From assembly GCA_003220225.1 (NCBI GenBank), contig QHRU01000066.1, positions 1 through 54,745 on the forward strand: a DNA stretch of 54,745 nt. Reading direction: 5' to 3'. Under the pieces are notes generated by a model that saw only the letters and a program-made list of their open reading frames with translations, was not told where the DNA came from and did no database searches. Origin of the DNA: Candidatus Rokuibacteriota bacterium (lineage in GTDB: Bacteria > Methylomirabilota > Methylomirabilia > Rokubacteriales > CSP1-6). This document shows positions 1-54,745 of this stretch, one piece after another. Positions within the stretch are counted from its first letter, which is position 1. Every line of letters starts with the position of its first letter. A program made the position numbers and the translations under genes.

Positions 1-1
1 G

Positions 2-76
2 CTCGCGGTGCTGCTGGCCGAGGCGGCGAAGGCCGGCGCCCGACTGGACGAGGCGAGCGATGTCGTCGCTGCGTGA
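2..76 (+). CDS. DUF692 family protein HvfB/BufB, C-terminal end only
   Basis: This is the last 24 codons of a gene that enters from the left. The readable tail (LAVLLAEAAKAGARLDEASD) resembles the C-terminal helix of DUF692 proteins, the HvfB/BufB maturases of bufferin-type RiPP peptides. It overlaps the start of the following HvfC-like gene by 17 nt, which is the usual gene order and coupling for hvfB-hvfC. The identification rests on this short tail plus the neighbour, so it is moderately supported only. Confidence 0.55.
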   Translation, partial: LAVLLAEAAKAGARLDEASDVVAA

Positions 77-818
77 GCTCCAGGCGGGGTTCCGCGCGGC
101 GCTGCTCGCCGGCGACGAGCGCGGGGTGGCGCCCGACGTCGTCGACGACGGCGTGAACGCCTCGGCGCGGCTGGCCGTCTATCGCCACCACGTCCTCACG
201 AGCCTCAGCGCCGCGCTGGAGGCGACGTTCCCCGTCGTCTGCCGTCTCGTCGACCGGCGCTTCTTCGGCTGGCTCGCCGACAGCTACGTGCGCGCGCATC
301 CACCAGCGGGGCCGTGCCTGTTCGAGTATGGCGCCGACCTCCCCGAGTTCATCGCCGCGTTTCCAGCCTGCGCGCCGCTGCCGTGGCTCGCCGACGTGGC
401 GCGGCTCGAGTGGGCGATGAACGTCGCGCTTCACGCGCCCGACGCCGTGCCGCTGGAGCCGGAGGCGCTGCGAACGCTGCCGCCCGCGACGCTCGCGCGG
501 CTCACGCTGCGCCTCGACCCCTCGGTGACACTGCTGGCGTCGCGCTGGCCCGTGGACGCTATCTGGGACGCCAACCAGGCTGGCGTCGACCCGGCGCCCA
601 GGGTGGATCTCGACGCCGGCGGCGTGTGGCTCGAGATCCGGCGGCGGGACGGCGACGTCGTACGACGCGCGCTGCCGCGCGCGGTGTTCGCGTTCCGCGC
701 GGCGCTTGCCGAGGGCCGCGCGCTCGAAGAGGCCGTCGAGAGCGCACTGGACGCGGATCCCGCCTTCGACCTCGCCGGCGAGATCCGCGCGCTGCTCGAC
801 GAGCGGCTCGTCTGTTGA
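60..818 (+). CDS. HvfC/BufC family protein (DUF2063 domain)
   Basis: A 252-aa protein with the DUF2063 N-terminal module: LQAGFRAALL, the conserved NASARLAVYRHHV segment near residues 33-45, then LEATFPVVCRLV and FFGWLADSYVRAHPPAGPCL. Members accompany DUF692 iron enzymes (HvfB/MbnB-like) that modify cysteine-rich precursor peptides, and HvfC is thought to be the partner that presents the substrate. The ATG at 60 lies inside the end of the DUF692 gene, implying translational coupling. The precursor peptide gene (DUF2282-type) would lie upstream, outside the window. Length is normal for the family and no damage is visible. Confidence 0.85.
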   Translation: MSSLRELQAGFRAALLAGDERGVAPDVVDDGVNASARLAVYRHHVLTSLSAALEATFPVVCRLVDRRFFGWLADSYVRAHPPAGPCLFEYGADLPEFIAAFPACAPLPWLADVARLEWAMNVALHAPDAVPLEPEALRTLPPATLARLTLRLDPSVTLLASRWPVDAIWDANQAGVDPAPRVDLDAGGVWLEIRRRDGDVVRRALPRAVFAFRAALAEGRALEEAVESALDADPAFDLAGEIRALLDERLVC

Positions 819-820
819 TG

Positions 821-893
821 TGGGGGGCCCCGAAGGGCCCCCCACCCCCCCCAACGTTCGTCGCGCCCCGGCAAAGCCGTGGCGCTCCTCGAT
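821..893 (-). repeat. Double-hairpin convergent-gene element, copy 1
   Basis: Between convergent hvfC and the OsmC-like gene. Read on the minus strand it holds hairpin M1 (GCGCC, mismatch A, CGGC, TTT loop, GCCG, G, GGCGC) followed by M2, a perfect 10-bp stem at 821-830/835-844 with a CGAA loop. The same order and near-identical sequence occur at 16681-16753 and 20017-20121. It is probably a bidirectional terminator. Confidence 0.75.
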
Positions 894-908
894 CCCAGGT
901 CGGCAGAC

Positions 909-1397
909 CTAGCCGCGCAGCTCCACGTTGCGGTTGCCGGCGCGCACCTTCGCGTCCCACGTGACCTCGATCGCGCCTTTCACGCTCTCGTGCGCCGGGC
1001 AGCCTTGCGGATGCGCCGCCAGCGCTCGCTCGGTCGCTTCGAGCGCGTCCGCCGGCACGGCGAGGTCGTAGTGGACGTGGATCGAGCGGATGCGGATGGT
1101 TTTGCCGTGGCCGACGATGCGGCCCTCGGCGGCGGCGGTGAAGGTGTCGCGGTCGAACGCGATCTTGCGCCCTGCCAGGGCGCCACGCAGAGTGCCGAAC
1201 ATTCAGCCGGCCACGCCGGCCACGATGTGGTCGAGCGTGGACGCGACGGGCGGGCCCTCGGGGGCGCCGTAGTACTGGCGCAGCGCGCCCTGCACGCCGT
1301 ACACGACGGGCTCGGGTACGTCGCCGAGGTACGCGTGGCGGGCGCCGTTCTTTTCGAGCAGGCGGGTCTTCGAGACGTATTCGAAATCGTCGGCCAT
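909..1397 (-). CDS. OsmC-like peroxide reductase, probable selenoprotein (in-frame TGA = Sec65)
   Basis: Reading through the TGA at 1205-1203 gives one 162-residue OsmC-family protein. The first half ends VASTLDHIVAGVAG and the second begins MFGTLRGALAGRKI in the same frame. OsmC/Ohr proteins carry their catalytic peroxidatic Cys at exactly this point (AxAGC), so TGA replaces Cys, as expected for selenocysteine. The second OsmC cysteine is present (C133 in HPQGCPAH). A 7-bp hairpin with loop GGC lies at 1183-1167, its loop G 27 nt after the TGA, inside the bacterial SECIS range. ATG 1397 follows GGAG; the gene starts 13 nt after the peroxiredoxin-like gene. It probably reduces organic hydroperoxides. 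No Sec-insertion genes are in the window. Confidence 0.85.
1167..1183 (-). promoter_or_regulatory. SECIS-like hairpin of the OsmC-like gene
   Basis: Stem GCGCCCT/AGGGCGC with loop GGC, located 20-36 nt after the in-frame TGA. Bacterial SECIS elements lie within the coding region just downstream of UGA, with a G at the start of a short apical loop; this hairpin satisfies both conditions. Confidence 0.65.
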
Positions 1398-1410
1398 GGT
1401 GCGCGTCTCC

Positions 1411-2064
1411 TCACTCGCCGCGCAGCGCACGCAGCGCTGCCAGCGTGTCCTCGGGCTCGGGTCGGGTGGTGTAGTCGGGATCGCTCTCGGCGGAGTGGAT
1501 GACACCGCGGCGGTCGATCACGAAGCGGGCGGGCATCGGCAAGGTCCACGATGCGTCGCCGTTGTACGCGGCGAGGTCGAGCGGGAACGACCGGTACACC
1601 GCGCGCAGGTACTCGGGCAGCGTGAACGTCAGACCGAACTTCGTCGCGACCTCGTTGCCGCGATCGCTCAGGATCTCGAAACCGAGCGCGCGGCTTCGGA
1701 TCAGCTCACGGTTGTGCTCGGGCAGCTGCGGCGAGATCGCGACCAGGCTCGCGCCGAGCGCGGTGATCTCTGGCAGGACCTTCTGTAGAGCTACCAGCTC
1801 TACGTTGCAGTACGGTCACCAGCGGCCGCGGTAGAAGGTGACGACCAGCGGGCCGCGCGCGAGCAGGGTCTGGCTGTCCACGATCCGTTCGTTCCCGTCT
1901 GGCAGGGCGAAGCGGGGCGCCGGGTCGCCGGCCTTCAGCACCCGGCCCGGCGCGCCCGACGCGCGCAGCTCGTCCACCGCGCGGCGCATCGTGGCCACGG
2001 TCTCCGACGGGCGCTTGGCCTCCGCCCGCTCCCGCAGCGTCTTCAGCTCGTCTTTGAGCGCCAT
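1411..2064 (-). CDS. Peroxiredoxin-like AhpC/TSA protein, probable selenoprotein (Sec83, UPYC)
   Basis: A 217-residue thioredoxin-fold protein split by one in-frame TGA at 1818-1816. The sequence around it reads LVVTFYRGRW-TGA-PYCNVELVAL. The usual family motif is FYRGxWCPYC, so TGA replaces the peroxidatic Cys and C86 is the resolving partner. Codons after the TGA form a perfect 8-bp hairpin with loop GGT at 1803-1785; they use AT-ending codons (GTA, CTA) that are rare in neighbouring genes, as if the RNA structure were selected. ATG 2064 is preceded by AGGAGG. The protein should reduce peroxides using thiol reductants. It is probably co-transcribed with the OsmC-like gene 13 nt downstream. 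A nonsense mutation is unlikely because both halves are otherwise intact. Confidence 0.88.
1785..1803 (-). promoter_or_regulatory. SECIS-like hairpin of the peroxiredoxin-like gene
   Basis: Perfect stem GTAGAGCT/AGCTCTAC with loop GGT, 13-31 nt downstream of the in-frame TGA. The loop G sits 21 nt after the TGA. This is the clearest of the three SECIS candidates in the window. Confidence 0.75.
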
Positions 2065-2120
2065 GCGTGCCTCCTCTTCGCATTGGGACACCGCGGCGGC
2101 GGCCGAAGATTCACGAGTGG

Positions 2121-2126
2121 TAGACT
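2121..2126 (+). promoter_or_regulatory. Putative -10 box (TAGACT), leaderless start of the ECF sigma gene
   Basis: TAGACT ends 7 nt before the TTG proposed as start codon at 2134, so transcription would begin at or next to the start codon. This matches the pattern seen before many genes in the window. Confidence 0.45.
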
Positions 2127-2133
2127 GCGCTCG

Positions 2134-2733
2134 TTGAGTGTCGAGGATCGCGATTTACTCGCGCGCGCGACCGCCGGGGAGGCGGGCGCGCTCGAGACCC
2201 TCATGACCCGGTACTCCGCACGCGTCTACCGGCTCGCGTACGGTATCACGCGCAACGCCGCCGACGCCGAGGAGGTCGTGCAGGACGTCTTCCTCCAGAT
2301 CGTCAACAAGGGCGGCGGCTTCGAGGGCCGCGCGGCCCTCTCCAGCTGGATCTACCGGATCACGACCAATGTCAGCCTCAACAAGCGCCGCGGCAAGCAC
2401 CGCGAGCTCGAGACCTCGCTCGACGAGCTCCTGCCGACGTACCTGCCGGACGGCCACCGGGCGGGCGAGCGCGCGTTCCTCGTGGCGGACTGGTCGGGCA
2501 CGCCGGAGAGCGAGCTGCTCTCCGGCGAGTCGCGCCGGATCCTCGAGGCGGCGATCGATCGACTGCCCGAGCACTACCGGGCGGTGCTCGTCCTCAAGGA
2601 CGTCGACGAGCTGTCCAGCGACGAGGTCGCAGAGATCGTGGGCGACAGCGTGGCCGCAGTGAAGACGCGCTTGCATCGCGCGCGGATGGCGCTGCGCGAG
2701 CAGCTCACCCGTCGCCTCGGAGCCGGCGCATGA
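2134..2733 (+). CDS. ECF-type RNA polymerase sigma factor (sigma-70 family)
   Basis: About 199 aa. Region 2 is visible (LMTRYSARVYRLAYGITRN, DAEEVVQDVFLQI, then ALSSWIYRITTNVSLNKRR) and region 4 near the C-terminus (LPEHYRAVLVLKDVDELSSDEVAEI, KTRLHRARMALREQL). A 40-50 residue linker separates them. I place the start at TTG 2134 (MSVEDRDLLARA) because the usual N-terminus begins there and a -10-like box sits just upstream; an in-frame ATG at 2083 is the alternative. The stop overlaps the ATG of a zinc-finger anti-sigma gene (ATGA), the classic sigma/anti-sigma arrangement. The signal sensed is unknown; the neighbouring selenium-dependent peroxidases make redox stress a reasonable guess. Confidence 0.93.
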   Translation: MSVEDRDLLARATAGEAGALETLMTRYSARVYRLAYGITRNAADAEEVVQDVFLQIVNKGGGFEGRAALSSWIYRITTNVSLNKRRGKHRELETSLDELLPTYLPDGHRAGERAFLVADWSGTPESELLSGESRRILEAAIDRLPEHYRAVLVLKDVDELSSDEVAEIVGDSVAAVKTRLHRARMALREQLTRRLGAGA

Positions 2734-2960
2734 CCTGCCGCGAAGCGATCGACGTCCTCGCCGACTACGTCGACGGCACGATGCCGGCGGACCTCGCGGC
2801 CGAGCTGGAGCGTCATCTCGCCGGCTGCGACCCGTGCCGCGCCTACCTCGCCACGTATCGCACGACGCGAGCGCTGGTCTCGGCCGCCGCCGCCGTCGAG
2901 ATGCCGGACGAGATGAAGACGCGCCTGCGTCGATTTCTCGCGGCGCAGCAGCGGCGGTGA
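2730..2960 (+). CDS. Zinc-finger anti-sigma factor (zf-HC2/ZAS type)
   Basis: A 76-aa soluble protein starting MTCREAIDVLADYVDG. It carries the ZAS motif H-x3-C-x2-C (HLAGCDPC, residues 29-36) plus an N-terminal Cys3, which bind zinc and hold the ECF sigma factor. No transmembrane segment follows, unlike many anti-sigmas, so it is probably cytoplasmic and may respond to redox or metal state through the zinc site. Its ATG overlaps the sigma stop, and its own TGA overlaps the GTG of the glycosyltransferase gene, so the three form one operon. Confidence 0.9.
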   Translation: MTCREAIDVLADYVDGTMPADLAAELERHLAGCDPCRAYLATYRTTRALVSAAAAVEMPDEMKTRLRRFLAAQQRR

Positions 2961-4204
2961 CCGGGGCCGCCGTCGCCGGCCTCGGCCTCATCGCCGCCTG
3001 CGCCGCCATCGCGCGGCTGTCGAATCTCGTCGAGTCGGCTGCCGCGTTCCTCGTGTGGTTCTCCGTCGCCTTCCTCTGCTATGCGCTCGCGAGCTGGCGG
3101 CTGGCCGCCGCGCGTGGTCCCCGAGCGCTGGCGCTCGTGATCGTGGTCGGCGTGATCGCCCGGCTGACGCTCGTCTTGGCAGCGCCGACGCTGTCGACCG
3201 ATGCGTACCGGTACGTGTGGGACGCGCGGGTGGCCCAGGCGGGCATCAGCCCGTATGCGTTCGCGCCCGCCGACCGGGAGCTCGAGCGGTTGCGCGACGC
3301 CGAGATCTTCCCTCGGTTGAACCATCCCACGTGGCGTACGCTCTATCCGCCGGCCACCCAGGCGTTCTTCCACACGGTCTATCGCCTGATGCCCGACAGC
3401 GTTCTCGCCATGAAGCTGGCCGTCGCGCTGCTGGAGCTCGTCGGAGTCGCGACGGTGCTCGGGCTGCTGCGCGCGGCGGGCCGGCCGCTCTCACACGCGG
3501 TGATCTATGTGTGGAACCCGCTGGTGCTCGTCGAGGTGTGGGGCACGGGTCACGTCGACGGTGTCCTCGTGCCGCTGGTGGCGGGTGCCATGTGGGCGAG
3601 CGTGCGGAGCCGGTACGCGGCGGCTGGCGCGCTGCTCGGTGTGGGGACCCTCTTCAAGCTGTACCCGGCCGCGCTGCTCGGGCTGCTGCCCGTCGCCGCG
3701 TGGCCCGCGGCGACGGCGAGCCTCGCCGGGGTCGTGCTCCTGGGCTATGCGCCCGGCCTGGTGACCGGCACCGCGGTGCTCGGGTCGCTCCCGCGATACC
3801 TGACGGAGGAGTACTTCAATCCGGGTCTCGTGCGGTCCGTGGTCGACGTGCCGATCGTGACCGCGGCCGCAGCCGCGGCCTGGCTGACGGCCCTCGCGGT
3901 GGTGCGGCGCCCCACCCCGCTGGGCGAGCGCGCGGTTCTCCTGGTCGGGGGATTGCTGGTCCTGGCCCCGAACATCTTCCCGTGGTATGCGGTCTCGCTC
4001 GCGACCGTTCTGGCGTGGGCGCCGTCGCTGCCGTGGATCGCGTTCACCGGCACCGTGATGTTCGCTTACACGTTCTTCCTGCAGGACCCGTGGAACATTC
4101 CCGGCTGGGCGCGTACCGTCGAGTTCACGCCACTGGCGCTCGGCGGCGGATGGTGGCTCCTCACGCGGCTGTCGACGCCGGGCTGGCGGGAGCGCGCGAC
4201 ATGA
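2957..4204 (+). CDS. GT-C fold polyprenyl-phosphate glycosyltransferase-like membrane protein (GT87/DUF2029)
   Basis: A 415-aa polytopic membrane protein with about ten hydrophobic segments. After the first two or three helices it has the acidic loop STDAYRYVWDARVAQAGISP, resembling the D-x-YRYxWDGR loop of GT87-like mannosyltransferases that use polyprenyl-phosphate sugars. PLVLVEVWGTGHVDG and the aromatic segment NIFPWYAVSL fit the family. The start is GTG 2957, overlapping the anti-sigma stop (GTGA), so it belongs to the sigma operon and may remodel envelope glycans on its command. The sugar and acceptor cannot be told from sequence. Confidence 0.75.
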   Translation: MTGAAVAGLGLIAACAAIARLSNLVESAAAFLVWFSVAFLCYALASWRLAAARGPRALALVIVVGVIARLTLVLAAPTLSTDAYRYVWDARVAQAGISPYAFAPADRELERLRDAEIFPRLNHPTWRTLYPPATQAFFHTVYRLMPDSVLAMKLAVALLELVGVATVLGLLRAAGRPLSHAVIYVWNPLVLVEVWGTGHVDGVLVPLVAGAMWASVRSRYAAAGALLGVGTLFKLYPAALLGLLPVAAWPAATASLAGVVLLGYAPGLVTGTAVLGSLPRYLTEEYFNPGLVRSVVDVPIVTAAAAAAWLTALAVVRRPTPLGERAVLLVGGLLVLAPNIFPWYAVSLATVLAWAPSLPWIAFTGTVMFAYTFFLQDPWNIPGWARTVEFTPLALGGGWWLLTRLSTPGWRERAT

Positions 4205-4222
4205 GCGTGCCGTCGAACGTCG

Positions 4223-4897
4223 TCATCGGCCTCGCCTCCTGAAGAATCGTCGAGTCTGCAACGGCGCCTCGTCGTCGCGGTCCCCGAGCGAGACGATCAA
4301 TCGCTCGAGGTCCTCGGCGGTGTCGACGTCGAACCACGCCGGCAAGCACTCGACCCGGAGCCCTGCGGCGTGCGCCCGCCGCAGCGTCTCGGGCAGGACC
4401 TCCGGAGTGCTCCACGGCATGGCGTCGAAGAGCGTCGGCCACGCCTGCCGCACGCCGATGAGGTAGTAGCCGCCGTCGTCGGACGGTCCGACGACGACGT
4501 CCGTCGCCGACCTCGACAGGACGTCGACGGCCTGGCGCAGGTACTCGGTCGGCAGATTCGGGGTATCGCTGTCGATCGCGACGGCGCCGACGTAGCCTTC
4601 CCCTAACAGCGCGCCGAGGCTGTTGAGGAGCCGACTGCCGAGGTCGGCGCCGCGCTGCGCGATGAGCCGGAAGCCGGGCGCGATCGCCTCGAACAGGCTC
4701 CGGCTATCGTCGGGCGTGAACGCGATCACGCCGGTCGCGCCGCCGAGCGCCCGCACCTGCTCCACCTTGTCGCGCAGGAAGCAGTCGTAGAGGCCCGCCG
4801 CCTCCTCGGGCGACAGCGGCGGGCAGAGCCGGGTCTTGACCTCGCCCGGTTTCGGGGCCTTCGCCATGATCGCGACCGCGACGCGCGCGCCGTCCAT
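4223..4897 (-). CDS. TIGR04282 family glycosyltransferase (DUF2064)
   Basis: A 224-aa GT-A-like protein: VAIMAKAPKPGEVKTRLCP at residues 8-26 is the signature nucleotide-binding segment, followed by AIDSDTPNLP (DxD-like) and VGPSDDGGYYLIGV. Family members were named for arsenosugar biosynthesis neighbourhoods and are found widely next to other glycosyltransferases. It ends 18 nt from the convergent GT-C gene. The start chosen is MDGARVAV at 4897; an upstream ATG at 4957 would add a poorly conserved 20 residues. The sugar acceptor is unknown. Confidence 0.85.
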   Translation of the reverse strand: MDGARVAVAIMAKAPKPGEVKTRLCPPLSPEEAAGLYDCFLRDKVEQVRALGGATGVIAFTPDDSRSLFEAIAPGFRLIAQRGADLGSRLLNSLGALLGEGYVGAVAIDSDTPNLPTEYLRQAVDVLSRSATDVVVGPSDDGGYYLIGVRQAWPTLFDAMPWSTPEVLPETLRRAHAAGLRVECLPAWFDVDTAEDLERLIVSLGDRDDEAPLQTRRFFRRRGR

Positions 4898-5004
4898 TCG
4901 GAGCACCGATTCTTGCACGCTTCGTGGGCGTCCTTTCCTCAGGCCCCCGCCGCGCACCTCGGACGCCGCGTCACGCGTCTAACTGCACGAGCCCAGGAGG
5001 ACCC

Positions 5005-5808
5005 ATGCCACAGAGCTTGAAGAGTCAGACCGCCCTCGTGACCGGCGCCGCATCCGGCATCGGCGCCGGGGTGGCGCGCGCGCTCGGCGCCGCCGGCGCC
5101 GCGGTGGTCATCAACTACGTCACGAACCCCGCCGCCGCCGAGGCGGTGGCCGCCGAGATCCGCGCCGGCGGCGCCGAGGCGACGGCGCTCCAGGCCGACG
5201 TGTCCAGTGAGCTCGAGGTGCGCGAGATGTTCGCCAAGGCGATCGCCCACTTCGGCGCCATCGACATCCTCGTCAACAACGCCGGCCTGCAGCAGGACGC
5301 GCCGCTCGTCGACATGACGCTCGCCCAGTGGAACAAGGTCATCGGCGTCAACCTCACGGGCATGTTCCTGTGCGCGCGCGAGGCAGCCCGCGAGATGATC
5401 CGCCGCGGCGTCCGCGCCGACGTGTCGCGTGCCGCCGGCAAGATCGTCTGCATCTCGTCGGTGCACGAGGTGATCCCGTGGGCCGGCCACGCGAACTACG
5501 CGGCGTCCAAGGGCGGCGTGAAGCTCCTCATGCAGTCGCTCGCCCAGGAGCTGGCGCCCCACCGGATCCGCGTGAACTCCGTGGCGCCGGGCGCGATCCA
5601 GACGCCGATCAACCGCGCAGCGTGGGAGACGCCCGAAGCGCTCGCGTCGCTCCTGCGGCTGATTCCCTACGGGCGGATCGGCCAGCCCGAGGACATCGGG
5701 CGCGTGGTCGCGTGGCTCGCCTCGGACGACGCCGACTACATCCACGGCCAGACGATCTTCGTGGACGGCGGCATGACGCTCTATCCCGAATTCGCGCGCG
5801 GAGGCTAG
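5005..5808 (+). CDS. SDR family oxidoreductase (glucose 1-dehydrogenase-like)
   Basis: A 267-aa classical short-chain dehydrogenase. It has the cofactor loop TGAASGIG (residues 14-21), NNAG near residue 92, the catalytic Ser in CISSVHE, YAASK as the Tyr/Lys pair and PGAIQTPINRAAW as the substrate loop. The C-terminal GQTIFVDGGMTLYPEF is typical of the glucose/ribitol dehydrogenase group. AGGAGG at 4995-5000 fixes ATG 5005. It stands alone between a divergent glycosyltransferase and an MFS gene, so the substrate is not indicated by context. Confidence 0.92.
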   Translation: MPQSLKSQTALVTGAASGIGAGVARALGAAGAAVVINYVTNPAAAEAVAAEIRAGGAEATALQADVSSELEVREMFAKAIAHFGAIDILVNNAGLQQDAPLVDMTLAQWNKVIGVNLTGMFLCAREAAREMIRRGVRADVSRAAGKIVCISSVHEVIPWAGHANYAASKGGVKLLMQSLAQELAPHRIRVNSVAPGAIQTPINRAAWETPEALASLLRLIPYGRIGQPEDIGRVVAWLASDDADYIHGQTIFVDGGMTLYPEFARGG

Positions 5809-5832
5809 CCCGAGCGCGCTTGCCGCCCGCGA

Positions 5833-5838
5833 TAGAAT
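5833..5838 (+). promoter_or_regulatory. Putative -10 box (TAGAAT) for a leaderless MFS mRNA
   Basis: TAGAAT is followed by only 6 nt before the GTG start at 5845, with no Shine-Dalgarno sequence between them. This is the head of a three-gene cluster, so it is one of the better examples of a leaderless promoter. Confidence 0.55.
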
Positions 5839-5844
5839 CGTCGA

Positions 5845-7107
5845 GTGACCCCGCCCCACCTGCGCCACAACGTCGTTGCGCTGGGCGCCGACTACGCGCT
5901 GTTCATGGTCGCGCTGGCCTTCGCCTCGCCGTCCACCATCCTGCCCGCGTTCGCCGCGTGGCTGGGCGCGCCCAACGTCGTGATCGGCGCGATCCCGGCC
6001 GTGATGACGATGGGCTGGTTCCTGCCGTGTCTGTTCGCGGCGCCGTACACGGAAGGGCTGGCGCGCAAGCTGCCCTTCCTCGTCCGCTGGACGATCTGGG
6101 AGCGCGTGCCGTTCCTCGTGCTGGCGGCGGCGGCGTACTGGATGGCCGAGCGGGCCCCGGGCGCGACGCTGGCCGTTCTCCTCGGGATGCTGCTCGCGGT
6201 GACCGGCGTCGGCGGGTTACTGATGCCGGCCTGGATGGACCTCATCGGGCGCGCCATTCCCGTCACGATGCGGGGCCGATTCTTCGCCGTCTCGAGCGTC
6301 GTGGCCAGCGTCGCCGGCCTCGGCGCGAGCGCGGTGGCCGCGGACCTGCTCGCGGCGTATCGACCGGCCGTCGCGTACGCGCTCTGCTTTCTGTGCGGCA
6401 CGGCGTGCCTGCTCGTGTCGTTCGTCGCGCTCGTCGTGGTCCGCGAGCCGGCGGCCGCGGCGCCGGCGGCGGCCACCGAGGGCCTCGGCGTCTACCTCCG
6501 GCGCCTGCCGGCGCTCCTGCGGCGCGACCCGAACTTCGCCTGGTACCTGACCGCGCGCGCGCTGGGCTCGGTGGGCAGCATGGGCGCCGCCTTCTACACC
6601 GTGTACGCGTTGCGCGCGTGGCAGGCGCCGCCGGCGACGGTGGGACTCTTCACGGCGCTGCTGCTCGCGGGCACGATCGCCGGCACCCTCGTGCTCGGCT
6701 GGCTGGCCGATCGCGCCGGTCATCTCCTCGTCGTCCTGACCGGCGCCGCCGCCGTCGTCGCGGCCAACGCGGTGGCGCTCGGCGCGCCCTCGCTCGGCCT
6801 CTTCGGGCTCGTGTTCGTGCTCAGCGGCGTCCATCAGGCGTCGGTGACCGTGTCGGGCCTCAATCTCTTGCTGGAGTTCGCGCCCGCCGAGGGCGAGGGC
6901 CCGACGTATCTCGGGCTCGGTCAGACCTCGCTGGCGCCGGTGGCCTTCGTGGCGCCGCTGGCGGGCGGCCTGCTCGCGGACGGCGCCGGCTTCCCGGCCG
7001 TCTTCATGATCGCTGCGCTCGGCGGGACGGCGGCGATGATCCTGCTCGCGCTGCGCGTGCGCGACCCGCGCCACGCGCGCGCGGTCGCCGCCGAGGGTCG
7101 CGCGTGA
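5845..7107 (+). CDS. MFS transporter
   Basis: A 420-aa membrane protein with roughly twelve hydrophobic segments in two halves and a central cytoplasmic loop (about residues 196-225). The motif between helices 2 and 3 is present in weak form (APYTEGLARKLPFL), and GWLADRAGHLLVVL at about 285-300 is the second-half equivalent. The GTG start lies 6 nt after a -10-like box. Its TGA overlaps the GTG of the HAD gene, so the two are translationally coupled. The substrate cannot be inferred. Confidence 0.87.
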   Translation: MTPPHLRHNVVALGADYALFMVALAFASPSTILPAFAAWLGAPNVVIGAIPAVMTMGWFLPCLFAAPYTEGLARKLPFLVRWTIWERVPFLVLAAAAYWMAERAPGATLAVLLGMLLAVTGVGGLLMPAWMDLIGRAIPVTMRGRFFAVSSVVASVAGLGASAVAADLLAAYRPAVAYALCFLCGTACLLVSFVALVVVREPAAAAPAAATEGLGVYLRRLPALLRRDPNFAWYLTARALGSVGSMGAAFYTVYALRAWQAPPATVGLFTALLLAGTIAGTLVLGWLADRAGHLLVVLTGAAAVVAANAVALGAPSLGLFGLVFVLSGVHQASVTVSGLNLLLEFAPAEGEGPTYLGLGQTSLAPVAFVAPLAGGLLADGAGFPAVFMIAALGGTAAMILLALRVRDPRHARAVAAEGRA

Positions 7108-7799
7108 AGGCGTTGCTGATCGACCTCGATGACACGCTGCTCGCGTACTCGGCGGGCGTAGACGACTCGTGGGCGCAGGCGTGCGGTGGCGCCGCGCTGC
7201 CGGTGGAGGCGGCGACGCTGGTGGCCGTGCTGGCGGAGACGCGCAAGTGGTTCTGGACCGGCGATCCCGCGCGGCACGCGCGCGAGCGCGTGAACATGCT
7301 CGGCGCCTGGACCAAGATCGTCGCCGAGGCGCTCACGCGCTGCGGCTGCGCCGATGACGCGCTCGCCGCCGCCATCGCGCGGGACTTCGCGGCGCGCCGC
7401 CGCGAGGCGATGCGGCTCTTTCCCGAGACGCGCGCCTTCCTGGACGCGCTGCGCGCGCGAGGCCTGCCGCTGGCGCTCGTGACCAACGGCGACGCCGTCC
7501 AGCAGCGCGACAAGATCGAGCGCCACGACCTCGCGCGCTACTTCGACGCGATCCTCATCGAGGGCGAGTTCGGCTGCGGCAAGCCCGAAGCGCGCGTCTA
7601 CCGCGAGGCGCTGCGCCGGCTGGGCGTGGGGTCCGAGGGCGCGTGGATGGTCGGCGACCACCTGGAGTGGGACGTGCTCGCGCCGCAGCGGCTGGGACTC
7701 ACGGGCGTGTGGATCGATCGCGACGGCGCGGGGCTGCCCGCGGAGACGGGCGCGCGCCCGCACCGGATCATCCGCTCGCTCTCGGAGCTGCTCGGATGA
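7104..7799 (+). CDS. HAD family hydrolase
   Basis: A 231-aa haloacid-dehalogenase phosphatase with all four motifs: DLDDT (residues 7-11, catalytic Asp7 and Asp9), VTNGD, the Lys in FGCGKPEARVY, and GDHLEWD. An alpha-helical cap of about 90 residues follows motif I, as in subfamily IA (YjjG-like). GTG 7104 overlaps the MFS stop. The substrate is probably a small phosphate ester, possibly linked to whatever the MFS protein transports, which is a guess from gene order. Confidence 0.9.
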   Translation: MKALLIDLDDTLLAYSAGVDDSWAQACGGAALPVEAATLVAVLAETRKWFWTGDPARHARERVNMLGAWTKIVAEALTRCGCADDALAAAIARDFAARRREAMRLFPETRAFLDALRARGLPLALVTNGDAVQQRDKIERHDLARYFDAILIEGEFGCGKPEARVYREALRRLGVGSEGAWMVGDHLEWDVLAPQRLGLTGVWIDRDGAGLPAETGARPHRIIRSLSELLG

Positions 7800-7918
7800 G
7801 AGTCGCGCGGCTGGCGATCTGGATCGCCACCGCGGTCTTCGTCGTCATGCTCTTCTACCCGCTCGTGATGGAGATCCTCGCGCGCGTCAGCGCGCGCGGC
7901 GAGAGCGTGTTGCCGTGA
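7796..7918 (+). CDS. Small single-span membrane protein, unknown
   Basis: A 40-aa ORF beginning MRVARLAIWIATAVFVVMLF, with one transmembrane helix and a short charged C-terminal tail. Its ATG overlaps the TGA of the HAD gene (ATGA), which supports real translation by coupling. I do not recognise a family. It ends just before the double-hairpin element. Confidence 0.5.
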   Translation: MRVARLAIWIATAVFVVMLFYPLVMEILARVSARGESVLP

Positions 7919-7948
7919 GTGATGAGCGGGATTCAAGTGGCGCCGGAT

Positions 7949-7985
7949 ATCGAGGAGCGCCACGGGTTCCCCGGGGCGCTCCGAG
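7949..7985 (+). repeat. Double-hairpin convergent-gene element, M1-only copy
   Basis: Hairpin GGAGCGCC, A, CGGG, TTC, CCCG, G, GGCGCTCC at 7954-7982. Layout equals M1 of the other copies (A/G mismatch, 4-bp inner stem, TTC loop), but the inner stem is CGGG/CCCG instead of CGGC/GCCG and the outer arms also changed in pairs. It lies between the convergent small membrane protein and the RRM gene. Confidence 0.7.
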
Positions 7986-7987
7986 CG

Positions 7988-8626
7988 TCACCTTCCCCAG
8001 CGGTATTCGCCGTCGGAGCCCGGGCGACCGCGGCCGCCGCCGCTGCCGCCGTCGAGGCCGCGCTTGGGCCCGCGCTTGCCGCCGCCGGGACCCTTGCGGC
8101 CGGCCGGTTTTTCGCCGAAGCCGCCGCCGCCCGCGCCGCGCCGCTGGCCCTGGCCGCGGCCCGGCTTCTCGCCGAACCCGCCGGCGCCGCCGCCCGGACG
8201 ATCGCCGCCGAAGCCGCCGCCAGGCCGGGAACCTCCGCCGCCCGCGCCGAATCGCGGGCCACCGCCGCCGCCACCGCCCGCGCCGAAGCGCGGGCCGCCG
8301 AAGCCGCCGCCGGCCGGCCGGTCGCCGTAGGGGCGGGGACCACCGCCGACCGGACGCGGGGGCCGCGGGCCGCCCGCGCCGCGCGGCGTGGCCTTGTCCA
8401 CGCGGATCATGCGCCCGTCGAGCGAGGTGCCGTTGAGCGAGGAGATGGCCTTCTCCGCCTCCTCGGTGGTCGCCATCTCGACGAAGCCGAAGCCCCGCGA
8501 GCGTCCCGTCTCTCGGTCGGTCATCACGGCGGCCGACATCACCTCGCCGAAGCGCGCGAAGGCGCCGCGCAGGCCCTCGCTCGAGGTGGAAAACGAGAGA
8601 CCACCGACGAACAGCTTCACGGACAT
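7988..8626 (-). CDS. Glycine-rich RRM RNA-binding protein
   Basis: A 212-aa protein with one RRM at residues 1-80: RNP2 is KLFVGGL and RNP1 is SRGFGFVEM. After it comes a long Gly/Arg/Pro tail with repeated FGGPRFGAGGGG-like units. Such small RRM proteins in bacteria are often cold-induced RNA chaperones. AAGGAGCAGGTC precedes the ATG. A paralogue with a shorter tail is at 35613-35981. The low-complexity tail exceeds that of typical bacterial RRM proteins (about 90-130 aa). Confidence 0.93.
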   Translation of the reverse strand: MSVKLFVGGLSFSTSSEGLRGAFARFGEVMSAAVMTDRETGRSRGFGFVEMATTEEAEKAISSLNGTSLDGRMIRVDKATPRGAGGPRPPRPVGGGPRPYGDRPAGGGFGGPRFGAGGGGGGGPRFGAGGGGSRPGGGFGGDRPGGGAGGFGEKPGRGQGQRRGAGGGGFGEKPAGRKGPGGGKRGPKRGLDGGSGGGRGRPGSDGEYRWGR

Positions 8627-8750
8627 GACCTGCTCCTTTCGTTTGCCGGGTCGATTACCCCGAGTATATATCCGCCCAGGAACGGCGACCTCGACGAGAT
8701 GGCGCGGCTCTTCGGCGCGGATCTCACGGAGTCGCTCAGTCGCTCGGGGC

Positions 8751-9125
8751 TCAGGAGGTGGGGGCGGGCAGCAGCAAACCGACCGCGGTCAGCGCGAGCG
8801 CGACGAGCACGGCCTGCGCAAAGATCTCACGCGCCTGCCGCTTGAGCTCGCCGGCGGCCCACGCATCGCTCACGGGCTCCGTTCCGGTCGCCGTCTCGCG
8901 CAGCCCGCGCGAGGCCAGGCCCGTTCACGTCCCGCCGCGGGCCTGGAAGAAGCCGAGGGCGGCGCCGAACACGGGCAGAAACAACACGAGGCGCGCGCCG
9001 CGCGGGGCGCCGAACAGGACGAAGCCGGCGGCGAGGAGCAGCGTGAGCGCGAGTCCCGCCGCGCCCATGAGGTAGCGCCGGCGCCGCCCGCGCGATCCGA
9101 GATTCGTGACCAGGGGGAGGGCCAT
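8751..9125 (-). CDS. Small membrane protein, probable selenoprotein (in-frame TGA = Sec67)
   Basis: Reading through a TGA at 8927-8925 gives one 124-residue protein: a basic N-terminus, a hydrophobic pair (about residues 20-60, ending PVFGAALGFFQARGGT), then TGA, then TGLASRGLRETATGTEPVSD and a last helix (AQAVLVALALTAVGLLLPAP). From memory, related uncharacterised membrane proteins carry a conserved Cys here (FQxRxxTCVxLAxxG). A hairpin with 7-bp stem CTCGCGC/GCGCGAG and loop GGGCT lies at 8913-8895, its first loop G 19 nt after TGA. The function is unknown; a membrane thiol or selenol redox role is plausible. The alternative is a nonsense-disrupted gene, less likely given the hairpin and two other Sec genes nearby. 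Confidence 0.68.
8895..8913 (-). promoter_or_regulatory. SECIS-like hairpin of the small membrane protein gene
   Basis: Perfect 7-bp stem with a 5-nt loop GGGCT, spanning 12-30 nt after the in-frame TGA. Spacing and loop G agree with bacterial SECIS elements, although GC-rich sequence makes chance hairpins more likely here. Confidence 0.55.
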
Positions 9126-9173
9126 CGCGGTCCGCGGGCTAAGGTATCATCGTTGCCAACCGGGGTCGCCGAA

Positions 9174-9182
9174 TGCTAGATT
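9174..9182 (+). promoter_or_regulatory. Extended -10 promoter (TGCTAGATT) of the coiled-coil gene
   Basis: TG followed after one base by TAGATT, about 50 nt upstream of ATG 9235. This gene has a leader with a ribosome site, in contrast to the leaderless genes. The box overlaps a small hairpin GCCGAA/TTCGGC at about 9169-9189. Confidence 0.4.
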
Positions 9183-9234
9183 CTTCGGCAACCAACCGCC
9201 GGTCAGGCGGTCGAAGCAGGGACAGGAGATCGAC

Positions 9235-9693
9235 ATGGAAGAGGCGACGGCGACGGCGCGTCAGCGACTGGCTCGCTGGATCGAAGACAGCCGCGAGGTC
9301 TTCGCGCTGCTGCCCGAGTTGCTGGACGGCGTCCAGAAGGCGACCGCCAAGACCGAGCACGCCGAGCGCGAGGCGGACCGGCTGCGCCGGGAGCTGATGG
9401 GGCTGCGCAAGGAGTTGACCGACGCGCGGGACAAGGAGACGGGCGGCCGCGCCCAGCACGGCGAGTTCGAGAAGCAGATCGAGGACTACAAGAAGCAGCT
9501 CGAGGAGCTCAAGCGCGTCAACGAGCAGCTGAAGGGCGAGAAGGAGGAGGCGGCGCAGGCGTTCGCGAAGCTGCTCGACACGGTGCAGTCGACGAATCAG
9601 ATCGCGCAGAAGCTTGGCGTGACGAAGAGTCCCTTCGCGCGCGCCGCCCAGAAGGATCCCGCGCCGCCGGCCTCGCCGGCGCCTCACGAGTAG
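9235..9693 (+). CDS. Coiled-coil protein, unknown function
   Basis: A 152-aa soluble protein. Residues 35-118 form a charged heptad-rich coiled coil (EHAEREADRLRRELMGLRKE and similar), followed by a short LLDTVQSTNQIAQKLGVTKS segment and a Pro/Ala tail. The ATG at 9235 follows CAGGAGATCGAC. It ends directly against the stop of the convergent 533-aa unknown gene (no bases between them). No family is recognised. Confidence 0.75.
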   Translation: MEEATATARQRLARWIEDSREVFALLPELLDGVQKATAKTEHAEREADRLRRELMGLRKELTDARDKETGGRAQHGEFEKQIEDYKKQLEELKRVNEQLKGEKEEAAQAFAKLLDTVQSTNQIAQKLGVTKSPFARAAQKDPAPPASPAPHE

Positions 9694-11295
9694 TTACTTC
9701 TTCATCCCCCGCACGTCCCTGCGCAGCGTGAGCCCGAGCTGGAAGCGCGTCTCGCGCCCGGGATCCGCGTTGAAGACCGCGAACCAGATCGCCCCGTGGT
9801 CACGGCCCAGCCCGGGCAGCGCCGTCCCCTCCGCGGAGAGCCGCCGCGCCTCGACCCTCGTCGCCTTGCCCACGGCCGGTACCGTCACCACGAGGCCCGA
9901 GTCGGAGGGAGCGCCGTCGACTTTTAGGTTGATGTCCACGCCGTGCGCCTCCTTCAGCTCGGCCTGGATCAGGAAGAAGCGCGAGGTCAGCGGCGGCAGC
10001 GTCGCGCTGAACTTGTGCTCGGTGAAACGCTGGTTGTCGGCGAGGAAGCGTTTCGCCGTCTGCTCGGTCTCGCCCAGGCGCGGCGTCGGGCGCTGGAAGA
10101 CACGCGTGTCGTCCTTGGAGTGGATCATGCGCGCCTGCACCCACGGACCCGGCTCCGGCACCGCGGCCAGCAGCACGTTCTTGATGAAGTCCGGGTAGGT
10201 CTCGGTCAGCCGCCCCTCGGTCACGAGGTAGTCGTAGAGTTGCGTGCCGACGGGCTGCATCTGTCCTGACTTGAGATTGTTCAGCGCGTTGCCGACGGCG
10301 CCGGGGCTCTGCTTCTCGACGTGCTCCATGATGATCGAGTAGCCGTACGCGAGGAGGCCCTCCTCGAAGTCGGGGCTCTGCTGGATCGGCACCGACAGCA
10401 GATAGGGATATTTCGAGAGCTCCTCTCGCACCGCCGCGGGGAAGGCGAGCGTGTTCTTCCATCCCGACCAGCGGGCCCACGCCGCCAGCCACCACTGGGC
10501 CGTCTCGTCGGGCGCCGAGGGCTCGCCGCGCGGGGCCGCCGGCTGCGGCGCCGCGACGGTCGGCTCCGGCATGCGCACGGGCTCGGGCGCGCGCATCGCC
10601 TCGGCGATGCGGACGGGCTCCGGCGCCGCCGGCGCGGGCTCGGGCGCGCGCGAAGCCTGCGCCGGCAGGAGCAGCCGGCCGCGCGCCACCGCGACGGCGA
10701 TCTGGCGGCCGAACGCGTCCGCCACGCTCTCCTCGAGGGCGGAGAACTTCTCGTCGTCGAGCGCCTCGGTGCCCTCGAGCATCGTGAGCAGGTCGGCGAA
10801 CGGCCCCGCGGCCTCCATGAGGGCCCGCGCCTGCTCGGTCGTGGCGTCCGTCAGCGCGAGCGCGGCGGCCTTCGCCTCCTCCGCCTTGCTCTTCAAGGTG
10901 ACGACCGGACCGAAGCTCTCGTCGCCCTCGTGAAGCAGGCCGGCGACGCGATCGTAGATGGCGAGGATCCGGCTCCGTATCTCGTCGAACGCCGCGCGGC
11001 GCCGCCGCGCATCGACGGCGGCGGACATCGCCGCGAGCACCGGCTCGAGGCTCTTGGCGCTCTCGACGCTGTCGGGCACCGCGACGCCGAGCGTCTCGGC
11101 AGTGGCGACGACCTGGGCGAGCAATTCCACGAATTCCGCGCGCGCGGCCGCGAGCGCCTCGACCAGCGCGTCGGCGGGAGGCGCGCCGCCGTCCTGCATC
11201 TCGCGCGCGGCTTCGGTGAGCTTCGCGCCCAGATCGGCAAAGCGACCGGTGAGGCCGGCCAGTCGGCGGGTCAGGGCGTCGAGATTCACATCCAT
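9694..11295 (-). CDS. Large uncharacterised protein, two domains joined by a Pro/Ala/Glu linker
   Basis: A 533-aa protein I do not recognise. Residues 1-215 are Ala/Glu-rich and predicted helical (long coiled segments such as AFDEIRSRILAIYDRVAGLL). Residues 216-265 are a linker with repeated APEPVR units. Residues 270-533 form a second domain with WWLAAWARWSGWKNTLAF, YPYLLSVPIQQSPDFEEGLL and a beta-rich C-terminus ending QLGLTLRRDVRGMKK. There is no signal peptide and no membrane segment. The ATG at 11295 has no clear Shine-Dalgarno; TAAAAT lies 18 nt upstream. Confidence 0.85.
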   Translation of the reverse strand: MDVNLDALTRRLAGLTGRFADLGAKLTEAAREMQDGGAPPADALVEALAAARAEFVELLAQVVATAETLGVAVPDSVESAKSLEPVLAAMSAAVDARRRRAAFDEIRSRILAIYDRVAGLLHEGDESFGPVVTLKSKAEEAKAAALALTDATTEQARALMEAAGPFADLLTMLEGTEALDDEKFSALEESVADAFGRQIAVAVARGRLLLPAQASRAPEPAPAAPEPVRIAEAMRAPEPVRMPEPTVAAPQPAAPRGEPSAPDETAQWWLAAWARWSGWKNTLAFPAAVREELSKYPYLLSVPIQQSPDFEEGLLAYGYSIIMEHVEKQSPGAVGNALNNLKSGQMQPVGTQLYDYLVTEGRLTETYPDFIKNVLLAAVPEPGPWVQARMIHSKDDTRVFQRPTPRLGETEQTAKRFLADNQRFTEHKFSATLPPLTSRFFLIQAELKEAHGVDINLKVDGAPSDSGLVVTVPAVGKATRVEARRLSAEGTALPGLGRDHGAIWFAVFNADPGRETRFQLGLTLRRDVRGMKK

Positions 11296-11356
11296 AGCAG
11301 GCGGCAGGAATCGATTTTAGGTGGCGCCGCGGCAGGGTGTCAAACGCCGCACGATG

Positions 11357-11626
11357 TCACGCGCGCGTGAAGAGCAGCCAGCCGCCGATCGCGACGAAGA
11401 GCACGCCCGCCGCGCGCGTGAGATAGTGCGGCGGGATCCACGCGCCGAGGCGCTCGCCCACCAGCACGGCGAGCAGGCTGGACGTCACCAGCGCGCCGGC
11501 GGCGGCGAGGAACACACCGAGGCGGCCGACCCCGGGCGTGGCCGCGAAGGTCAGGGTCGCCAGCTGGGTCTTGTCGCCGAGCTCGGCCAGGAACACGCTC
11601 ACGAACACCATCGCGTAGGTTTTCAT
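11357..11626 (-). CDS. Half-size UPF0016 (GDT1/TMEM165) cation transporter
   Basis: An 89-aa membrane protein with three hydrophobic segments and a single copy of the family motif E-x-G-D-K-T (FLAELGDKTQLATL, residues 12-25). Full-length GDT1/TMEM165/MneA proteins have two such motifs and export Mn2+ or move Ca2+/H+; half-size bacterial members are thought to pair up. It follows the sensor kinase gene by 28 nt with GAGGAGGAGAACG before the ATG, so it is probably the last gene of the htrA operon and may handle manganese during envelope stress. Confidence 0.85.
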   Translation of the reverse strand: MKTYAMVFVSVFLAELGDKTQLATLTFAATPGVGRLGVFLAAAGALVTSSLLAVLVGERLGAWIPPHYLTRAAGVLFVAIGGWLLFTRA

Positions 11627-11654
11627 CGTTCTCCTCCTCTGCGACGGCGCGCGC

Positions 11655-13052
11655 TCAGACGGCCGGCAGCCGGATGACGAAGCGCGCGCCGCCGCCGGCG
11701 CCGCGCTCGACGGTGAGGGTGCCGCCGTGCGCGGCCACGATCGAGCGCGCGATGGCGAGGCCGAGACCGATGCCACCGATGTCGCGGGCGCGGGCGTCGT
11801 CGAGGCGGACGAAGGGCTCGAAGATCCGCTCGGCGTCCGCGGCCGGGACGCCCGGGCCCGTGTCCTCGACCACGAAGAGCGCGGCCTCGCCGTCGCGCGT
11901 GACCGAGGTCGCCACCGTGCCCCCCGGCGGCGTGTACTTGACCGCGTTCTCGACGAGGTTCAGGGCCGCGCGGCGCAGCGCGTCGGCGTCGCCGCGGACC
12001 GCGGCCGGCGTTGCTTCCTTCAGCCGCACCGCCACGCCCGTCCCCGCCGAGAGCCGCGCGCCCACGTCGAGCAGGTCCAGCGCGAGCGCCTCGAGGTCGA
12101 CGCGGTCGCGCCGCGACTCGGGCACGGCCGAGGCGCGTGAGAGCGCGAGCAGGTCCTCGGCGAGGCGGCCGAGGCGTTCGACCTCCTCGAGGCTGCCCGC
12201 GAGCACGCGCCGGTATTCCTCCGGCGAGCGCTCGGCGCGCAGCGCCACCTCCAGCCCTCCCTTGAGCGCCGTCAAGGGCGTCCGCAGCTCGTGCGCGGCG
12301 TCCGCCGAGAATCGTCGGATCTCGGCGAAGGCCGTCTCCAGCCGCGCGAGCATCCCGTTGAGCGTCTCGGCCAGGCGGTCCAGCTCGTCGCCCGTTCCCT
12401 GCACGCGCACCCGCTGACCGAGCGCCTCGGCGGTGATCCGGCGCGCGGCCGCCGACATCTGGTCCACCGGCCGCAGCGCGGCGCGCGCCATGAGGGCGCC
12501 GCCGGTGGCCGCCAGCGCCACCGCGAGCGGGACGAGCACGAGCAGCGACTGGAAATACCGGCGCAGCGTCCGCTCGCGCTGCGCGAGCGACATGCCGACC
12601 TGCACGACCTCGACCAGCGCGCCGTCGCGGATCACCGGCAGGGTGAGCACGCGCAGGTCGTGGCCGCGCTCGAAGCGGAGCGTCTCGAACGTCGCGCGGC
12701 CGTGGGCGGCGTTGGCGCGGGCGGCGGGCGACAGCGGGAGCGGCGCCCGCCCGGGCAGCCGCGGCGAGCGCACTCTCGGCGTGCCCGCGGGATCGATGAT
12801 CTGGAAGAACTGGTCGAGGCCGTCGGGGCCGAGCAGCTCGCGCAGGGTGCGCTCGACGGGGCTGCCGGTATCGGCACCGGCGCTCCGGTCGCGCACCACC
12901 TCGGCGACGGTGAGCAGCGACTGATCGACGTCCTGGGCGAGGTTCCAGGCGAGCAGCGAATAGCCGACCACGCTCACCACGACGAGCGTCGCCAGCAGCA
13001 CGCCCGTGTACCAGAGCGTCAGCCGCGTGTGGATGGAGAGCGGCCGCCGCAC
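11655..13052 (-). CDS. Sensor histidine kinase, OmpR-system partner (CusS-like)
   Basis: A 465-aa kinase. TM1 is about residues 15-36, a periplasmic domain of about 130 residues follows, TM2 is about 168-190, then HAMP (ALRPVDQMSAAARRITAE) and the H-box FSADAAHELRTPL with His254. The ATPase domain has N-box NLVENAVKY, DTGPGV and GIGLGLAIA. The domain layout matches heavy-metal/envelope sensors. The GTG start lies 1 nt after the regulator stop. It sits in one operon with htrA, so the stimulus is probably envelope or metal stress. Confidence 0.93.
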   Translation of the reverse strand: MRRPLSIHTRLTLWYTGVLLATLVVVSVVGYSLLAWNLAQDVDQSLLTVAEVVRDRSAGADTGSPVERTLRELLGPDGLDQFFQIIDPAGTPRVRSPRLPGRAPLPLSPAARANAAHGRATFETLRFERGHDLRVLTLPVIRDGALVEVVQVGMSLAQRERTLRRYFQSLLVLVPLAVALAATGGALMARAALRPVDQMSAAARRITAEALGQRVRVQGTGDELDRLAETLNGMLARLETAFAEIRRFSADAAHELRTPLTALKGGLEVALRAERSPEEYRRVLAGSLEEVERLGRLAEDLLALSRASAVPESRRDRVDLEALALDLLDVGARLSAGTGVAVRLKEATPAAVRGDADALRRAALNLVENAVKYTPPGGTVATSVTRDGEAALFVVEDTGPGVPAADAERIFEPFVRLDDARARDIGGIGLGLAIARSIVAAHGGTLTVERGAGGGARFVIRLPAV

Positions 13053-13053
13053 G

Positions 13054-13734
13054 TCAGTCGGCGTCCGGCCGCAGCACGTACCCGGCGCCGCGCACCGTGT
13101 GGAGCAGCCGCGCGTCCCCTGGGCCGTCGATCTTGCGGCGCAGGTAGCCGACGTAGACGTCCACGACGTTGCTCTCGGGGTCGAAGTCCAGTCCCCACAC
13201 GTGCTCGGCGAGCATCGGACGCGTGAGGATGCGTCCGGGATTGCGCAGGAAGTACTCGAGGAGCGCGTGCTCGCGCGTGGTGAGCTCGATGTGCCGCTGG
13301 CCGCGCGCGACCACGCGCGTGGCGGGGTCGAGGGTGAGGTCGGCCAATCTCAAAATCGGCTCGCGCCGCCCGTCGACGCGTCGCAGCAGCGCGCGCACGC
13401 GCGCGAGGAACTCGTCGAACGAGAACGGCTTGGTGAGGTAATCGTCGGCGCCGGCGTCCAGCCCGGTCACCTTGTCGGCGACCGCGTCGCGCGCGGTGAG
13501 CATCAGCACGGGGGACGTCACGCGGGCCGCGCGCGCGGCCCTGAGCACGGCGACGCCGTCGAGCCGCGGCAGCATCACGTCGAGGACGATCAGGTCGTAT
13601 GGCGGGCCGTGCCGGAGCAGGTCGAGCGCCGCCTCGCCGTCCTTGGCGACCTCGACCGTGTGCCCCTCCTCCTGCAGGCCCTGGCTGATGAAGTTGGCGA
13701 CCTTGCGCTCGTCCTCCACTATGAGGATTCGCAT
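13054..13734 (-). CDS. OmpR-family response regulator
   Basis: A 226-aa regulator: receiver with DE at 8-9, phosphoacceptor Asp52 in VLDVMLPRLDG, Thr in LTARD and Lys in TKPF, then a winged-helix DNA-binding domain (HIELTTREHALLEYFLRNPG, VDVYVGYLRRKID). It begins 7 nt after the upstream unknown gene and is followed 1 nt later by its kinase. Three direct repeats with 11-bp period upstream of htrA (16025-16052) are a likely binding site, which would make the operon self-regulating. Confidence 0.95.
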   Translation of the reverse strand: MRILIVEDERKVANFISQGLQEEGHTVEVAKDGEAALDLLRHGPPYDLIVLDVMLPRLDGVAVLRAARAARVTSPVLMLTARDAVADKVTGLDAGADDYLTKPFSFDEFLARVRALLRRVDGRREPILRLADLTLDPATRVVARGQRHIELTTREHALLEYFLRNPGRILTRPMLAEHVWGLDFDPESNVVDVYVGYLRRKIDGPGDARLLHTVRGAGYVLRPDAD

Positions 13735-13741
13735 GGAGGCT

Positions 13742-14518
13742 TCAGAGTGCTCTCAGGATCGCTCCGTGTCCAACCGGCGGCGGCACGTAGTAGGCGACGA
13801 GAAAGAGGCTACGCATCCATCGGTGATCCCGACGCTCGGGGGCGCGCTCGAACGCGCGGGCGAGCCTCGCCAGCACGGTGTCGATCCACGGTCTCCAGCG
13901 CGCTCGATCGTCGGCCGGCACCAGGCGCTCGAGCCGGTGCGCGAGGGCGCCGTCGGGCACGAGGTCGTCGTCCGGCGGTGGGCACGCGTCGGGCACCTGC
14001 ACGCGCTCGATGATCCAGACGTGGGTCTGGAGCACGAGCTGCCTCCGGACTTCCGGCGCGAGGCCGAGCCAGACGGGAGCCATCGCGCAGTACCAGCCGC
14101 TGACCGACGGAGGCTCCCGGCGTCCGCGGGGGCGCAGGCGCCGGCGCTCGGCGCTGCGCCACGCGAGGAAGCGATGGTCGGCCGCCAGCTGTCGCACGAC
14201 CCTCCGCAGCTGGGCGGCCCGCACGGGGTCACCTTCCCAGCGCCGCGGCCAGTCGTCGAAGATGCGCACGAGGCGATGCACCGGCAGCCACTGGGCGACG
14301 ACGACGTCGCCCTCGAAGCCGGCGCCGCGCAGGTCGTCGATCACGTCGCGCGCGGCCGCGCGCGTCTCGCGCTCCCACCCGGCGTGCTCCTCGGGCAGCG
14401 GCACGAGCGTGTGGCGAAGCACGAGCGCGATGCAGCCGTTCGGCGACTCGTGGACGGCCACGAGGTCGGGATGTCGCCGACACGCCTGCGCGTAACGTTC
14501 CGCGAAGACGCTGGCCAC
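13742..14518 (-). CDS. Uncharacterised protein in the htrA operon
   Basis: A 258-aa soluble protein with many Trp and Arg residues (WERETRAAARDVIDDLRGAG, VVAQWLPVHRLVRIFDDWPR). It has no signal peptide, no membrane segment and no motif I recognise. The GTG at 14518 follows AAGGAGGGCGCCC. It lies 16 nt after htrA and 7 nt before the response regulator, so it is surely co-expressed with the envelope-stress genes. Whether it modifies the signalling pathway is unknown. Confidence 0.8.
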   Translation of the reverse strand: MASVFAERYAQACRRHPDLVAVHESPNGCIALVLRHTLVPLPEEHAGWERETRAAARDVIDDLRGAGFEGDVVVAQWLPVHRLVRIFDDWPRRWEGDPVRAAQLRRVVRQLAADHRFLAWRSAERRRLRPRGRREPPSVSGWYCAMAPVWLGLAPEVRRQLVLQTHVWIIERVQVPDACPPPDDDLVPDGALAHRLERLVPADDRARWRPWIDTVLARLARAFERAPERRDHRWMRSLFLVAYYVPPPVGHGAILRAL

Positions 14519-14534
14519 GGGCGCCCTCCTTCGG

Positions 14535-15962
14535 CTAGGCGCCGACGGCGAGCCAGAGGGGGTCGCCGTCGCGCTGCACCAGCATCAGGACGGGCGCCCC
14601 CGCGGGGTGACGGCGGAGCGCCTGCTGCAGATCCTCGACGCTCGCGACCGCGCGGTGGTCGACCTCCGCGATGATGTCGCCGGCCTTGAGGCCGGCGGCC
14701 TCGGCGCGGCTGCCGTCGTTGACACCCACGACGAGCACGCCGCGCTGCTCGCGCAGACCGAGCTGCTGCGCCACCGTGGGTGTGAGCGTGCGGGCGGTGA
14801 CACCGAGGGCCGGCTCGCCGGGCGCCGGCTCCGCCTTCGCCTCGCGGGCCTCCTCCAACCGGCCGACGGTGGCGGTGAGCGTCAGAGGCTTGCCGTCGCG
14901 CACGACCTTGACCGGCACCGCGCGGCCGACCGGCGTCTCTGCGACCGCACGCGGCAGGTCACCCGCGCGACCCACCGGGCGGCCGTCGTACTCGACGATC
15001 ACATCGCCCTGCTTGAGGCCGGCCTTGGCGGCCGGAGAGCCCGCGTTCACGGACGTCACCAGCGCGCCGTCGGTCTGGGAGAGCCGGAAGCTCTTGGCGA
15101 GATCGGCGGTCAGCGGCTGGATGCCGACGCCGAGCCAGCCGCGTGTCACGTGGCCCGCGGAGGCCAGCTGGCTGACGACGGGCTTGGCGAGGTTGACCGG
15201 GATCGCGAACCCGATGCCGACCGAGCCGCCGCTGCGGCTCACGATCGCGGTGTTGATGCCGACCGCCTGGCCGCGCGCGTTGATCAGCGGGCCGCCGCTG
15301 TTGCCCGGGTTGATGGAGGCGTCGGTCTGGATGAAGTCGTCGTACGGGCCCTCGCCGATGACGCGCCCCGTCGCGCTCACGATGCCCGTCGTCACCGTCT
15401 GCTCGAGGCCGAACGGGTTGCCGATCGCCATCACCGGCTCGCCGACCTTGAGCGCGGCGGAGTCGCCGAGCGGGATCGTCGGCAGCCCGTGGGCGTCCAC
15501 CTTCAGGAGCGCCAGGTCCGTGCGCGGGTCACGCCCCACGACACGGCCGGCCAGCTCGCGCCCGTCCGCGAGCTTCACACGGATCTCGGTGGCGCCGTCC
15601 ACCACGTGGTTGTTGGTGACGACGTACCCGTCGGCGTTGATGACGAACCCGGAGCCGAGCCCGCGCTGCACGCGCGGCGGCACGCGGCCGAAGAACTGCT
15701 GGAAGAACGGATCGAGCGCCTCGGGCGTCGCTTGCGCCGCGCGCTTCATGCTGACGTTGACGACGGCCGGCTTGAGCGCCTGCGCCAGCGCCACCCAGTC
15801 GGGCGCGCTGACCGTGGTCGGCGCGACGGCGATCGGCTGGTCGCTCCAGAGCGGCGTCGTGGCCGCGCGGCCGTATCCGAAGGCCGCGCCGAGCGCGACC
15901 AGGACGAGGACAAGGCCGGCGGCCAGCGGCAGCCGGCGACGGAATCGGGAATCGAGCGTCAT
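14535..15962 (-). CDS. htrA: HtrA/DegP-type periplasmic serine protease with two PDZ domains
   Basis: A 475-aa envelope protease and chaperone. An N-terminal hydrophobic segment (residues 12-30) anchors or exports it. The trypsin-like triad is complete: His119 (TNNHVVDG), Asp149 (TDLALLKVD), Ser222 (NPGNSGGPL). Two PDZ domains follow: the first from about residue 285 (GWLGVGIQPLTADLAKSF) and the second from about 390 (ALGVTARTLTPTVAQQLGL). AGGAGG precedes the ATG at 15962; an upstream in-frame ATG at 16010 gives a charged extension without a better ribosome site. It heads an operon with a two-component system. Confidence 0.96.
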   Translation of the reverse strand: MTLDSRFRRRLPLAAGLVLVLVALGAAFGYGRAATTPLWSDQPIAVAPTTVSAPDWVALAQALKPAVVNVSMKRAAQATPEALDPFFQQFFGRVPPRVQRGLGSGFVINADGYVVTNNHVVDGATEIRVKLADGRELAGRVVGRDPRTDLALLKVDAHGLPTIPLGDSAALKVGEPVMAIGNPFGLEQTVTTGIVSATGRVIGEGPYDDFIQTDASINPGNSGGPLINARGQAVGINTAIVSRSGGSVGIGFAIPVNLAKPVVSQLASAGHVTRGWLGVGIQPLTADLAKSFRLSQTDGALVTSVNAGSPAAKAGLKQGDVIVEYDGRPVGRAGDLPRAVAETPVGRAVPVKVVRDGKPLTLTATVGRLEEAREAKAEPAPGEPALGVTARTLTPTVAQQLGLREQRGVLVVGVNDGSRAEAAGLKAGDIIAEVDHRAVASVEDLQQALRRHPAGAPVLMLVQRDGDPLWLAVGA

Positions 15963-16008
15963 GGCGTTCGCCTCCTGTTCGCGAGACCGGTATGGGCTCG
16001 CAGGGCCC

Positions 16009-16014
16009 ACGGTA
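16009..16014 (-). promoter_or_regulatory. Possible -10 box (TACCGT) of the htrA operon
   Basis: TACCGT on the minus strand lies about 17 nt downstream of where a -35 would fall inside the 11-bp repeats, and gives a leader of about 40 nt that contains AGGAGG before the htrA ATG. The match to consensus is weak, so it is supported mainly by its position. Confidence 0.3.
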
Positions 16015-16022
16015 GCGGCGCC

Positions 16023-16052
16023 GGATGAGACCGGAATGAAACGCGGATGAGA
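16023..16052 (-). promoter_or_regulatory. Three direct repeats with 11-bp period (OmpR-type operator)
   Basis: On the plus strand ATGA(G/A)A occurs at 16025, 16036 and 16047, exactly 11 bp apart, within units GGATGAGA, GAATGAAA and GGATGAGA. OmpR/PhoB-family regulators bind tandem half-sites with this one-turn spacing. The repeats lie about 60-90 bp upstream of htrA, over the probable -35 region, suitable for activation by the regulator encoded in the same operon. Confidence 0.6.
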
Positions 16053-16121
16053 ACTCTCTCATCGACGGCCGGAGGGGTCGACGGGGTCATGGGGCGGCCG
16101 CGCGCTATATAAAGGAGGCGC

Positions 16122-16127
16122 TATCAT
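16122..16127 (+). promoter_or_regulatory. Putative -10 box (TATCAT), leaderless DUF420 gene
   Basis: TATCAT is followed by 6 nt (GCGGGG) and the GTG start at 16134. Gene head with no ribosome-binding site in the gap. Confidence 0.5.
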
Positions 16128-16133
16128 GCGGGG

Positions 16134-16658
16134 GTGACACGCGACAGGGTGGCGCTCTCGATCATCGGCGGGCTGTCGCTCGTCATCGTTGGTCTCGTCG
16201 GCGTGTTGCTGCTGGGGCACCAGCCCGGCCTGGCGTGGAGCGCGGAGGTTTCCGGGCTGCCAGCGCTGAATGCCGCGCTCAACGCGACGTGCGCGGCGCT
16301 GCTCGTAAGCGGCTGGGTGGCCATACGCCGCCGCCGCATCGCCGTGCACCGCGCGTGTATGCTGGCGGCCTGCGCCGCCTCCGCGCTGTTCCTCGTCTCC
16401 TACGTCGTCTATCACGCGCTCGCCGGCTCGCGGCCCTTCGGCGGACAGGGCTGGATCCGAGCGGTCTATGTCCCGATCCTCGTCTCGCACGTCGTGCTGG
16501 CGGCCGCGATGGTGCCGTTCGTATTGACGACGGTCTATCGCGCGCTGTCGGGCCAGTTCGACCGGCACGTGCCGATCGCGCGACGCACGCTGCCGGTGTG
16601 GCTCTACGTGTCCGTGACGGGCGTGCTCGTCTACCTGCTGCTCTACCACCTCGGCTGA
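16134..16658 (+). CDS. DUF420 membrane protein
   Basis: A 174-aa protein with about five transmembrane helices. Conserved histidines sit in the helices (AVHRACMLAA, SYVVYHALAG, VSHVVLAAAMVP), the pattern of DUF420/YozB proteins. These are found near heme-copper oxidase assembly genes and are suspected to help cofactor insertion. Here no oxidase gene is adjacent. The GTG start lies 6 nt after a -10-like box. The downstream gene is convergent, separated by the double-hairpin element. Confidence 0.82.
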   Translation: MTRDRVALSIIGGLSLVIVGLVGVLLLGHQPGLAWSAEVSGLPALNAALNATCAALLVSGWVAIRRRRIAVHRACMLAACAASALFLVSYVVYHALAGSRPFGGQGWIRAVYVPILVSHVVLAAAMVPFVLTTVYRALSGQFDRHVPIARRTLPVWLYVSVTGVLVYLLLYHLG

Positions 16659-16680
16659 CGCGCCCCGACCGTGCGGGGGT

Positions 16681-16753
16681 CGAGGCGCGCCACGGCTTCG
16701 CCGGGGCGCGACGAGCGATGGGGGGTATGGGGGGCCATTTCGGGGCCCCCCAT
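16681..16753 (+). repeat. Double-hairpin convergent-gene element, copy 2
   Basis: M1: CGCGCC (16686-16691), A, CGGC, TTC, GCCG, G, GGCGCG (to 16710). M2: ATGGGGGGCC (16727-16736) pairing with GGCCCCCCAT (16744-16753). It lies between the stops of convergent DUF420 and PhzF genes, 4 nt before the latter stop, consistent with a two-way transcription terminator. Confidence 0.8.
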
Positions 16754-16757
16754 CTCC

Positions 16758-17546
16758 CTAGGCCAGCTCCCCGCGCAGCACCGTGACGGCCTGGCCGGCG
16801 AGCCTCACGCGCTCACCGGCCAGCGTCACGCGCACGACGCCGCCGCGCGCGGACACCTGGAGCCCCACGAGCTCGGAACGGCCGAGGCGCTCGGCCCAGA
16901 GGGGGCCGAGACAGCAGTGCGCCGAGCCCGTCACCGCGTCTTCCGGCAGGCCCACGCGCGGCGCGAAGAAGCGTGAGACGAAGTCGAACTCCGGCGAAGC
17001 GGCGCGCGCGGTGACGATCACGCCGCGCGTGTCGATCGCGGTCAGCGCCGGGAAGTCGGGCGACAGCGCGCGCAGCGCCGCCTCGTCGTCCACCTCGACG
17101 ACGTAATCCAGGCGGTTGCGACCGACCCAGCCCGGCTTCACGCCGAGCGCCTCCGCGAGCCCCGCGGGCGCGCGTGTCCGCGTCGCCGGCTCGGCCGGGA
17201 AGTCGAGGGAGATCCACCCGTCGCGCCTGGCGGCGGCGAGCGCGCCGGCCCCCGTGGTGAAGCGTGCCGTGGCGTCGGGGGCGAGCCGCCTCGTCTCCCA
17301 CAGCGCATGCGCGGCCGCGAGGGTGCCGTGACCGCAGAGCTGGAGCTCCGTCGACGGCGTGAACCACCGGAGCGCGAACTCGCTGTGCGCGCCCACGACG
17401 AACGCCGTCGCGGGCAGGTTCAGCTCCGCGGCGAGGCCCCGCATCCACGCGACCTCCCGCGCCGCCGGCAGCAGGCACACGGCCGCGGCGTTGCCGCGAA
17501 ACGGCTCGGCGGTGAAGGCGTCGACGTGGAGCAGCGGCACGGGCAC
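16758..17546 (-). CDS. PhzF-family isomerase-like protein, catalytic Glu apparently replaced
   Basis: A 262-aa protein with the PhzF fold: LLHVDAFTAEPFRGNAAAVC at residues 5-24, LRWFTPSTELQLCGHGTLAA and the second-half mirror (AVTGSAHCCLGPLW). In active PhzF the segment is LSETxF with catalytic Glu; here it reads NLPATAFV, so Ala stands at that place. Substrates of most homologues are unknown and this one may have another mechanism or be inactive. The GTG start lies 6 nt after TATCCT on the minus strand. It is divergent from the methyltransferase, only 17 bp away. Confidence 0.9.
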   Translation of the reverse strand: MPVPLLHVDAFTAEPFRGNAAAVCLLPAAREVAWMRGLAAELNLPATAFVVGAHSEFALRWFTPSTELQLCGHGTLAAAHALWETRRLAPDATARFTTGAGALAAARRDGWISLDFPAEPATRTRAPAGLAEALGVKPGWVGRNRLDYVVEVDDEAALRALSPDFPALTAIDTRGVIVTARAASPEFDFVSRFFAPRVGLPEDAVTGSAHCCLGPLWAERLGRSELVGLQVSARGGVVRVTLAGERVRLAGQAVTVLRGELA

Positions 17547-17551
17547 GGCGG

Positions 17552-17558
17552 TAGGATA
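17552..17558. promoter_or_regulatory. Overlapping divergent -10 boxes (TAGGAT / TATCCT)
   Basis: The 7-bp TAGGATA contains TAGGAT (plus, 6 nt before GTG 17564) and, read on the other strand, TATCCT (6 nt before GTG 17546). The entire intergenic space is 17 bp, so both genes should be leaderless and their promoters mutually exclusive. Confidence 0.6.
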
Positions 17559-17563
17559 CCGCC

Positions 17564-18148
17564 GTGCGCGGGCTCGAGCAGATTCCCTGGCTGTACGACG
17601 CGTGTTGCGCGCTCGTCGAGTGCTTCGGCCTCGGGCGCTGGCGCCGCTGGCTCGTCGAGGGCGCGGCGGGGCGCACGCTCGACGTCGGCTGCGGCACGGG
17701 CCGCAACCTGCCGCTCTACGCCGCGGGCGTGCGCGTGATCGGCCTCGATCCCGCGCGCGACGCGCTGCTGGCGGCGCGGCGCCGCGCGCCGGGCGTCCCG
17801 CTCGTGCAGGGCGACGCGCAGGCGCTGCCGTTTCGCGACGCCGCCTTCGATACCGTCGTCAGCGGGCTCGCCTTCTGCAGCGTGCCCGACCCCGCGCGCG
17901 GCCTCGCCGAGGTCAAGCGCGTGCTGCGGCCCGGCGGCGCGCTGCGGATGCTCGAGCACGTGCGCGCGACCGGTGGCCTCAAGGCGCGCGTGCAGGACCG
18001 CTGGCAGCCGCTGTGGACGCGCCTCAGCGGCGGCTGCCACTGGAACCGCGAGACCGAGCGCAGCGTCGAGGCCGCGGGCTTCCGCATCGAGGCCGGCACG
18101 CGCCGGGCCAAGGGCGACATGCGGCGGTTCGTCGCGCGGCCGGGCTGA
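17564..18148 (+). CDS. Class I SAM-dependent methyltransferase
   Basis: A 194-aa Rossmann-fold methyltransferase of the UbiE/Methyltransf_11 type. Motif I is LDVGCGTGRNLPLY (residues 39-52), the acidic end of strand 2 is VIGLDPA, and post-motif segments are QGDAQALPFRDAAFDTVVS and LRPGGALRMLEHVR. The methyl acceptor is unknown; similar stand-alone enzymes act on lipids or quinone-like molecules. The GTG start has a -10-like box 6 nt upstream. Confidence 0.92.
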   Translation: MRGLEQIPWLYDACCALVECFGLGRWRRWLVEGAAGRTLDVGCGTGRNLPLYAAGVRVIGLDPARDALLAARRRAPGVPLVQGDAQALPFRDAAFDTVVSGLAFCSVPDPARGLAEVKRVLRPGGALRMLEHVRATGGLKARVQDRWQPLWTRLSGGCHWNRETERSVEAAGFRIEAGTRRAKGDMRRFVARPG

Positions 18149-18172
18149 GAGGCCGGCGCTTCGACCGCCCGG

Positions 18173-18178
18173 TACAAT
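18173..18178 (+). promoter_or_regulatory. Putative -10 box (TACAAT)
   Basis: TACAAT followed by 6 nt and GTG 18185 of the DUF362 remnant. It probably now drives the LigD-like gene pair just downstream. Confidence 0.5.
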
Positions 18179-18184
18179 CGAGAC

Positions 18185-18421
18185 GTGGACGCGCTTTCCC
18201 GCCGGCGGCTGCTCCAGGGGGCCGTGGCCTCGGCCGCGATACGGGCCGCACCGCTCCGCGCCTGGCCCGCGCCCGAGGGCGGCCGCGTCGTCGTCGCGCG
18301 CGAGCCCAGCCGCGCGAAAGCGGTCGCGGCGTGCCTCGAGGCGCTCGAGTTCCGCGCGTGCGAGGGCCGCGACGTCGCGCTGAAGGCCAACTTCAACAGC
18401 GACGACGCGTCGGAGGGCTGA
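18185..18421 (+). pseudogene. N-terminal remnant of a DUF362-like protein
   Basis: A 78-codon ORF with a Tat-like start (SRRRLLQGAVASAA), then VVVAREPSRAKAVAACLEAL and DVALKANFNSDD. DUF362 proteins continue from the KxNFNSxD segment for another 200 or more residues; here the sequence breaks into ASEG and a stop. The intact promoter and start suggest a clean deletion of the rest. The next start codon, of the LigD phosphoesterase-like gene, is 3 nt away, so the remnant may now act as a translated leader. Confidence 0.65.
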
Positions 18422-18424
18422 GCC

Positions 18425-19093
18425 GTGGCCAAGCGTTCGGGCGCCGACGACGACCTGAGCCGCTACGGCCGGCTCGCCGAATACAATCGCAAGCGGCGTT
18501 TCGACGTCACCCCCGAGCCGCCGGGCCGCGCGAGCACCAGGAAGCCGGCGCGCGCGCTCGAGTTCGTCGTGCAGAAGCACCGTGCGAGCCATCTGCACTA
18601 CGACTTCCGCATCGAGCACGAGGGCGTGATGCTCTCGTGGGCGATCGCCAAGGGGCCGTCGCTCGACCCGAGCGTCCGGCGGCTCGCGATGATGACCGAG
18701 CCGCACCCGATGGACTACAACGACTTCGAGGGCGTGATCCCCGAGGGCGAGTACGGCGGCGGCACGGTGATGATCTGGGACCGCGGCACGTGGGAGCCCG
18801 AGAGCCCCGACGTGAACAAGGCACTCGCCAAGGGCGACCTCAAGATGCGGCTGCACGGCAAGAAGATGAAGGGCTCGTGGGTGCTGGTGCGCATGCGGGA
18901 CCGCCAGTGGCTGCTCATCAAGCATCGCGATCAGCACGCCTCCGCCACGCAGGACCTCACGCTCGCCAAGCCCAAGTCCGTCGTCTCGCGCCGCTCCATG
19001 GCCGGCATCGCGCGCGCGGCCGGCGCCAGCGTGCGCCAGCTGGAGCAGGCCGCGGGCGCCGATCCTCCCCGCGCGACCGCGAAGCCCGCGTGA
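18425..19093 (+). CDS. LigD-type 3'-phosphoesterase domain protein
   Basis: A 222-aa stand-alone phosphoesterase module of bacterial NHEJ. It has the LigD-PE signature FVVQKHRASHLHYDFRIEHE (His and Asp metal ligands) near residues 48-67, then LSWAIAKGPSLDP, EGVIPEGEYGGGTVMIWDRG and WLLIKHRDQHA. PE enzymes trim 3' phosphates and ribonucleotides at broken DNA ends. In many bacteria it is fused to ligase and polymerase domains; here the ligase follows as a separate gene with a GTGA overlap, and no polymerase or Ku gene is visible. Confidence 0.93.
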   Translation: MAKRSGADDDLSRYGRLAEYNRKRRFDVTPEPPGRASTRKPARALEFVVQKHRASHLHYDFRIEHEGVMLSWAIAKGPSLDPSVRRLAMMTEPHPMDYNDFEGVIPEGEYGGGTVMIWDRGTWEPESPDVNKALAKGDLKMRLHGKKMKGSWVLVRMRDRQWLLIKHRDQHASATQDLTLAKPKSVVSRRSMAGIARAAGASVRQLEQAAGADPPRATAKPA

Positions 19094-20004
19094 GCGTTCC
19101 GACCGGCGTGAAGCCGATGCTGGCCACGCTGGTCGACGCGCCCTTCCACGCGCCGGGCTGGGTCTACGAGGAGAAGTACGACGGCATCCGCATCCTCGCC
19201 GCCAAGGACGGCTCGCGCGTGCGTCTGATCACCCGCAACCTGATCGATCGCAGCGCCGACGTTCCCGAGATCGCCGCGGCGATCGCCAAGCTGCCGGCGC
19301 CCACGCTGCTGCTCGACGGCGAGGTGGTCGTCTTCGATCCCGAGGGCATCTCGCGCTTTCAGCTCTTCGGCGCCGACACGCGGCGGAAGCCCGTCTACGT
19401 CGTCTTCGACTGCCTCTACGCGCGCGGCCGCGATCTACGCGGGCGCCCGCTCGCCGAGCGCCGCGCGGTGCTCGAGAAGGAAGTGCGCCCCGGCGGCCCG
19501 CTGCGCCTCGCGCGGCGGCTCGGGAGCGATGGCTTCAAGGCGTTCGAGGCGGCGCGCGAGCGCGGGCTCGAGGGCATCGTGGCCAAGGACGAAGCGTCGA
19601 CGTACGAGACCGGCAAGCGCTCCCCGGCGTGGCGCAAGGTGAAGGTCCGCGCGGAGGAGGAGTTCGTGATCGGCGGCTACACGGCGCCCGAGGGCGCGCG
19701 CACGCACTTCGGCGCGCTGCTGATCGGCGCCTTCGACGACGGCACGCTGCGCTACGCGGGCAAGGTGGGCACCGGCTTCACGAGCAAGACGCTGGCCGAT
19801 CTCGCGCAGCGCTTTGCGCCGCTTCGTCGCGCGACCTCGCCGTTCGCCGACGCGCCGCGCATGCGTGACGCGACCTGGCTCGAGCCGAGGCTCGTCGCCC
19901 AGATCGGATTCATGGAGAAGACGGGCGACGGCAAGCTCCGCCATCCCACCTTTCTCGGCCTGCGCGACGACAAGTCGCCCGCCGAGGTGCGCTGGACCGT
20001 GTAG
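19090..20004 (+). CDS. ATP-dependent DNA ligase, LigD ligase-domain type
   Basis: A 304-aa ligase: nucleotidyltransferase domain with KPMLATLVDAPFHAPGWVYE and the adenylated Lys29 in EEKYDGIR, motif III FDCLYARGRDL, motif IV LEGIVAKDEAS, motif V WRKVKVR, then an OB-fold (EFVIGGYTAPEGAR to RHPTFLGLRDDK). It should seal double-strand breaks with the PE protein. GTG 19090 overlaps the PE stop. A second ATP-dependent ligase of a different class is at 47898-49475. Confidence 0.95.
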   Translation: MSVPTGVKPMLATLVDAPFHAPGWVYEEKYDGIRILAAKDGSRVRLITRNLIDRSADVPEIAAAIAKLPAPTLLLDGEVVVFDPEGISRFQLFGADTRRKPVYVVFDCLYARGRDLRGRPLAERRAVLEKEVRPGGPLRLARRLGSDGFKAFEAARERGLEGIVAKDEASTYETGKRSPAWRKVKVRAEEEFVIGGYTAPEGARTHFGALLIGAFDDGTLRYAGKVGTGFTSKTLADLAQRFAPLRRATSPFADAPRMRDATWLEPRLVAQIGFMEKTGDGKLRHPTFLGLRDDKSPAEVRWTV

Positions 20005-20016
20005 GAGCTGTCGGCG

Positions 20017-20121
20017 TATCGAGGGACGCCACGGCTTCGCCGGGTGTCGAGGCGCGCCACGGCTTCGCCGGGGCGCGACGAGCGTTTGGGGGGTATGGGG
20101 GGCCATTTCGGGGCCCCCCAT
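20017..20121 (+). repeat. Double-hairpin convergent-gene element, copy 3 with duplicated M1
   Basis: Two tandem M1 hairpins (about 20025-20047 and 20055-20079), each with CCACGGCTTCGCCGG at its core, then M2 (ATGGGGGGCC at 20095-20104 pairing with 20112-20121). It lies between the convergent ligase and HAD-ATPase genes and touches the latter stop codon. The tandem M1 shows that the hairpin module can duplicate. Confidence 0.8.
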
Positions 20122-21834
20122 CTATACAGCATAGCGGGCGCGGATCTCGTCGAGCGCGCGGCGACGCGACTCGGCGGGCGGAAGGTCGGCCGTCTCCACG
20201 GCGGCGAGCGCGCCGGCGAGCTCGTCGTCCTTGATCTGCTGGCGCGCCCACGTCGAATAGTCGTGCTGCCCGAGGTGCCAGGCCCACGTCGGCTCGTCCA
20301 CGCCCTCGGCCAGCTCCACGAAGCGCACCAGGTTCGCCGCGCGCAGGTTGAGGGCGCCGGCCGGGCCGCGGAAGTAGAACGAGCGGTCGGGCGGCAGCTC
20401 GCCCTCCGTGTACTTGCGCACGTGGCGCCGGTGCTGCACGCGCCGCTTCGCGACGCGGAAGCGCTGCGCGCGCGCCTCGGGCCCGAGCCAGGCGATGGCC
20501 ACCTCACCCTCCGCCAGCGGCGTGCCGGCGAGCGCGGGCGCCCGGCCGCCCGTGGCGGCGCGCGTGGCCGCGGCGAACGCCTCCAGCTCGGTGGCGGCCA
20601 CGACGTTGGGGAGCGTGCGCAGCTCCGGGGCGAGGTCGCTCACGTCGAGCGTGCTCAGGCACAGCGACTCCGTGCTCCCGCGCAGCAGCTCGGCGACGGG
20701 GGAGCCATCGGCGGGCGCGATGTGGTGCGCCTCGTCGAGGATCAGCCAGTGCGGCAGGCCCGTGGTCGAGCGCACCAACGCCACCGCGCCCAGCGCCTTC
20801 GTGGCGTACGCGACCTTCTCGGCGCGCGTCATCGCCGAGAGGTTGAGCACGAGGCTCGTGCGCGGCTGGTGCAGGAGCTGGCGCAGCTCGCCCGGCGTCG
20901 GCAGCACGCGCTCGCTGCTGCCGCCGAGGACGACCACGCGCTCCAGCTCGGCGAACGCCTGGTAGTCGCCCTCGGGGTCCACGAGCAGGACGGAGCGCCC
21001 GCTCTCGACGAGTCGCTCCACCAGCAAGCCGGTCAGCGTCGACTTGCCGCTCGCCGACGGGCCGACGATCAGCAGGCGCGTGGCGTGGGGCGCGATCGTC
21101 ACCGGCTCGCCGTCGCCGGCCTCGCCGATCGGCAGGCGGTGGCGCGTGAGCCGCGGCACGAGGGCGACCAGGTCGTCGGCGAGGTGCTCCTCGATGAACT
21201 CGATCACGCCGCGCGAGCCCGGCGCGCGCGTGACGTAGTCCGCGCGCTCGCGCAGCGCGGGAATCGCGTCCGCCACCGCCACCGCGCACTCGGACATCGC
21301 CAGGAACGCGTGATCGTTCTCGGCGTCGCCGACGCCGACCATGTTGTGGTGCGAGAGCGCCAGCACGGTCAGCGCCGCCTCGAGCCCGGTGCCCTTGGTC
21401 ACGCCGCCGGGCACGAGCATGAGCGCGCCCTTGTTGAAGACCAGCGTGCGCTCGACGCCCGTCTCGCGGATCGCCGCCAGCGCGGTCTCCGCGTAGCCCT
21501 CGGTGGTGGCGATGATCGAGGAGCCGAGGTCGAACGGCACCCCGCGGCGGCGCAGCTCTTCCACGAGCGCCGACTCCGGCGCATCGCCCAGCGTCCTGGC
21601 CTCACGGGTGTCGGGGAAGTAGAGGACGGCGCCGTTCTCGGCCACGACCGCGTCGAACATGCGGTCGACGTCGGCGCAGACGCTCCGCAGATCGGACAGC
21701 ATCCGGCCGGTGACGAGCAGGATCTTGCGGCCGGATTCACGGACGCGCCCGAGGGCCGCGGCCACCTCGGGGGAGCACCGGCCACCGTCCGCGATCGTGC
21801 GGTCGTAGTCACACGCGAAGACGTGAATGTTCAC
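20122..21834 (-). CDS. Fusion of Cof-type HAD phosphatase and HerA-like P-loop ATPase
   Basis: A 570-aa two-enzyme protein. Residues 1-225 are a class IIB HAD phosphatase: ACDYDRTIAD (Asp9, Asp11), LLVTGRM, the Lys in GGVTKGTGLEAAL and VGVGDAENDHAFL. Residues 245-480 are a P-loop NTPase: Walker A GPSASGKST (258-266), LVDPEGDYQAF and Walker B WLILDEAHH (363-371), the pattern of DUF87/HerA-type ATPases that handle DNA. A C-terminal domain of about 90 residues (WAWHLGQHDYSTWARQQIKD) is of unknown fold. The GTG start is at 21834. The role of joining a sugar- or nucleotide-phosphatase to such an ATPase is unknown. Confidence 0.88.
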   Translation of the reverse strand: MNIHVFACDYDRTIADGGRCSPEVAAALGRVRESGRKILLVTGRMLSDLRSVCADVDRMFDAVVAENGAVLYFPDTREARTLGDAPESALVEELRRRGVPFDLGSSIIATTEGYAETALAAIRETGVERTLVFNKGALMLVPGGVTKGTGLEAALTVLALSHHNMVGVGDAENDHAFLAMSECAVAVADAIPALRERADYVTRAPGSRGVIEFIEEHLADDLVALVPRLTRHRLPIGEAGDGEPVTIAPHATRLLIVGPSASGKSTLTGLLVERLVESGRSVLLVDPEGDYQAFAELERVVVLGGSSERVLPTPGELRQLLHQPRTSLVLNLSAMTRAEKVAYATKALGAVALVRSTTGLPHWLILDEAHHIAPADGSPVAELLRGSTESLCLSTLDVSDLAPELRTLPNVVAATELEAFAAATRAATGGRAPALAGTPLAEGEVAIAWLGPEARAQRFRVAKRRVQHRRHVRKYTEGELPPDRSFYFRGPAGALNLRAANLVRFVELAEGVDEPTWAWHLGQHDYSTWARQQIKDDELAGALAAVETADLPPAESRRRALDEIRARYAV

Positions 21835-21910
21835 GCGTATCGCCTATGCACTCACCGTACCATTTCGGACCCTAAACGGAGCGATTGCGCCTCACGGGCG
21901 GGCCCGGGGG

Positions 21911-21932
21911 GAACGCGTTCCTGGGAAACGCG
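21911..21932 (-). terminator. Possible hairpin downstream of the CoA transferase gene
   Basis: CGCGTTCC (21914-21921), TG loop, GGAAACGCG (21924-21932) with one bulge, 12 nt past the CoA transferase stop. There is no clear U-tract, so termination is uncertain. The rest of the 109-bp gap to the HAD-ATPase start shows nothing else. Confidence 0.35.
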
Positions 21933-21943
21933 CTCGACGTCGC

Positions 21944-23158
21944 TCAGCCCTTTGGAATTCTCCGGGAGGTCACCGACGGGGAGAGCGCGATCGTGCCGGC
22001 GGCGATGAGGCGCTCGATGTCGGACGGCGCGACGCCGATCTCGCCGAGGACCTCGGCCGTGTGCTCGCCGAGCAGCGGCGCGGGGCGGCGGATGGCCGCG
22101 GGCGTGGCGGAGGCGCGCACGGGAAAGTTGAGCATCCGGGCGGTGCCGTAGCCGGGCTGCTCGACCTCGGCGACGGCCTCGAGGTGCTTGATCTGCGGAT
22201 CGGCGAAGACCTCGTCGAGCTCGTAGACGGGCCCGGCCGCGATCGACGCGCGCTCGAAGCGCTCCTGCCACTCGGCGGTGGTGGCGCCGGCGAGGGCCTT
22301 CTCGACGCGGGCGCGGAACTCGTCGTAATGGGTCAGCCGCGCGTCGTTCGTGGCGAAGCGCGCATCACTCGCGAGCGTGGCGTCGCCCAGCGCCTTGCAG
22401 AAACGGTCGTACTGATCGGGGTTCATCATGACGACCTGGATCATGCCGTCCTTCGTCGGATAGGCCTCGGCCGGGGTGAGGTTGGCGTTGCGGTTGCCCA
22501 TGCGCCGGGGACGCGTGCCGGTGTCGAAGTACTGCGCGACGGGATCGGGCAGCAGGCTCAGCGTCGAGGTCAGCAAATTCACGTCGAGGTGCTGGCCGGC
22601 GCCCGTGCGGAATCGGTGCACGAGGGCGGCGTTGACGGCGCCGAACGCGCAGAGGGCCGCCGCGAGGTCGGAGACCGAGCCGCCCACCCGCGTCGGCGGC
22701 TGGCCCGGCATGCCGGTGAGGCCCATGAGCCCGCTCATGCCCTGCGCGATCGTGTTGTAGCCGGGACGCTTCGCGTACGGCCCCGTCTGGCCGAAGCCGG
22801 TGACCGAGGCGTAGACCACGCGCGGGTTCACGGCGCCGACCGCGTCGTATCCCAGCCCGAGCCTGGCGGCCACCCCGGGCAGGAAGTTCTCGACGATCAC
22901 ATCGGCGCGTCCCGCCAGCTCGAAGGCCAGGCGCGCGCCCTCGGGGTGCTGGAGCTCGACGGCGATCCCGCGCTTGCCCCGGTTGACGGCGGCGAAGGCC
23001 GCGCTCATCCCGTCGCCGCCCCGCCAGGATCTCAGGTCGTCGCCGCGGCCGGGCCGCTCGAGCTTGACGACGTCGGCGCCGAGGTCGGCCATCAGGGTGG
23101 CGCAGTAGGGGCCGGCGATCACCCGGGACAGGTCGAGAACCCTGATGCCGCTGAGCAC
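21944..23158 (-). CDS. CaiB/BaiF family (class III) CoA-transferase
   Basis: A 404-aa CoA transferase. Family signatures: LSGIRVLDLSRVIAGPYC (residues 2-19), MADLGADVVKLERPGRGDD, NRGKRGIAVEL, GYNTIAQGMSGLMGLTG and GGSVSDLAAAL, where Asp is the acyl-bearing residue. Length is normal. The GTG at 23158 lies 7 nt after TATACT on the minus strand. It is divergent from the ABC-transporter operon, sharing overlapping promoters. The acid substrate is not predictable. Confidence 0.94.
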   Translation of the reverse strand: MLSGIRVLDLSRVIAGPYCATLMADLGADVVKLERPGRGDDLRSWRGGDGMSAAFAAVNRGKRGIAVELQHPEGARLAFELAGRADVIVENFLPGVAARLGLGYDAVGAVNPRVVYASVTGFGQTGPYAKRPGYNTIAQGMSGLMGLTGMPGQPPTRVGGSVSDLAAALCAFGAVNAALVHRFRTGAGQHLDVNLLTSTLSLLPDPVAQYFDTGTRPRRMGNRNANLTPAEAYPTKDGMIQVVMMNPDQYDRFCKALGDATLASDARFATNDARLTHYDEFRARVEKALAGATTAEWQERFERASIAAGPVYELDEVFADPQIKHLEAVAEVEQPGYGTARMLNFPVRASATPAAIRRPAPLLGEHTAEVLGEIGVAPSDIERLIAAGTIALSPSVTSRRIPKG

Positions 23159-23165
23159 GCGGCCG

Positions 23166-23173
23166 AGTATAAT
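23166..23173. promoter_or_regulatory. Overlapping divergent -10 boxes (TATAAT / TATACT)
   Basis: AGTATAAT contains a consensus TATAAT (plus, 23168-23173, for the ABC operon, which has a 5' leader) and TATACT on the minus strand (7 nt before the CoA-transferase GTG at 23158). The two polymerases would compete for the same bases. Confidence 0.6.
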
Positions 23174-23215
23174 CCGGCACCACTGTCCGTGTCGTACCGG
23201 AGTGGAGGCAAGTCC

Positions 23216-23287
23216 ATGAAACGTGCCGGTGCCGTCGTCGTCGCTTATCTACTCGCCGGGCTCGTCGGCGTGAGGGGGAAACCATGA
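23216..23287 (+). CDS. 23-codon hydrophobic leader, likely remnant of a binding-protein signal peptide
   Basis: The ORF reads MKRAGAVVVAYLLAGLVGV then RGKP and stop, with GGAGG upstream of ATG 23216. It looks like the start of an exported protein. Its TGA overlaps the ATG of the first permease (ATGA). Operons of this type normally begin with the periplasmic peptide-binding protein, so the simplest reading is deletion of that gene leaving its promoter, ribosome site and signal peptide. A functional leader peptide is the alternative. Confidence 0.5.
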   Translation: MKRAGAVVVAYLLAGLVGVRGKP

Positions 23288-24204
23288 AGCGATTCGTCAT
23301 CCGGCGGGTCGGCTACGCGCTGCTCTCGCTCGTCGTGCTGTCGGCGACGTTCTTCGTCTTCGTCCGGCTCACGGGCGATCCGTCCGTGCTGCTCGTCGAG
23401 CCCGGCGCCAGCAAGGCCGACATCGACGCGATCCGCGCGGACCTCGGCCTGGACAAGCCGCTGCTCGTCCAGTACGCGGTGTTCGTCAAGGGCCTCCTGC
23501 GCGCGGACTTCGGCCGCTCCTTCTATTACCGCACGCCGGTGCTCGAGCTGTACCTCGAGCGCCTGCCGAACTCGCTGCTGCTCGCGGTGGTCGCGATGGC
23601 CTTCTCGCTGGCCATCGGGATCCCGAGCGGGATCCTGGCCGCCGTGCGCGTGAACGGCTGGTGGGACCGGGCGGGCAAGATCTTCGCGCTGCTGGGGCTG
23701 TCGATGCCGTCGTTCTGGGTGGGCCTGCTGCTGATCCTCTTCTTCTCGGTCTACCTCGGCTGGCTGCCGTCCTCCGGCTCGGGCACGCCGTGGCACGTCC
23801 TCATGCCGGCCTTCGCGCTCGGCTGGTACTTCGCGGCCGCGCACATGCGGCTCACGCGCAGCTCGATGCTGGAGGTGCTCGGCTCCGAGTACATCAAGCT
23901 CGCGCGGCTCAAGGGCCTGCCGGAGGCGCTCGTCATCGGCAAGCACGCCTTCAAGAACGCGCTGATCCCGGTGCTGACGCTGGCCGGGATCAACCTCGTC
24001 CTGATGATCAACGTCGCCGTCGTCGTCGAGACGGTCTTCGCCTGGCCGGGTGTGGGGCGGCTGCTCTTCGAGGGCATCGCGTTCCGCGACTTCCCGGTGG
24101 TGCAGACGACCGTCATCCTCGGCGGCGTCATGATCATCGTCGTCAACCTCGCGGTGGACCTCATGTACGCCGTCATCGATCCGAGGATCCGTTATGAACG
24201 CTAG
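23284..24204 (+). CDS. Dipeptide/oligopeptide-type ABC permease (DppB/OppB-like)
   Basis: A 306-aa inner-membrane permease: N-terminal RRVGYALLSLVVLSATFFVF, cytoplasmic loop with LGLDKPLLVQY, FGRSFYYRTPVLEL, then six helices. The EAA loop (EYIKLARLKGLPEALVIGKHAFKNALIPVL, 30 residues) contacts the ATPase subunits. It forms one operon with a second permease and two ATPases. Peptides, nickel chelates or glutathione are typical substrates. Confidence 0.94.
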   Translation: MKRFVIRRVGYALLSLVVLSATFFVFVRLTGDPSVLLVEPGASKADIDAIRADLGLDKPLLVQYAVFVKGLLRADFGRSFYYRTPVLELYLERLPNSLLLAVVAMAFSLAIGIPSGILAAVRVNGWWDRAGKIFALLGLSMPSFWVGLLLILFFSVYLGWLPSSGSGTPWHVLMPAFALGWYFAAAHMRLTRSSMLEVLGSEYIKLARLKGLPEALVIGKHAFKNALIPVLTLAGINLVLMINVAVVVETVFAWPGVGRLLFEGIAFRDFPVVQTTVILGGVMIIVVNLAVDLMYAVIDPRIRYER

Positions 24205-25078
24205 CCGCGCCGCCGTCCTCGCGTTCCCCGGGCGCCTGGCCTCCTTCCGCCGCGAAGGCTGGCCGATGGTGCCCATCACCATCCTGGCCGTGCTCGCGCT
24301 GCTGGCGATCTTCGCCGACGTGATCGCGCCCCACGATCCCCAGGTGGGGCTGCTCGGCGAGCGCTTCCGGCCGCCGGCCTGGCAGCAGGGCGGCAGCACC
24401 GCGCACCTGCTCGGCACCGACCACGTCGGGCGCGACGTGCTCTCGCGGCTGATCTTCGGCGCCCGCGTGTCGATGGTCGTCGGCTTCACCGCGGTGATCT
24501 TCGCGGGCGTGGTCGGCACCGTGCTGGGCATCCTCGCCGGCTATCTCGGCGGCTGGGTCGACCAGGTCATCATGCGCGTGACCGACGCGTGGCTGGCCCT
24601 GCCCGCGCTGACCTTCGCGATCTTCCTGGCGGCCATCGTGGGGCCGAGCGAGATGAACATCGTCATCATCCTCGGCCTCGTCTACTGGACGCGCTACGCG
24701 CGCGTCGTGCGCGGCGAGGTGCTCTCGCTCAAGGAGCGCGACTACGTGCGCCTGGCCATCGTGGCCGGCTGCTCCAAGCGCACGATCATGCGGCGCCACA
24801 TCCTGCCCAACGTGGTGAACTCCGCGATCGTGCTCGCCACCCTCATGCTCGGGGTCGTCATCGTCACCGAGGCCGCGCTGTCCTTCCTCGGCGTCGGGGT
24901 GCCGCCGCCGAAGCCGGCGTGGGGCCTCATGCTCGCCGACGGCAAGAAGGGGCTGATGGCCGGCTACTGGTGGCTCACGGTGCTGCCCGGCGTCTGCATC
25001 ATGCTGATGGTGCTCTCGGCCAACCTGATCGGCGACTGGCTGCGCGTGAAGCTCGACCCGCAGCTGCGGCAGCTGTGA
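24194..25078 (+). CDS. Dipeptide/oligopeptide-type ABC permease (DppC/OppC-like)
   Basis: A 294-aa permease beginning within the end of the first permease gene (11-nt overlap). It has the DppC N-terminal arm (APHDPQVGLLGERFRPP, AHLLGTDHVGRDVLSRLIFG), five helices and the EAA loop around KERDYVRLAIVAGCSKRTIM. SFLGVGVPPPKPAWGLML is a family landmark. It pairs with DppB to form the channel. Confidence 0.95.
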   Translation: MNASRAAVLAFPGRLASFRREGWPMVPITILAVLALLAIFADVIAPHDPQVGLLGERFRPPAWQQGGSTAHLLGTDHVGRDVLSRLIFGARVSMVVGFTAVIFAGVVGTVLGILAGYLGGWVDQVIMRVTDAWLALPALTFAIFLAAIVGPSEMNIVIILGLVYWTRYARVVRGEVLSLKERDYVRLAIVAGCSKRTIMRRHILPNVVNSAIVLATLMLGVVIVTEAALSFLGVGVPPPKPAWGLMLADGKKGLMAGYWWLTVLPGVCIMLMVLSANLIGDWLRVKLDPQLRQL

Positions 25079-25082
25079 GGGC

Positions 25083-26063
25083 ATGAGCGAGACCGACGCG
25101 CCCCTGCTCGCCGTCGAGGGCCTCACCACGCACTACGTCAGCGCCCGGGGCACGCGCGTGACGCGGGCGGTGGAGGACGTGTCGTTCACGCTGGGCGACG
25201 GCGAGACGCTCGGCATCGTCGGCGAGTCGGGCTCCGGCAAGACGACACTGGCGCTGTCGCTGCTGCGCCTGCTGCCGCCGGCCGCGCGTACCATCGCGGG
25301 CGCCATCCGGTTCGAGGGCGAGAATCTGTTGACGAAGTCCGAGGCCGAGCTGCGGCACATCCGCGGCAAGCGCATGGCCATGATCCTGCAGGATCCGATG
25401 GCTTCGCTGAACCCGCTCTTCACGATCGGCGACCAGGTGGGCGAGCCGCTGCGCGTCCACGAGGGGGTGAGCCGCCGCGGGGCGTGGGAGCGCGCGCGTG
25501 AGCTGCTGGGCGCCGTCCGCATCTCGGCGCCCGACGCGCGCGTGCGCAACTATCCGCACGAGCTGTCGGGCGGCATGCGCCAGCGCATCGTCGGCGCGAT
25601 CGCGATCTCGTGCGGCCCGCGGCTGCTCATCGCCGACGAGCCGACGACGAGCCTCGACGTGACCATCCAGGCCCAGTACCTGTCGCTGCTCCGCGAGCTG
25701 CAGCGCGCGCAGGGCCTGGCCCTGATCTTCATCACTCACAACCTCGGCATCGTCGCCCGCATGTGCGACAAGGTCGCCGTCATGTACGGTGGACGGATCG
25801 TGGAGTCGGGCCCGGTGCGGCGCATTTTCGGCGCCCCCGCGCATCCCTACACCCGCGCGCTCATCGAGTCCATTCCGAAGCTCGGCGACTCCAACGGGCG
25901 GCTCACCGCGATCGACGGCCAGCCGCCGGACCCGGCGGCGCTGCCCGGCGGCTGCGCCTTCCACCCGCGGTGTCCGGCCCGGCTCGAGCGCTGCGCCGTC
26001 GATCGCCCCCACGACACCGCCGTCGGCGACGAGCACCGCACGGCGTGCTGGTTGCACGGATGA
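25083..26063 (+). CDS. ABC transporter ATP-binding protein (DppD/OppD-like)
   Basis: A 326-aa ATPase: Walker A GESGSGKTT (residues 44-52), Q-loop ILQDPMASLNP, signature LSGGMRQRI, Walker B LLIADEPTTSLD and H-loop FITHN. The C-terminal oligopeptide/dipeptide extension is present (CAFHPRCPARLERC), which in some relatives holds an iron-sulfur site. It begins 4 nt after the permease stop and overlaps the next ATPase (ATGA). Confidence 0.96.
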   Translation: MSETDAPLLAVEGLTTHYVSARGTRVTRAVEDVSFTLGDGETLGIVGESGSGKTTLALSLLRLLPPAARTIAGAIRFEGENLLTKSEAELRHIRGKRMAMILQDPMASLNPLFTIGDQVGEPLRVHEGVSRRGAWERARELLGAVRISAPDARVRNYPHELSGGMRQRIVGAIAISCGPRLLIADEPTTSLDVTIQAQYLSLLRELQRAQGLALIFITHNLGIVARMCDKVAVMYGGRIVESGPVRRIFGAPAHPYTRALIESIPKLGDSNGRLTAIDGQPPDPAALPGGCAFHPRCPARLERCAVDRPHDTAVGDEHRTACWLHG

Positions 26064-27031
26064 CGCCGCTGCTGGAGGCGCGCGGGGTGGTCAAGCACTT
26101 CCCCGTCCGCGGCAGCCTGTTCGGCGGGTCCCAGAAGGTCGTGCGCGCGGTGGACGACGTCTCGTTCGTCATCGAGCCCGGCGCCACCCTCGGGCTGGTC
26201 GGCGAGTCCGGCTGCGGCAAGACGACGACGGCGAAGCTCGTGCTCCTCCTCGAGCGGCCGACGGCCGGCGAGATCCGCTTCGACGGCGAGTCGCTGGCGA
26301 CGCTCGACGCCGAGGGCCTGCGGCGCTACCGGCACTCGGTGCAGGCCGTGTTCCAGGACCCCTACGCGTCGCTCAGTCCGCGGATGCGCGTCGGCTCGAT
26401 CATCACCGAGCCGCTCGTCACCAACGAGCGGCTGTCCGCGGCCGAGCTGGCAACGCGCCTGCGGAAGGTCCTCGACCTCGTCGGCCTGCCCGCGCGCGCC
26501 GGCGAGTTGTTCCCGCACGAGTTCTCCGGAGGTCAGCGCCAGCGCATCGCCATCGCGCGGGCGCTCGCGCTCTCGCCGCGCCTGATCGTGCTCGACGAGC
26601 CCGTCTCCGCGCTCGACGTCTCGATCCGCGCCCAGATCCTCAATCTCTTGAAGGATCTCCAGCGGGAGCTCGGGCTGGCCTACCTCTTCATCGCCCACGA
26701 CCTGGCCGCCGTCGCGCACATGAGCCACGTGATCGCGGTCATGTACCTCGGGCGCGTCGTCGAGACCGGCGTGGCGCGCACGGTCGCGGTCCACCCGCGC
26801 CATCCGTACACCAAGGCGCTCTTCGCCGCCGCGCTGCCGGCGCATCCGGACGACTCGCGGGACGACATCGTGCTGGTGGGCGACGTCCCGAGCCCGCTCG
26901 ATCCACCCTCGGGTTGCCGGTTCCACACGCGATGTCCTCAGGTCATGATGCCGCGGTGCTCGACCGACGAGCCGCAGCTGGCGTGCGTGGACGCCCGCGA
27001 CGTCGCCTGTCATCTCTATGACCGCGTCTGA
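26060..27031 (+). CDS. ABC transporter ATP-binding protein (DppF/OppF-like)
   Basis: A 323-aa ATPase, partner of the DppD-like subunit. N-terminal EARGVVKHFPVRGSLFGG is typical of DppF. Walker A GESGCGKTT, signature FSGGQRQRIAIARAL, Walker B LIVLDEPVSALD and C-terminal CRFHTRCPQVMMPRC are all intact. Last gene of the operon; the convergent Ehr large-subunit gene ends 24 nt away. Confidence 0.96.
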   Translation: MTPLLEARGVVKHFPVRGSLFGGSQKVVRAVDDVSFVIEPGATLGLVGESGCGKTTTAKLVLLLERPTAGEIRFDGESLATLDAEGLRRYRHSVQAVFQDPYASLSPRMRVGSIITEPLVTNERLSAAELATRLRKVLDLVGLPARAGELFPHEFSGGQRQRIAIARALALSPRLIVLDEPVSALDVSIRAQILNLLKDLQRELGLAYLFIAHDLAAVAHMSHVIAVMYLGRVVETGVARTVAVHPRHPYTKALFAAALPAHPDDSRDDIVLVGDVPSPLDPPSGCRFHTRCPQVMMPRCSTDEPQLACVDARDVACHLYDRV

Positions 27032-27055
27032 TGGTGATCGCCAGCACGGGTTCCG

Positions 27056-28639
27056 CTAGAGGTCGTTTCCGGAGTAGGAGAGGTTGAAGGACTTGTTGCA
27101 GAGCGGGAAGTCCGGGACGATGTTGTTCAGCACGGCGTATTCGAGCGCGGGCCAGTTCCGGAACGACGGATCCACCACCTTCACGCGCGCGAGCGTGTCC
27201 GCCCCCGCCGCGAGCACCCAGTGCCAGATCGGGCCACGCCAGCCCTCCACGAGGCCCGTCGCGTGCGCGCCGGCGCGCAGCGGCCCGGGCGCCGCGAACA
27301 CCGCGCCCGGGGCCGCGCGCCGGGCCGCCTCGCCGATCAGCGCCGCCGATTGCCGCGCCTCCTCGATCCGCACCATCGTCCGCGCCCACACATCGCCCGT
27401 CTCGTAGACCGGCACCTGCAGCGGCAGCGCGCCGTAGGCGGCGAAGGGTGCGTCGCGCCGCGCGTCGGCGTCGATCCCGCTCGCGCGCGCGACCATCCCG
27501 ACCACCTGCATCTCTTGCGCGGTGCGCGTCGTGAGCCGCCCCGTGCCCTGCAGCCGCTCGAGCACCATCGTGTTGTCGAGCGAGAGCCGCGCGATGTCGA
27601 CGAACTCCGCGACCACGCGCTCGACCTCGCGCGCGGCCTGCTCGAGGTCGGCCGAGGCGATCGGGCCGGCGACGCCGCCGGGCACGACGGCGCCGCGGAG
27701 CAGCCGATGGCCGGTCAGCCGCGCGTTGAGCCGCAGCAGCCGCTCGCGCAGCCGGAAGCAGTGCGCGTGGCCGAAGGCGTAGCCCGTGTCGTTCACGATC
27801 ATGCCGACGTCGCCGACATGGTTGTAGAGGCGCTCCAGCTCGAGCAGCACGACGCGAAGCCACAGGGCGCGCTCCGGCGCGTGACCGCCCGCCAGCGTCT
27901 CCAGCGCCTGGCAGAGCGCCAGCGCGTGACCGACGCTCGTGTCGCCGGAGATGCGCTCGGCGAGCTCCGGCGCGCGGGCCAACGGCAGCGTCTCGAAGAG
28001 CTTCTCCGTGCCCTTGTGGACGAAGCCCAGGCGCGTCTCGAGGTTGACGATCGTCTCGCCTTCGACCGAGAACCGGAAGTGACCGGGCTCGATGATGCCG
28101 GCGTGCACGGGTCCGACCGTGATCTCGAAGATCCCAGAGCCTTCCACGTGGCGGAACGGGAACGGGCGGCCGTCGTCCGCGACGTCCGTGCGCGCGACGG
28201 CGTCCCGGCGCAGCGGGTGATAGCCCTCGGGCCAGAACTGGTGCAGGGCGAGCCGGCGTGGATCGGGATGGCCCGTCGGCACGAGCCCGAACAGGTCGGC
28301 GATCTCGCGCTCGAAGCGGCTCGCCGCGAACGACCGCGTCGCCAGCGACGGGAACGCGGCGCGCTCGGCGTCCACCGCCGCACGCGCGGTGACGGCCGGA
28401 CGGTGCGTCGGTGGCGCGAAGCGGTATGCGAGCGTGAAGTCGCCGCTCGTCGCCCGCGTGTCGGCGGCGGCGATCCACTGCGGCTCCAGGCCGAGCCCGG
28501 CGAGCCGCTCGGCGAGCGCCGGCACCTCCGACGCCGGCAGCCGGCAGTCGACGCCGCCCGTCGCGTCGGCGAGGACCTCGCCGGCGCCGGCGTCGCGAGC
28601 CGCCTGCGCGAGCGCGTCGACTGTCGGCCGCGCCGTCAC
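27056..28639 (-). CDS. HyfG/HycE-like fused large subunit (NuoC+NuoD type) lacking NiFe ligands
   Basis: A 527-aa protein. Residues 1-165 match the NuoC-like part (FEREIADLFGLVPTGHPDPR) and 175-527 the NuoD/hydrogenase large subunit (GHFRFSVEGETIVNLETRLGF). Active [NiFe] hydrogenases have CxxC pairs near residue 232 and at the C-terminus. Here the first site is ERISGDTSVGH with no Cys and the second is LCNKSFNLSYS with a lone Cys514. No NiFe centre can form, as in Ehr (energy-converting hydrogenase-related) complexes and complex I. It is the last gene of the operon, with a GTGA overlap with the upstream HyfF-like gene. The likely role is redox-driven proton or sodium pumping with an unknown electron partner. 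Confidence 0.9.
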   Translation of the reverse strand: MTARPTVDALAQAARDAGAGEVLADATGGVDCRLPASEVPALAERLAGLGLEPQWIAAADTRATSGDFTLAYRFAPPTHRPAVTARAAVDAERAAFPSLATRSFAASRFEREIADLFGLVPTGHPDPRRLALHQFWPEGYHPLRRDAVARTDVADDGRPFPFRHVEGSGIFEITVGPVHAGIIEPGHFRFSVEGETIVNLETRLGFVHKGTEKLFETLPLARAPELAERISGDTSVGHALALCQALETLAGGHAPERALWLRVVLLELERLYNHVGDVGMIVNDTGYAFGHAHCFRLRERLLRLNARLTGHRLLRGAVVPGGVAGPIASADLEQAAREVERVVAEFVDIARLSLDNTMVLERLQGTGRLTTRTAQEMQVVGMVARASGIDADARRDAPFAAYGALPLQVPVYETGDVWARTMVRIEEARQSAALIGEAARRAAPGAVFAAPGPLRAGAHATGLVEGWRGPIWHWVLAAGADTLARVKVVDPSFRNWPALEYAVLNNIVPDFPLCNKSFNLSYSGNDL

Positions 28640-30075
28640 GGGACCACGACCCTCGCCGCGAGCTCGAGCGCCGCCGCGAGCCCCGGCGGCCAGGCGAGTC
28701 CCGTCAGCACGAGCGCCGCCAGCGCCGCCGCCATCGGCACCGCGGCCATCCAGCCGGAGGGAATGCGGCGCACGGCGGGCGCCGGCCCGAAGAGCATGGC
28801 GTGCGCGGCGCGCAGCAGGCCGGCGAAGGCGACGACGAGGAGCACGAGCCCGGCGGCTGCGGCCCACCCGTGGCCCTCACGGAACCCGGCCGCGAAGATC
28901 ATGACCTCGCTGGTGAAGAGGCCGAACGGCGGCAGCCCCATGAGGGCGAGCACGGCCACCAGGAAGGCACGGCCGGTGATGGGCAGCGCGCGGAGCAGAC
29001 CGCGCACGCCCGCGAGATCGACCGTGCCGTACGCCGCGCGGATGCGGCCGGCGAGGAGGAACACCACCGACTTCGCCAGGCCGTGGTTCGCGACGTGCAG
29101 GAGCGCGCCCGAGACGCCGAGCGCACCGCCGAAGCCGAGCCCGAGACCGACCAGCCCGATGTGCTCCACGCTCGAGTACGCGAGCATCCGCTTGTAGTTG
29201 CCGGGATTCCACAGGAAGGCGGCGGCGACGGCGAGCGACAGGAGCCCCAGCGCGATCAGGATGCGCCGCGCGAAGGCGGGGCCCGCCGCGGCGTCGACGA
29301 TCGGCTTGAACCTCACGATCGCATAGACGCCGACGCTCAGCAGCACCCCGGACATGAGCGCACTCACCGGCGCCGGCGCCTCGCTGTGAGCGTCCGGCAG
29401 CCACGTGTGCATCGGCGCGAGCCCGGCCTTGGTGCCGTACCCCACCACGAGGAAGACGAACGCCAGCTGGAGCACGCGCGGCGAGAGCGCGGGCGCCAGC
29501 GCGAGGAGCGCCGTCCAGCGCAGCGCCTGCGGGGCGTGCTCGGCGAGGGCGTGCTGGCGCACCGCCTCCGCGTAATAGACGAGCACGGTGCCGACGAAGG
29601 CGATGGCGATGCCGACCGAGCAGATGAGCAGGTACTTGTAGGCCGCCTCGAGCGAGGCGCGCGTGCGCTCGAAGTTCACCAGGAACACCGACGCGAGCGT
29701 GGTGCCCTCCACGGCCACCCACATCACGCCGACGTCGTCGGTGGAGACGGCGAGGAGCATCGTGAAGACCATGAGGTGGAAGAGCGGATAGAAGAGGCGC
29801 GGCGAGCCCTCGCGTGCGTAGCGCGGCGCCTCGGCGGCGGCGAGGGCGGCCACGGCGACGATCACCGCGATCATCCAGCCCGAGAGCGCATCGGCGCGCA
29901 GCACGCCATCGAGCGCGACCGCGGGGGCGCCGCGCACGGTGGTGGCCGCCACCGTCAGCCCCGCCGCGAGCGTAACCACCGCGGCCAGCGCGTGCACGGC
30001 GGTGGCGGCGCGGCGGGGGACGAGCGCCAGGAGCGCGGCCGCGACGAGCGGCGTGGCGACGAGCAGGACGATCAC
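28636..30075 (-). CDS. HyfF-like antiporter subunit (NuoN/Mrp-type membrane protein)
   Basis: A 479-aa membrane protein with about fourteen helices. Proton-channel landmarks include VEGTTLASVFLVNFERT, GYGTKAGLAPMHTWLPDAHS (conserved Lys and His), MLAYSSVEHIGLVGLG and LLHVANHGLAKSVVFLLAG. It belongs to the Hyf/Ehr membrane arm and should move H+ or Na+ as the soluble arm turns over. GTG 30075 overlaps the HyfE-like stop. Confidence 0.93.
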   Translation of the reverse strand: MIVLLVATPLVAAALLALVPRRAATAVHALAAVVTLAAGLTVAATTVRGAPAVALDGVLRADALSGWMIAVIVAVAALAAAEAPRYAREGSPRLFYPLFHLMVFTMLLAVSTDDVGVMWVAVEGTTLASVFLVNFERTRASLEAAYKYLLICSVGIAIAFVGTVLVYYAEAVRQHALAEHAPQALRWTALLALAPALSPRVLQLAFVFLVVGYGTKAGLAPMHTWLPDAHSEAPAPVSALMSGVLLSVGVYAIVRFKPIVDAAAGPAFARRILIALGLLSLAVAAAFLWNPGNYKRMLAYSSVEHIGLVGLGLGFGGALGVSGALLHVANHGLAKSVVFLLAGRIRAAYGTVDLAGVRGLLRALPITGRAFLVAVLALMGLPPFGLFTSEVMIFAAGFREGHGWAAAAGLVLLVVAFAGLLRAAHAMLFGPAPAVRRIPSGWMAAVPMAAALAALVLTGLAWPPGLAAALELAARVVVP

Positions 30076-30719
30076 CCGCGCAGCTCCCGGAGGCGGTCGA
30101 CGTCGAGCGAGTCGTGCTCGCGCCGCATCTGCACGAGGACGCCCTCCATGAGCAGGACGATGACGAGGACCTCGAGGAAGACGCCGGCCTCGACGATGCC
30201 GGGCATCCCGTACGTGGCCACGACGCCGAGGGCGAAGATCGCGTTCTCGAACACGAGGAAGCCCGTGACCTGACCGAGCGCGTCGCGGCCGGTGACGCAG
30301 ACGAAGAGGCCGATGAGGGCCATGGCGAAGGCGAGCGGGATGGCGCCGCGCGTGGGCAGGGCGCTCGAGGCGAGGCCGCTCACCGGCAGCATGATGACGT
30401 AGGCGACGACGACGAGGCCGCCGGCCACGAGGACGGGGATGCCGGACGAGCGGCCCGGCCGCACCGGGCGCAGCGGCGCGCCCGCCGCCATGCGCCGCAG
30501 CACGCGCGGGATCAGCCAGGTCTTCACCACGAGGAACACGGCGGCGACGAGCAGCAGCACCGGGCGGCGGGCCAGCAGCCCGATGGCCGCGGCCAGCGCG
30601 CCCAGAACGAGCGACTGCACGATGAACAGCCGCACGCGCCCGCGCCACGACTGCCGCCACACGAGCACGAGCGTCACGGCGAGCGCGACGAACGCCAGGA
30701 GATTCGCGACGGTCGCCAT
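30072..30719 (-). CDS. HyfE-like membrane subunit
   Basis: A 215-aa protein with about seven helices resembling HyfE, a NuoK-like subunit: PTRGAIPLAFAMALIGLFVC, GFLVFENAIFALGVVATYG and the C-terminal GVLVQMRREHDSLDVDRLRE, which is highly typical of HyfE. ATG 30719 overlaps the HyfC-like stop (ATGA). The Glu in FLVFENAIF is the counterpart of the NuoK channel glutamate. Confidence 0.92.
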   Translation of the reverse strand: MATVANLLAFVALAVTLVLVWRQSWRGRVRLFIVQSLVLGALAAAIGLLARRPVLLLVAAVFLVVKTWLIPRVLRRMAAGAPLRPVRPGRSSGIPVLVAGGLVVVAYVIMLPVSGLASSALPTRGAIPLAFAMALIGLFVCVTGRDALGQVTGFLVFENAIFALGVVATYGMPGIVEAGVFLEVLVIVLLMEGVLVQMRREHDSLDVDRLRELRG

Positions 30720-31657
30720 CATCGGAGCACGAACACCGCGCTCACCGACAGGACCGCCAGCGCGAACGATCCCGAGAGCAGCTCCGGCACACGGAACAGC
30801 CGCAGCTTGGCGATGGCCGTCTCGAGCGCCGCCAGCGCGACGGCGAGCAGGACGAGCTTGCCGGCCAGCGCGAGGAGGCCGAGCAGCATCGCCGGCGGCT
30901 CGACGTCGGCGGGCACGCCCCACGGGAAGAAGAGGTTGGCGAGCAGGGTCAGGAAGAGCAACAGCTTCATCGCCGACGCCCACTCGACGAGCGCCAGGTG
31001 GCGCCCGGAATACTCGAGGACCATCGCCTCGTGGATCATCGTCAGCTCGAGGTGCGTGGCCGGGTTGTCGACGGGCAGCCGTCCGGTCTCCGCGAGCATC
31101 ACGATGAAGAACGCCGCGAAGGCGAGCAGATGCGCCGGGTTCACGGCGAGCAGCGGCTCGGCCGACACGCGCTCGACGATCCCGCCGAGGTTGGTGGTGT
31201 TCGCGCGGAGCGCGAGCGCGAAGACGGCGAGGATCACCGTCGGCTCGGCCAGCGCCGCCACCGCGACCTCGCGGCTACTGCCCATGCCGCCGAACGCGCT
31301 GCCCGCGTCGAGCCCGGCCAGCGCCAGGAAGAAGGTGCCGAGCAGGAACAGCGACATCAACAGGATGATCCCCGCGAACGCCAGCGGTGGCCGCGAGGTC
31401 AGCACGGGCGCGGCCAACGCGGCGACGAGCATCGCGCCGACCAGCACGTAGGGCGTCGCGCGGAAGATCCACGACGTCGTCTCGGAGACGACCGGCGTCT
31501 TGCCGAGGAGCTTGCGCAGGTCGAGGAACGGCTGCCACGGCGACGGCCCGCGGCGCCCGACGAGCCGGGCCTTCAGCGTGCGCAGCGTGCCGACGAGCAG
31601 CGGGGCGCCGAGCCCGACGACGAGCGCCTGGAGCACGGACAGCGTGAGCGCGTCCAT
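30719..31657 (-). CDS. HyfC-like subunit (NuoH type)
   Basis: A 312-aa membrane protein. The conserved loop GRRGPSPWQPFLDLRKLLGK (residues 34-53) is a signature of HyfC/HycD, as are AETGRLPVDNPATHLELTMIHEAM and EYSGRHLALVEWASAMK. This NuoH-like subunit links the soluble redox arm to the membrane arm. Its ATG overlaps the HyfB-like stop. Confidence 0.95.
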   Translation of the reverse strand: MDALTLSVLQALVVGLGAPLLVGTLRTLKARLVGRRGPSPWQPFLDLRKLLGKTPVVSETTSWIFRATPYVLVGAMLVAALAAPVLTSRPPLAFAGIILLMSLFLLGTFFLALAGLDAGSAFGGMGSSREVAVAALAEPTVILAVFALALRANTTNLGGIVERVSAEPLLAVNPAHLLAFAAFFIVMLAETGRLPVDNPATHLELTMIHEAMVLEYSGRHLALVEWASAMKLLLFLTLLANLFFPWGVPADVEPPAMLLGLLALAGKLVLLAVALAALETAIAKLRLFRVPELLSGSFALAVLSVSAVFVLR

Positions 31658-33579
31658 CAGGCCACGAGCAGCAGCAGGAGGAGCGCGGCGAGCACGTAGG
31701 CGAGGTAGAGGTTCGGGCTGCCCGACTGCACGACGGCGACGCGGCGCGCGGCCGCGCGCAGGAGGCGGCCGACCGGCCGATAGAGCCACTCGTCGACGAT
31801 GAAGCGCGTCGGGTTCTCGTAGCGGATGCGCCGCACGAAGAACCGCGACTCGGGGTGCCGGTCGATGTCGAGCCGCTTCACCGGGCGGTAGAAGAAATCG
31901 AAGACGCGCGTGAACGGGTCGGCGAAGGCCGTCGCCGTGTACTCCATCCGCGCGGTCTGCAGCACGCGCCCGCAGGCCCACGTCTCGTAGCGGCGCGGGC
32001 GCGGCCGCACGCGAGCGACGGCGAGCAGCAGCACCGGCAGGAGGATGCCGCCCGCCAGCGCCAGGGCCACGGCGGGCATGGACAGGCTGGCGAACTCTCC
32101 GGAGACCTCCAGCGTGAGCCAGGCGCCGAGGGTGACCGGCGGCGGCGCGGGCACCAGCGTGGCCGCCACCACGGCCAGCGCGGGGACGATGCTGGACGCG
32201 CCGAGCGCGAGCGCCGCGCACGCGACGGCGGTGGCGACCATCGCCACGCGCATCGTGACGGGCGCCTCGTGCGCGGCTGCGGCCGCGTCGCTGCGCGGCA
32301 GCGCGAGGAACGTGATGCCGAACGCCTTGACGAAGCAGGCGACGGCGAGGCCGGCGGCGAGCGCGAGGCCGGCGATGGCGAGGGCGAAGACGAGGTTCAG
32401 CGAGGGCTGCGGCAGCAGGACGTTCTGCAGCAGCGCCTGGAACATGAGCCACTCGCTCACGAAGCCGTTGAGCGGCGGCAACCCGGCGATCGCGACGGCG
32501 CCGACGAGGAAGCAGGCCGCCGTCCACGGCTGGCGCTTGATCAGCCCGCCGAGCGCTTCCATGTCGCGTGTGCCCGTGCCGTGCAGGACGCCGCCGGCGG
32601 CCATGAAGAGCAGGCTCTTGAACGCGGCGTGGTTCACGACGTGGTAGAGCGCTGCCGCCAGCGCCAGCAGGGCGAGCCCGGCCATCGAGGTGGCCGCGAA
32701 CGTCAGCGCGGCGCCGGTGCCGACGAGCACGATGCCGACGTTCTCGATGGACGAGAACGCGAGGAGTCGCTTGAGATCGCGGTCGACGATCGCGTAGAGG
32801 ACGCCGGCGACCGCGGAGATCGCGCCCACCAGCAGGAGCGTCGCGCCCCACCACGGCAGCGCGGGCGCCAGCCAGACGAAGCTCGCGCGCAGCAGGCCGT
32901 AGATGCCGAGCTTGATCATCACCCCCGACATGAGCGCCGAGACGTGGCTGGGCGCGGCGGGATGCGCGAGCGGCAGCCAGACGTGCAGCGGAACGCCGCC
33001 CGCCTTCGCGCCGAAGCCGAGCGCCAGCAGCGCCCACGCGAGCGAGCGCGCCCCCGCGCCCAGCGCCGGCGCCGCCGCCGTCCAGTCGGCGAACCGCGCG
33101 CTGCCCGTCCACGCCGTGAGCAGCAGCATGCCCGCGAGCATGCAGGCGAGCCCCGCGTGCGTCATCACCGCGTACACCCAGCCGGCGTGCGCGGACGCCG
33201 CCGGCTCGCGCCCCGCGCGCGCCCCGTCGAGCACGAGGACGTAGGAGGCGAGCGACATGAGCTCCCACGCGAGCGCGAACGTCATCACGTTGGCGGCGAG
33301 GGGGACGGCGAGCATCGCGGCGACGAAGACGAGGTAGGCGAGACAGCCGCGTCGCTCGCGACCCGTGTACCCGATGGCGTAGAGCGACGCCGGCACGGCC
33401 GTGGCACCGACGAGCGCGACGAACAGTCCCGCCAGGGCATCCATCTCGAGGGCGAGGCCGCCCAGCGGGACCAGCCAGTCGACGTCGACGGCCCAGCTGG
33501 CGCCGAGCATCCCGGCCACGCCGGTCGCCGCCGCCGCCGCGCCGAGCAGGGCGGTCAGCGTGTAGACGAGCGCGGCCAT
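31657..33579 (-). CDS. HyfB-like antiporter subunit (NuoL type)
   Basis: A 640-aa polytopic protein. Landmarks are LAWELMSLASYVLVL, GFGAKAGGVPLHVWLPLAHP (Lys, His), RLLAFSSIENVGIVLVG, LYHVVNHAAFKSLLFMAAG and the soluble C-terminal segment ETWACGRVLQTARMEYTATAFADPF, which is typical of HyfB. It is the first membrane gene of the operon; its ATG overlaps the NuoB-like stop. Confidence 0.94.
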   Translation of the reverse strand: MAALVYTLTALLGAAAAATGVAGMLGASWAVDVDWLVPLGGLALEMDALAGLFVALVGATAVPASLYAIGYTGRERRGCLAYLVFVAAMLAVPLAANVMTFALAWELMSLASYVLVLDGARAGREPAASAHAGWVYAVMTHAGLACMLAGMLLLTAWTGSARFADWTAAAPALGAGARSLAWALLALGFGAKAGGVPLHVWLPLAHPAAPSHVSALMSGVMIKLGIYGLLRASFVWLAPALPWWGATLLLVGAISAVAGVLYAIVDRDLKRLLAFSSIENVGIVLVGTGAALTFAATSMAGLALLALAAALYHVVNHAAFKSLLFMAAGGVLHGTGTRDMEALGGLIKRQPWTAACFLVGAVAIAGLPPLNGFVSEWLMFQALLQNVLLPQPSLNLVFALAIAGLALAAGLAVACFVKAFGITFLALPRSDAAAAAHEAPVTMRVAMVATAVACAALALGASSIVPALAVVAATLVPAPPPVTLGAWLTLEVSGEFASLSMPAVALALAGGILLPVLLLAVARVRPRPRRYETWACGRVLQTARMEYTATAFADPFTRVFDFFYRPVKRLDIDRHPESRFFVRRIRYENPTRFIVDEWLYRPVGRLLRAAARRVAVVQSGSPNLYLAYVLAALLLLLLVA

Positions 33580-34088
33580 CAGCGCGGACGTCCCAGCGCG
33601 TCGAGCAGGCCGGCGAGCAGCGCGGCCGGGGAGGGTGGACAGCCGGGGATCAGCGCGTCGACCGGCACGATCTCGCGCACGCCGCCGACGACGGCGTACG
33701 AGCCGCGGAAGAGGCCGCCGTCGCCCGCGCAGTCGCCGGCGGCGATCACGATCTTCGGATCCGGCGTCGCGTGCCAGGTGCGGCGCAGCGCCTCGGCCAT
33801 GTTGCGGGTCACCGGTCCCGTCACGAGCAGGCAATCGGCGTGGCGCGGAGAGGCGACGAAGTGCAGGCCGAAGCGCTCGAGGTCGTAGTGCGGGCCCGTG
33901 AGGCCGCCGATCTCCAGCTCGCAGCCGTTGCACGAGCCGGCGTCGACCTGCCGGATCGCGAGCGAGCGACCGAACCGCGCACGGATCTCGGCCGCGAGGA
34001 GGGTGCCGAGGCGCTCGACCTCCGCCTCGCGGGCGGGCGGCTCGGTGACGACGCCGGTGCGCAGGGCCACGCGGAGCTGGCGCAGCAC
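33579..34088 (-). CDS. HyfI/NuoB-like [4Fe-4S] small subunit
   Basis: A 169-aa soluble subunit with the complete NuoB-type cluster set: CNGC (residues 53-56) in DAGSCNGCELEIGGL, the Cys of AAGDCAGDGG and the Cys of IPGCPPSP. This cluster is the terminal relay next to the catalytic large subunit, and it is retained although the NiFe site is lost. The GTG start is 4 nt after the ArsR stop. No HyfH-type two-cluster ferredoxin gene is present in the operon. Confidence 0.93.
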   Translation of the reverse strand: MLRQLRVALRTGVVTEPPAREAEVERLGTLLAAEIRARFGRSLAIRQVDAGSCNGCELEIGGLTGPHYDLERFGLHFVASPRHADCLLVTGPVTRNMAEALRRTWHATPDPKIVIAAGDCAGDGGLFRGSYAVVGGVREIVPVDALIPGCPPSPAALLAGLLDALGRPR

Positions 34089-34092
34089 GGGC

Positions 34093-34455
34093 TCAGCGCC
34101 GCCGCGTCACGCGCTGCTCGCGCTGCAGCTCGCGCAACATGGTCTGCGTGCCCTCGAGGTGGCGGCTGAAGATCCGCCGCGTCACGTCCAGCAGCTCGCC
34201 CACGGCCGGGTCGCGCACCGTGTAGCGCACCGTCGTGCCGTCTCGGCTGGCCTCGACGACACCCTTCGCGCGCAGGCGGGCCAGGTGCTGGGAGACGATC
34301 GACTGGTCGAGCTGGAGCGCCTGCTGCAGATCCTGCACACTGCGGCCGCCGTGGCGGAGGATCTCGAGGATGCGGACGCGGGTGGGGTGCCCGAGCGCCT
34401 TGAAGAAGTCCGCCTTCAGACTCTGCAGCTCGAAGCGCCGCCGTGGCTCGGACAC
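34093..34455 (-). CDS. ArsR-family transcriptional regulator heading the Ehr operon
   Basis: A 120-aa winged-helix regulator: FFKALGHPTRVRILEILRHG, VQDLQQALQLDQSIVSQHLARLRAKGVV and RDGTTVRYTVRD. It has no cysteine, so the classic ArsR/SmtB metal thiolate site is absent and it probably senses something else. GTG 34455 starts just after an AT-rich palindrome (34463-34491). The six complex genes follow with only 4-nt gaps or overlaps, so it almost certainly represses its own operon. Confidence 0.9.
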   Translation of the reverse strand: MSEPRRRFELQSLKADFFKALGHPTRVRILEILRHGGRSVQDLQQALQLDQSIVSQHLARLRAKGVVEASRDGTTVRYTVRDPAVGELLDVTRRIFSRHLEGTQTMLRELQREQRVTRRR

Positions 34456-34462
34456 CTCAACG

Positions 34463-34491
34463 TTGATATAGCAATATAGCTATATAGTCAA
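34463..34491 (-). promoter_or_regulatory. AT-rich palindromic operator over the ArsR/Ehr promoter
   Basis: A perfect 12-bp palindrome ATATAGCTATAT (34474-34485) inside a wider imperfect repeat with TTGA and TCAA ends. It is a striking AT island in a 70% GC region. TATATC on the minus strand (34470-34465) is a likely -10, 9 nt before the GTG, so a bound ArsR dimer would block transcription. Confidence 0.7.
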
Positions 34492-35591
34492 TGCTCCGCT
34501 GCGGAGCGCGCGCGCACGGCCGCGTACACCTCCAGGGTGCGGGCCATCGCCGCGTCGATCGAGTGCCGCGCGAGCACCAGGGCCTGGCCCCGGCGGGCCA
34601 GCGCGCGCGCCCGCTCGGGATCGCGCAGGAGGTCGAGGATCGCGGCGGCCAGCGCGGGGGCGTCGGCGGGCGGCACGAGGCGCCCCGTCTCGCCGTCGCG
34701 GATCAGCTCGGGCGTGCCGCCCACCGCGGTGCCGACGACGGGCGTGCCGACGGCCAGCGCCTGCGGGATGACCTGCGACATCGCCTCCGACCTGGTCGAG
34801 GGCAGCACGAGCACGTCGAGGGCGGCCATGACTTCGGGCACATCGCGACGAAAGCCGGTCATCAACACGCGGGGCTCAAGGCCCATCTCCTTGACGCGGC
34901 GCCGGACGTCTTCGAAGCCGATGCCGTCGCCGACGATCAGAAAGCGCGCGTCGGAGCGTTCGGCCAGCACGAGGCGCGCGGCCTCGAGGAAATGCTCGTG
35001 CCCCTTGCTGCCGCGGATGTTGGCGACGAGGCCGACGGCGGGGCCGCGCAGCCCGAGCTCCTCGCGCACGCCGGCGCCGGAGACGTTCGGATGGAAGCGC
35101 GCGGTGTCGAGGCCGGGGCCGATGGCGACCACGCGGTCGGCGGGGACGCCGGCGCCGCGCACGATGGCCGCCACCGCCTCGCCGCTGGTGATCACGCGGT
35201 CGGCGAGCCGGTAGACGAGCGCGCGACGCGGGGGAATCGGGATCGAGACGTGACGGCTGCGGACGACGGGGACGCCGAGCGAGCGCGCGGCGAGGCCGGC
35301 CACCCACGCGTCAATGGAGGAATGAGTGTGGACGACGGCGACGTCGTTCGCCCGGATGACCCGCCGCAGCGCCGCGACCGCGAGAAGGCTCCAGGGCCCG
35401 CGCATGCGCACCGCGACCGTGGCGACGCCTGCGCGCTCGGCCTCGGCGAGGAGCCGCGTGCCGGGCTGGGCCGCGATCAGCGCCCGCCAACCGTGCGTGG
35501 CCAGCCAGCGCGACTCGGCCAGGATGCGGATCTCCTGCCCACCGAACCCGCGCGAGGCTTCGGTGTGCAGGACAACGGAGCCGGGCGCCAT
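34488..35591 (-). CDS. Family 4 glycosyltransferase
   Basis: A 367-aa GT-B enzyme. N-terminal FGGQEIRILAESRWLATHGW, middle GLVANIRGSKGHEHFLEAARL (start of the nucleotide-sugar domain) and the acidic loop VLPSTRSEAMSQVIPQALAVGTPVVGTAVGG followed by LIRDGETGRLVPPAD are family 4 hallmarks. In this family the EAMSQVIPQALA segment holds the donor-binding Glu. It probably builds a cell-surface glycan. The ATG at 35591 has TATAAC 9 nt upstream. Confidence 0.93.
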   Translation of the reverse strand: MAPGSVVLHTEASRGFGGQEIRILAESRWLATHGWRALIAAQPGTRLLAEAERAGVATVAVRMRGPWSLLAVAALRRVIRANDVAVVHTHSSIDAWVAGLAARSLGVPVVRSRHVSIPIPPRRALVYRLADRVITSGEAVAAIVRGAGVPADRVVAIGPGLDTARFHPNVSGAGVREELGLRGPAVGLVANIRGSKGHEHFLEAARLVLAERSDARFLIVGDGIGFEDVRRRVKEMGLEPRVLMTGFRRDVPEVMAALDVLVLPSTRSEAMSQVIPQALAVGTPVVGTAVGGTPELIRDGETGRLVPPADAPALAAAILDLLRDPERARALARRGQALVLARHSIDAAMARTLEVYAAVRARSAAEH

Positions 35592-35612
35592 CCCGGCTCC
35601 GTTATAACAAAG

Positions 35613-35981
35613 CTACCAGCGGCCGCCGCCGCCGCGGCTGCCACCGCCGCCACCACCACCGTACCCGCCACCCGGACGGCCGCCGCCGCCCCGGCCACCG
35701 AAGCCGCCGCGGCCACCGCCGCCACCGCCCGCGCCGGGGCTCTTGGCCTTCTCGACCTGGATCGTGCGGCCATCCAGGCTCGTGCCGTTGAGCTTGCTGA
35801 TCGCCTGCTCGGCTTCCTCGTTCGTCGTCATCTCGACGAAGCCGAAGCCGCGGGAGCGGCCCGTGTCGCGGTCCGTGACGACGCTCGCGGACTCCACGTT
35901 GCCGCACGCGGCGAACGCTTCCCGCAGCCGGTCCGTGGATGTGGAGAACGAGAGGCCTCCGACGAAGAGTTTCACAGCCAT
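35613..35981 (-). CDS. Glycine-rich RRM RNA-binding protein (second copy)
   Basis: A 122-aa protein with one RRM (KLFVGGL as RNP2, SRGFGFVEM as RNP1) and a Gly/Arg tail of about 40 residues ending GGGGRW. The RRM is nearly the same as that of the paralogue at 7988-8626, but the tail is far shorter. AGGAGCG precedes ATG 35981. The role is likely RNA chaperone or cold response. Confidence 0.93.
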   Translation of the reverse strand: MAVKLFVGGLSFSTSTDRLREAFAACGNVESASVVTDRDTGRSRGFGFVEMTTNEEAEQAISKLNGTSLDGRTIQVEKAKSPGAGGGGGGRGGFGGRGGGGRPGGGYGGGGGGGSRGGGGRW

Positions 35982-36119
35982 GGGGCGCGCTCCTATGTGG
36001 CCTTCCGAACTGTGCACGCGATCCCTGGACTCGGAAGAGAACCGGGACGCGGCCTGAGCCCGCGGGCGGGGGTTCACGGCGAACCGGCGACCGCACCAGA
36101 CGGGTAAAGTATACATGCC

Positions 36120-36737
36120 GTGATCAACGATTTCATCGAGCAGTTCACCTACCTCGGGATCTTCGCCGCCCTCTTTCTCGGGGGCCTCGGCGCGCCCATC
36201 CCCGAAGAGCTGCCCGTTCTCGCGGCCGGGGCCCTCGCCCACGAGGGGTACATGCGCTGGTGGATCGCGCTACCCGTCTGCTTCGTCGGCGTCCTGGCGG
36301 GCGACTCGGTGCTCTACTGGATCGGTCACCACTGGGGCGAGCACATCCTCGACTGGGCCATCGTGCGGCGCGTGCTGACGAAGCGGCGCGAGCACGCGCT
36401 GCTGGGGGCCTACCGGCGCCACGCGGCGAAGACGGTCGTCACGGCGCGCCACGTGATGGGGCTGCGCGCGGCGGCCTTCCTCACGGCCGGCATCGCGCGC
36501 GTGCCGTTCTGGAAGTTCATCCTGGTGGACGCGGCGACGGCCCTCCTCGGCGTTCCCACGGGCTTCGCGCTCGCGTATTTCTTCACCGACCAGTTCGCCG
36601 GGATCCTCCACGACGTCCATCGCGTGGAGCGCTGGATCACGCTGCTCGCGCTCGTCGCGCTCGGCACGTGGATCGTCGTGCTCGCGTGGCGCAAGAGTCG
36701 TGCCGTCGAGCAGGACGTCGACGACGGCGTGCTATAG
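36120..36737 (+). CDS. DedA family membrane protein
   Basis: A 205-aa membrane protein with the DedA/SNARE-associated layout: GIFAALFLGGLGAPIPEELPVLAAG (re-entrant, acidic residues), CFVGVLAGDSVLYWIGHHWG, RHVMGLRAAAFLTAGI (the conserved Arg) and DAATALLGVPTGFALAYFF. DedA proteins are proton-linked lipid carriers or scramblases needed for envelope integrity. GTG start; TAAAGT lies 9 nt upstream. Followed 9 nt later by the sensor kinase gene. Confidence 0.93.
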   Translation: MINDFIEQFTYLGIFAALFLGGLGAPIPEELPVLAAGALAHEGYMRWWIALPVCFVGVLAGDSVLYWIGHHWGEHILDWAIVRRVLTKRREHALLGAYRRHAAKTVVTARHVMGLRAAAFLTAGIARVPFWKFILVDAATALLGVPTGFALAYFFTDQFAGILHDVHRVERWITLLALVALGTWIVVLAWRKSRAVEQDVDDGVL

Positions 36738-36738
36738 T
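36733..36738 (+). promoter_or_regulatory. Putative -10 box (TATAGT) before the NtrB-like kinase gene
   Basis: TATAGT overlaps the DedA stop codon and is 8 nt before GTG 36747. As the genes are codirectional, the box could be fortuitous. Confidence 0.35.
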
Positions 36739-36746
36739 CGGCGCCA

Positions 36747-38019
36747 GTGGCCACGGTGACGGCCGAGCGCAAGCCCTGGCACGCGATCTTCCGGCTGCTG
36801 GAGCGCGACGAGCGCGTCTTCGCCGTCCTCCTCGCGGTGGCGATGGTCGGCGGTCTCGCCACGCTCGGCTTCGTTCCGCTCCGGCCACGCGAGCGCATCG
36901 ACCTCGTCTCCCTCGTCGTGTGGTTCGCGCTCTACAAGGTCGGCATCTTCGCGCTGGTCACCGTGCAGCCGCGCGCCACCCGCGCGATCTTCCTCGGCGC
37001 GCTCGGCATCGACTTGCTGCTGGTCTTCGTGCTCGTGTTGCTCACGGGCGGCGGCGGCAGCCTCTTCTACCTGCTCTTCTTCCCCCTCGTGGCCGTCAAC
37101 GCGTACTACTTCGGCCCCTGGGTCGCCTTCGTGGCCGCGCTCATCGCGGGTGGGCTCATGGCGGCCGCGGCCTCGCTGGCCCCGCCGTGGATCGGCTGGA
37201 CGGGCGTAACACTCCTGGTCGTGCTGTTCGGCCTGCCCGCGGTGACGGTCGGAATCGTCGCCGACCGCGAGCGGCGCGCGCGCGGCGAGGTCGAGGGCTT
37301 GCTCAACCGGCTGCAGGCCGCGCAGCAGGAGCTGCTCGTCTCCGAGCGGATGGCGACGGTGGGACGGCTCTCCCTCAAGGTCGCGCACGAGGTGCGCAAC
37401 CCCATCAGCGCCATCGAGCTGAACGCCGAGATGCTCGAGGACATCGTGCGCGCGCGCTCGGGCATGGACATGGAGGAGGCGGGCGGGCTCCTGGCGGCCA
37501 TCCGCGATCAGGTCAACACCCTCGACGCCCTCACCGAGGAGTACCTGGTGTTCGCGCGCTTCCCGAAGGCGCACTTCGAGGAGGAGTCGATCAACCACCT
37601 CCTGGAGGAGCTGGCGGCCTTCGTGCGGCCCGTCGCCGACCGCCAGGGGCTCGTCATGACGGTCGAGACCGATCCGGCCATCCCCACGATGGAGATCGAC
37701 CGCGTGCTGCTCCGCCAGGCCATCCACAACCTCATCAAGAACGGTCAGGAGGCGCTCTCGCGCGGCGGCGCCCTCACGATCAGCAGCCGCGCGCTTGGCG
37801 ATGGCGTCGAGATCGCGGTGGCCGACACGGGCCCGGGCATCGCCCCCGAGGTCGGCGACCGCCTCTTCGAGCAGTTCTTCACCACGAAGCCGCAGGGCAC
37901 GGGGCTCGGGCTCTCGATCTCGCGCCAGATCATCGAGGAGCACGGCGGCGAGCTGCGCTGGGCCAACCGGCCGGGCGGCGGCGCCGTGTTCACGATCCGG
38001 CTGCCCGTGAAGGTCACGC

Positions 38020-38027
<8 letters not shown>
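36747..38027 (+). CDS. Membrane sensor histidine kinase (NtrB/ZraS-like)
   Basis: A 426-aa kinase with six hydrophobic segments in residues 25-170 (no large periplasmic domain), a short coiled coil, H-box LSLKVAHEVRNPISAIELNA with His214, N-box HNLIKNGQEAL, DTGPGI and GTGLGLSISRQI. The multi-span sensor suggests detection of a membrane-soluble or transported signal. Its stop overlaps the start of the sigma-54 regulator, its certain partner. Confidence 0.94.
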
Positions 38028-39423
<1,396 letters not shown>

Positions 39424-39433
39424 CGTCGTACGC

Positions 39434-39439
39434 TATCCT
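39434..39439 (+). promoter_or_regulatory. Putative -10 box (TATCCT), leaderless glycogen synthase-like gene
   Basis: TATCCT followed by 6 nt and ATG 39446, with no Shine-Dalgarno sequence in the gap; lies 10 nt after the NtrC-like stop. Confidence 0.45.
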
Positions 39440-39445
39440 GAGCCC

Positions 39446-40621
39446 ATGAAAGCCCTCCAGCTCACGCGGGAGTATCCGCCCCACATCTACGGCGGCGCCG
39501 GCGTGGTCGTGGACCAGCTGACCCAGGCCCTCACGAAGCGGATGAAGGTCGAGGTTCGCTGCTTCGGCGAGCGCGAGCCGACGCAGGACGGCGTGGTCGT
39601 GCGCGGCTACACGCCGTGGGAGCGGCTGAAGGCGGACAAGAGCGGCGAGCCGCGCTTCGCGCCGGCGCTGGAGACGCTCTCGATCGGGCTCGCCATGGCG
39701 CGCGATCCGGTGGACGCCGACGTCGCGCACGCCCACACGTGGTACGCGGATATGGCCGGGCTCTGGATCCGCACGCTCTATCGCATTCCGCTTGTCGTCA
39801 CGCTGCACAGCCTGGAGCCGCTGCGGCCGTGGAAGGCCGACCAGCTCGGCTCGGGCTACCTGCTCTCGTCGTGGATCGAGAAGACGGCGGTGGAGGCGGC
39901 GGACCGCGTGATCGCGGTCTCGAACCGGATGCGTGACGACATCCTCACGCACTTCGAGGCGGACCCCGCGCGGGTGGTCGTGATCCACAACGGGATCGAT
40001 CCCGAGCGGTTCCGTCGCACCGACCGGCGCGAGCACCTCGACCGCCTGGGCGTGAAGCCGCCCTACGTGCTCTTCGTCGGGCGCATCACGGACCAGAAGG
40101 GGATCTTCCACCTGCTGGAGGCCTCCAAGAGCCTGCCGCCCGGCGTGCAGGTGGTGCTCTGCGCCTCCGCCCCCGACACGCCGGAGATCGAGACGCGGCT
40201 GCGCCGCGCGCTGACCGAGCGCTCGAACGTGCTCTGGATCAACGAGATGGTCAAGCACGAGGTCGTCGTGCAGCTCTACAGCCACGCCGCGGTCTTCTGC
40301 TGCCCCTCGGTCTACGAGCCGTTCGGCATCATCAACCTCGAGGCCATGGCGTGCGAGACGCCGGTGGTGGCCTCCGCCGTCGGCGGCATCCTCGAGGTCG
40401 TGGTCGACGGCGAGACGGGCATCCTCGTGCCGCCGGCGGACCCCGCGGCGCTGTCCGCCGCGCTCACGCGCGTGCTCGACGATCCCGCGCTCGGCCGGCG
40501 CATGGGCCAGGCCGGGCGCAAGCGCGTCGAGGCGCAGTTCTCCTGGGCGAGCGTGGCCGAGCGCACCGAGCGCGTCTACGCCGGCGCGATCGCCGACTCC
40601 AGGAAGTCCTCGGGCGACTAG
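39446..40621 (+). CDS. Glycogen synthase-like GT4 glycosyltransferase
   Basis: A 391-aa GT-B enzyme. N-terminal [62 protein letters not shown], donor domain [17 protein letters not shown] and the loop [29 protein letters not shown]. This closely follows the actinobacterial-type GlgA/GlgM (ADP- or UDP-glucose donor) family making glycogen, maltose-phosphate or methylglucose polymers. ADP-glucose is likely but not proven from sequence. Confidence 0.9.
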
Positions 40622-40628
40622 CGCCGCG

Positions 40629-41405
40629 TTGCTCGAGGCGCTGCGCGGCTTCGTCTTCGACCTCGACGGCTGCGTCTGGCAGGGCGAGCGCCTCAACCCG
40701 GGCGCGGCCGAGACGCTGGCGGCGCTGCATCGCGCCGGCCGCGGTGTCGCCTACCTCACCAACAACTCGCGCGCGCGTGGCGCCGAGGTCAGCGCCAAGC
40801 TCCGGCGGCTCGGCGTCACCCCGAGCGAGCCCGCGCTGACCCCGCTCGAGATCGTCGGCGACGTCGTCGCCGAGCGCTACGGACCCTCGCGCGTGCTCGT
40901 CATCGGCGCGCCCGAGCTGGCGGCGGTGGTCGAGGGCGCGGGCCACACGCTGGTGGACGTCAAGGCGTGGCGCAACGCGACGGTCGTCGCCGTCGGCAAC
41001 GACTTCGACCTGACCTACGAGCGCCTCGCCGCCGCCGCGCGGGCCGCCGCCGCCGGCGCGCCCGTGGTCACGCCGAACCTCGATCCGCGGCTGCCGCTCG
41101 AGGACGGCGACTTCCTGCCGGGCTGCGGTGCCATCGTGGAAGCCGTGTGCGTGGCCGCCGGCGTGCGGCCCGTCGTCGTCGGCAAGCCGGAGCCGCCGCT
41201 GTTCCGCATCGCGCTGGCGCGTCTGGGCCTGCGGCCGCACGAGGCCGCGATGGTGGGCGACAGCGTCACCTCCGACGTCGCGGGCGGCCACGCCGTCGGC
41301 ATGCGGACCGTCCTCTACGCGCCCGACGGCGCACCGCCCGACGCGGCCGACGTCGTGGTGCGCTCGTTCGCCGAGCTTGCCCGGCTCGCCGGCGTCGCGC
41401 CCTAG
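40629..41405 (+). CDS. HAD-IIA family phosphatase (NagD/phosphoglycolate-like)
   Basis: A 258-aa HAD enzyme with motif I FDLDGCVWQG (Asp10, Asp12), motif II LTNNSRARG, C2-type cap in the middle, motif III Lys in VVVGKPEPPLF and motif IV GDSVTSDVAGG. HAD-IIA enzymes dephosphorylate nucleotides or sugar phosphates. The start used is TTG 40629, 7 nt after the upstream stop; no ATG fits the N-terminus. It may be co-transcribed with the glycosyltransferase. Confidence 0.88.
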   Translation: MLEALRGFVFDLDGCVWQGERLNPGAAETLAALHRAGRGVAYLTNNSRARGAEVSAKLRRLGVTPSEPALTPLEIVGDVVAERYGPSRVLVIGAPELAAVVEGAGHTLVDVKAWRNATVVAVGNDFDLTYERLAAAARAAAAGAPVVTPNLDPRLPLEDGDFLPGCGAIVEAVCVAAGVRPVVVGKPEPPLFRIALARLGLRPHEAAMVGDSVTSDVAGGHAVGMRTVLYAPDGAPPDAADVVVRSFAELARLAGVAP

Positions 41406-41439
41406 TCGCGTCACGAAAATGTCCGAGGCGCCCGTCATT

Positions 41440-41467
41440 ATGAATGGCTCGGCATGAATGGCTCGGC
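41440..41467 (+). repeat. Perfect 14-bp tandem duplication (ATGAATGGCTCGGC)
   Basis: The unit occupies 41440-41453 and again 41454-41467. Fourteen is not a multiple of three, so any gene through it would be frameshifted. It marks the 5' edge of the fragment at 41454-41600. Confidence 0.85.
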
Positions 41468-41600
41468 CTCGTGGACGCTGTCCGCTCCGGCCGGCGCCGT
41501 CATGGACCTCGACGCGCAGGCCGTGGGGCCGAAGGTCGAGGGCAACGGCTTCGCGGCGAGCTTCGGCCCCTACGAGGTGAAGCGCTTCCTGATCCGCTGA
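41454..41600 (+). pseudogene. C-terminal fragment of an unknown protein, possibly a glycoside hydrolase
   Basis: An open stretch of 48 codons ending LDAQAVGPKVEGNGFAASFG PYEVKRFLIR. The ending resembles the last beta-strand of family 38-type mannosidases (PFEVKTF), but this is a weak resemblance. A stop lies upstream in frame and the 14-bp duplication sits at its start. It is best regarded as a gene relic. Confidence 0.4.
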
Positions 41601-41606
41601 GCCGGC

Positions 41607-42107
41607 TCAGCTGGCCGCGGTGAGCCGCGTGAGCGAGCGGCGTCCCGCCACCACCCCTTCCAGCGTCCGCAGCAGCACCCACGGCTCGATCGGCTTGCGC
41701 AGGGTCAGCCGCGCCCCCGCCTCGCGCGCGAACTCGAGCGCGTTGCGGCGCATGGAATCGCCGTCCGCCGACATCGCGATGCAGACGGAGTTGGGAAAGT
41801 CGCGCGTCAGCTCGCGGATGGTGTCGATGCCGTTCTTGCGTGGCATGAAGATGTCCACGAGCACGATGTCGGGCGGCCGCTGGCGGTACTTCTCGAGACC
41901 GTCCTGGCCATCCACCGCCAGCGTGACCTCGTAGCCCTCCGTGCGGAGCAGCATGTCGAGGACGTCGCGCGTGTCGTCGTGATCTTCGATGACGAGGATG
42001 TGAACCGGGGGGAGCCGGAGCCCGGCGAGTCTGGCGCCGGGGAGCGTCGTGACGGAAGGAATGTCGTCGAGCGTTGGGGGTCGAACCCCTTTCCCAGAAA
42101 TTGCCAT
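41607..42107 (-). CDS. Single-domain response regulator (receiver)
   Basis: A 166-aa protein with a 40-residue unrelated N-terminus, then one receiver domain: ILVIEDHDDTRDVL, phosphoacceptor Asp in IVLVDIFMPRKNG, Ser in AMSADG and Lys in LRKPIEPW. There is no output domain. The ATG at 42107 follows GGCGGAGGTTGC. It may act as a phosphate relay or CheY-like switch; its kinase is not adjacent. Confidence 0.88.
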   Translation of the reverse strand: MAISGKGVRPPTLDDIPSVTTLPGARLAGLRLPPVHILVIEDHDDTRDVLDMLLRTEGYEVTLAVDGQDGLEKYRQRPPDIVLVDIFMPRKNGIDTIRELTRDFPNSVCIAMSADGDSMRRNALEFAREAGARLTLRKPIEPWVLLRTLEGVVAGRRSLTRLTAAS

Positions 42108-42254
42108 GCAACCTCCGCCTGGGCGTGCTGGATCAAGGCTTGCCAGCCGCGTGCCACGCGTAAGTCCGCGTCGTGGCGTGGGTCGGGGTGCTGGATTGAG
42201 AGAACTTTTGCCGACTCTTGTACGCGAGGTGTCCGACGCCTGGCGAAGGTATGG

Positions 42255-42360
42255 CCCTTGCACTACGGCCTCGAGATCACACGCCAGGTGCGCGAGCGCT
42301 CGCCGAAGACCGCCGTCATCGTGCTCTCGCGCTACGTGCAGTCGTGGCTGCTCCAGGCGG
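42255..42360 (+). pseudogene. Fragment of a NarL/LuxR-type response regulator
   Basis: A short stretch translates to YGLEITRQVRERSPKTAVIV LSRY, which matches the middle of NarL-family receivers (GLExxRQxRxxxPxTxVxVLSMY). Before and after it the homology stops and there is no start codon or DNA-binding domain, so it is a relic. Confidence 0.5.
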
Positions 42361-42535
42361 TGGGCCGCTCGGTGCGCAGCGGAAGCTGGAGCTGCTGCGG
42401 ATCCTGCGCTGACTGGGCGCCGAACTGCGGCGCGATCGGGACCGATTGGGCGACCGCGAGCCCGGGACCGAGACAGACGCCGAGCGCAATGCAGGTTGCG
42501 AGGGCCCGAACACTCACGCCGATCACCGGTATCAC
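42332..42535 (-). CDS. Short secreted-type protein, probably truncated
   Basis: A 67-aa ORF with a clear signal peptide (VRALATCIALGVCLGPGLAVAQS) and a Gln/Pro-rich segment, SVPIAPQFGAQSAQDPQQLQ. The GTG start overlaps the TGA of the upstream receiver gene (GTGA). The last ten residues lie antisense to the NarL fragment, suggesting that a rearrangement at about 42360 cut off the original C-terminus. Confidence 0.4.
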   Translation of the reverse strand: MIPVIGVSVRALATCIALGVCLGPGLAVAQSVPIAPQFGAQSAQDPQQLQLPLRTERPTAWSSHDCT

Positions 42536-42927
42536 ACGTCGCCGAGGCGCGGAAAGGGCTTTTTCGTCGTCGCGCTCGCGTGCAGGCGCTCGATCGCCTG
42601 ATGGTAGTGCGTGAGCGCCGACGGTTTCTGGATCACGTCCACCGCGCCCATCTTCTTGACGTCCTCGATCTCGTCGGGCGTCGCGTGGCCCGTGATCACG
42701 ACGACGGCGAGCGAGGGCCGCAGCCGGCGCACTTCGGCCATCACGTCGAGGCCGTTCATGCCGGGCATCGACACGTCGAGGAACATCGCGTCGAACGCCA
42801 CGCTCTTGAGCCGGTCGAGCGCCTCGCGCCCGGAGTGCACCACCGTCGTCGAGTGTCCCTGGCGTCTGAGCGACGTCGCCAGCACCTCGGCCACTTGCGG
42901 CTCGTCGTCGACGATCATGATCTCCAT
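42532..42927 (-). CDS. Single-domain response regulator (receiver)
   Basis: A 131-aa receiver: MIVDDEPQVAEVLATSLRRQ, phosphoacceptor Asp in MFLDVSMPGMNGLDVM, Thr in VITGHATPDE, Lys in VIQKPSAL, and a short basic tail. It is a close structural match to the receivers of NtrC-type regulators but has no AAA+ domain. A sigma-54 activator without a receiver is encoded divergently 202 bp away, so the two may work together. AAAGAGGAGGAAAAGAA precedes the ATG. Confidence 0.9.
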   Translation of the reverse strand: MEIMIVDDEPQVAEVLATSLRRQGHSTTVVHSGREALDRLKSVAFDAMFLDVSMPGMNGLDVMAEVRRLRPSLAVVVITGHATPDEIEDVKKMGAVDVIQKPSALTHYHQAIERLHASATTKKPFPRLGDV

Positions 42928-43053
42928 TTCTTTTCCTCCTCTTTGTAAGCCCTACAATTTGCCCGTGAACTTTCTACAAACCAATGTTCCCCAAACCACC
43001 GACTTGAATGTCTAAGTACTTGTAATAACTGTAATCATGGTGTGGGTAAACCC

Positions 43054-43070
43054 TTGGCACATGCGCTGCA
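43054..43070 (+). promoter_or_regulatory. Sigma-54 type promoter (TTGGCAC-N5-CTGCA)
   Basis: GG at 43056-43057 and GC at 43068-43069 are separated by exactly 10 bp, the -24/-12 spacing, within TTGGCACATGCGCTGCA. The start of transcription would be near 43081, leaving about 50 nt before ATG 43130. The upstream 100 bp is unusually AT-rich and may hold activator sites. Confidence 0.7.
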
Positions 43071-43129
43071 ATTCCCTGCAGACAGTCGAGAGTTTCGCAG
43101 TCGATACCACTGAATGGAGAGAGCAGGCG

Positions 43130-44155
43130 ATGATTGAGCCCCTGATGGCCCTCTGCACCAGCAGCAAGATGCAGCCAATCCGCGATCTGATTTCGAAGGT
43201 CGCGAGCACGAACACGACCGTGCTCCTCCGAGGCGAGAGCGGGACCGGCAAGGAGGTCCTCGCGCGCGCGATCCACAAGGCGTCGCCGCGTGCCGGCAAG
43301 CAGTTCCTGAAGGTGAACTGCGCCGCCCTGCCGGGCGAGCTGCTCGAGTCCGAGCTGTTCGGCCACGAGAAGGGCGCGTTCACCGGCGCCTATCGCCAGA
43401 AGCCCGGCAAGTTCGAGGCGGCCCATCAGGGCACGCTCCTCCTCGACGAGATCGGCGAGATGCCGCTGCGGCTGCAGGCCAAGCTGCTGCACGTGCTCCA
43501 GGACGGCGAGTTCTCGCGCGTCGGCGGCGAGAAGATCATCGACACCGACGTGCGACTCATCGCCGCCACCAATCGCGACCTCGAAGCCAGCATGCGCGCT
43601 CATCAGTTCAGGGAAGACCTCTATTATCGGCTGAACGTCATCGAGGTCCGCATCCCGCCGCTCCGCGAGCGCCGGGAGGAGATCCCGGGACTCGTCGACT
43701 TCTTCCTCAAGAAGTTCAACGTGCAATACGGTCGCGCGGTGGATATCCCGCCCGACACCATGCGCGTGTTCGTGGACTACCACTGGCCCGGCAACATCCG
43801 CGAGCTGGAAAACGGCGTCAAGCGCGTCGTCGTGCTGGGCACGGCTCGCCCGGTGCACACCGAGATTCTCGGCAACATCAGCCGCGGCCCCCGCGTGAGC
43901 GTGCCGGGCGCCCCCGCCGCCGCCGTCGCGAGCCCCGACGCGCCGATCAGCCTCAAGGAGATCGCGCGGCAGGCCGCCCGTGAGGCCGAGCGCGTGGCGA
44001 TCAAGGAAGTGCTCGACCGCGTCCACTGGAACCGCGCGAAGGCGGCGCGCCTGCTGCAGATCAGCTACAAGGCGCTGCTCTACAAGATCGTGCAGTGCGG
44101 CCTCGTGGTCCAGGATACGGAGCCGGAGAAGCAGAGGGAAGTCATCGCGTCCTGA
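43130..44155 (+). CDS. Sigma-54-dependent activator without receiver domain
   Basis: A 341-aa bacterial enhancer-binding protein: Walker A GESGTGKE (35-42), GAFTGA (82-87), Walker [12 protein letters not shown]-fingers in [17 protein letters not shown], then a Fis-type helix-turn-helix ([20 protein letters not shown]). Only about 10 residues precede the AAA+ domain, so activity must be set by another protein. ATG 43130 is preferred over an upstream start at 43037, because that would place coding sequence across the sigma-54 promoter. Confidence 0.93.
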
Positions 44156-44225
44156 GCGGGGCGAGCCGCTCGCGAAGGGCGAGCCCCGACATCAGAGCGA
44201 GGTAGAGCAGGACGCGCAGGATCAT
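44142..44225 (-). CDS. Possible 27-aa hydrophobic peptide
   Basis: [20 protein letters not shown] and a basic tail, with GAGGAGGCCGACCG just before the ATG. It overlaps the 3' end of the activator gene by 14 nt. One membrane helix with a positive end is plausible. Evidence is limited to the ribosome site and composition. The rest of the gap up to 44387 shows no gene. Confidence 0.3.
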
Positions 44226-44387
44226 CGGTCGGCCTCCTCAAGGCCGACGGAAGCAGCAACTCTCGTGCCCCGCTCGGGCGCCGCGGTCAAGTGCGCGGTT
44301 CCCGACGCCGGGCACCCCGCGGGCCCGCCGTCGCAAGGAAATTCTTTTCCGTCTTCGGGCACCCGGGAAGGCCCGCGTCACGCGTGT

Positions 44388-44393
44388 TACCCT
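44388..44393 (+). promoter_or_regulatory. Putative -10 box (TACCCT), leaderless TatA/B gene
   Basis: TACCCT followed by 7 nt and ATG 44401; no ribosome site in between. Confidence 0.4.
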
Positions 44394-44400
44394 AGCGCCA

Positions 44401-44883
44401 ATGTTCGACATCGGGCTGCAGGAAATGCTCGTCATCGGCGTGCTCGCGCTGCTCGTCTTCGGGCCATCGAAGCTGCCCGAGCTGGGCCGCATGATCGGCC
44501 GCGCGCTGCGCGAGTTCCGCCGCGCCAGCGACGAGTTCCGCTCGACCGTCGAGACGAACCTCCACATCAACGAGCCCGATTCGCCGCCGACGGTGTCGGA
44601 GTCGCAGCCGGCGACGAGCGAGCCCGCGACGGCCACGCTGCCGTCGGAGACCGAGCCGCTCGCGCCGGAGACGAGTGACGTCGCGGTGGCCCTCGATGCC
44701 GAGCCGATCGCGCACGGCGAGCCTTACTGCGCCCAGCGCGGGTCACGGCTGTTTCATCGCCGCGAGTGCGGCTGGGTGGCGCGCATCCCCGAGCCCGAGC
44801 GTATCTACATGAAGACGATGACCGAGGCGCGCGAGCAAGGCCTCGCGACCTGTCCCGTCTGCGAGCCCTGGGAGCCCTCGTAG
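44401..44883 (+). CDS. TatA/TatB-type translocase subunit with C-terminal Cys-rich (Ada-like zinc) domain
   Basis: A 160-aa protein. Residues 1-50 are a normal TatA/B start: one membrane helix ([21 protein letters not shown]) and an amphipathic helix. Residues 55-105 are a Pro/Thr/Glu linker. Residues 108-156 form a small domain with [12 protein letters not shown] (Cys123), a spacer and CPVC (151-154), resembling the metal-binding domain of Ada that also appears on other proteins as FHRxxC...CxxC. Ordinary TatA/B proteins end in an unstructured tail, so this fusion is unusual. No tatC is in the window. Confidence 0.85.
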
Positions 44884-44897
44884 GGCCCTCTTTTTTT
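44874..44897 (+). terminator. Rho-independent terminator after the TatA/B gene
   Basis: Stem GCCCT/AGGGC (44874-44878 and 44882-44886) with loop CGT, followed by CCTC and seven T residues. The stem overlaps the stop codon. The stem is short but the T-run is clear. Confidence 0.6.
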
Positions 44898-44899
44898 GC

Positions 44900-44929
44900 T
44901 TGCGTTCCTCAACATCCGTTGAGTATCGT
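44900..44929 (+). promoter_or_regulatory. lexA promoter with palindromic SOS-type operator
   Basis: TTGCGT (44900-44905) and TATCGT (44924-44929) are spaced 18 bp. Between them is the perfect inverted repeat CTCAAC-ATCC-GTTGAG (44908-44923), of the size and layout expected for a LexA dimer site, but unlike the E. coli or Bacillus boxes. LexA would repress its own gene here. Confidence 0.6.
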
Positions 44930-44949
44930 AGCGAGCCAAAGGAGATGTC

Positions 44950-45585
44950 ATGCGCGACCTGACCGACAAGCAGCGGGAGGTCCTGGGCTTCATGCGCTCG
45001 TTCGTCGCGAAGCACGGCGTGCCGCCCACCGTGCGGGAGATCGGCGACCGGTTCAAGGTGACGCCGCGCGCCGCGTTCGATCACCTGCGCGCGCTCGAGC
45101 GCAAGGGCGCGCTGCAGCGGCGCGTGAGCGCGGGACGCACCTCGCGAGCGCTGACGCTGACGGATCCGCCGGCCCGCGCCACGTACGCGGTGCCGATCCT
45201 CGGCCGCGTCGCGGCGGGTCAGCCGCTGCTCGCGAGCGAGAACCGCGAGGGCGAGCTGCACATCGCTCCCGCCTCGCTGCCGGGCCGCGGCGAGGATCTG
45301 TTCGCGCTGCGCGTGCGCGGCGAGAGCATGATCCAGGCGCACATCTGCGACGGTGACCTCGTGCTCGTACGGCGGCAGGACAGCGCGTCGCCCAACGACA
45401 TCGTGGTCGCGCTCGTGGAGTCGGAGTCCGGCGAGGGCGAGGCGACCGTCAAGCGCTTTTCGCGCGAGGGCGAGCGCGTCGTGCTCAAGCCGGAGCATCC
45501 GACGATGACGCCGATCGTCGTCGACCCGCGCCGCACGCCCGTGAAGATTCTCGGCAAGGTCGTGGGAGTGCTTCGAGGCTTTTGA
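44950..45585 (+). CDS. lexA: LexA repressor
   Basis: A 211-aa SOS repressor. The N-terminal winged helix is RDLTDKQREVLGFMRSFVAK and PPTVREIGDRFKVTPRAAFD. The cleavage site is Ala89-Gly90 (GRVAAGQ). Autoprotease residues are Ser126 (RGESMIQAHI) and Lys168 (ATVKRF). AGGAGATGTC precedes the ATG. The recognition helix differs from the E. coli type, fitting the non-canonical operator upstream. A small membrane-protein gene follows 17 nt later. Confidence 0.96.
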   Translation: MRDLTDKQREVLGFMRSFVAKHGVPPTVREIGDRFKVTPRAAFDHLRALERKGALQRRVSAGRTSRALTLTDPPARATYAVPILGRVAAGQPLLASENREGELHIAPASLPGRGEDLFALRVRGESMIQAHICDGDLVLVRRQDSASPNDIVVALVESESGEGEATVKRFSREGERVVLKPEHPTMTPIVVDPRRTPVKILGKVVGVLRGF

Positions 45586-45602
45586 ACGCGACGGAGGCTG
45601 TG

Positions 45603-45800
45603 ATGATGAACACGCACGCTCTGACGTACCCGGCGCTCCAGCGCCGGCTGATCTCGACCCGGCGCTCGCGCGCCCTTTTTTTGCCGCGGACCACTCAACA
45701 CGTGCCGAGCCGCGGCGTTCTCGTCGAGCTCGCGCGCGCCACGGTCGCGCTCCTCTCGCTCGCCACCTGGTGCGCGTCCCTGCTATTGATCGCCGGCTGA
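45603..45800 (+). CDS. Small protein with C-terminal membrane helix, downstream of lexA
   Basis: A 65-aa ORF (MMNTHALTYPALQRRLISTR...) with a basic N-terminal half and a final hydrophobic helix (ATVALLSLATWCASLLLIAG). GGAGGCTGTG precedes ATG 45603. It follows lexA by 17 nt and should be SOS-induced with it. In other phyla small membrane proteins beside lexA delay division (YneA, DivS-like), so a similar role is possible but unproven. I know no family for it. A run of T residues lies within the coding region. Confidence 0.55.
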   Translation: MMNTHALTYPALQRRLISTRRSRALFLPRTTQHVPSRGVLVELARATVALLSLATWCASLLLIAG

Positions 45801-45860
45801 CATTCCGCGCTTGGAGTTTCGTTCGTCGCGATGCAGTGCGGAGGGCCGCCAGCCCAGGGT

Positions 45861-45999
45861 GGGCTGCGGGGCGGCGCGGCTCTGTGAGACCCGTGTTTCG
45901 GGTATAGCGTCGGTTCCGGGTGTGAATCGGTGCGCGCTAACAGGCGCCGAACCAGCGTCGATTTGCGTGCTCGAACAGAGCCGCGCCGCCCCGCAGCCC
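45861..45999 (+). repeat. Long inverted-repeat element, copy A (139 nt)
   Basis: Perfect 25-bp arms at 45861-45885 and 45975-45999. Inside are a hairpin ACCCG-TGTTT-CGGGT (45889-45903), a conserved core with GAATCGGTGC, and TCGATTTGCGT before the right arm. The same element occurs in reverse at 54279-54420. It lies between convergent genes (lexA partner and HD-GYP). No ORF of substance is encoded, so it is a structured RNA, a terminator or a small non-autonomous mobile unit. Confidence 0.85.
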
Positions 46000-46021
46000 G
46001 CCCGGTGACTGACGACGCGCG

Positions 46022-47878
<1,857 letters not shown>

Positions 47879-47884
47879 CCTGTC

Positions 47885-47891
47885 TAGAATA
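47885..47891. promoter_or_regulatory. Overlapping divergent -10 boxes (TAGAAT / TATTCT)
   Basis: TAGAATA contains TAGAAT (plus, 7 nt before ligase ATG 47898) and, on the minus strand, TATTCT (7 nt before HD-GYP ATG 47878). The whole gap is 19 bp, so both mRNAs must be leaderless if these boxes are used. Confidence 0.65.
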
Positions 47892-47897
47892 CAGGGT

Positions 47898-49475
47898 ATG
47901 ACCCGCTTCGCGGATTTCGCGGCCCTCGGCCGGCGGCTCGAGCGCGCGCGGGGCCGGCTGGAGAAGCGGGACGAGGTCGCCCGGTTCCTCCGAACGCTCG
48001 CCCCCGACGAGATCGCCACCGCCGTGGCCTTCCTCGCCGCCCGCGCCTTTCCGGCGTCGGACCCCCGCGTGCTGGGCGTTCGAGGGTTGCCCGCGGAGCG
48101 CCCCGGCGAAGCCGAGGCGCTCCGCGGCCCCCTGACGCTCCTCCACGTCGCCGAGGCGTTCGCGGACGTCGCGGCGGCCGCCGGCTCCGGCGTGCGGCGC
48201 GCGCGCGACGAGCGCCTGGCGCGCCTGGCCTCGCGCGCGTCCGACGACGAGCGCGACTTCCTGGCCCGGATCGTCGGCGGCGAGATGCGCACGGGGGTCT
48301 CCGAGGGGCTGCTGCTGGAGGCGATCGCGGCCGCCTGGGGCGTCGACGTCGCGACGACGCGGCGCGCGGCGCTCTTCCTCGGCGACCTCACCGCGGTGGC
48401 CGTGCTCGCCGCCACCGGCGGCGCGGCGGCGGTGGCGGGGGCGAGCCCGCGGCCCTTCGTGCCGCTGCTGCCGATGCTCGCCGAGATCGCCGACGACTTT
48501 CCCTCCGTGCTGGCCGCGCACGGCGGCCGCACCGCGCTCGAGTACAAGTACGACGGCGCGCGCATCCAGCTGCACCGGGCGGGGGATCGCGTGCAGGTCT
48601 GGACGCGGCGCCTGTCCGACGTCACGCGCAGCCTCCCGGACGTGGTCGAGATCACGCGGCGCGATCTCTCCGGCGAGCCATTCATCCTCGACGGCGAGGT
48701 GGTCGCCCTCGACGCCGCCGGGCGGCCGCTGCCCTTCCAGGAGCTGATGCGGCGCTTCCGCCGCGTGCACGGCGTCGAAGCGCTCGTGCGCGAGATGCCG
48801 CTGGCCCTGCACTTCTTCGACTGCCTCATGGCCGGCGGACGCTCGCTGATCGACGAGCCCTACGAGCGGCGCTGGGAGGCGCTCACCGCGGTGACCGGCG
48901 GCCGCTACCTCGCCGAGCGGCGCATCGTCACCGGCGAGGCGGAGGCCGGCACGTTCCGCGACGCCGCGCTCGCCGCCGGCCACGAGGGCGTGATGGCGAA
49001 GGACCTCGCCAGCACCTACGAGCCCGGCGGCCGCGGCAAGCGCTGGTTCAAGCTCAAGGCGGCAGAGACGGTGGACTGCGTGATCGTCGCCGTCGACCGC
49101 GGCTCGGGCCGCCGCCGGGGCTGGCTCTCCAACTATCACCTCGCCGTGCGCGACGGTGAGACGTTCGCCGAGGTCGGCAAGACGTTCAAGGGGCTCACCG
49201 ACGCCCAGTTCGTCGAGATGACCGAGCGACTCTGGAAGCTCGCGACCGCCGACGACGGCTACACCGTGCGCGTGCGGCCCGAGGTCGTCGTCGAGGTCGA
49301 GTACAACGAAATCCAGAAGAGCCCGACGTACCCCTCGGGCCACGCGCTGCGCTTCGCGCGGATCGCCCGCGTGCGCGACGACAAGGCGCCGGGGCAGGCG
49401 ACCACGCTCGGCGAGCTCCGGCATCTCTACGAGCGGCAGTTCCAGACGAAAGGGCGCGCCGCCGGCGTGGTGTAA
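47898..49475 (+). CDS. ATP-dependent DNA ligase (LigB, archaeal/eukaryal type I-like)
   Basis: A 525-aa ligase with the N-terminal DNA-binding domain (residues 1-185, LARIVGGEMRTGVSEGLLLE), nucleotidyltransferase domain with adenylated Lys217 (LEYKYDGARIQLHR), FILDGEVVALD, LHFFDCLMAGG, EGVMAKDLASTYEPG, WFKLKAAE, and OB-fold. It differs in class from the LigD-type ligase at 19090-20004 and resembles the ligase found in actinobacteria and archaea, probably for repair. A RecA-fold ATPase gene follows 10 nt later. Confidence 0.96.
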   Translation: MTRFADFAALGRRLERARGRLEKRDEVARFLRTLAPDEIATAVAFLAARAFPASDPRVLGVRGLPAERPGEAEALRGPLTLLHVAEAFADVAAAAGSGVRRARDERLARLASRASDDERDFLARIVGGEMRTGVSEGLLLEAIAAAWGVDVATTRRAALFLGDLTAVAVLAATGGAAAVAGASPRPFVPLLPMLAEIADDFPSVLAAHGGRTALEYKYDGARIQLHRAGDRVQVWTRRLSDVTRSLPDVVEITRRDLSGEPFILDGEVVALDAAGRPLPFQELMRRFRRVHGVEALVREMPLALHFFDCLMAGGRSLIDEPYERRWEALTAVTGGRYLAERRIVTGEAEAGTFRDAALAAGHEGVMAKDLASTYEPGGRGKRWFKLKAAETVDCVIVAVDRGSGRRRGWLSNYHLAVRDGETFAEVGKTFKGLTDAQFVEMTERLWKLATADDGYTVRVRPEVVVEVEYNEIQKSPTYPSGHALRFARIARVRDDKAPGQATTLGELRHLYERQFQTKGRAAGVV

Positions 49476-49478
49476 AAT
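49473..49478 (+). promoter_or_regulatory. TAAAAT box before the RAD55-like gene
   Basis: TAAAAT overlaps the ligase stop and is 7 nt before ATG 49486. Because it contains the TAA stop of a codirectional gene, this could be coincidence. Confidence 0.3.
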
Positions 49479-49485
49479 CCAGCGA

Positions 49486-50373
49486 ATGAGCGCGCGCGTC
49501 TCGACCGGTGTTCCCAGGCTCGACGCGATGCTCGGCGGCGGCCTGCTGCCCGGCACGCTCGCCGTGGTCTACGGCGCCACCGGCATCGGCAAGACCCACC
49601 TCGGCCTCACCTTCGCCGACCGCGGCCGCGTCGCCGACGGCGCGCGCGGCGTGGTCCTGGACATGAACGGGCGCGGTGACAGCCAGCAGCACGACGAGTA
49701 CGCGGCGCGGCTCTTCGACTGGTCGCTGAAGGAGTGGACCCACACGGTGCCGCCGATGACCGAGCCGTACCCGTCCCCCGACCAGATGGACGCGTTCTAC
49801 TGCAACGCGCTCAAGTGGGTCGGGCGCGTACGCGACTTCCAGGTGCCGACGCCCGACGGCTCGTGGGAGTTCGACTGGAACTGGAAGGCGACGTACAACC
49901 ACGCCCTCCACACCGTGCGACCCTTCTTCTACTTCCACCTCGGGGCCGGCACCCGGCGCGTGGTGGTGGACGGCGTGGAGCCGATGAACCAGCCCGCCGA
50001 CTCCATCCAGTTCTGGATGTTCGACGAGCTGTATCGCAAGACGATCCATCGCGACGCCGAGACCGTCGGCATGGAGATCTGCCTGCCCGTGTGGAAGCAT
50101 CGCGAGTTCATCGATGCGCACCGCTACGAGCACGCGGCGATCACCACGCTGCTGCTGGTGACGACGGAGCAGACGCGGCTCGAGGACCTCCTGGCCCGCA
50201 AGGTCGCCGTGGGCGACCTCGGGGCCACCGCCAACACGATCCTCGTGATGGGCAGCGAGCGCGTGGGCAACCGCGTGGCGCGCCTGCTCTCGGTGGTCAA
50301 GCATCGCGGCAGCGCGATGAGCGACGAGATCGTCGAGTACCGCATCGACGGCGGCGGGCTCCGGGTCGGCTAG
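49486..50373 (+). CDS. RAD55/KaiC-like RecA-superfamily ATPase
   Basis: A 295-aa single-domain ATPase. TGVPRLDAMLGGGLLPGTLAV and Walker A GATGIGKTHL (residues 30-39) are typical of KaiC/RadA-like NTPases. Later segments (FDWNWKATYNHALHTVRPFF, MNQPADSIQFWMFDELYRKT) are not standard for KaiC, and the DNA-binding loops of RecA are not obvious. It follows LigB by 10 nt, so a DNA-repair helper role is possible. ATG 49486 is the only sensible start. Confidence 0.75.
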   Translation: MSARVSTGVPRLDAMLGGGLLPGTLAVVYGATGIGKTHLGLTFADRGRVADGARGVVLDMNGRGDSQQHDEYAARLFDWSLKEWTHTVPPMTEPYPSPDQMDAFYCNALKWVGRVRDFQVPTPDGSWEFDWNWKATYNHALHTVRPFFYFHLGAGTRRVVVDGVEPMNQPADSIQFWMFDELYRKTIHRDAETVGMEICLPVWKHREFIDAHRYEHAAITTLLLVTTEQTRLEDLLARKVAVGDLGATANTILVMGSERVGNRVARLLSVVKHRGSAMSDEIVEYRIDGGGLRVG

Positions 50374-50377
50374 GTCG

Positions 50378-51187
50378 TCAGACCTCCTGCGTCGGCACGA
50401 ACCTCCGCTTCTCGATGAAGGCGCGCGGCCCGTTCAGCGTGTCGGGCAGGGCGAGGTTCGTGTTCCAGAGCGTGTTCTCCAGCCGCAGGCCCTCCTCGAG
50501 CGTGAGCCCCAGGCCGCGGATGCACGCCTCCTTGTCGGTGCGCAGCGACGACTGCGGGTACTCGCAGATCTGCTCCGCCAGCTTCGTGCACTCGGCCATG
50601 AGCCGAGCGCGCCTGACCACCCGGTTCACGAAGTGGATGCGGTACGCCTCTCGGGCGTCGAACCAGCGCCCCGTGATGAGCAGGTCGAGGGCCACGCCGA
50701 GGCCGACGATATGGGGCAGCCGCTGGGTGAGGCCCGACTCGGCGCCGACGTTCCAGCGCCGGTTGACCACGCCGAAGGTCGCGTGGTCGGCGGCGATCCG
50801 GATGTCGCACGCCATGGCGAGCTCCATGCCGCCGGCCAGGCAGTAGCCGTTGACGGCCGCGATGATCGGCTTCCAGACGTCGATGCCCTTGGTGATGCCG
50901 CCGAGGTTCGGGCCCTCGTGAGCGCGCCGGCGGTTGCGCTCGGGTGAGCGCTTCGAGATCGTCTCGACGTAGTAGCGCAGGTCGGAGCCCGCGCAGAACG
51001 ACTTCGTGCCGGCGCCGGTGAGGATGGCCACGTACAGCTTCGGGTCGTCGCGGAAGTCGCGCCACACGCCCCAGAGGTCGTGGTCGACCTGCTCTTCGAG
51101 GCAGTTCTCGTGCTTCGCGTTGTCGATGGTGACGAAGGCGATGTGTCCCTTCTTCTCGTATCGCACCTTGCGGAGCCTGAGTGCCAC
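50378..51187 (-). CDS. Enoyl-CoA hydratase/isomerase family protein
   Basis: A 269-aa crotonase-fold protein: ILTGAGTKSFCAGSDLRYYV (oxyanion-hole segment), NGYCLAGGMELAMACDIRIA, and the catalytic-region NVGAESGLTQRLPHIVG. Of the two usual catalytic glutamates, the first is replaced near VVNRRWNVGAESG, so the reaction may be other than simple hydration. AAGGAGACGCGAC lies before GTG 51187, which I prefer to the ATG at 51211. The gene is divergent from the CCA enzyme gene. Confidence 0.9.
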   Translation of the reverse strand: MALRLRKVRYEKKGHIAFVTIDNAKHENCLEEQVDHDLWGVWRDFRDDPKLYVAILTGAGTKSFCAGSDLRYYVETISKRSPERNRRRAHEGPNLGGITKGIDVWKPIIAAVNGYCLAGGMELAMACDIRIAADHATFGVVNRRWNVGAESGLTQRLPHIVGLGVALDLLITGRWFDAREAYRIHFVNRVVRRARLMAECTKLAEQICEYPQSSLRTDKEACIRGLGLTLEEGLRLENTLWNTNLALPDTLNGPRAFIEKRRFVPTQEV

Positions 51188-51237
51188 GTCGCGTCTCCTT
51201 GTCCGGGGCATGATGGCGGAGAGGGGGGCACTCTAGC

Positions 51238-52677
51238 ATGGCGATCCTCCGCCTCGACCGGCTGGGGCCGGGCGCCGCGGCGTTGCTGCGGGCGCTGGGC
51301 GCGCCGCCGGGCGCCGCGCTCGTCGGCGGCGCCATCCGCGACGTGGTGCTCCGGCGCACGGAGGCGGACCCGAGCCGGGACATCGACGTCGCGGTGCCGT
51401 CGGGCGCGCTGGAGCTCGCGCGCCGCTGCGCCGAGCGCCTGCGCGGCACCTGCGTGGTGCTCGACGCCGAGCGCGGCGCCGCCCGGGTGATCGCCGACGG
51501 CGGCCTCACGCTCGATCTGACCGACTTCCGCGGGCCGTCCCTCGAGGCCGATCTCGCCGCGCGCGACTTCACGGTCGACGCGCTCGCCGTCCCGCTGGGG
51601 ACGCTGGTCACCCGCGGCCGGGCGCCGATCGTCGATCCCACCGGCGGGCTCGCGGATCTCGCGGCGCGCCGCCTGCGCCCGGCCGGCCCCGGCGTGCTCG
51701 ACGACGACCCGCTGCGCGCGCTGCGCGCCGTCCGGCTGGAGGCGACCCTCGGGCTCCGGCTCACGGCGCCGGCCGCGCGGGCCGTGCGCCGCGCGGCGCC
51801 CGGCCTCGAGCGCGTCTCGCCGGAGCGCGTGCGCGACGAGCTGCTGATCCTCCTGGCGCTGCCGGACACCGCCCGCGCGCTGCGCCGGGCCGACGCCCTC
51901 GGCCTGCTCGCCGTCGTCGTGCCGGAGATCGAGGCGATGCGCGTCACCGCGCAGCCGGCGCCGCACCGCTTCGACGTGCTCGAGCACTCCCTGCGCGCGG
52001 TGGCCGGGTGCGACCGGCTGCTCGCCCGCCTGGACGCGCTGGCCCCGTATGGCGAGGAGCTGGCCGCGCACGTGGCCGAGCCGCTCGGCGGCGGCGCGCG
52101 GCGGGCAGCGGCCCTGAAGCTGGCCGCGCTGCTGCACGACGTCAGCAAGCCCGAGACGCGACAGCGCATCGCCGGGCGCGTGCGGTTCTTCGAGCACGAC
52201 GTGATCGGCGCGCGCCGCGTCCGCGCGCTCGGCGAGCGCCTGCGGCTGCCCGAGCGCGTGATCGCGGTCGTCGAGCGCCTCGTGCGTCATCACCTGCGGC
52301 CGATGCACCTGGGCCACGCCGCGGCCATCACGCCGCGGGCGCGCTACCGCTTCTACCGCGACCTGCGCGAGGACACGCGCGATCTCTTGTTGCTCGTGCT
52401 CGCCGACGCGGCCGCGGTCACCGGCGCCTCGCCGCTCGCCACCTGGCGTCGCGCGGGCGTCGTGCGCGAGCTCTTCGCCGGCTGGAGCGAGCAGCGCGAG
52501 GCGGAGACGCGGCCGGCGCTCCTGCGCGGCGAGGACGTGATGGCGCGCTTCTCGCTGGAACCTGGACCCCGGGTCGGCTGGTTGCTCGCACAGGCGCGCG
52601 AAGCGCAGGACCTGGGGCGCGTGCGCAGCCGTGAGGAGGCGCTGGCGTACCTTGACTCGCTCGACCCCGGCCCGTAA
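51238..52677 (+). CDS. CCA-adding/poly(A) polymerase family nucleotidyltransferase with HD domain
   Basis: A 479-aa class II tRNA nucleotidyltransferase family protein: ALVGGAIRDVVLRR (nucleotide loop), SRDIDVAVP (catalytic DxD), DFRGPSLEADLAARDFTVDA, and LDDDPLRALRAVRLEA; then an HD domain (LKLAALLHDVSKPETR, VRHHLRPMHLG). It may mature tRNA 3' ends or add poly(A). The tRNA-Gly gene nearby encodes its own CCA, so repair is the probable use. ATG 51238 follows GGAGAGGGGGG. Confidence 0.93.
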   Translation: MAILRLDRLGPGAAALLRALGAPPGAALVGGAIRDVVLRRTEADPSRDIDVAVPSGALELARRCAERLRGTCVVLDAERGAARVIADGGLTLDLTDFRGPSLEADLAARDFTVDALAVPLGTLVTRGRAPIVDPTGGLADLAARRLRPAGPGVLDDDPLRALRAVRLEATLGLRLTAPAARAVRRAAPGLERVSPERVRDELLILLALPDTARALRRADALGLLAVVVPEIEAMRVTAQPAPHRFDVLEHSLRAVAGCDRLLARLDALAPYGEELAAHVAEPLGGGARRAAALKLAALLHDVSKPETRQRIAGRVRFFEHDVIGARRVRALGERLRLPERVIAVVERLVRHHLRPMHLGHAAAITPRARYRFYRDLREDTRDLLLLVLADAAAVTGASPLATWRRAGVVRELFAGWSEQREAETRPALLRGEDVMARFSLEPGPRVGWLLAQAREAQDLGRVRSREEALAYLDSLDPGP

Positions 52678-52726
52678 TGTACCGGCACCACACAGCAAAT
52701 CATCCCTCGCCTGAGGAGGGTCTCAG

Positions 52727-54268
52727 ATGATCCATGGGCGTAACGTCATCACGGTTCTCGCCGTGCTGCTGCTGCCCGTCGCGGCGGCGGCGGCGCCGGC
52801 GGGCAAGGTCGTGATCGCGCAGGGCGTCGATCCGACCACGCTCGACATCATGAACCAGCAGGAGTCGCCGGCGTCGATCATCGCCGCACACATCTTCGAA
52901 ACGCTCTGGGAGCGCGATCCGAACCTCAAGATCATCCCCGCCCTTGCCACCGAGATGCCGAAGCTGGTGGCGCCGACCACGTGGGAGGTCAAGCTCCGCA
53001 AGGGCGTCAAGTTCCACAACGGCGAGGACTTCAATGCCGAGTCGGCGAAGTTCAGCATCGAGCGCGTCAAGGATCCCAAGCTGCGCGCGTCGTCGAACTT
53101 CCGCCCCATCGAGTCGGTCGAGGTCGTGGACCCGTACACGATCCGCGTGCACACCGCCAAGCCGTGGCCGACCTTCCTCACGGTCATGACCTTCGCGCAG
53201 GCGGCGATGTACCCGCCCAAGGCGTATGCCGGCAAGCAGCCCGCCGACATCTCGCGGCAGCCGATCGGCACCGGCCCCTACACGTTCGTGCGCTGGGCCA
53301 AGGACGAGGAGGTCGTGCTGGAGGCCAACACCGCGTGGTGGCGCGGGGAGCCCAAGGTCAAGACGGTCGTGTTCCGGCCGATCCCCGACGACGCGGTGCG
53401 TGTGGCCGCGCTGCAGAACGGCGAGATCGACGTGGCGGTCAACATTCCGCCGCACCTCGCCAACCCGATCGCCAACCATCCGAGGCTGTTCCTGACCACG
53501 GCGCCGTCGATCCGCACGATCCAGCTGATGTTCCAGACGCACAACTTCGACGAGAAGACGCACCAGGTGACGGGCGTCTACGAGGGCCCCACCAAGGACA
53601 AGCGCGTGCGGCAGGCGATCCAGTACGCCCTCGACGTGGACGAGATCATCAAGGGCGTGCTCGACGGCAAGGCCATGCGGATGGCGACGATGCTGACGCC
53701 GATGCACTTCGGCTTCGATCCCGCGCTCAAGCCGATCAAGCAGGACGTCGCGAAGGTGAAGAAGCTCCTCACCGAGGCCGGCTATCCGAACGGCCTCGAG
53801 CTGACCCTCAACGGCCCCCAGGGCCGCTACGTCCGTGACAAGGAAGTGGCCGAGGCCTCCGCCGGCCAGCTCACCAAGGCCGGGATCCGGACGACGGTGA
53901 AGACCTTCGAGTTCGTGAACTACCTCAACAACATGACCTACAAGCACAAGGGCGGGCCCGTGTGGTTGATCGGCTGGGGCACGCCGACCATCGACGCCGA
54001 GACGGTGTACAACCCGCTCTTCCGCACCGGCAGCCAGCTCGGGACGTACTCGAACCCGGACCTCGACGGGCTGGTGGAGGCCGCGCAGAAGGAGATGGAC
54101 GAGAAGAAGCGGCTGGCGCTCTTCCACCAGATCAACAAGCTCTGGATCGAGGACGCCGCCGCCGCGCCGCTCTACCAGCAGCTCGATCTCTACGGCGCGA
54201 GCAAGCGCATCACCTGGAAGGCGCGCAGCGACGAGCGGATCAAGGCTACGGAGATGACGATCAAGTAG
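52727..54268 (+). CDS. Orphan ABC-transporter peptide-binding protein (SBP family 5)
   Basis: A 513-aa exported solute-binding protein. Signal peptide VITVLAVLLLPVAAAAAPAG (residues 7-26) without a lipobox. Family 5 signatures are IAQGVDPTTLDIMNQQESPA, LRKGVKFHNGEDFNAESAKF, QPIGTGPYTFVRW and VRQAIQYALDVDEII. It should bind oligopeptides or similar molecules in the periplasm. No permease is adjacent; the DppBCDF-like operon at 23284-27031 lacks a binding protein, so they may work together. GAGGAGGGTCTCAG precedes the ATG. Confidence 0.95.
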   Translation: MIHGRNVITVLAVLLLPVAAAAAPAGKVVIAQGVDPTTLDIMNQQESPASIIAAHIFETLWERDPNLKIIPALATEMPKLVAPTTWEVKLRKGVKFHNGEDFNAESAKFSIERVKDPKLRASSNFRPIESVEVVDPYTIRVHTAKPWPTFLTVMTFAQAAMYPPKAYAGKQPADISRQPIGTGPYTFVRWAKDEEVVLEANTAWWRGEPKVKTVVFRPIPDDAVRVAALQNGEIDVAVNIPPHLANPIANHPRLFLTTAPSIRTIQLMFQTHNFDEKTHQVTGVYEGPTKDKRVRQAIQYALDVDEIIKGVLDGKAMRMATMLTPMHFGFDPALKPIKQDVAKVKKLLTEAGYPNGLELTLNGPQGRYVRDKEVAEASAGQLTKAGIRTTVKTFEFVNYLNNMTYKHKGGPVWLIGWGTPTIDAETVYNPLFRTGSQLGTYSNPDLDGLVEAAQKEMDEKKRLALFHQINKLWIEDAAAAPLYQQLDLYGASKRITWKARSDERIKATEMTIK

Positions 54269-54278
54269 CGTGGGAAGC

Positions 54279-54420
54279 GGCGAGCGGGGCGGCGCGGCGG
54301 GTCGTTCGACCACGCAAATCGACTGAGGGCTGCGCCTGTCAGCGGGCACCGATTCGCAGCCGGAGCCGACGCAATACCCGAAACACGGGTCTCACGACCC
54401 GCCGCGCCGCCCCGCTCGCC
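54279..54420 (-). repeat. Long inverted-repeat element, copy B (142 nt)
   Basis: Perfect 27-bp arms at 54279-54305 and 54394-54420, with the inner hairpin ACCCG-AAACA-CGGGT (54376-54390, plus-strand reading). Orientation is opposite to copy A. The interior is about 85% similar, while the inner ends of the arms differ (GGGTCGT against CTCTGT) but remain fully paired in each copy. It begins 10 nt after the binding-protein stop and may terminate that transcript. Confidence 0.85.
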
Positions 54421-54453
54421 GGTCTCGCGTCTGCTGCGGCTCTGGCGCAAGAT

Positions 54454-54479
54454 GAGTAATGCGTAATGAGGAGTAATAT
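54454..54479 (+). promoter_or_regulatory. tRNA promoter region with GAGTAAT-type repeats
   Basis: GAGTAAT, GCGTAAT and GAGTAAT recur here, and TAATAT (54474-54479) is 12 nt upstream of the tRNA, suitable as its -10. The repeated heptads are an AT-rich island. Confidence 0.45.
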
Positions 54480-54491
54480 AGGGGGCGGCGA

Positions 54492-54566
54492 GCGGCCGTA
54501 ATTCAGTGGCAGAATGCCAGCTTCCCAAGCTGGACGTCGCCGGTTCGAATCCGGTCGGCCGCTCCA
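54492..54566 (+). tRNA. tRNA-Gly (anticodon CCC)
   Basis: A complete cloverleaf: acceptor GCGGCCG/CGGCCGC (54492-54498 and 54556-54562), anticodon stem CCAGC/GCTGG around loop TTCCCAA, T-arm GCCGG-TTCGAAT-CCGGT, discriminator T and encoded CCA to 54566. The anticodon CCC reads GGG. Confidence 0.97.
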
Positions 54567-54572
54567 ATTTTT

Positions 54573-54601
54573 CGGGGCCCTGCGCCGCGCGCAGGGCCCC
54601 G
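54573..54601 (+). terminator. GC-rich hairpin after tRNA-Gly
   Basis: A perfect 13-bp stem (54573-54585 pairing with 54589-54601) with a 3-nt loop begins 7 nt after the CCA end; TTTTT precedes rather than follows it. It is likely a termination or processing signal. Confidence 0.6.
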
Positions 54602-54639
54602 AGCCACTTCCATCGGCCGTGGGAAGAGGACACGACACC

Positions 54640-54726
54640 ATGTACAAGATCCTCGGCGCCATCCTCGTGGCCGCGCTCATCGCAGACTTCGCCTGGGTCA
54701 TCCACACTGCGTTGAACGCGCACTGA
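54640..54726 (+). CDS. 28-aa single-span membrane peptide
   Basis: MYKILGAILVAALIADFAWV followed by IHTALNAH. It is one hydrophobic helix with a polar end, with GGGAAGAGGA placed 9 nt before ATG 54640. A good ribosome site, correct hydrophobic pattern and the small gap after the tRNA hairpin support translation. No family is recognised. Confidence 0.5.
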   Translation: MYKILGAILVAALIADFAWVIHTALNAH

Positions 54727-54745
54727 CAGGGGCTCAGGCCGCTCG

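Follow-up and report, generated by a model that had tools for sequence, protein, structure and literature searches.

The window, which here means the whole 54,745-nt stretch of DNA that was analysed, is contig C126 of a Candidatus Rokuibacteriota genome (G000; 6.03 Mb, 97% complete) from a soil relative of the Rokubacteria. Two adjoining genes on its minus strand each contain a single in-frame TGA, and a sigma/anti-sigma gene pair lies beside them on the plus strand:

909..1397, minus strand: OsmC/Ohr-fold selenoprotein gene (predicted), 162 aa, with Sec65 (TGA) and Cys133
999..1001, minus strand: Cys133 codon, resolving Cys position of the OsmC gene, invariant in the family alignment
1167..1183, minus strand: candidate SECIS hairpin GCGCCC-UGGCA-GGGCGC, within the OsmC coding sequence
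1203..1205, minus strand: predicted Sec codon TGA (codon 65), peroxidatic Cys position of the OsmC gene
1411..2064, minus strand: AhpC/TSA-fold peroxiredoxin (Prx)-like UxxC selenoprotein gene (predicted), 217 aa, Sec83/Cys86
1785..1803, minus strand: candidate SECIS hairpin of the Prx-like gene, GUAGAGCU-GGU-AGCUCUAC, with a shuffle z-score of -3.3 and covariation
1816..1818, minus strand: predicted Sec codon TGA of the Prx-like gene (UPYC motif), its single in-frame TGA
2065..2133, no strand: divergent intergenic region of 69 bp, common to the Prx-OsmC unit and the ECF sigma gene
2134..2733, plus strand: ECF sigma factor gene with a putative TTG start codon
2730..2960, plus strand: zf-HC2 anti-sigma factor gene with an HxxxCxxC motif

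Convergent to the OsmC gene, positions 60-818 (plus strand) encode a DUF2063/HvfC-like protein that scored below the cut-off of a RiPP maturation family.

When TGA was read as Sec, positions 909-1397 (minus strand) formed one frame of 162 aa that closed at a TAG stop, with the sole in-frame TGA at 1205-1203. The read-through protein scored 35.1 bits against the OsmC Pfam model PF02566 (cut-off 27.5), whereas the half downstream of the TGA alone scored 24.4 bits and fell below that cut-off. In sequence alignment Sec65 coincided with Cys60 of P. aeruginosa Ohr and Cys133 with its second Cys, and both residues, which occupy the peroxidatic and resolving positions, were invariant across the family of the window protein. 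A reading of the DNA made from sequence only had placed the TGA at the catalytic Cys of OsmC/Ohr enzymes and the second Cys intact, and both placements were borne out. An AF2 model of the protein (pLDDT 91.5) had the OsmC fold, with Z-scores of 12-15 against the best-matching OsmC/Ohr structures.

Among 388 sampled genomes, 72 held members of this OsmC family; a set of 18 genomes from another phylum yielded 16 with a member, two of which belonged to the first count as well. Every member that spanned the site read TGA there (~81 genomes, some of them from at least one other phylum), and no Cys form of the family was found in these ~81 genomes, a count that omits the remnants in G006, G028 and G084 and the distant Cys proteins in G092 and G365. 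Loci L098, L099, L213 and L214 encode Cys OsmC proteins too distant (26-41 bits) to count as Cys members of the family, and the gene in G084, in which homology stops at the Sec codon, was rejected as well. That gene (L289, G084:C204:1456-1647) has TGT at the Sec codon, and homology ends exactly there and gives way to unrelated sequence; its truncation is probably a rearrangement. Searches of a plasmid collection and of PHROGs gave no match.

Decay of an OsmC gene, with the TGA as a nonsense mutation, would fit the true remnants that exist among relatives: the gene has deletions in G028 and G007, is left as a fragment in G006 and is cut at the Sec codon in G084. Against this, all intact members, with identities as low as ~35% and from several lineages, carried the TGA at the same position, and the half downstream of it retained a conserved protein sequence that includes an invariant Cys. 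The hairpin described below is also strongly constrained. We regard a pseudogene as exceedingly improbable; comparative evidence identifies the window OsmC gene as a selenoprotein gene that is predicted to incorporate selenium. A Cys counterpart exists for almost every selenoprotein family. Since no Cys version was found in ~81 genomes, this family suits the question of why Sec is kept.

The genome encodes the full machinery for Sec insertion: the genes for selA, selB and tRNA-Sec are grouped on contig C5, and contig C159 carries selD, which itself has an in-frame TGA; all scored above their cut-offs. The use of TGA as an ordinary sense codon was set aside, given that TGA serves as the stop of genes in this region and that the genome has the Sec machinery. 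Downstream of the OsmC TGA, about where it had been claimed, is a hairpin whose stem spans nt 23-28/34-39 when positions are numbered from the U of UGA and whose minimum free energy is -13.4 kcal/mol; its place just 3' of the UGA and the G in its apical loop fit a SECIS element. Because its shuffle z-score was weak (-1.0, which is uninformative in a sequence so GC-rich), folding energy alone was not taken as evidence, and the support comes from conservation. Among 22 close-clade sequences, the stem codons showed almost no synonymous variation (mean codon entropy 0.07 for the invariant-residue codons from +6 to +12, compared with 0.95 for 68 other codons). In the 19 sequences that share the same hairpin layout, the stem was 100% paired and one pair had changed on both sides, from C-G to G-C. 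A second OsmC clade had another layout (stem 14-20/27-33) that was well paired, and no two-sided change was seen in its alignment. The hairpin of the Prx-like gene (nt 16-23/27-34) showed a C-G pair replaced by U-A, again on both sides, in an alignment that includes two sequences of another UxxC family with the stem shifted by two. An Rfam search returned no SECIS match at the gathering score.

An OsmC-like selenoprotein with the motif UxxT, assigned to COG1765, has been described from the Sargasso Sea (Zhang et al. 2005, PMC1088965). In common with that protein and those of NCBIfam NF041052 (OsmC_like_Se), the window protein has an OsmC domain in which Sec takes the place of the peroxidatic Cys; unlike them, it has U[ML]xG[TN] instead of UxxT and falls in a family of its own, for which the searches turned up no Cys form. 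It scored 20.9 bits against NF041052, compared with a cut-off of 95, and its relatives scored 16-27 bits or did not match; a gene on contig C148 of the same genome is a true member of NF041052 (158.8 bits, UxxT motif). By these sequence comparisons the window OsmC is a subfamily distinct from the described Sec-OsmC proteins, and no description of it was found in the literature searched, where absence is not proof. The family lies outside the curated Sec-OsmC model, and such genes are likely cut at the UGA by automatic annotation.

Compared to the Ohr/OsmC organic hydroperoxide reductases (PDB 1n2f, 1nye, 1ukk and 2onf), the window protein shares the fold and the positions of the peroxidatic (Cp) and resolving (Cr) residues but differs in having Sec for Cp, in its low identity (~11-19%) and in the catalytic Glu, which was not evident at its usual place. 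Similarity to characterised OsmC/Ohr proteins was weak (18-27 bits). In Xylella Ohr, the catalytic residues Arg19 and Glu51 act with Cp (PMC5962072). In the window protein, R/K20 may stand for the Ohr Arg, L55 is roughly at the Glu site, and D56 and H57 are invariant; the sequence alignment begins just past this site. Since the Ohr Glu has no clear counterpart, the substrate may differ.

The neighbouring protein scored 88.5 bits against PF00578 and contains UPYC, and is thus an AhpC/TSA-domain protein of the UxxC type. Alignment with 5epf and 2cx3 placed Sec83 on the Thr/Ser of the TxxC-type motif (the Thr of TPGC in 5epf) and matched Cys86 to the peroxidatic Cys; against the thioredoxin-family protein 3hdc, Sec83 matched the first Cys of CPYC. 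A classical Sec-peroxiredoxin (TxxU) was therefore rejected, as Sec lies three residues before the peroxide-attacking Cys and not at it. The sequence-only reading had both reductases using Sec at the attacking position, which held for OsmC but, because the neighbour is of the UxxC Prx-like type, failed for that protein in the peroxiredoxin sense. Prx-like thiol:disulfide oxidoreductase selenoproteins with UxxC and PF00578 are a known type (PMC13188914); the neighbour resembles them in having UPYC in an AhpC/TSA fold and differs in belonging to a 217-aa subfamily with Cys forms in other lineages. These Cys forms were present in seven genomes (G174, G376, G298, G318, G229, G220 and G254), all seven of which were without a window-type OsmC.

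On the same strand, a gap of 13 nt separates the end of the Prx-like frame from the OsmC ATG. Co-transcription of the two genes as one operon, as had been claimed, is probable. Known selenoprotein operons combine Prx with SelW-like or Prx-like with AhpD-like genes (PMC13188914); as in these, two Sec redox genes adjoin in the window, but here one partner is an OsmC. No mention of a pairing of UxxC Prx-like protein with OsmC was found in the literature searched. Four kinds of adjacency between OsmC and Sec UxxC genes were observed: Prx followed by OsmC (G000, G002, AA35 (L039) and G037), an OsmC remnant followed by an intact Prx (G007 and G028), Prx and OsmC in divergent orientation (G010, G041, G048, G051 and G056), and OsmC followed by a different UxxC protein (G041 and G054, with a remnant version in G056). 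A TetR-like ORF, recognised from its translation, lies between the divergent genes in G056 and G010 (L094 and L096). The pair thus recurs, with TGA at both sites in every Prx-OsmC pair, but it is not obligatory: most OsmC loci of the family have no Prx nearby, and in G001, which belongs to the same genus, this place lacks the Prx gene and OsmC lies directly beside the sigma gene. Because most OsmC genes lack an adjacent Prx and either gene has been lost in several genomes, the partner link is weak, and the earlier description of a dedicated selenium-dependent unit, in view of the solitary OsmC in G001 and the OsmC remnants in G007 and G028, was too strong.

The ECF sigma/zinc anti-sigma pair was present beside the unit as the same reading described, but this arrangement by OsmC was kept only in the three genomes of the genus (G000, G001 and G002), and ECF sigma as a conserved partner was not seen outside the genus. 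Both G001 and G002 have a leader related to the 69-bp region. The anti-sigma factor was RsrA-like below the cut-off (TIGR03988, 40 bits compared with 62.5). That the adjacent ECF sigma factor regulates the Prx-OsmC unit would be a guess.

Overall, we consider it fairly likely that the window gene encodes a Sec-containing OsmC/Ohr-fold peroxidase with the UxxC neighbour as a reductant or a parallel oxidoreductase. The best reading, by analogy, is a Sec-based organic-hydroperoxide reductase that may be recharged by UxxC partners. SelB would decode UGA codon 65 as Sec with the help of the hairpin that closely follows it, a step with strong comparative support. If the chemistry resembles that of Ohr, the Sec65 selenolate would then attack an organic hydroperoxide, the resulting selenenic acid would form a selenenylsulfide with Cys133, and a dithiol partner would reduce this Sec65-Cys133 bond. 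The UxxC Prx-like protein is probably one of two things, the reductant of OsmC or a parallel oxidoreductase encoded on the same transcript; that it adjoins OsmC repeatedly but not always suggests a replaceable helper. The UxxC selenoprotein pairing suggests a way, open to testing, in which a Sec peroxidase could be recharged.

Two other accounts accept the Sec-OsmC protein as real. The Prx could be unrelated to it, the two genes having a promoter in common by chance or only through co-regulation under oxidative stress, and we put this at somewhat below even chances. The many OsmC genes without a nearby Prx, the G001 locus and the Prx genes of G007 and G028 beside a dead OsmC speak for such independence. 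It is harder to reconcile with the ~10 of 27 Prx loci that adjoin a Sec-OsmC gene or remnant, a fraction far above a chance expectation of ~0.001 per Prx locus (a rough estimate based on genome size), or with the fall of the Prx-OsmC arrangements into separate clades of an OsmC tree that was built by a quick method and has many weak forks; in it the divergent set formed one clade and one further kind of arrangement formed another. Alternatively, the OsmC-like protein could be some other Sec redox enzyme, for instance one of thiol-disulfide, sulfur or peroxynitrite chemistry. Its weak similarity to characterised OsmC/Ohr proteins and the lack of an evident catalytic Glu would allow this, and for many proteins of the OsmC superfamily we know of no substrate; the retained fold, both catalytic Cys positions and a Prx-type neighbour that points to peroxide chemistry make it unlikely compared with the peroxidase that we favour.

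The same genome contains five OsmC-domain genes (contigs C28, C40, C108, C126 and C148) from at least three different subfamilies, four of them with an in-frame TGA. One has the two catalytic residues exchanged in kind:

G000:C108:244098-244523, minus strand: Ohr-like gene (loci L137 and L259) with Cys at the attacking position (SSCGVTL) and Sec/TGA at the resolving position (RUPLYRTV)

Matches to this Ohr-like family were found in 40 genomes, all but one with TGA inside, and in 30 of 30 loci read (relatives L260-L288) Cys was at Cp and TGA at Cr. A hairpin of the GGTCGC/GCGACC type followed the TGA in all but one of the 30 loci; in the exception, L287, homology ends just past the TGA. This family may be more unusual than that of the window OsmC, and as a sister family with a resolving Sec it would allow the roles of selenium at two catalytic positions to be compared within one fold. 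Ohr is served by lipoyl proteins. It is conceivable, though we think it distinctly improbable, that Rokubacteria have a selenium-based OsmC/Ohr network, in which several Sec-OsmC subfamilies per genome, with Sec at the attacking or the resolving residue, would be recharged through selenenylsulfide exchange by dedicated UxxC Prx-like selenoproteins and not by lipoyl proteins.

In the OsmC tree, a Rokubacteria subfamily with the motif LTGNM nested within sequences of another phylum (L090-L096, genus g9; L204 and L230-L245), and the OsmC proteins of the divergent Prx/OsmC loci were placed inside the other-phylum sequences with an SH-aLRT of 98. This nesting suggests that the selenoprotein gene of the divergent set was horizontally transferred. 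A Prx-OsmC pair 93% identical to that of the window was also present on a 3.3-kb contig (L039, QHVJ01000515.1) of a MAG titled Acidobacteria, for which misbinning is likelier than recent transfer.

Follow-up and report, generated by a model that had tools for sequence, protein, structure and literature searches.

The window analysed here, a stretch of 54,745 nucleotides from Candidatus Rokuibacteriota bacterium, carries on its minus strand a gene for a small membrane protein whose in-frame UGA at codon 67 is, to judge from sequence comparison, very probably decoded as selenocysteine (Sec). Strong comparative evidence supports its assignment to a new family of three-helix membrane selenoproteins, the novelty of which was checked against the available family libraries and a recent inventory. 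Sec had been proposed as the best explanation of this codon in the initial annotation, and it is still the reading that best accounts for the data: the aligned column contains Sec or Cys, TGA recurs there in many phyla, and the Sec machinery is present in the genome.

The Gene and Its Product

Read from 9125 to 8751 on the minus strand, the gene comprises 66 codons, a TGA at 8925-8927, another 57 codons, and a terminal TGA at 8751-8753. With TGA given as U, the translation is MALPL...QARGGT-U-TGLASRGLRET...LLLPAPTS, in which codon 67 is the sole internal TGA. Ordinary gene calling (translation table 11) reports only a 66-aa ORF (8925-9125) or overlapping plus-strand ORFs.

8754-9125, minus strand: putative membrane selenoprotein CDS, 124 residues with Sec at 67 (from the translation and 79 aligned family members)
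8925-8927, minus strand: putative Sec codon (TGA) for residue 67, within the motif QA-x3-T-U-x2-LA-x-RG (65 TGA and 14 TGY at this column)

Residues conserved in the family alignment include N8, R17, G21, Q61, A62, T66, U67, L70, A71, R73, G74, and G81. Conservation beyond the TGA, at first noted only from the look of the sequence, is borne out by the relatives found in the first search: in all of them (24 of 24) the column is occupied by an in-frame TGA, and homology carries on across it.

Predicted Structure and Membrane Topology

A structural model was generated with AlphaFold2 (md0e6add0c5de) from 25 sequences, with Sec modelled as Cys. The model has a pLDDT of 95.4 and a pTM of 0.83 and consists of helices at residues 11-37, 42-64, 68-72, and 88-118 and a small two-strand hairpin at 75-84. 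The three long helices agree with the earlier description of a small three-helix membrane protein interrupted once by TGA after the second helix.

9015-9095, minus strand: predicted transmembrane helix 1, residues 11-37, which follows an Arg-rich and probably cytoplasmic N-terminus (AlphaFold2)
8934-9002, minus strand: predicted transmembrane helix 2, residues 42-64, with Sec three residues past its end (AlphaFold2)
8874-8924, minus strand: predicted short helix 68-72, starting straight after Sec, and two-strand hairpin 75-84, with the conserved LAxRG (AlphaFold2 and conservation)
8772-8864, minus strand: predicted helix 3, residues 88-118, whose first half is basic (family sequence LRRQARxVH) and which then forms the last membrane span (AlphaFold2 and conservation)

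The Arg-rich N-terminus and the basic stretch after transmembrane helix 2 suggest, by the positive-inside rule, that the N-terminus and Sec67 face the cytoplasm. A Foldseek search against the PDB and viral models returned no match at E <= 0.001.

Distribution of Sec and Cys Forms

A search with the query protein, in which a stop was allowed, was positive in 24 of 60 genomes, among them the host's own; in every case TGA occupies the same column, and the sequence to either side of it is strongly conserved. The profile built from these 24 relatives matched in 28 of 95 genomes of the host phylum and strongly in three cases outside it; all of these members have TGA. In addition, the named genome collection was searched with a degenerate nucleotide pattern for the Sec codon and its flanks, which accepted TGA, TGC, or TGT; 27 loci were detected, of which 24 are family members and three (L053, L060, and L067) are unrelated and were discarded. 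Further profile searches yielded 24 true matches (21 Sec and 3 Cys) in 298 genomes of the phylum of G155, which is assigned to Gemmatimonadota because of its proximity to L070 on the tree, and also added members from Acidobacteriota and from two more phyla, those of G191 and G103.

In total, 79 members were aligned, 65 with TGA (Sec) and 14 with TGY (Cys) at the column, where neither any other residue nor TAA or TAG occurs in these 79 sequences. The conserved Cys that the initial annotation had expected at this position is thus present in 14 homologues, and the additional TGA-containing homologues it had called for were found in many phyla. No homologue was found whose gene ends at the TGA; those measured run on for 53-62 more codons to a common C-terminus.

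The family is spread over at least seven bacterial phyla. Sec forms occur in Rokubacteria (the host lineage), Gemmatimonadota, Acidobacteriota (including Pyrinomonadaceae), Polyangiaceae (Myxococcota), Planctomycetota, and a deltaproteobacterium. Cys forms (L051, L052, L054, L061, L062, L063, L072, L074, L105, L116, L126, L133, L134, and L136) occur in Latescibacterota, Handelsmanbacteria, Pyrinomonadaceae, another acidobacterium, a planctomycete, an alphaproteobacterium, and Nannocystaceae; Latescibacterota and the alphaproteobacterium have only this form. Eight switches between Sec and Cys are placed on the tree, which is short and has many open forks, and at least four of them are forced by well-supported branches. 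Both types were even observed within a single genus (Sec in G411 and G539, Cys in G694), which offers a clean natural system for examining what selenium adds.

Within a genus, dN/dS past the TGA is 0.33-0.57, only moderately below 1 and based on few codons. Synonymous-site tests over the same region gave weak signals, perhaps because the hairpin described below constrains those sites. Viral contigs scanned with the consensus protein contained no relative, and plasmid records contained none for the alphaproteobacterial Cys form. One further family member, L144 (G1108), contains three TGAs in frame (with RWU instead of the expected RWW, and AAU instead of AAR), for which gene decay, errors in the sequence, or additional recoding may be responsible; it was left out of the 65 Sec forms.

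The SECIS-like Hairpin

A bacterial SECIS-like hairpin follows the Sec codon. The 7-bp stem and the loop starting with GGG were correctly described in the initial annotation; the stem begins 11 nt after the TGA rather than the 12 nt given there, and the loop begins 18 nt after it.

8895-8913, minus strand: bacterial SECIS-like hairpin, CTCGCGC-GGGCT-GCGCGAG, 7-bp stem, loop GGGCT at 8902-8906, -11.9 kcal/mol

The bSECIS model (PMC13188914) specifies an apical loop of 3-9 nt, a stem of 4-16 bp, a G in loop positions 1-2, a spacing of 16-37 nt, and an MFE <= -7.5. The hairpin lies within these limits, with a loop of 5 nt starting with GG, a stem of 7 bp, a spacing of 18 nt, and -11.9 kcal/mol.

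Numbering the T of TGA as 1, the pairs 21-27, 20-28, 19-29, and 18-30 are formed in 55, 52, 58, and 56 of 58 Sec sequences, respectively, and the same stem positions pair in only 0-11 of the 58 when the register is slid by one base. The hairpin is kept where the amino acids differ, as TCCCGC/GCGGGA in Polyangiaceae, TCTCGC/GCGAGA in a gemmatimonad, and GCGT/ACGC in G191, and members in which Arg73 is replaced by Leu or Gln have the stem in a shifted register. A covariation count over 35 sequences found 93.7% of cells paired and three pairs with both partners changed; of 500 shuffles of this set, none reached the covariation score and one reached the count of double-changed cells. All of these hairpin statistics rest on related, non-independent sequences.

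The Sec and Cys forms also differ in this region. A stem of at least 5 bp with a GG loop was detected in all 58 Sec forms compared with 5 of 11 Cys forms. The codon for Gly74, which supplies the loop, is GGC in 10 of 57 Sec forms versus 8 of 10 Cys forms (Fisher p 2e-4), the proportion of GGC elsewhere in the family being 55%. When MFE was compared with synonymous shuffles, it was low in the Cys forms too, and this measure alone is therefore not Sec-specific. By a rough count, approximately 1 in 8 TGAs in such GC-rich DNA also passes the SECIS model by chance, so that the hairpin alone would not be decisive; given such chance hairpins and the kinship of the sequences, its conservation weighs more than the fold itself. 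No Rfam family matched the hairpin region.

Sec Machinery and Nearby Selenoprotein Genes

The host genome has the complete set of selA, selB, selC (tRNA-Sec), and selD. Three of these genes are grouped together on contig C5, namely selB (15074-16951, 372 bits), selA (17007-18359, 585 bits), and tRNA-Sec (19682-19775, 69.7 bits). The selD gene (L146; C159:12780-13730) contains one in-frame TGA, and SelD is therefore probably a selenoprotein itself in this host. Among the genomes with Sec forms that were checked, tRNA-Sec scored above the cut-off in all and SelB in all except G155 (L045/L048), which has a strong tRNA-Sec (77.8 bits); either an assembly gap or a divergent SelB may explain the missing match. 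Neither SelB nor tRNA-Sec was above the cut-offs in the genome of the alphaproteobacterium with a Cys form (L072).

The two other selenoprotein genes that had been reported within 8 kb were also confirmed as an OsmC-like and an AhpC/TSA-like gene, about 7-8 kb from the membrane protein gene.

1816-1818, minus strand: putative Sec codon TGA of an AhpC/TSA-like selenoprotein; PF00578 (8e-25) extends through the TGA; motif RWUPYC; hairpin with a GGT loop 20 nt after the TGA
1203-1205, minus strand: putative Sec codon TGA of an OsmC-like selenoprotein; PF02566 above cut-off, NF041052 (OsmC_like_Se) 4e-4; hairpin with a GGC loop 26 nt after the TGA

Both hairpins likewise fall within the limits of the bSECIS model. 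These two genes share the genome, the Sec machinery, and similar GG-loop hairpins (18-26 nt after the TGA across the three genes) with the membrane selenoprotein gene; on the other hand, their products are soluble, belong to known families, and are unrelated to it in sequence.

Other Readings of the UGA Codon

If the TGA were a true stop, the product would be the 66-residue, two-helix protein of the table 11 call, and the downstream sequence would be either a remnant or a short gene of its own. This is extremely unlikely, given that the Cys homologues are encoded by one uninterrupted ORF of ~120 aa, that the TGA forms retain helix 3 and stop at nearly the same point, and that the column is free of TAA and TAG while protein-level conservation extends past the TGA. 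It is also very improbable that the codon is recoded without selenium, whether by near-cognate Trp or Arg or by Cys charged on tRNA-Sec. The comparative data by themselves do not separate Sec from Cys inserted at UGA; however, the Sec pathway is complete, SelD included, the SECIS-like element is weakened in the Cys forms, neither Trp nor Arg appears at the column in any homologue, and the gene uses TGA as its own terminal stop. A third reading takes the plus-strand ORF 8388-9179, which spans the region with 263 aa, as the real gene and the minus-strand reading as an artefact of GC-rich DNA. The probability of this is negligible, and the ORF was rejected: even the best antisense frame runs uninterrupted through the gene in no more than 45 of 79 members, the sense frame has no stop in any of them apart from the Sec TGA, and conservation tracks the minus-strand protein, also in the AT-richer genome G191 (44% GC). 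Insertion of Sec at codon 67 thus remains the preferred reading.

Possible Function

UGA codon 67 would be read as Sec by SelB and tRNA-Sec under the direction of hairpin 8895-8913, placing Sec67 at the interface of the inner membrane, probably on the cytoplasmic side, where the short helix after transmembrane helix 2 starts. Such a single interfacial selenol could act at the membrane surface on membrane-borne oxidants, reducing lipid or quinone peroxides for example, and would then be regenerated by an external thiol or protein reductant. No cysteine whatever is present in 40 of the 65 Sec forms, so that the family does not generally rely on an internal selenenylsulfide. This absence of Cys, together with the restriction of the column to Se or S, favors a single-selenol enzyme with an external reductant. 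On the basis of the residue pattern and topology, a membrane-interface reductase or peroxidase of this type is tentatively the favored function.

A Cys just before the N-I/L-G motif at the N-terminus (for example, C-I-P/A-N-I-G) is found in 20 of the 79 members from several phyla, such as L056, L059, L072, and L114, and might pair with Sec67 in members that have both. It was rejected as a general resolving partner, as it is limited to these 20 members and absent from the window protein. Neither comparing all ORFs against each other nor scanning 76 neighbour proteins for Pfam domains revealed recurrent neighbour genes, any one domain being found in at most 5 of 76.

The main rival is a selenoprotein that binds or passes on a metal, selenium, or an S/Se compound, or that senses oxidants, instead of catalyzing a reduction. 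A role of this kind would suit a protein with one chalcogen, no general resolving Cys, and no conserved redox neighbour gene, and the membrane selenoproteins of the inventory do include transporters (MerT-like, YeeE/YedE, and the SO_0444 family of Cu/Zn efflux proteins). However, three helices and one Sec come with no further conserved metal ligand, the conserved residues being Q, T, L, A, R, G, and N, and selenoproteins are thought to be mostly redox enzymes (PMC13188914). Binding or sensing is considered somewhat unlikely, though only slightly less probable than the reductase/peroxidase role, which is retained as the working proposal.

Relation to Known Selenoprotein Families

The initial annotation gave no named selenoprotein family of this type, and none was found in Pfam, NCBIfam, or the inventory. 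Pfam-A and NCBIfam 20.0, including its selenoprotein models, gave no match near the cut-off for the Sec form or for four Cys forms. The inventory of 2026, which covers 119 families and subfamilies of prokaryotic selenoproteins (PMC13188914, Table 1) and was compared by name, motif, and domain only, has no entry for a three-helix membrane protein with TU-x2-LAxRG. This inventory takes in the deep-Sep and Haft families, and the Haft and Tolstoy 2025 families are listed there mostly with NCBIfam models (PMC13188914). The deep-Sep text mentions neither membrane proteins nor Methylomirabilota. The deep-Sep and Haft and Tolstoy families (hypothetical proteins DG, DW, and DF; TsoA/B/C/X/Y) resemble the new family in being uncharacterised bacterial selenoproteins found by Sec/Cys pairing, but those modelled in NCBIfam release 20.0 do not match it.

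The membrane selenoproteins of the inventory include the MerT-like putative mercuric transport protein (PF02411), YeeE/YedE (PF04143), the SO_0444 Cu/Zn efflux family (NF033936), and the SaoP permease (NF040733) (PMC13188914). The new family has in common with them the membrane location, a single UGA-encoded Sec, and Cys homologues. It differs in lacking a sequence match in Pfam or NCBIfam, in its T-U-x2-LAxRG motif without CxxU/UxxC, and in a three-helix model without a fold match in the PDB.

Deng et al. 2026 (Cell Rep 45:116760) reportedly describe candidate novel selenoproteins from groundwater MAGs, with one Methylomirabilota MAG having 63 selenoprotein genes. It is possible that the membrane family was listed earlier, without a name, by Deng et al. 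2026 or Haft and Tolstoy 2025.

The approximately 119 catalogued prokaryotic families and subfamilies are mostly thioredoxin-like redox proteins; the new one is integral to the membrane and without a known relative or fold. It seems rather probable that it represents a widespread, previously undescribed integral-membrane selenoprotein family that has a new fold and acts through a single interfacial selenol without a partner cysteine; this would make it a new kind of membrane selenoenzyme. As most of its members are Sec forms, truncated at the TGA by ordinary gene calling, its recognition should also improve the annotation of Rokubacteria and Gemmatimonadota genomes.

Other Features of the Window

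A dispersed repeat of ~78 nt is present at 16674-16751 and 20041-20118 (83% identical), and the translated ORFs suggest a further copy near 800-900. In addition, 8370-8627 and 35725-35982 are 74% alike at the DNA level. The former encodes the RRM domain of an RNA-binding protein whose gene lies just downstream of the membrane selenoprotein gene, and the latter is therefore probably a paralogue.
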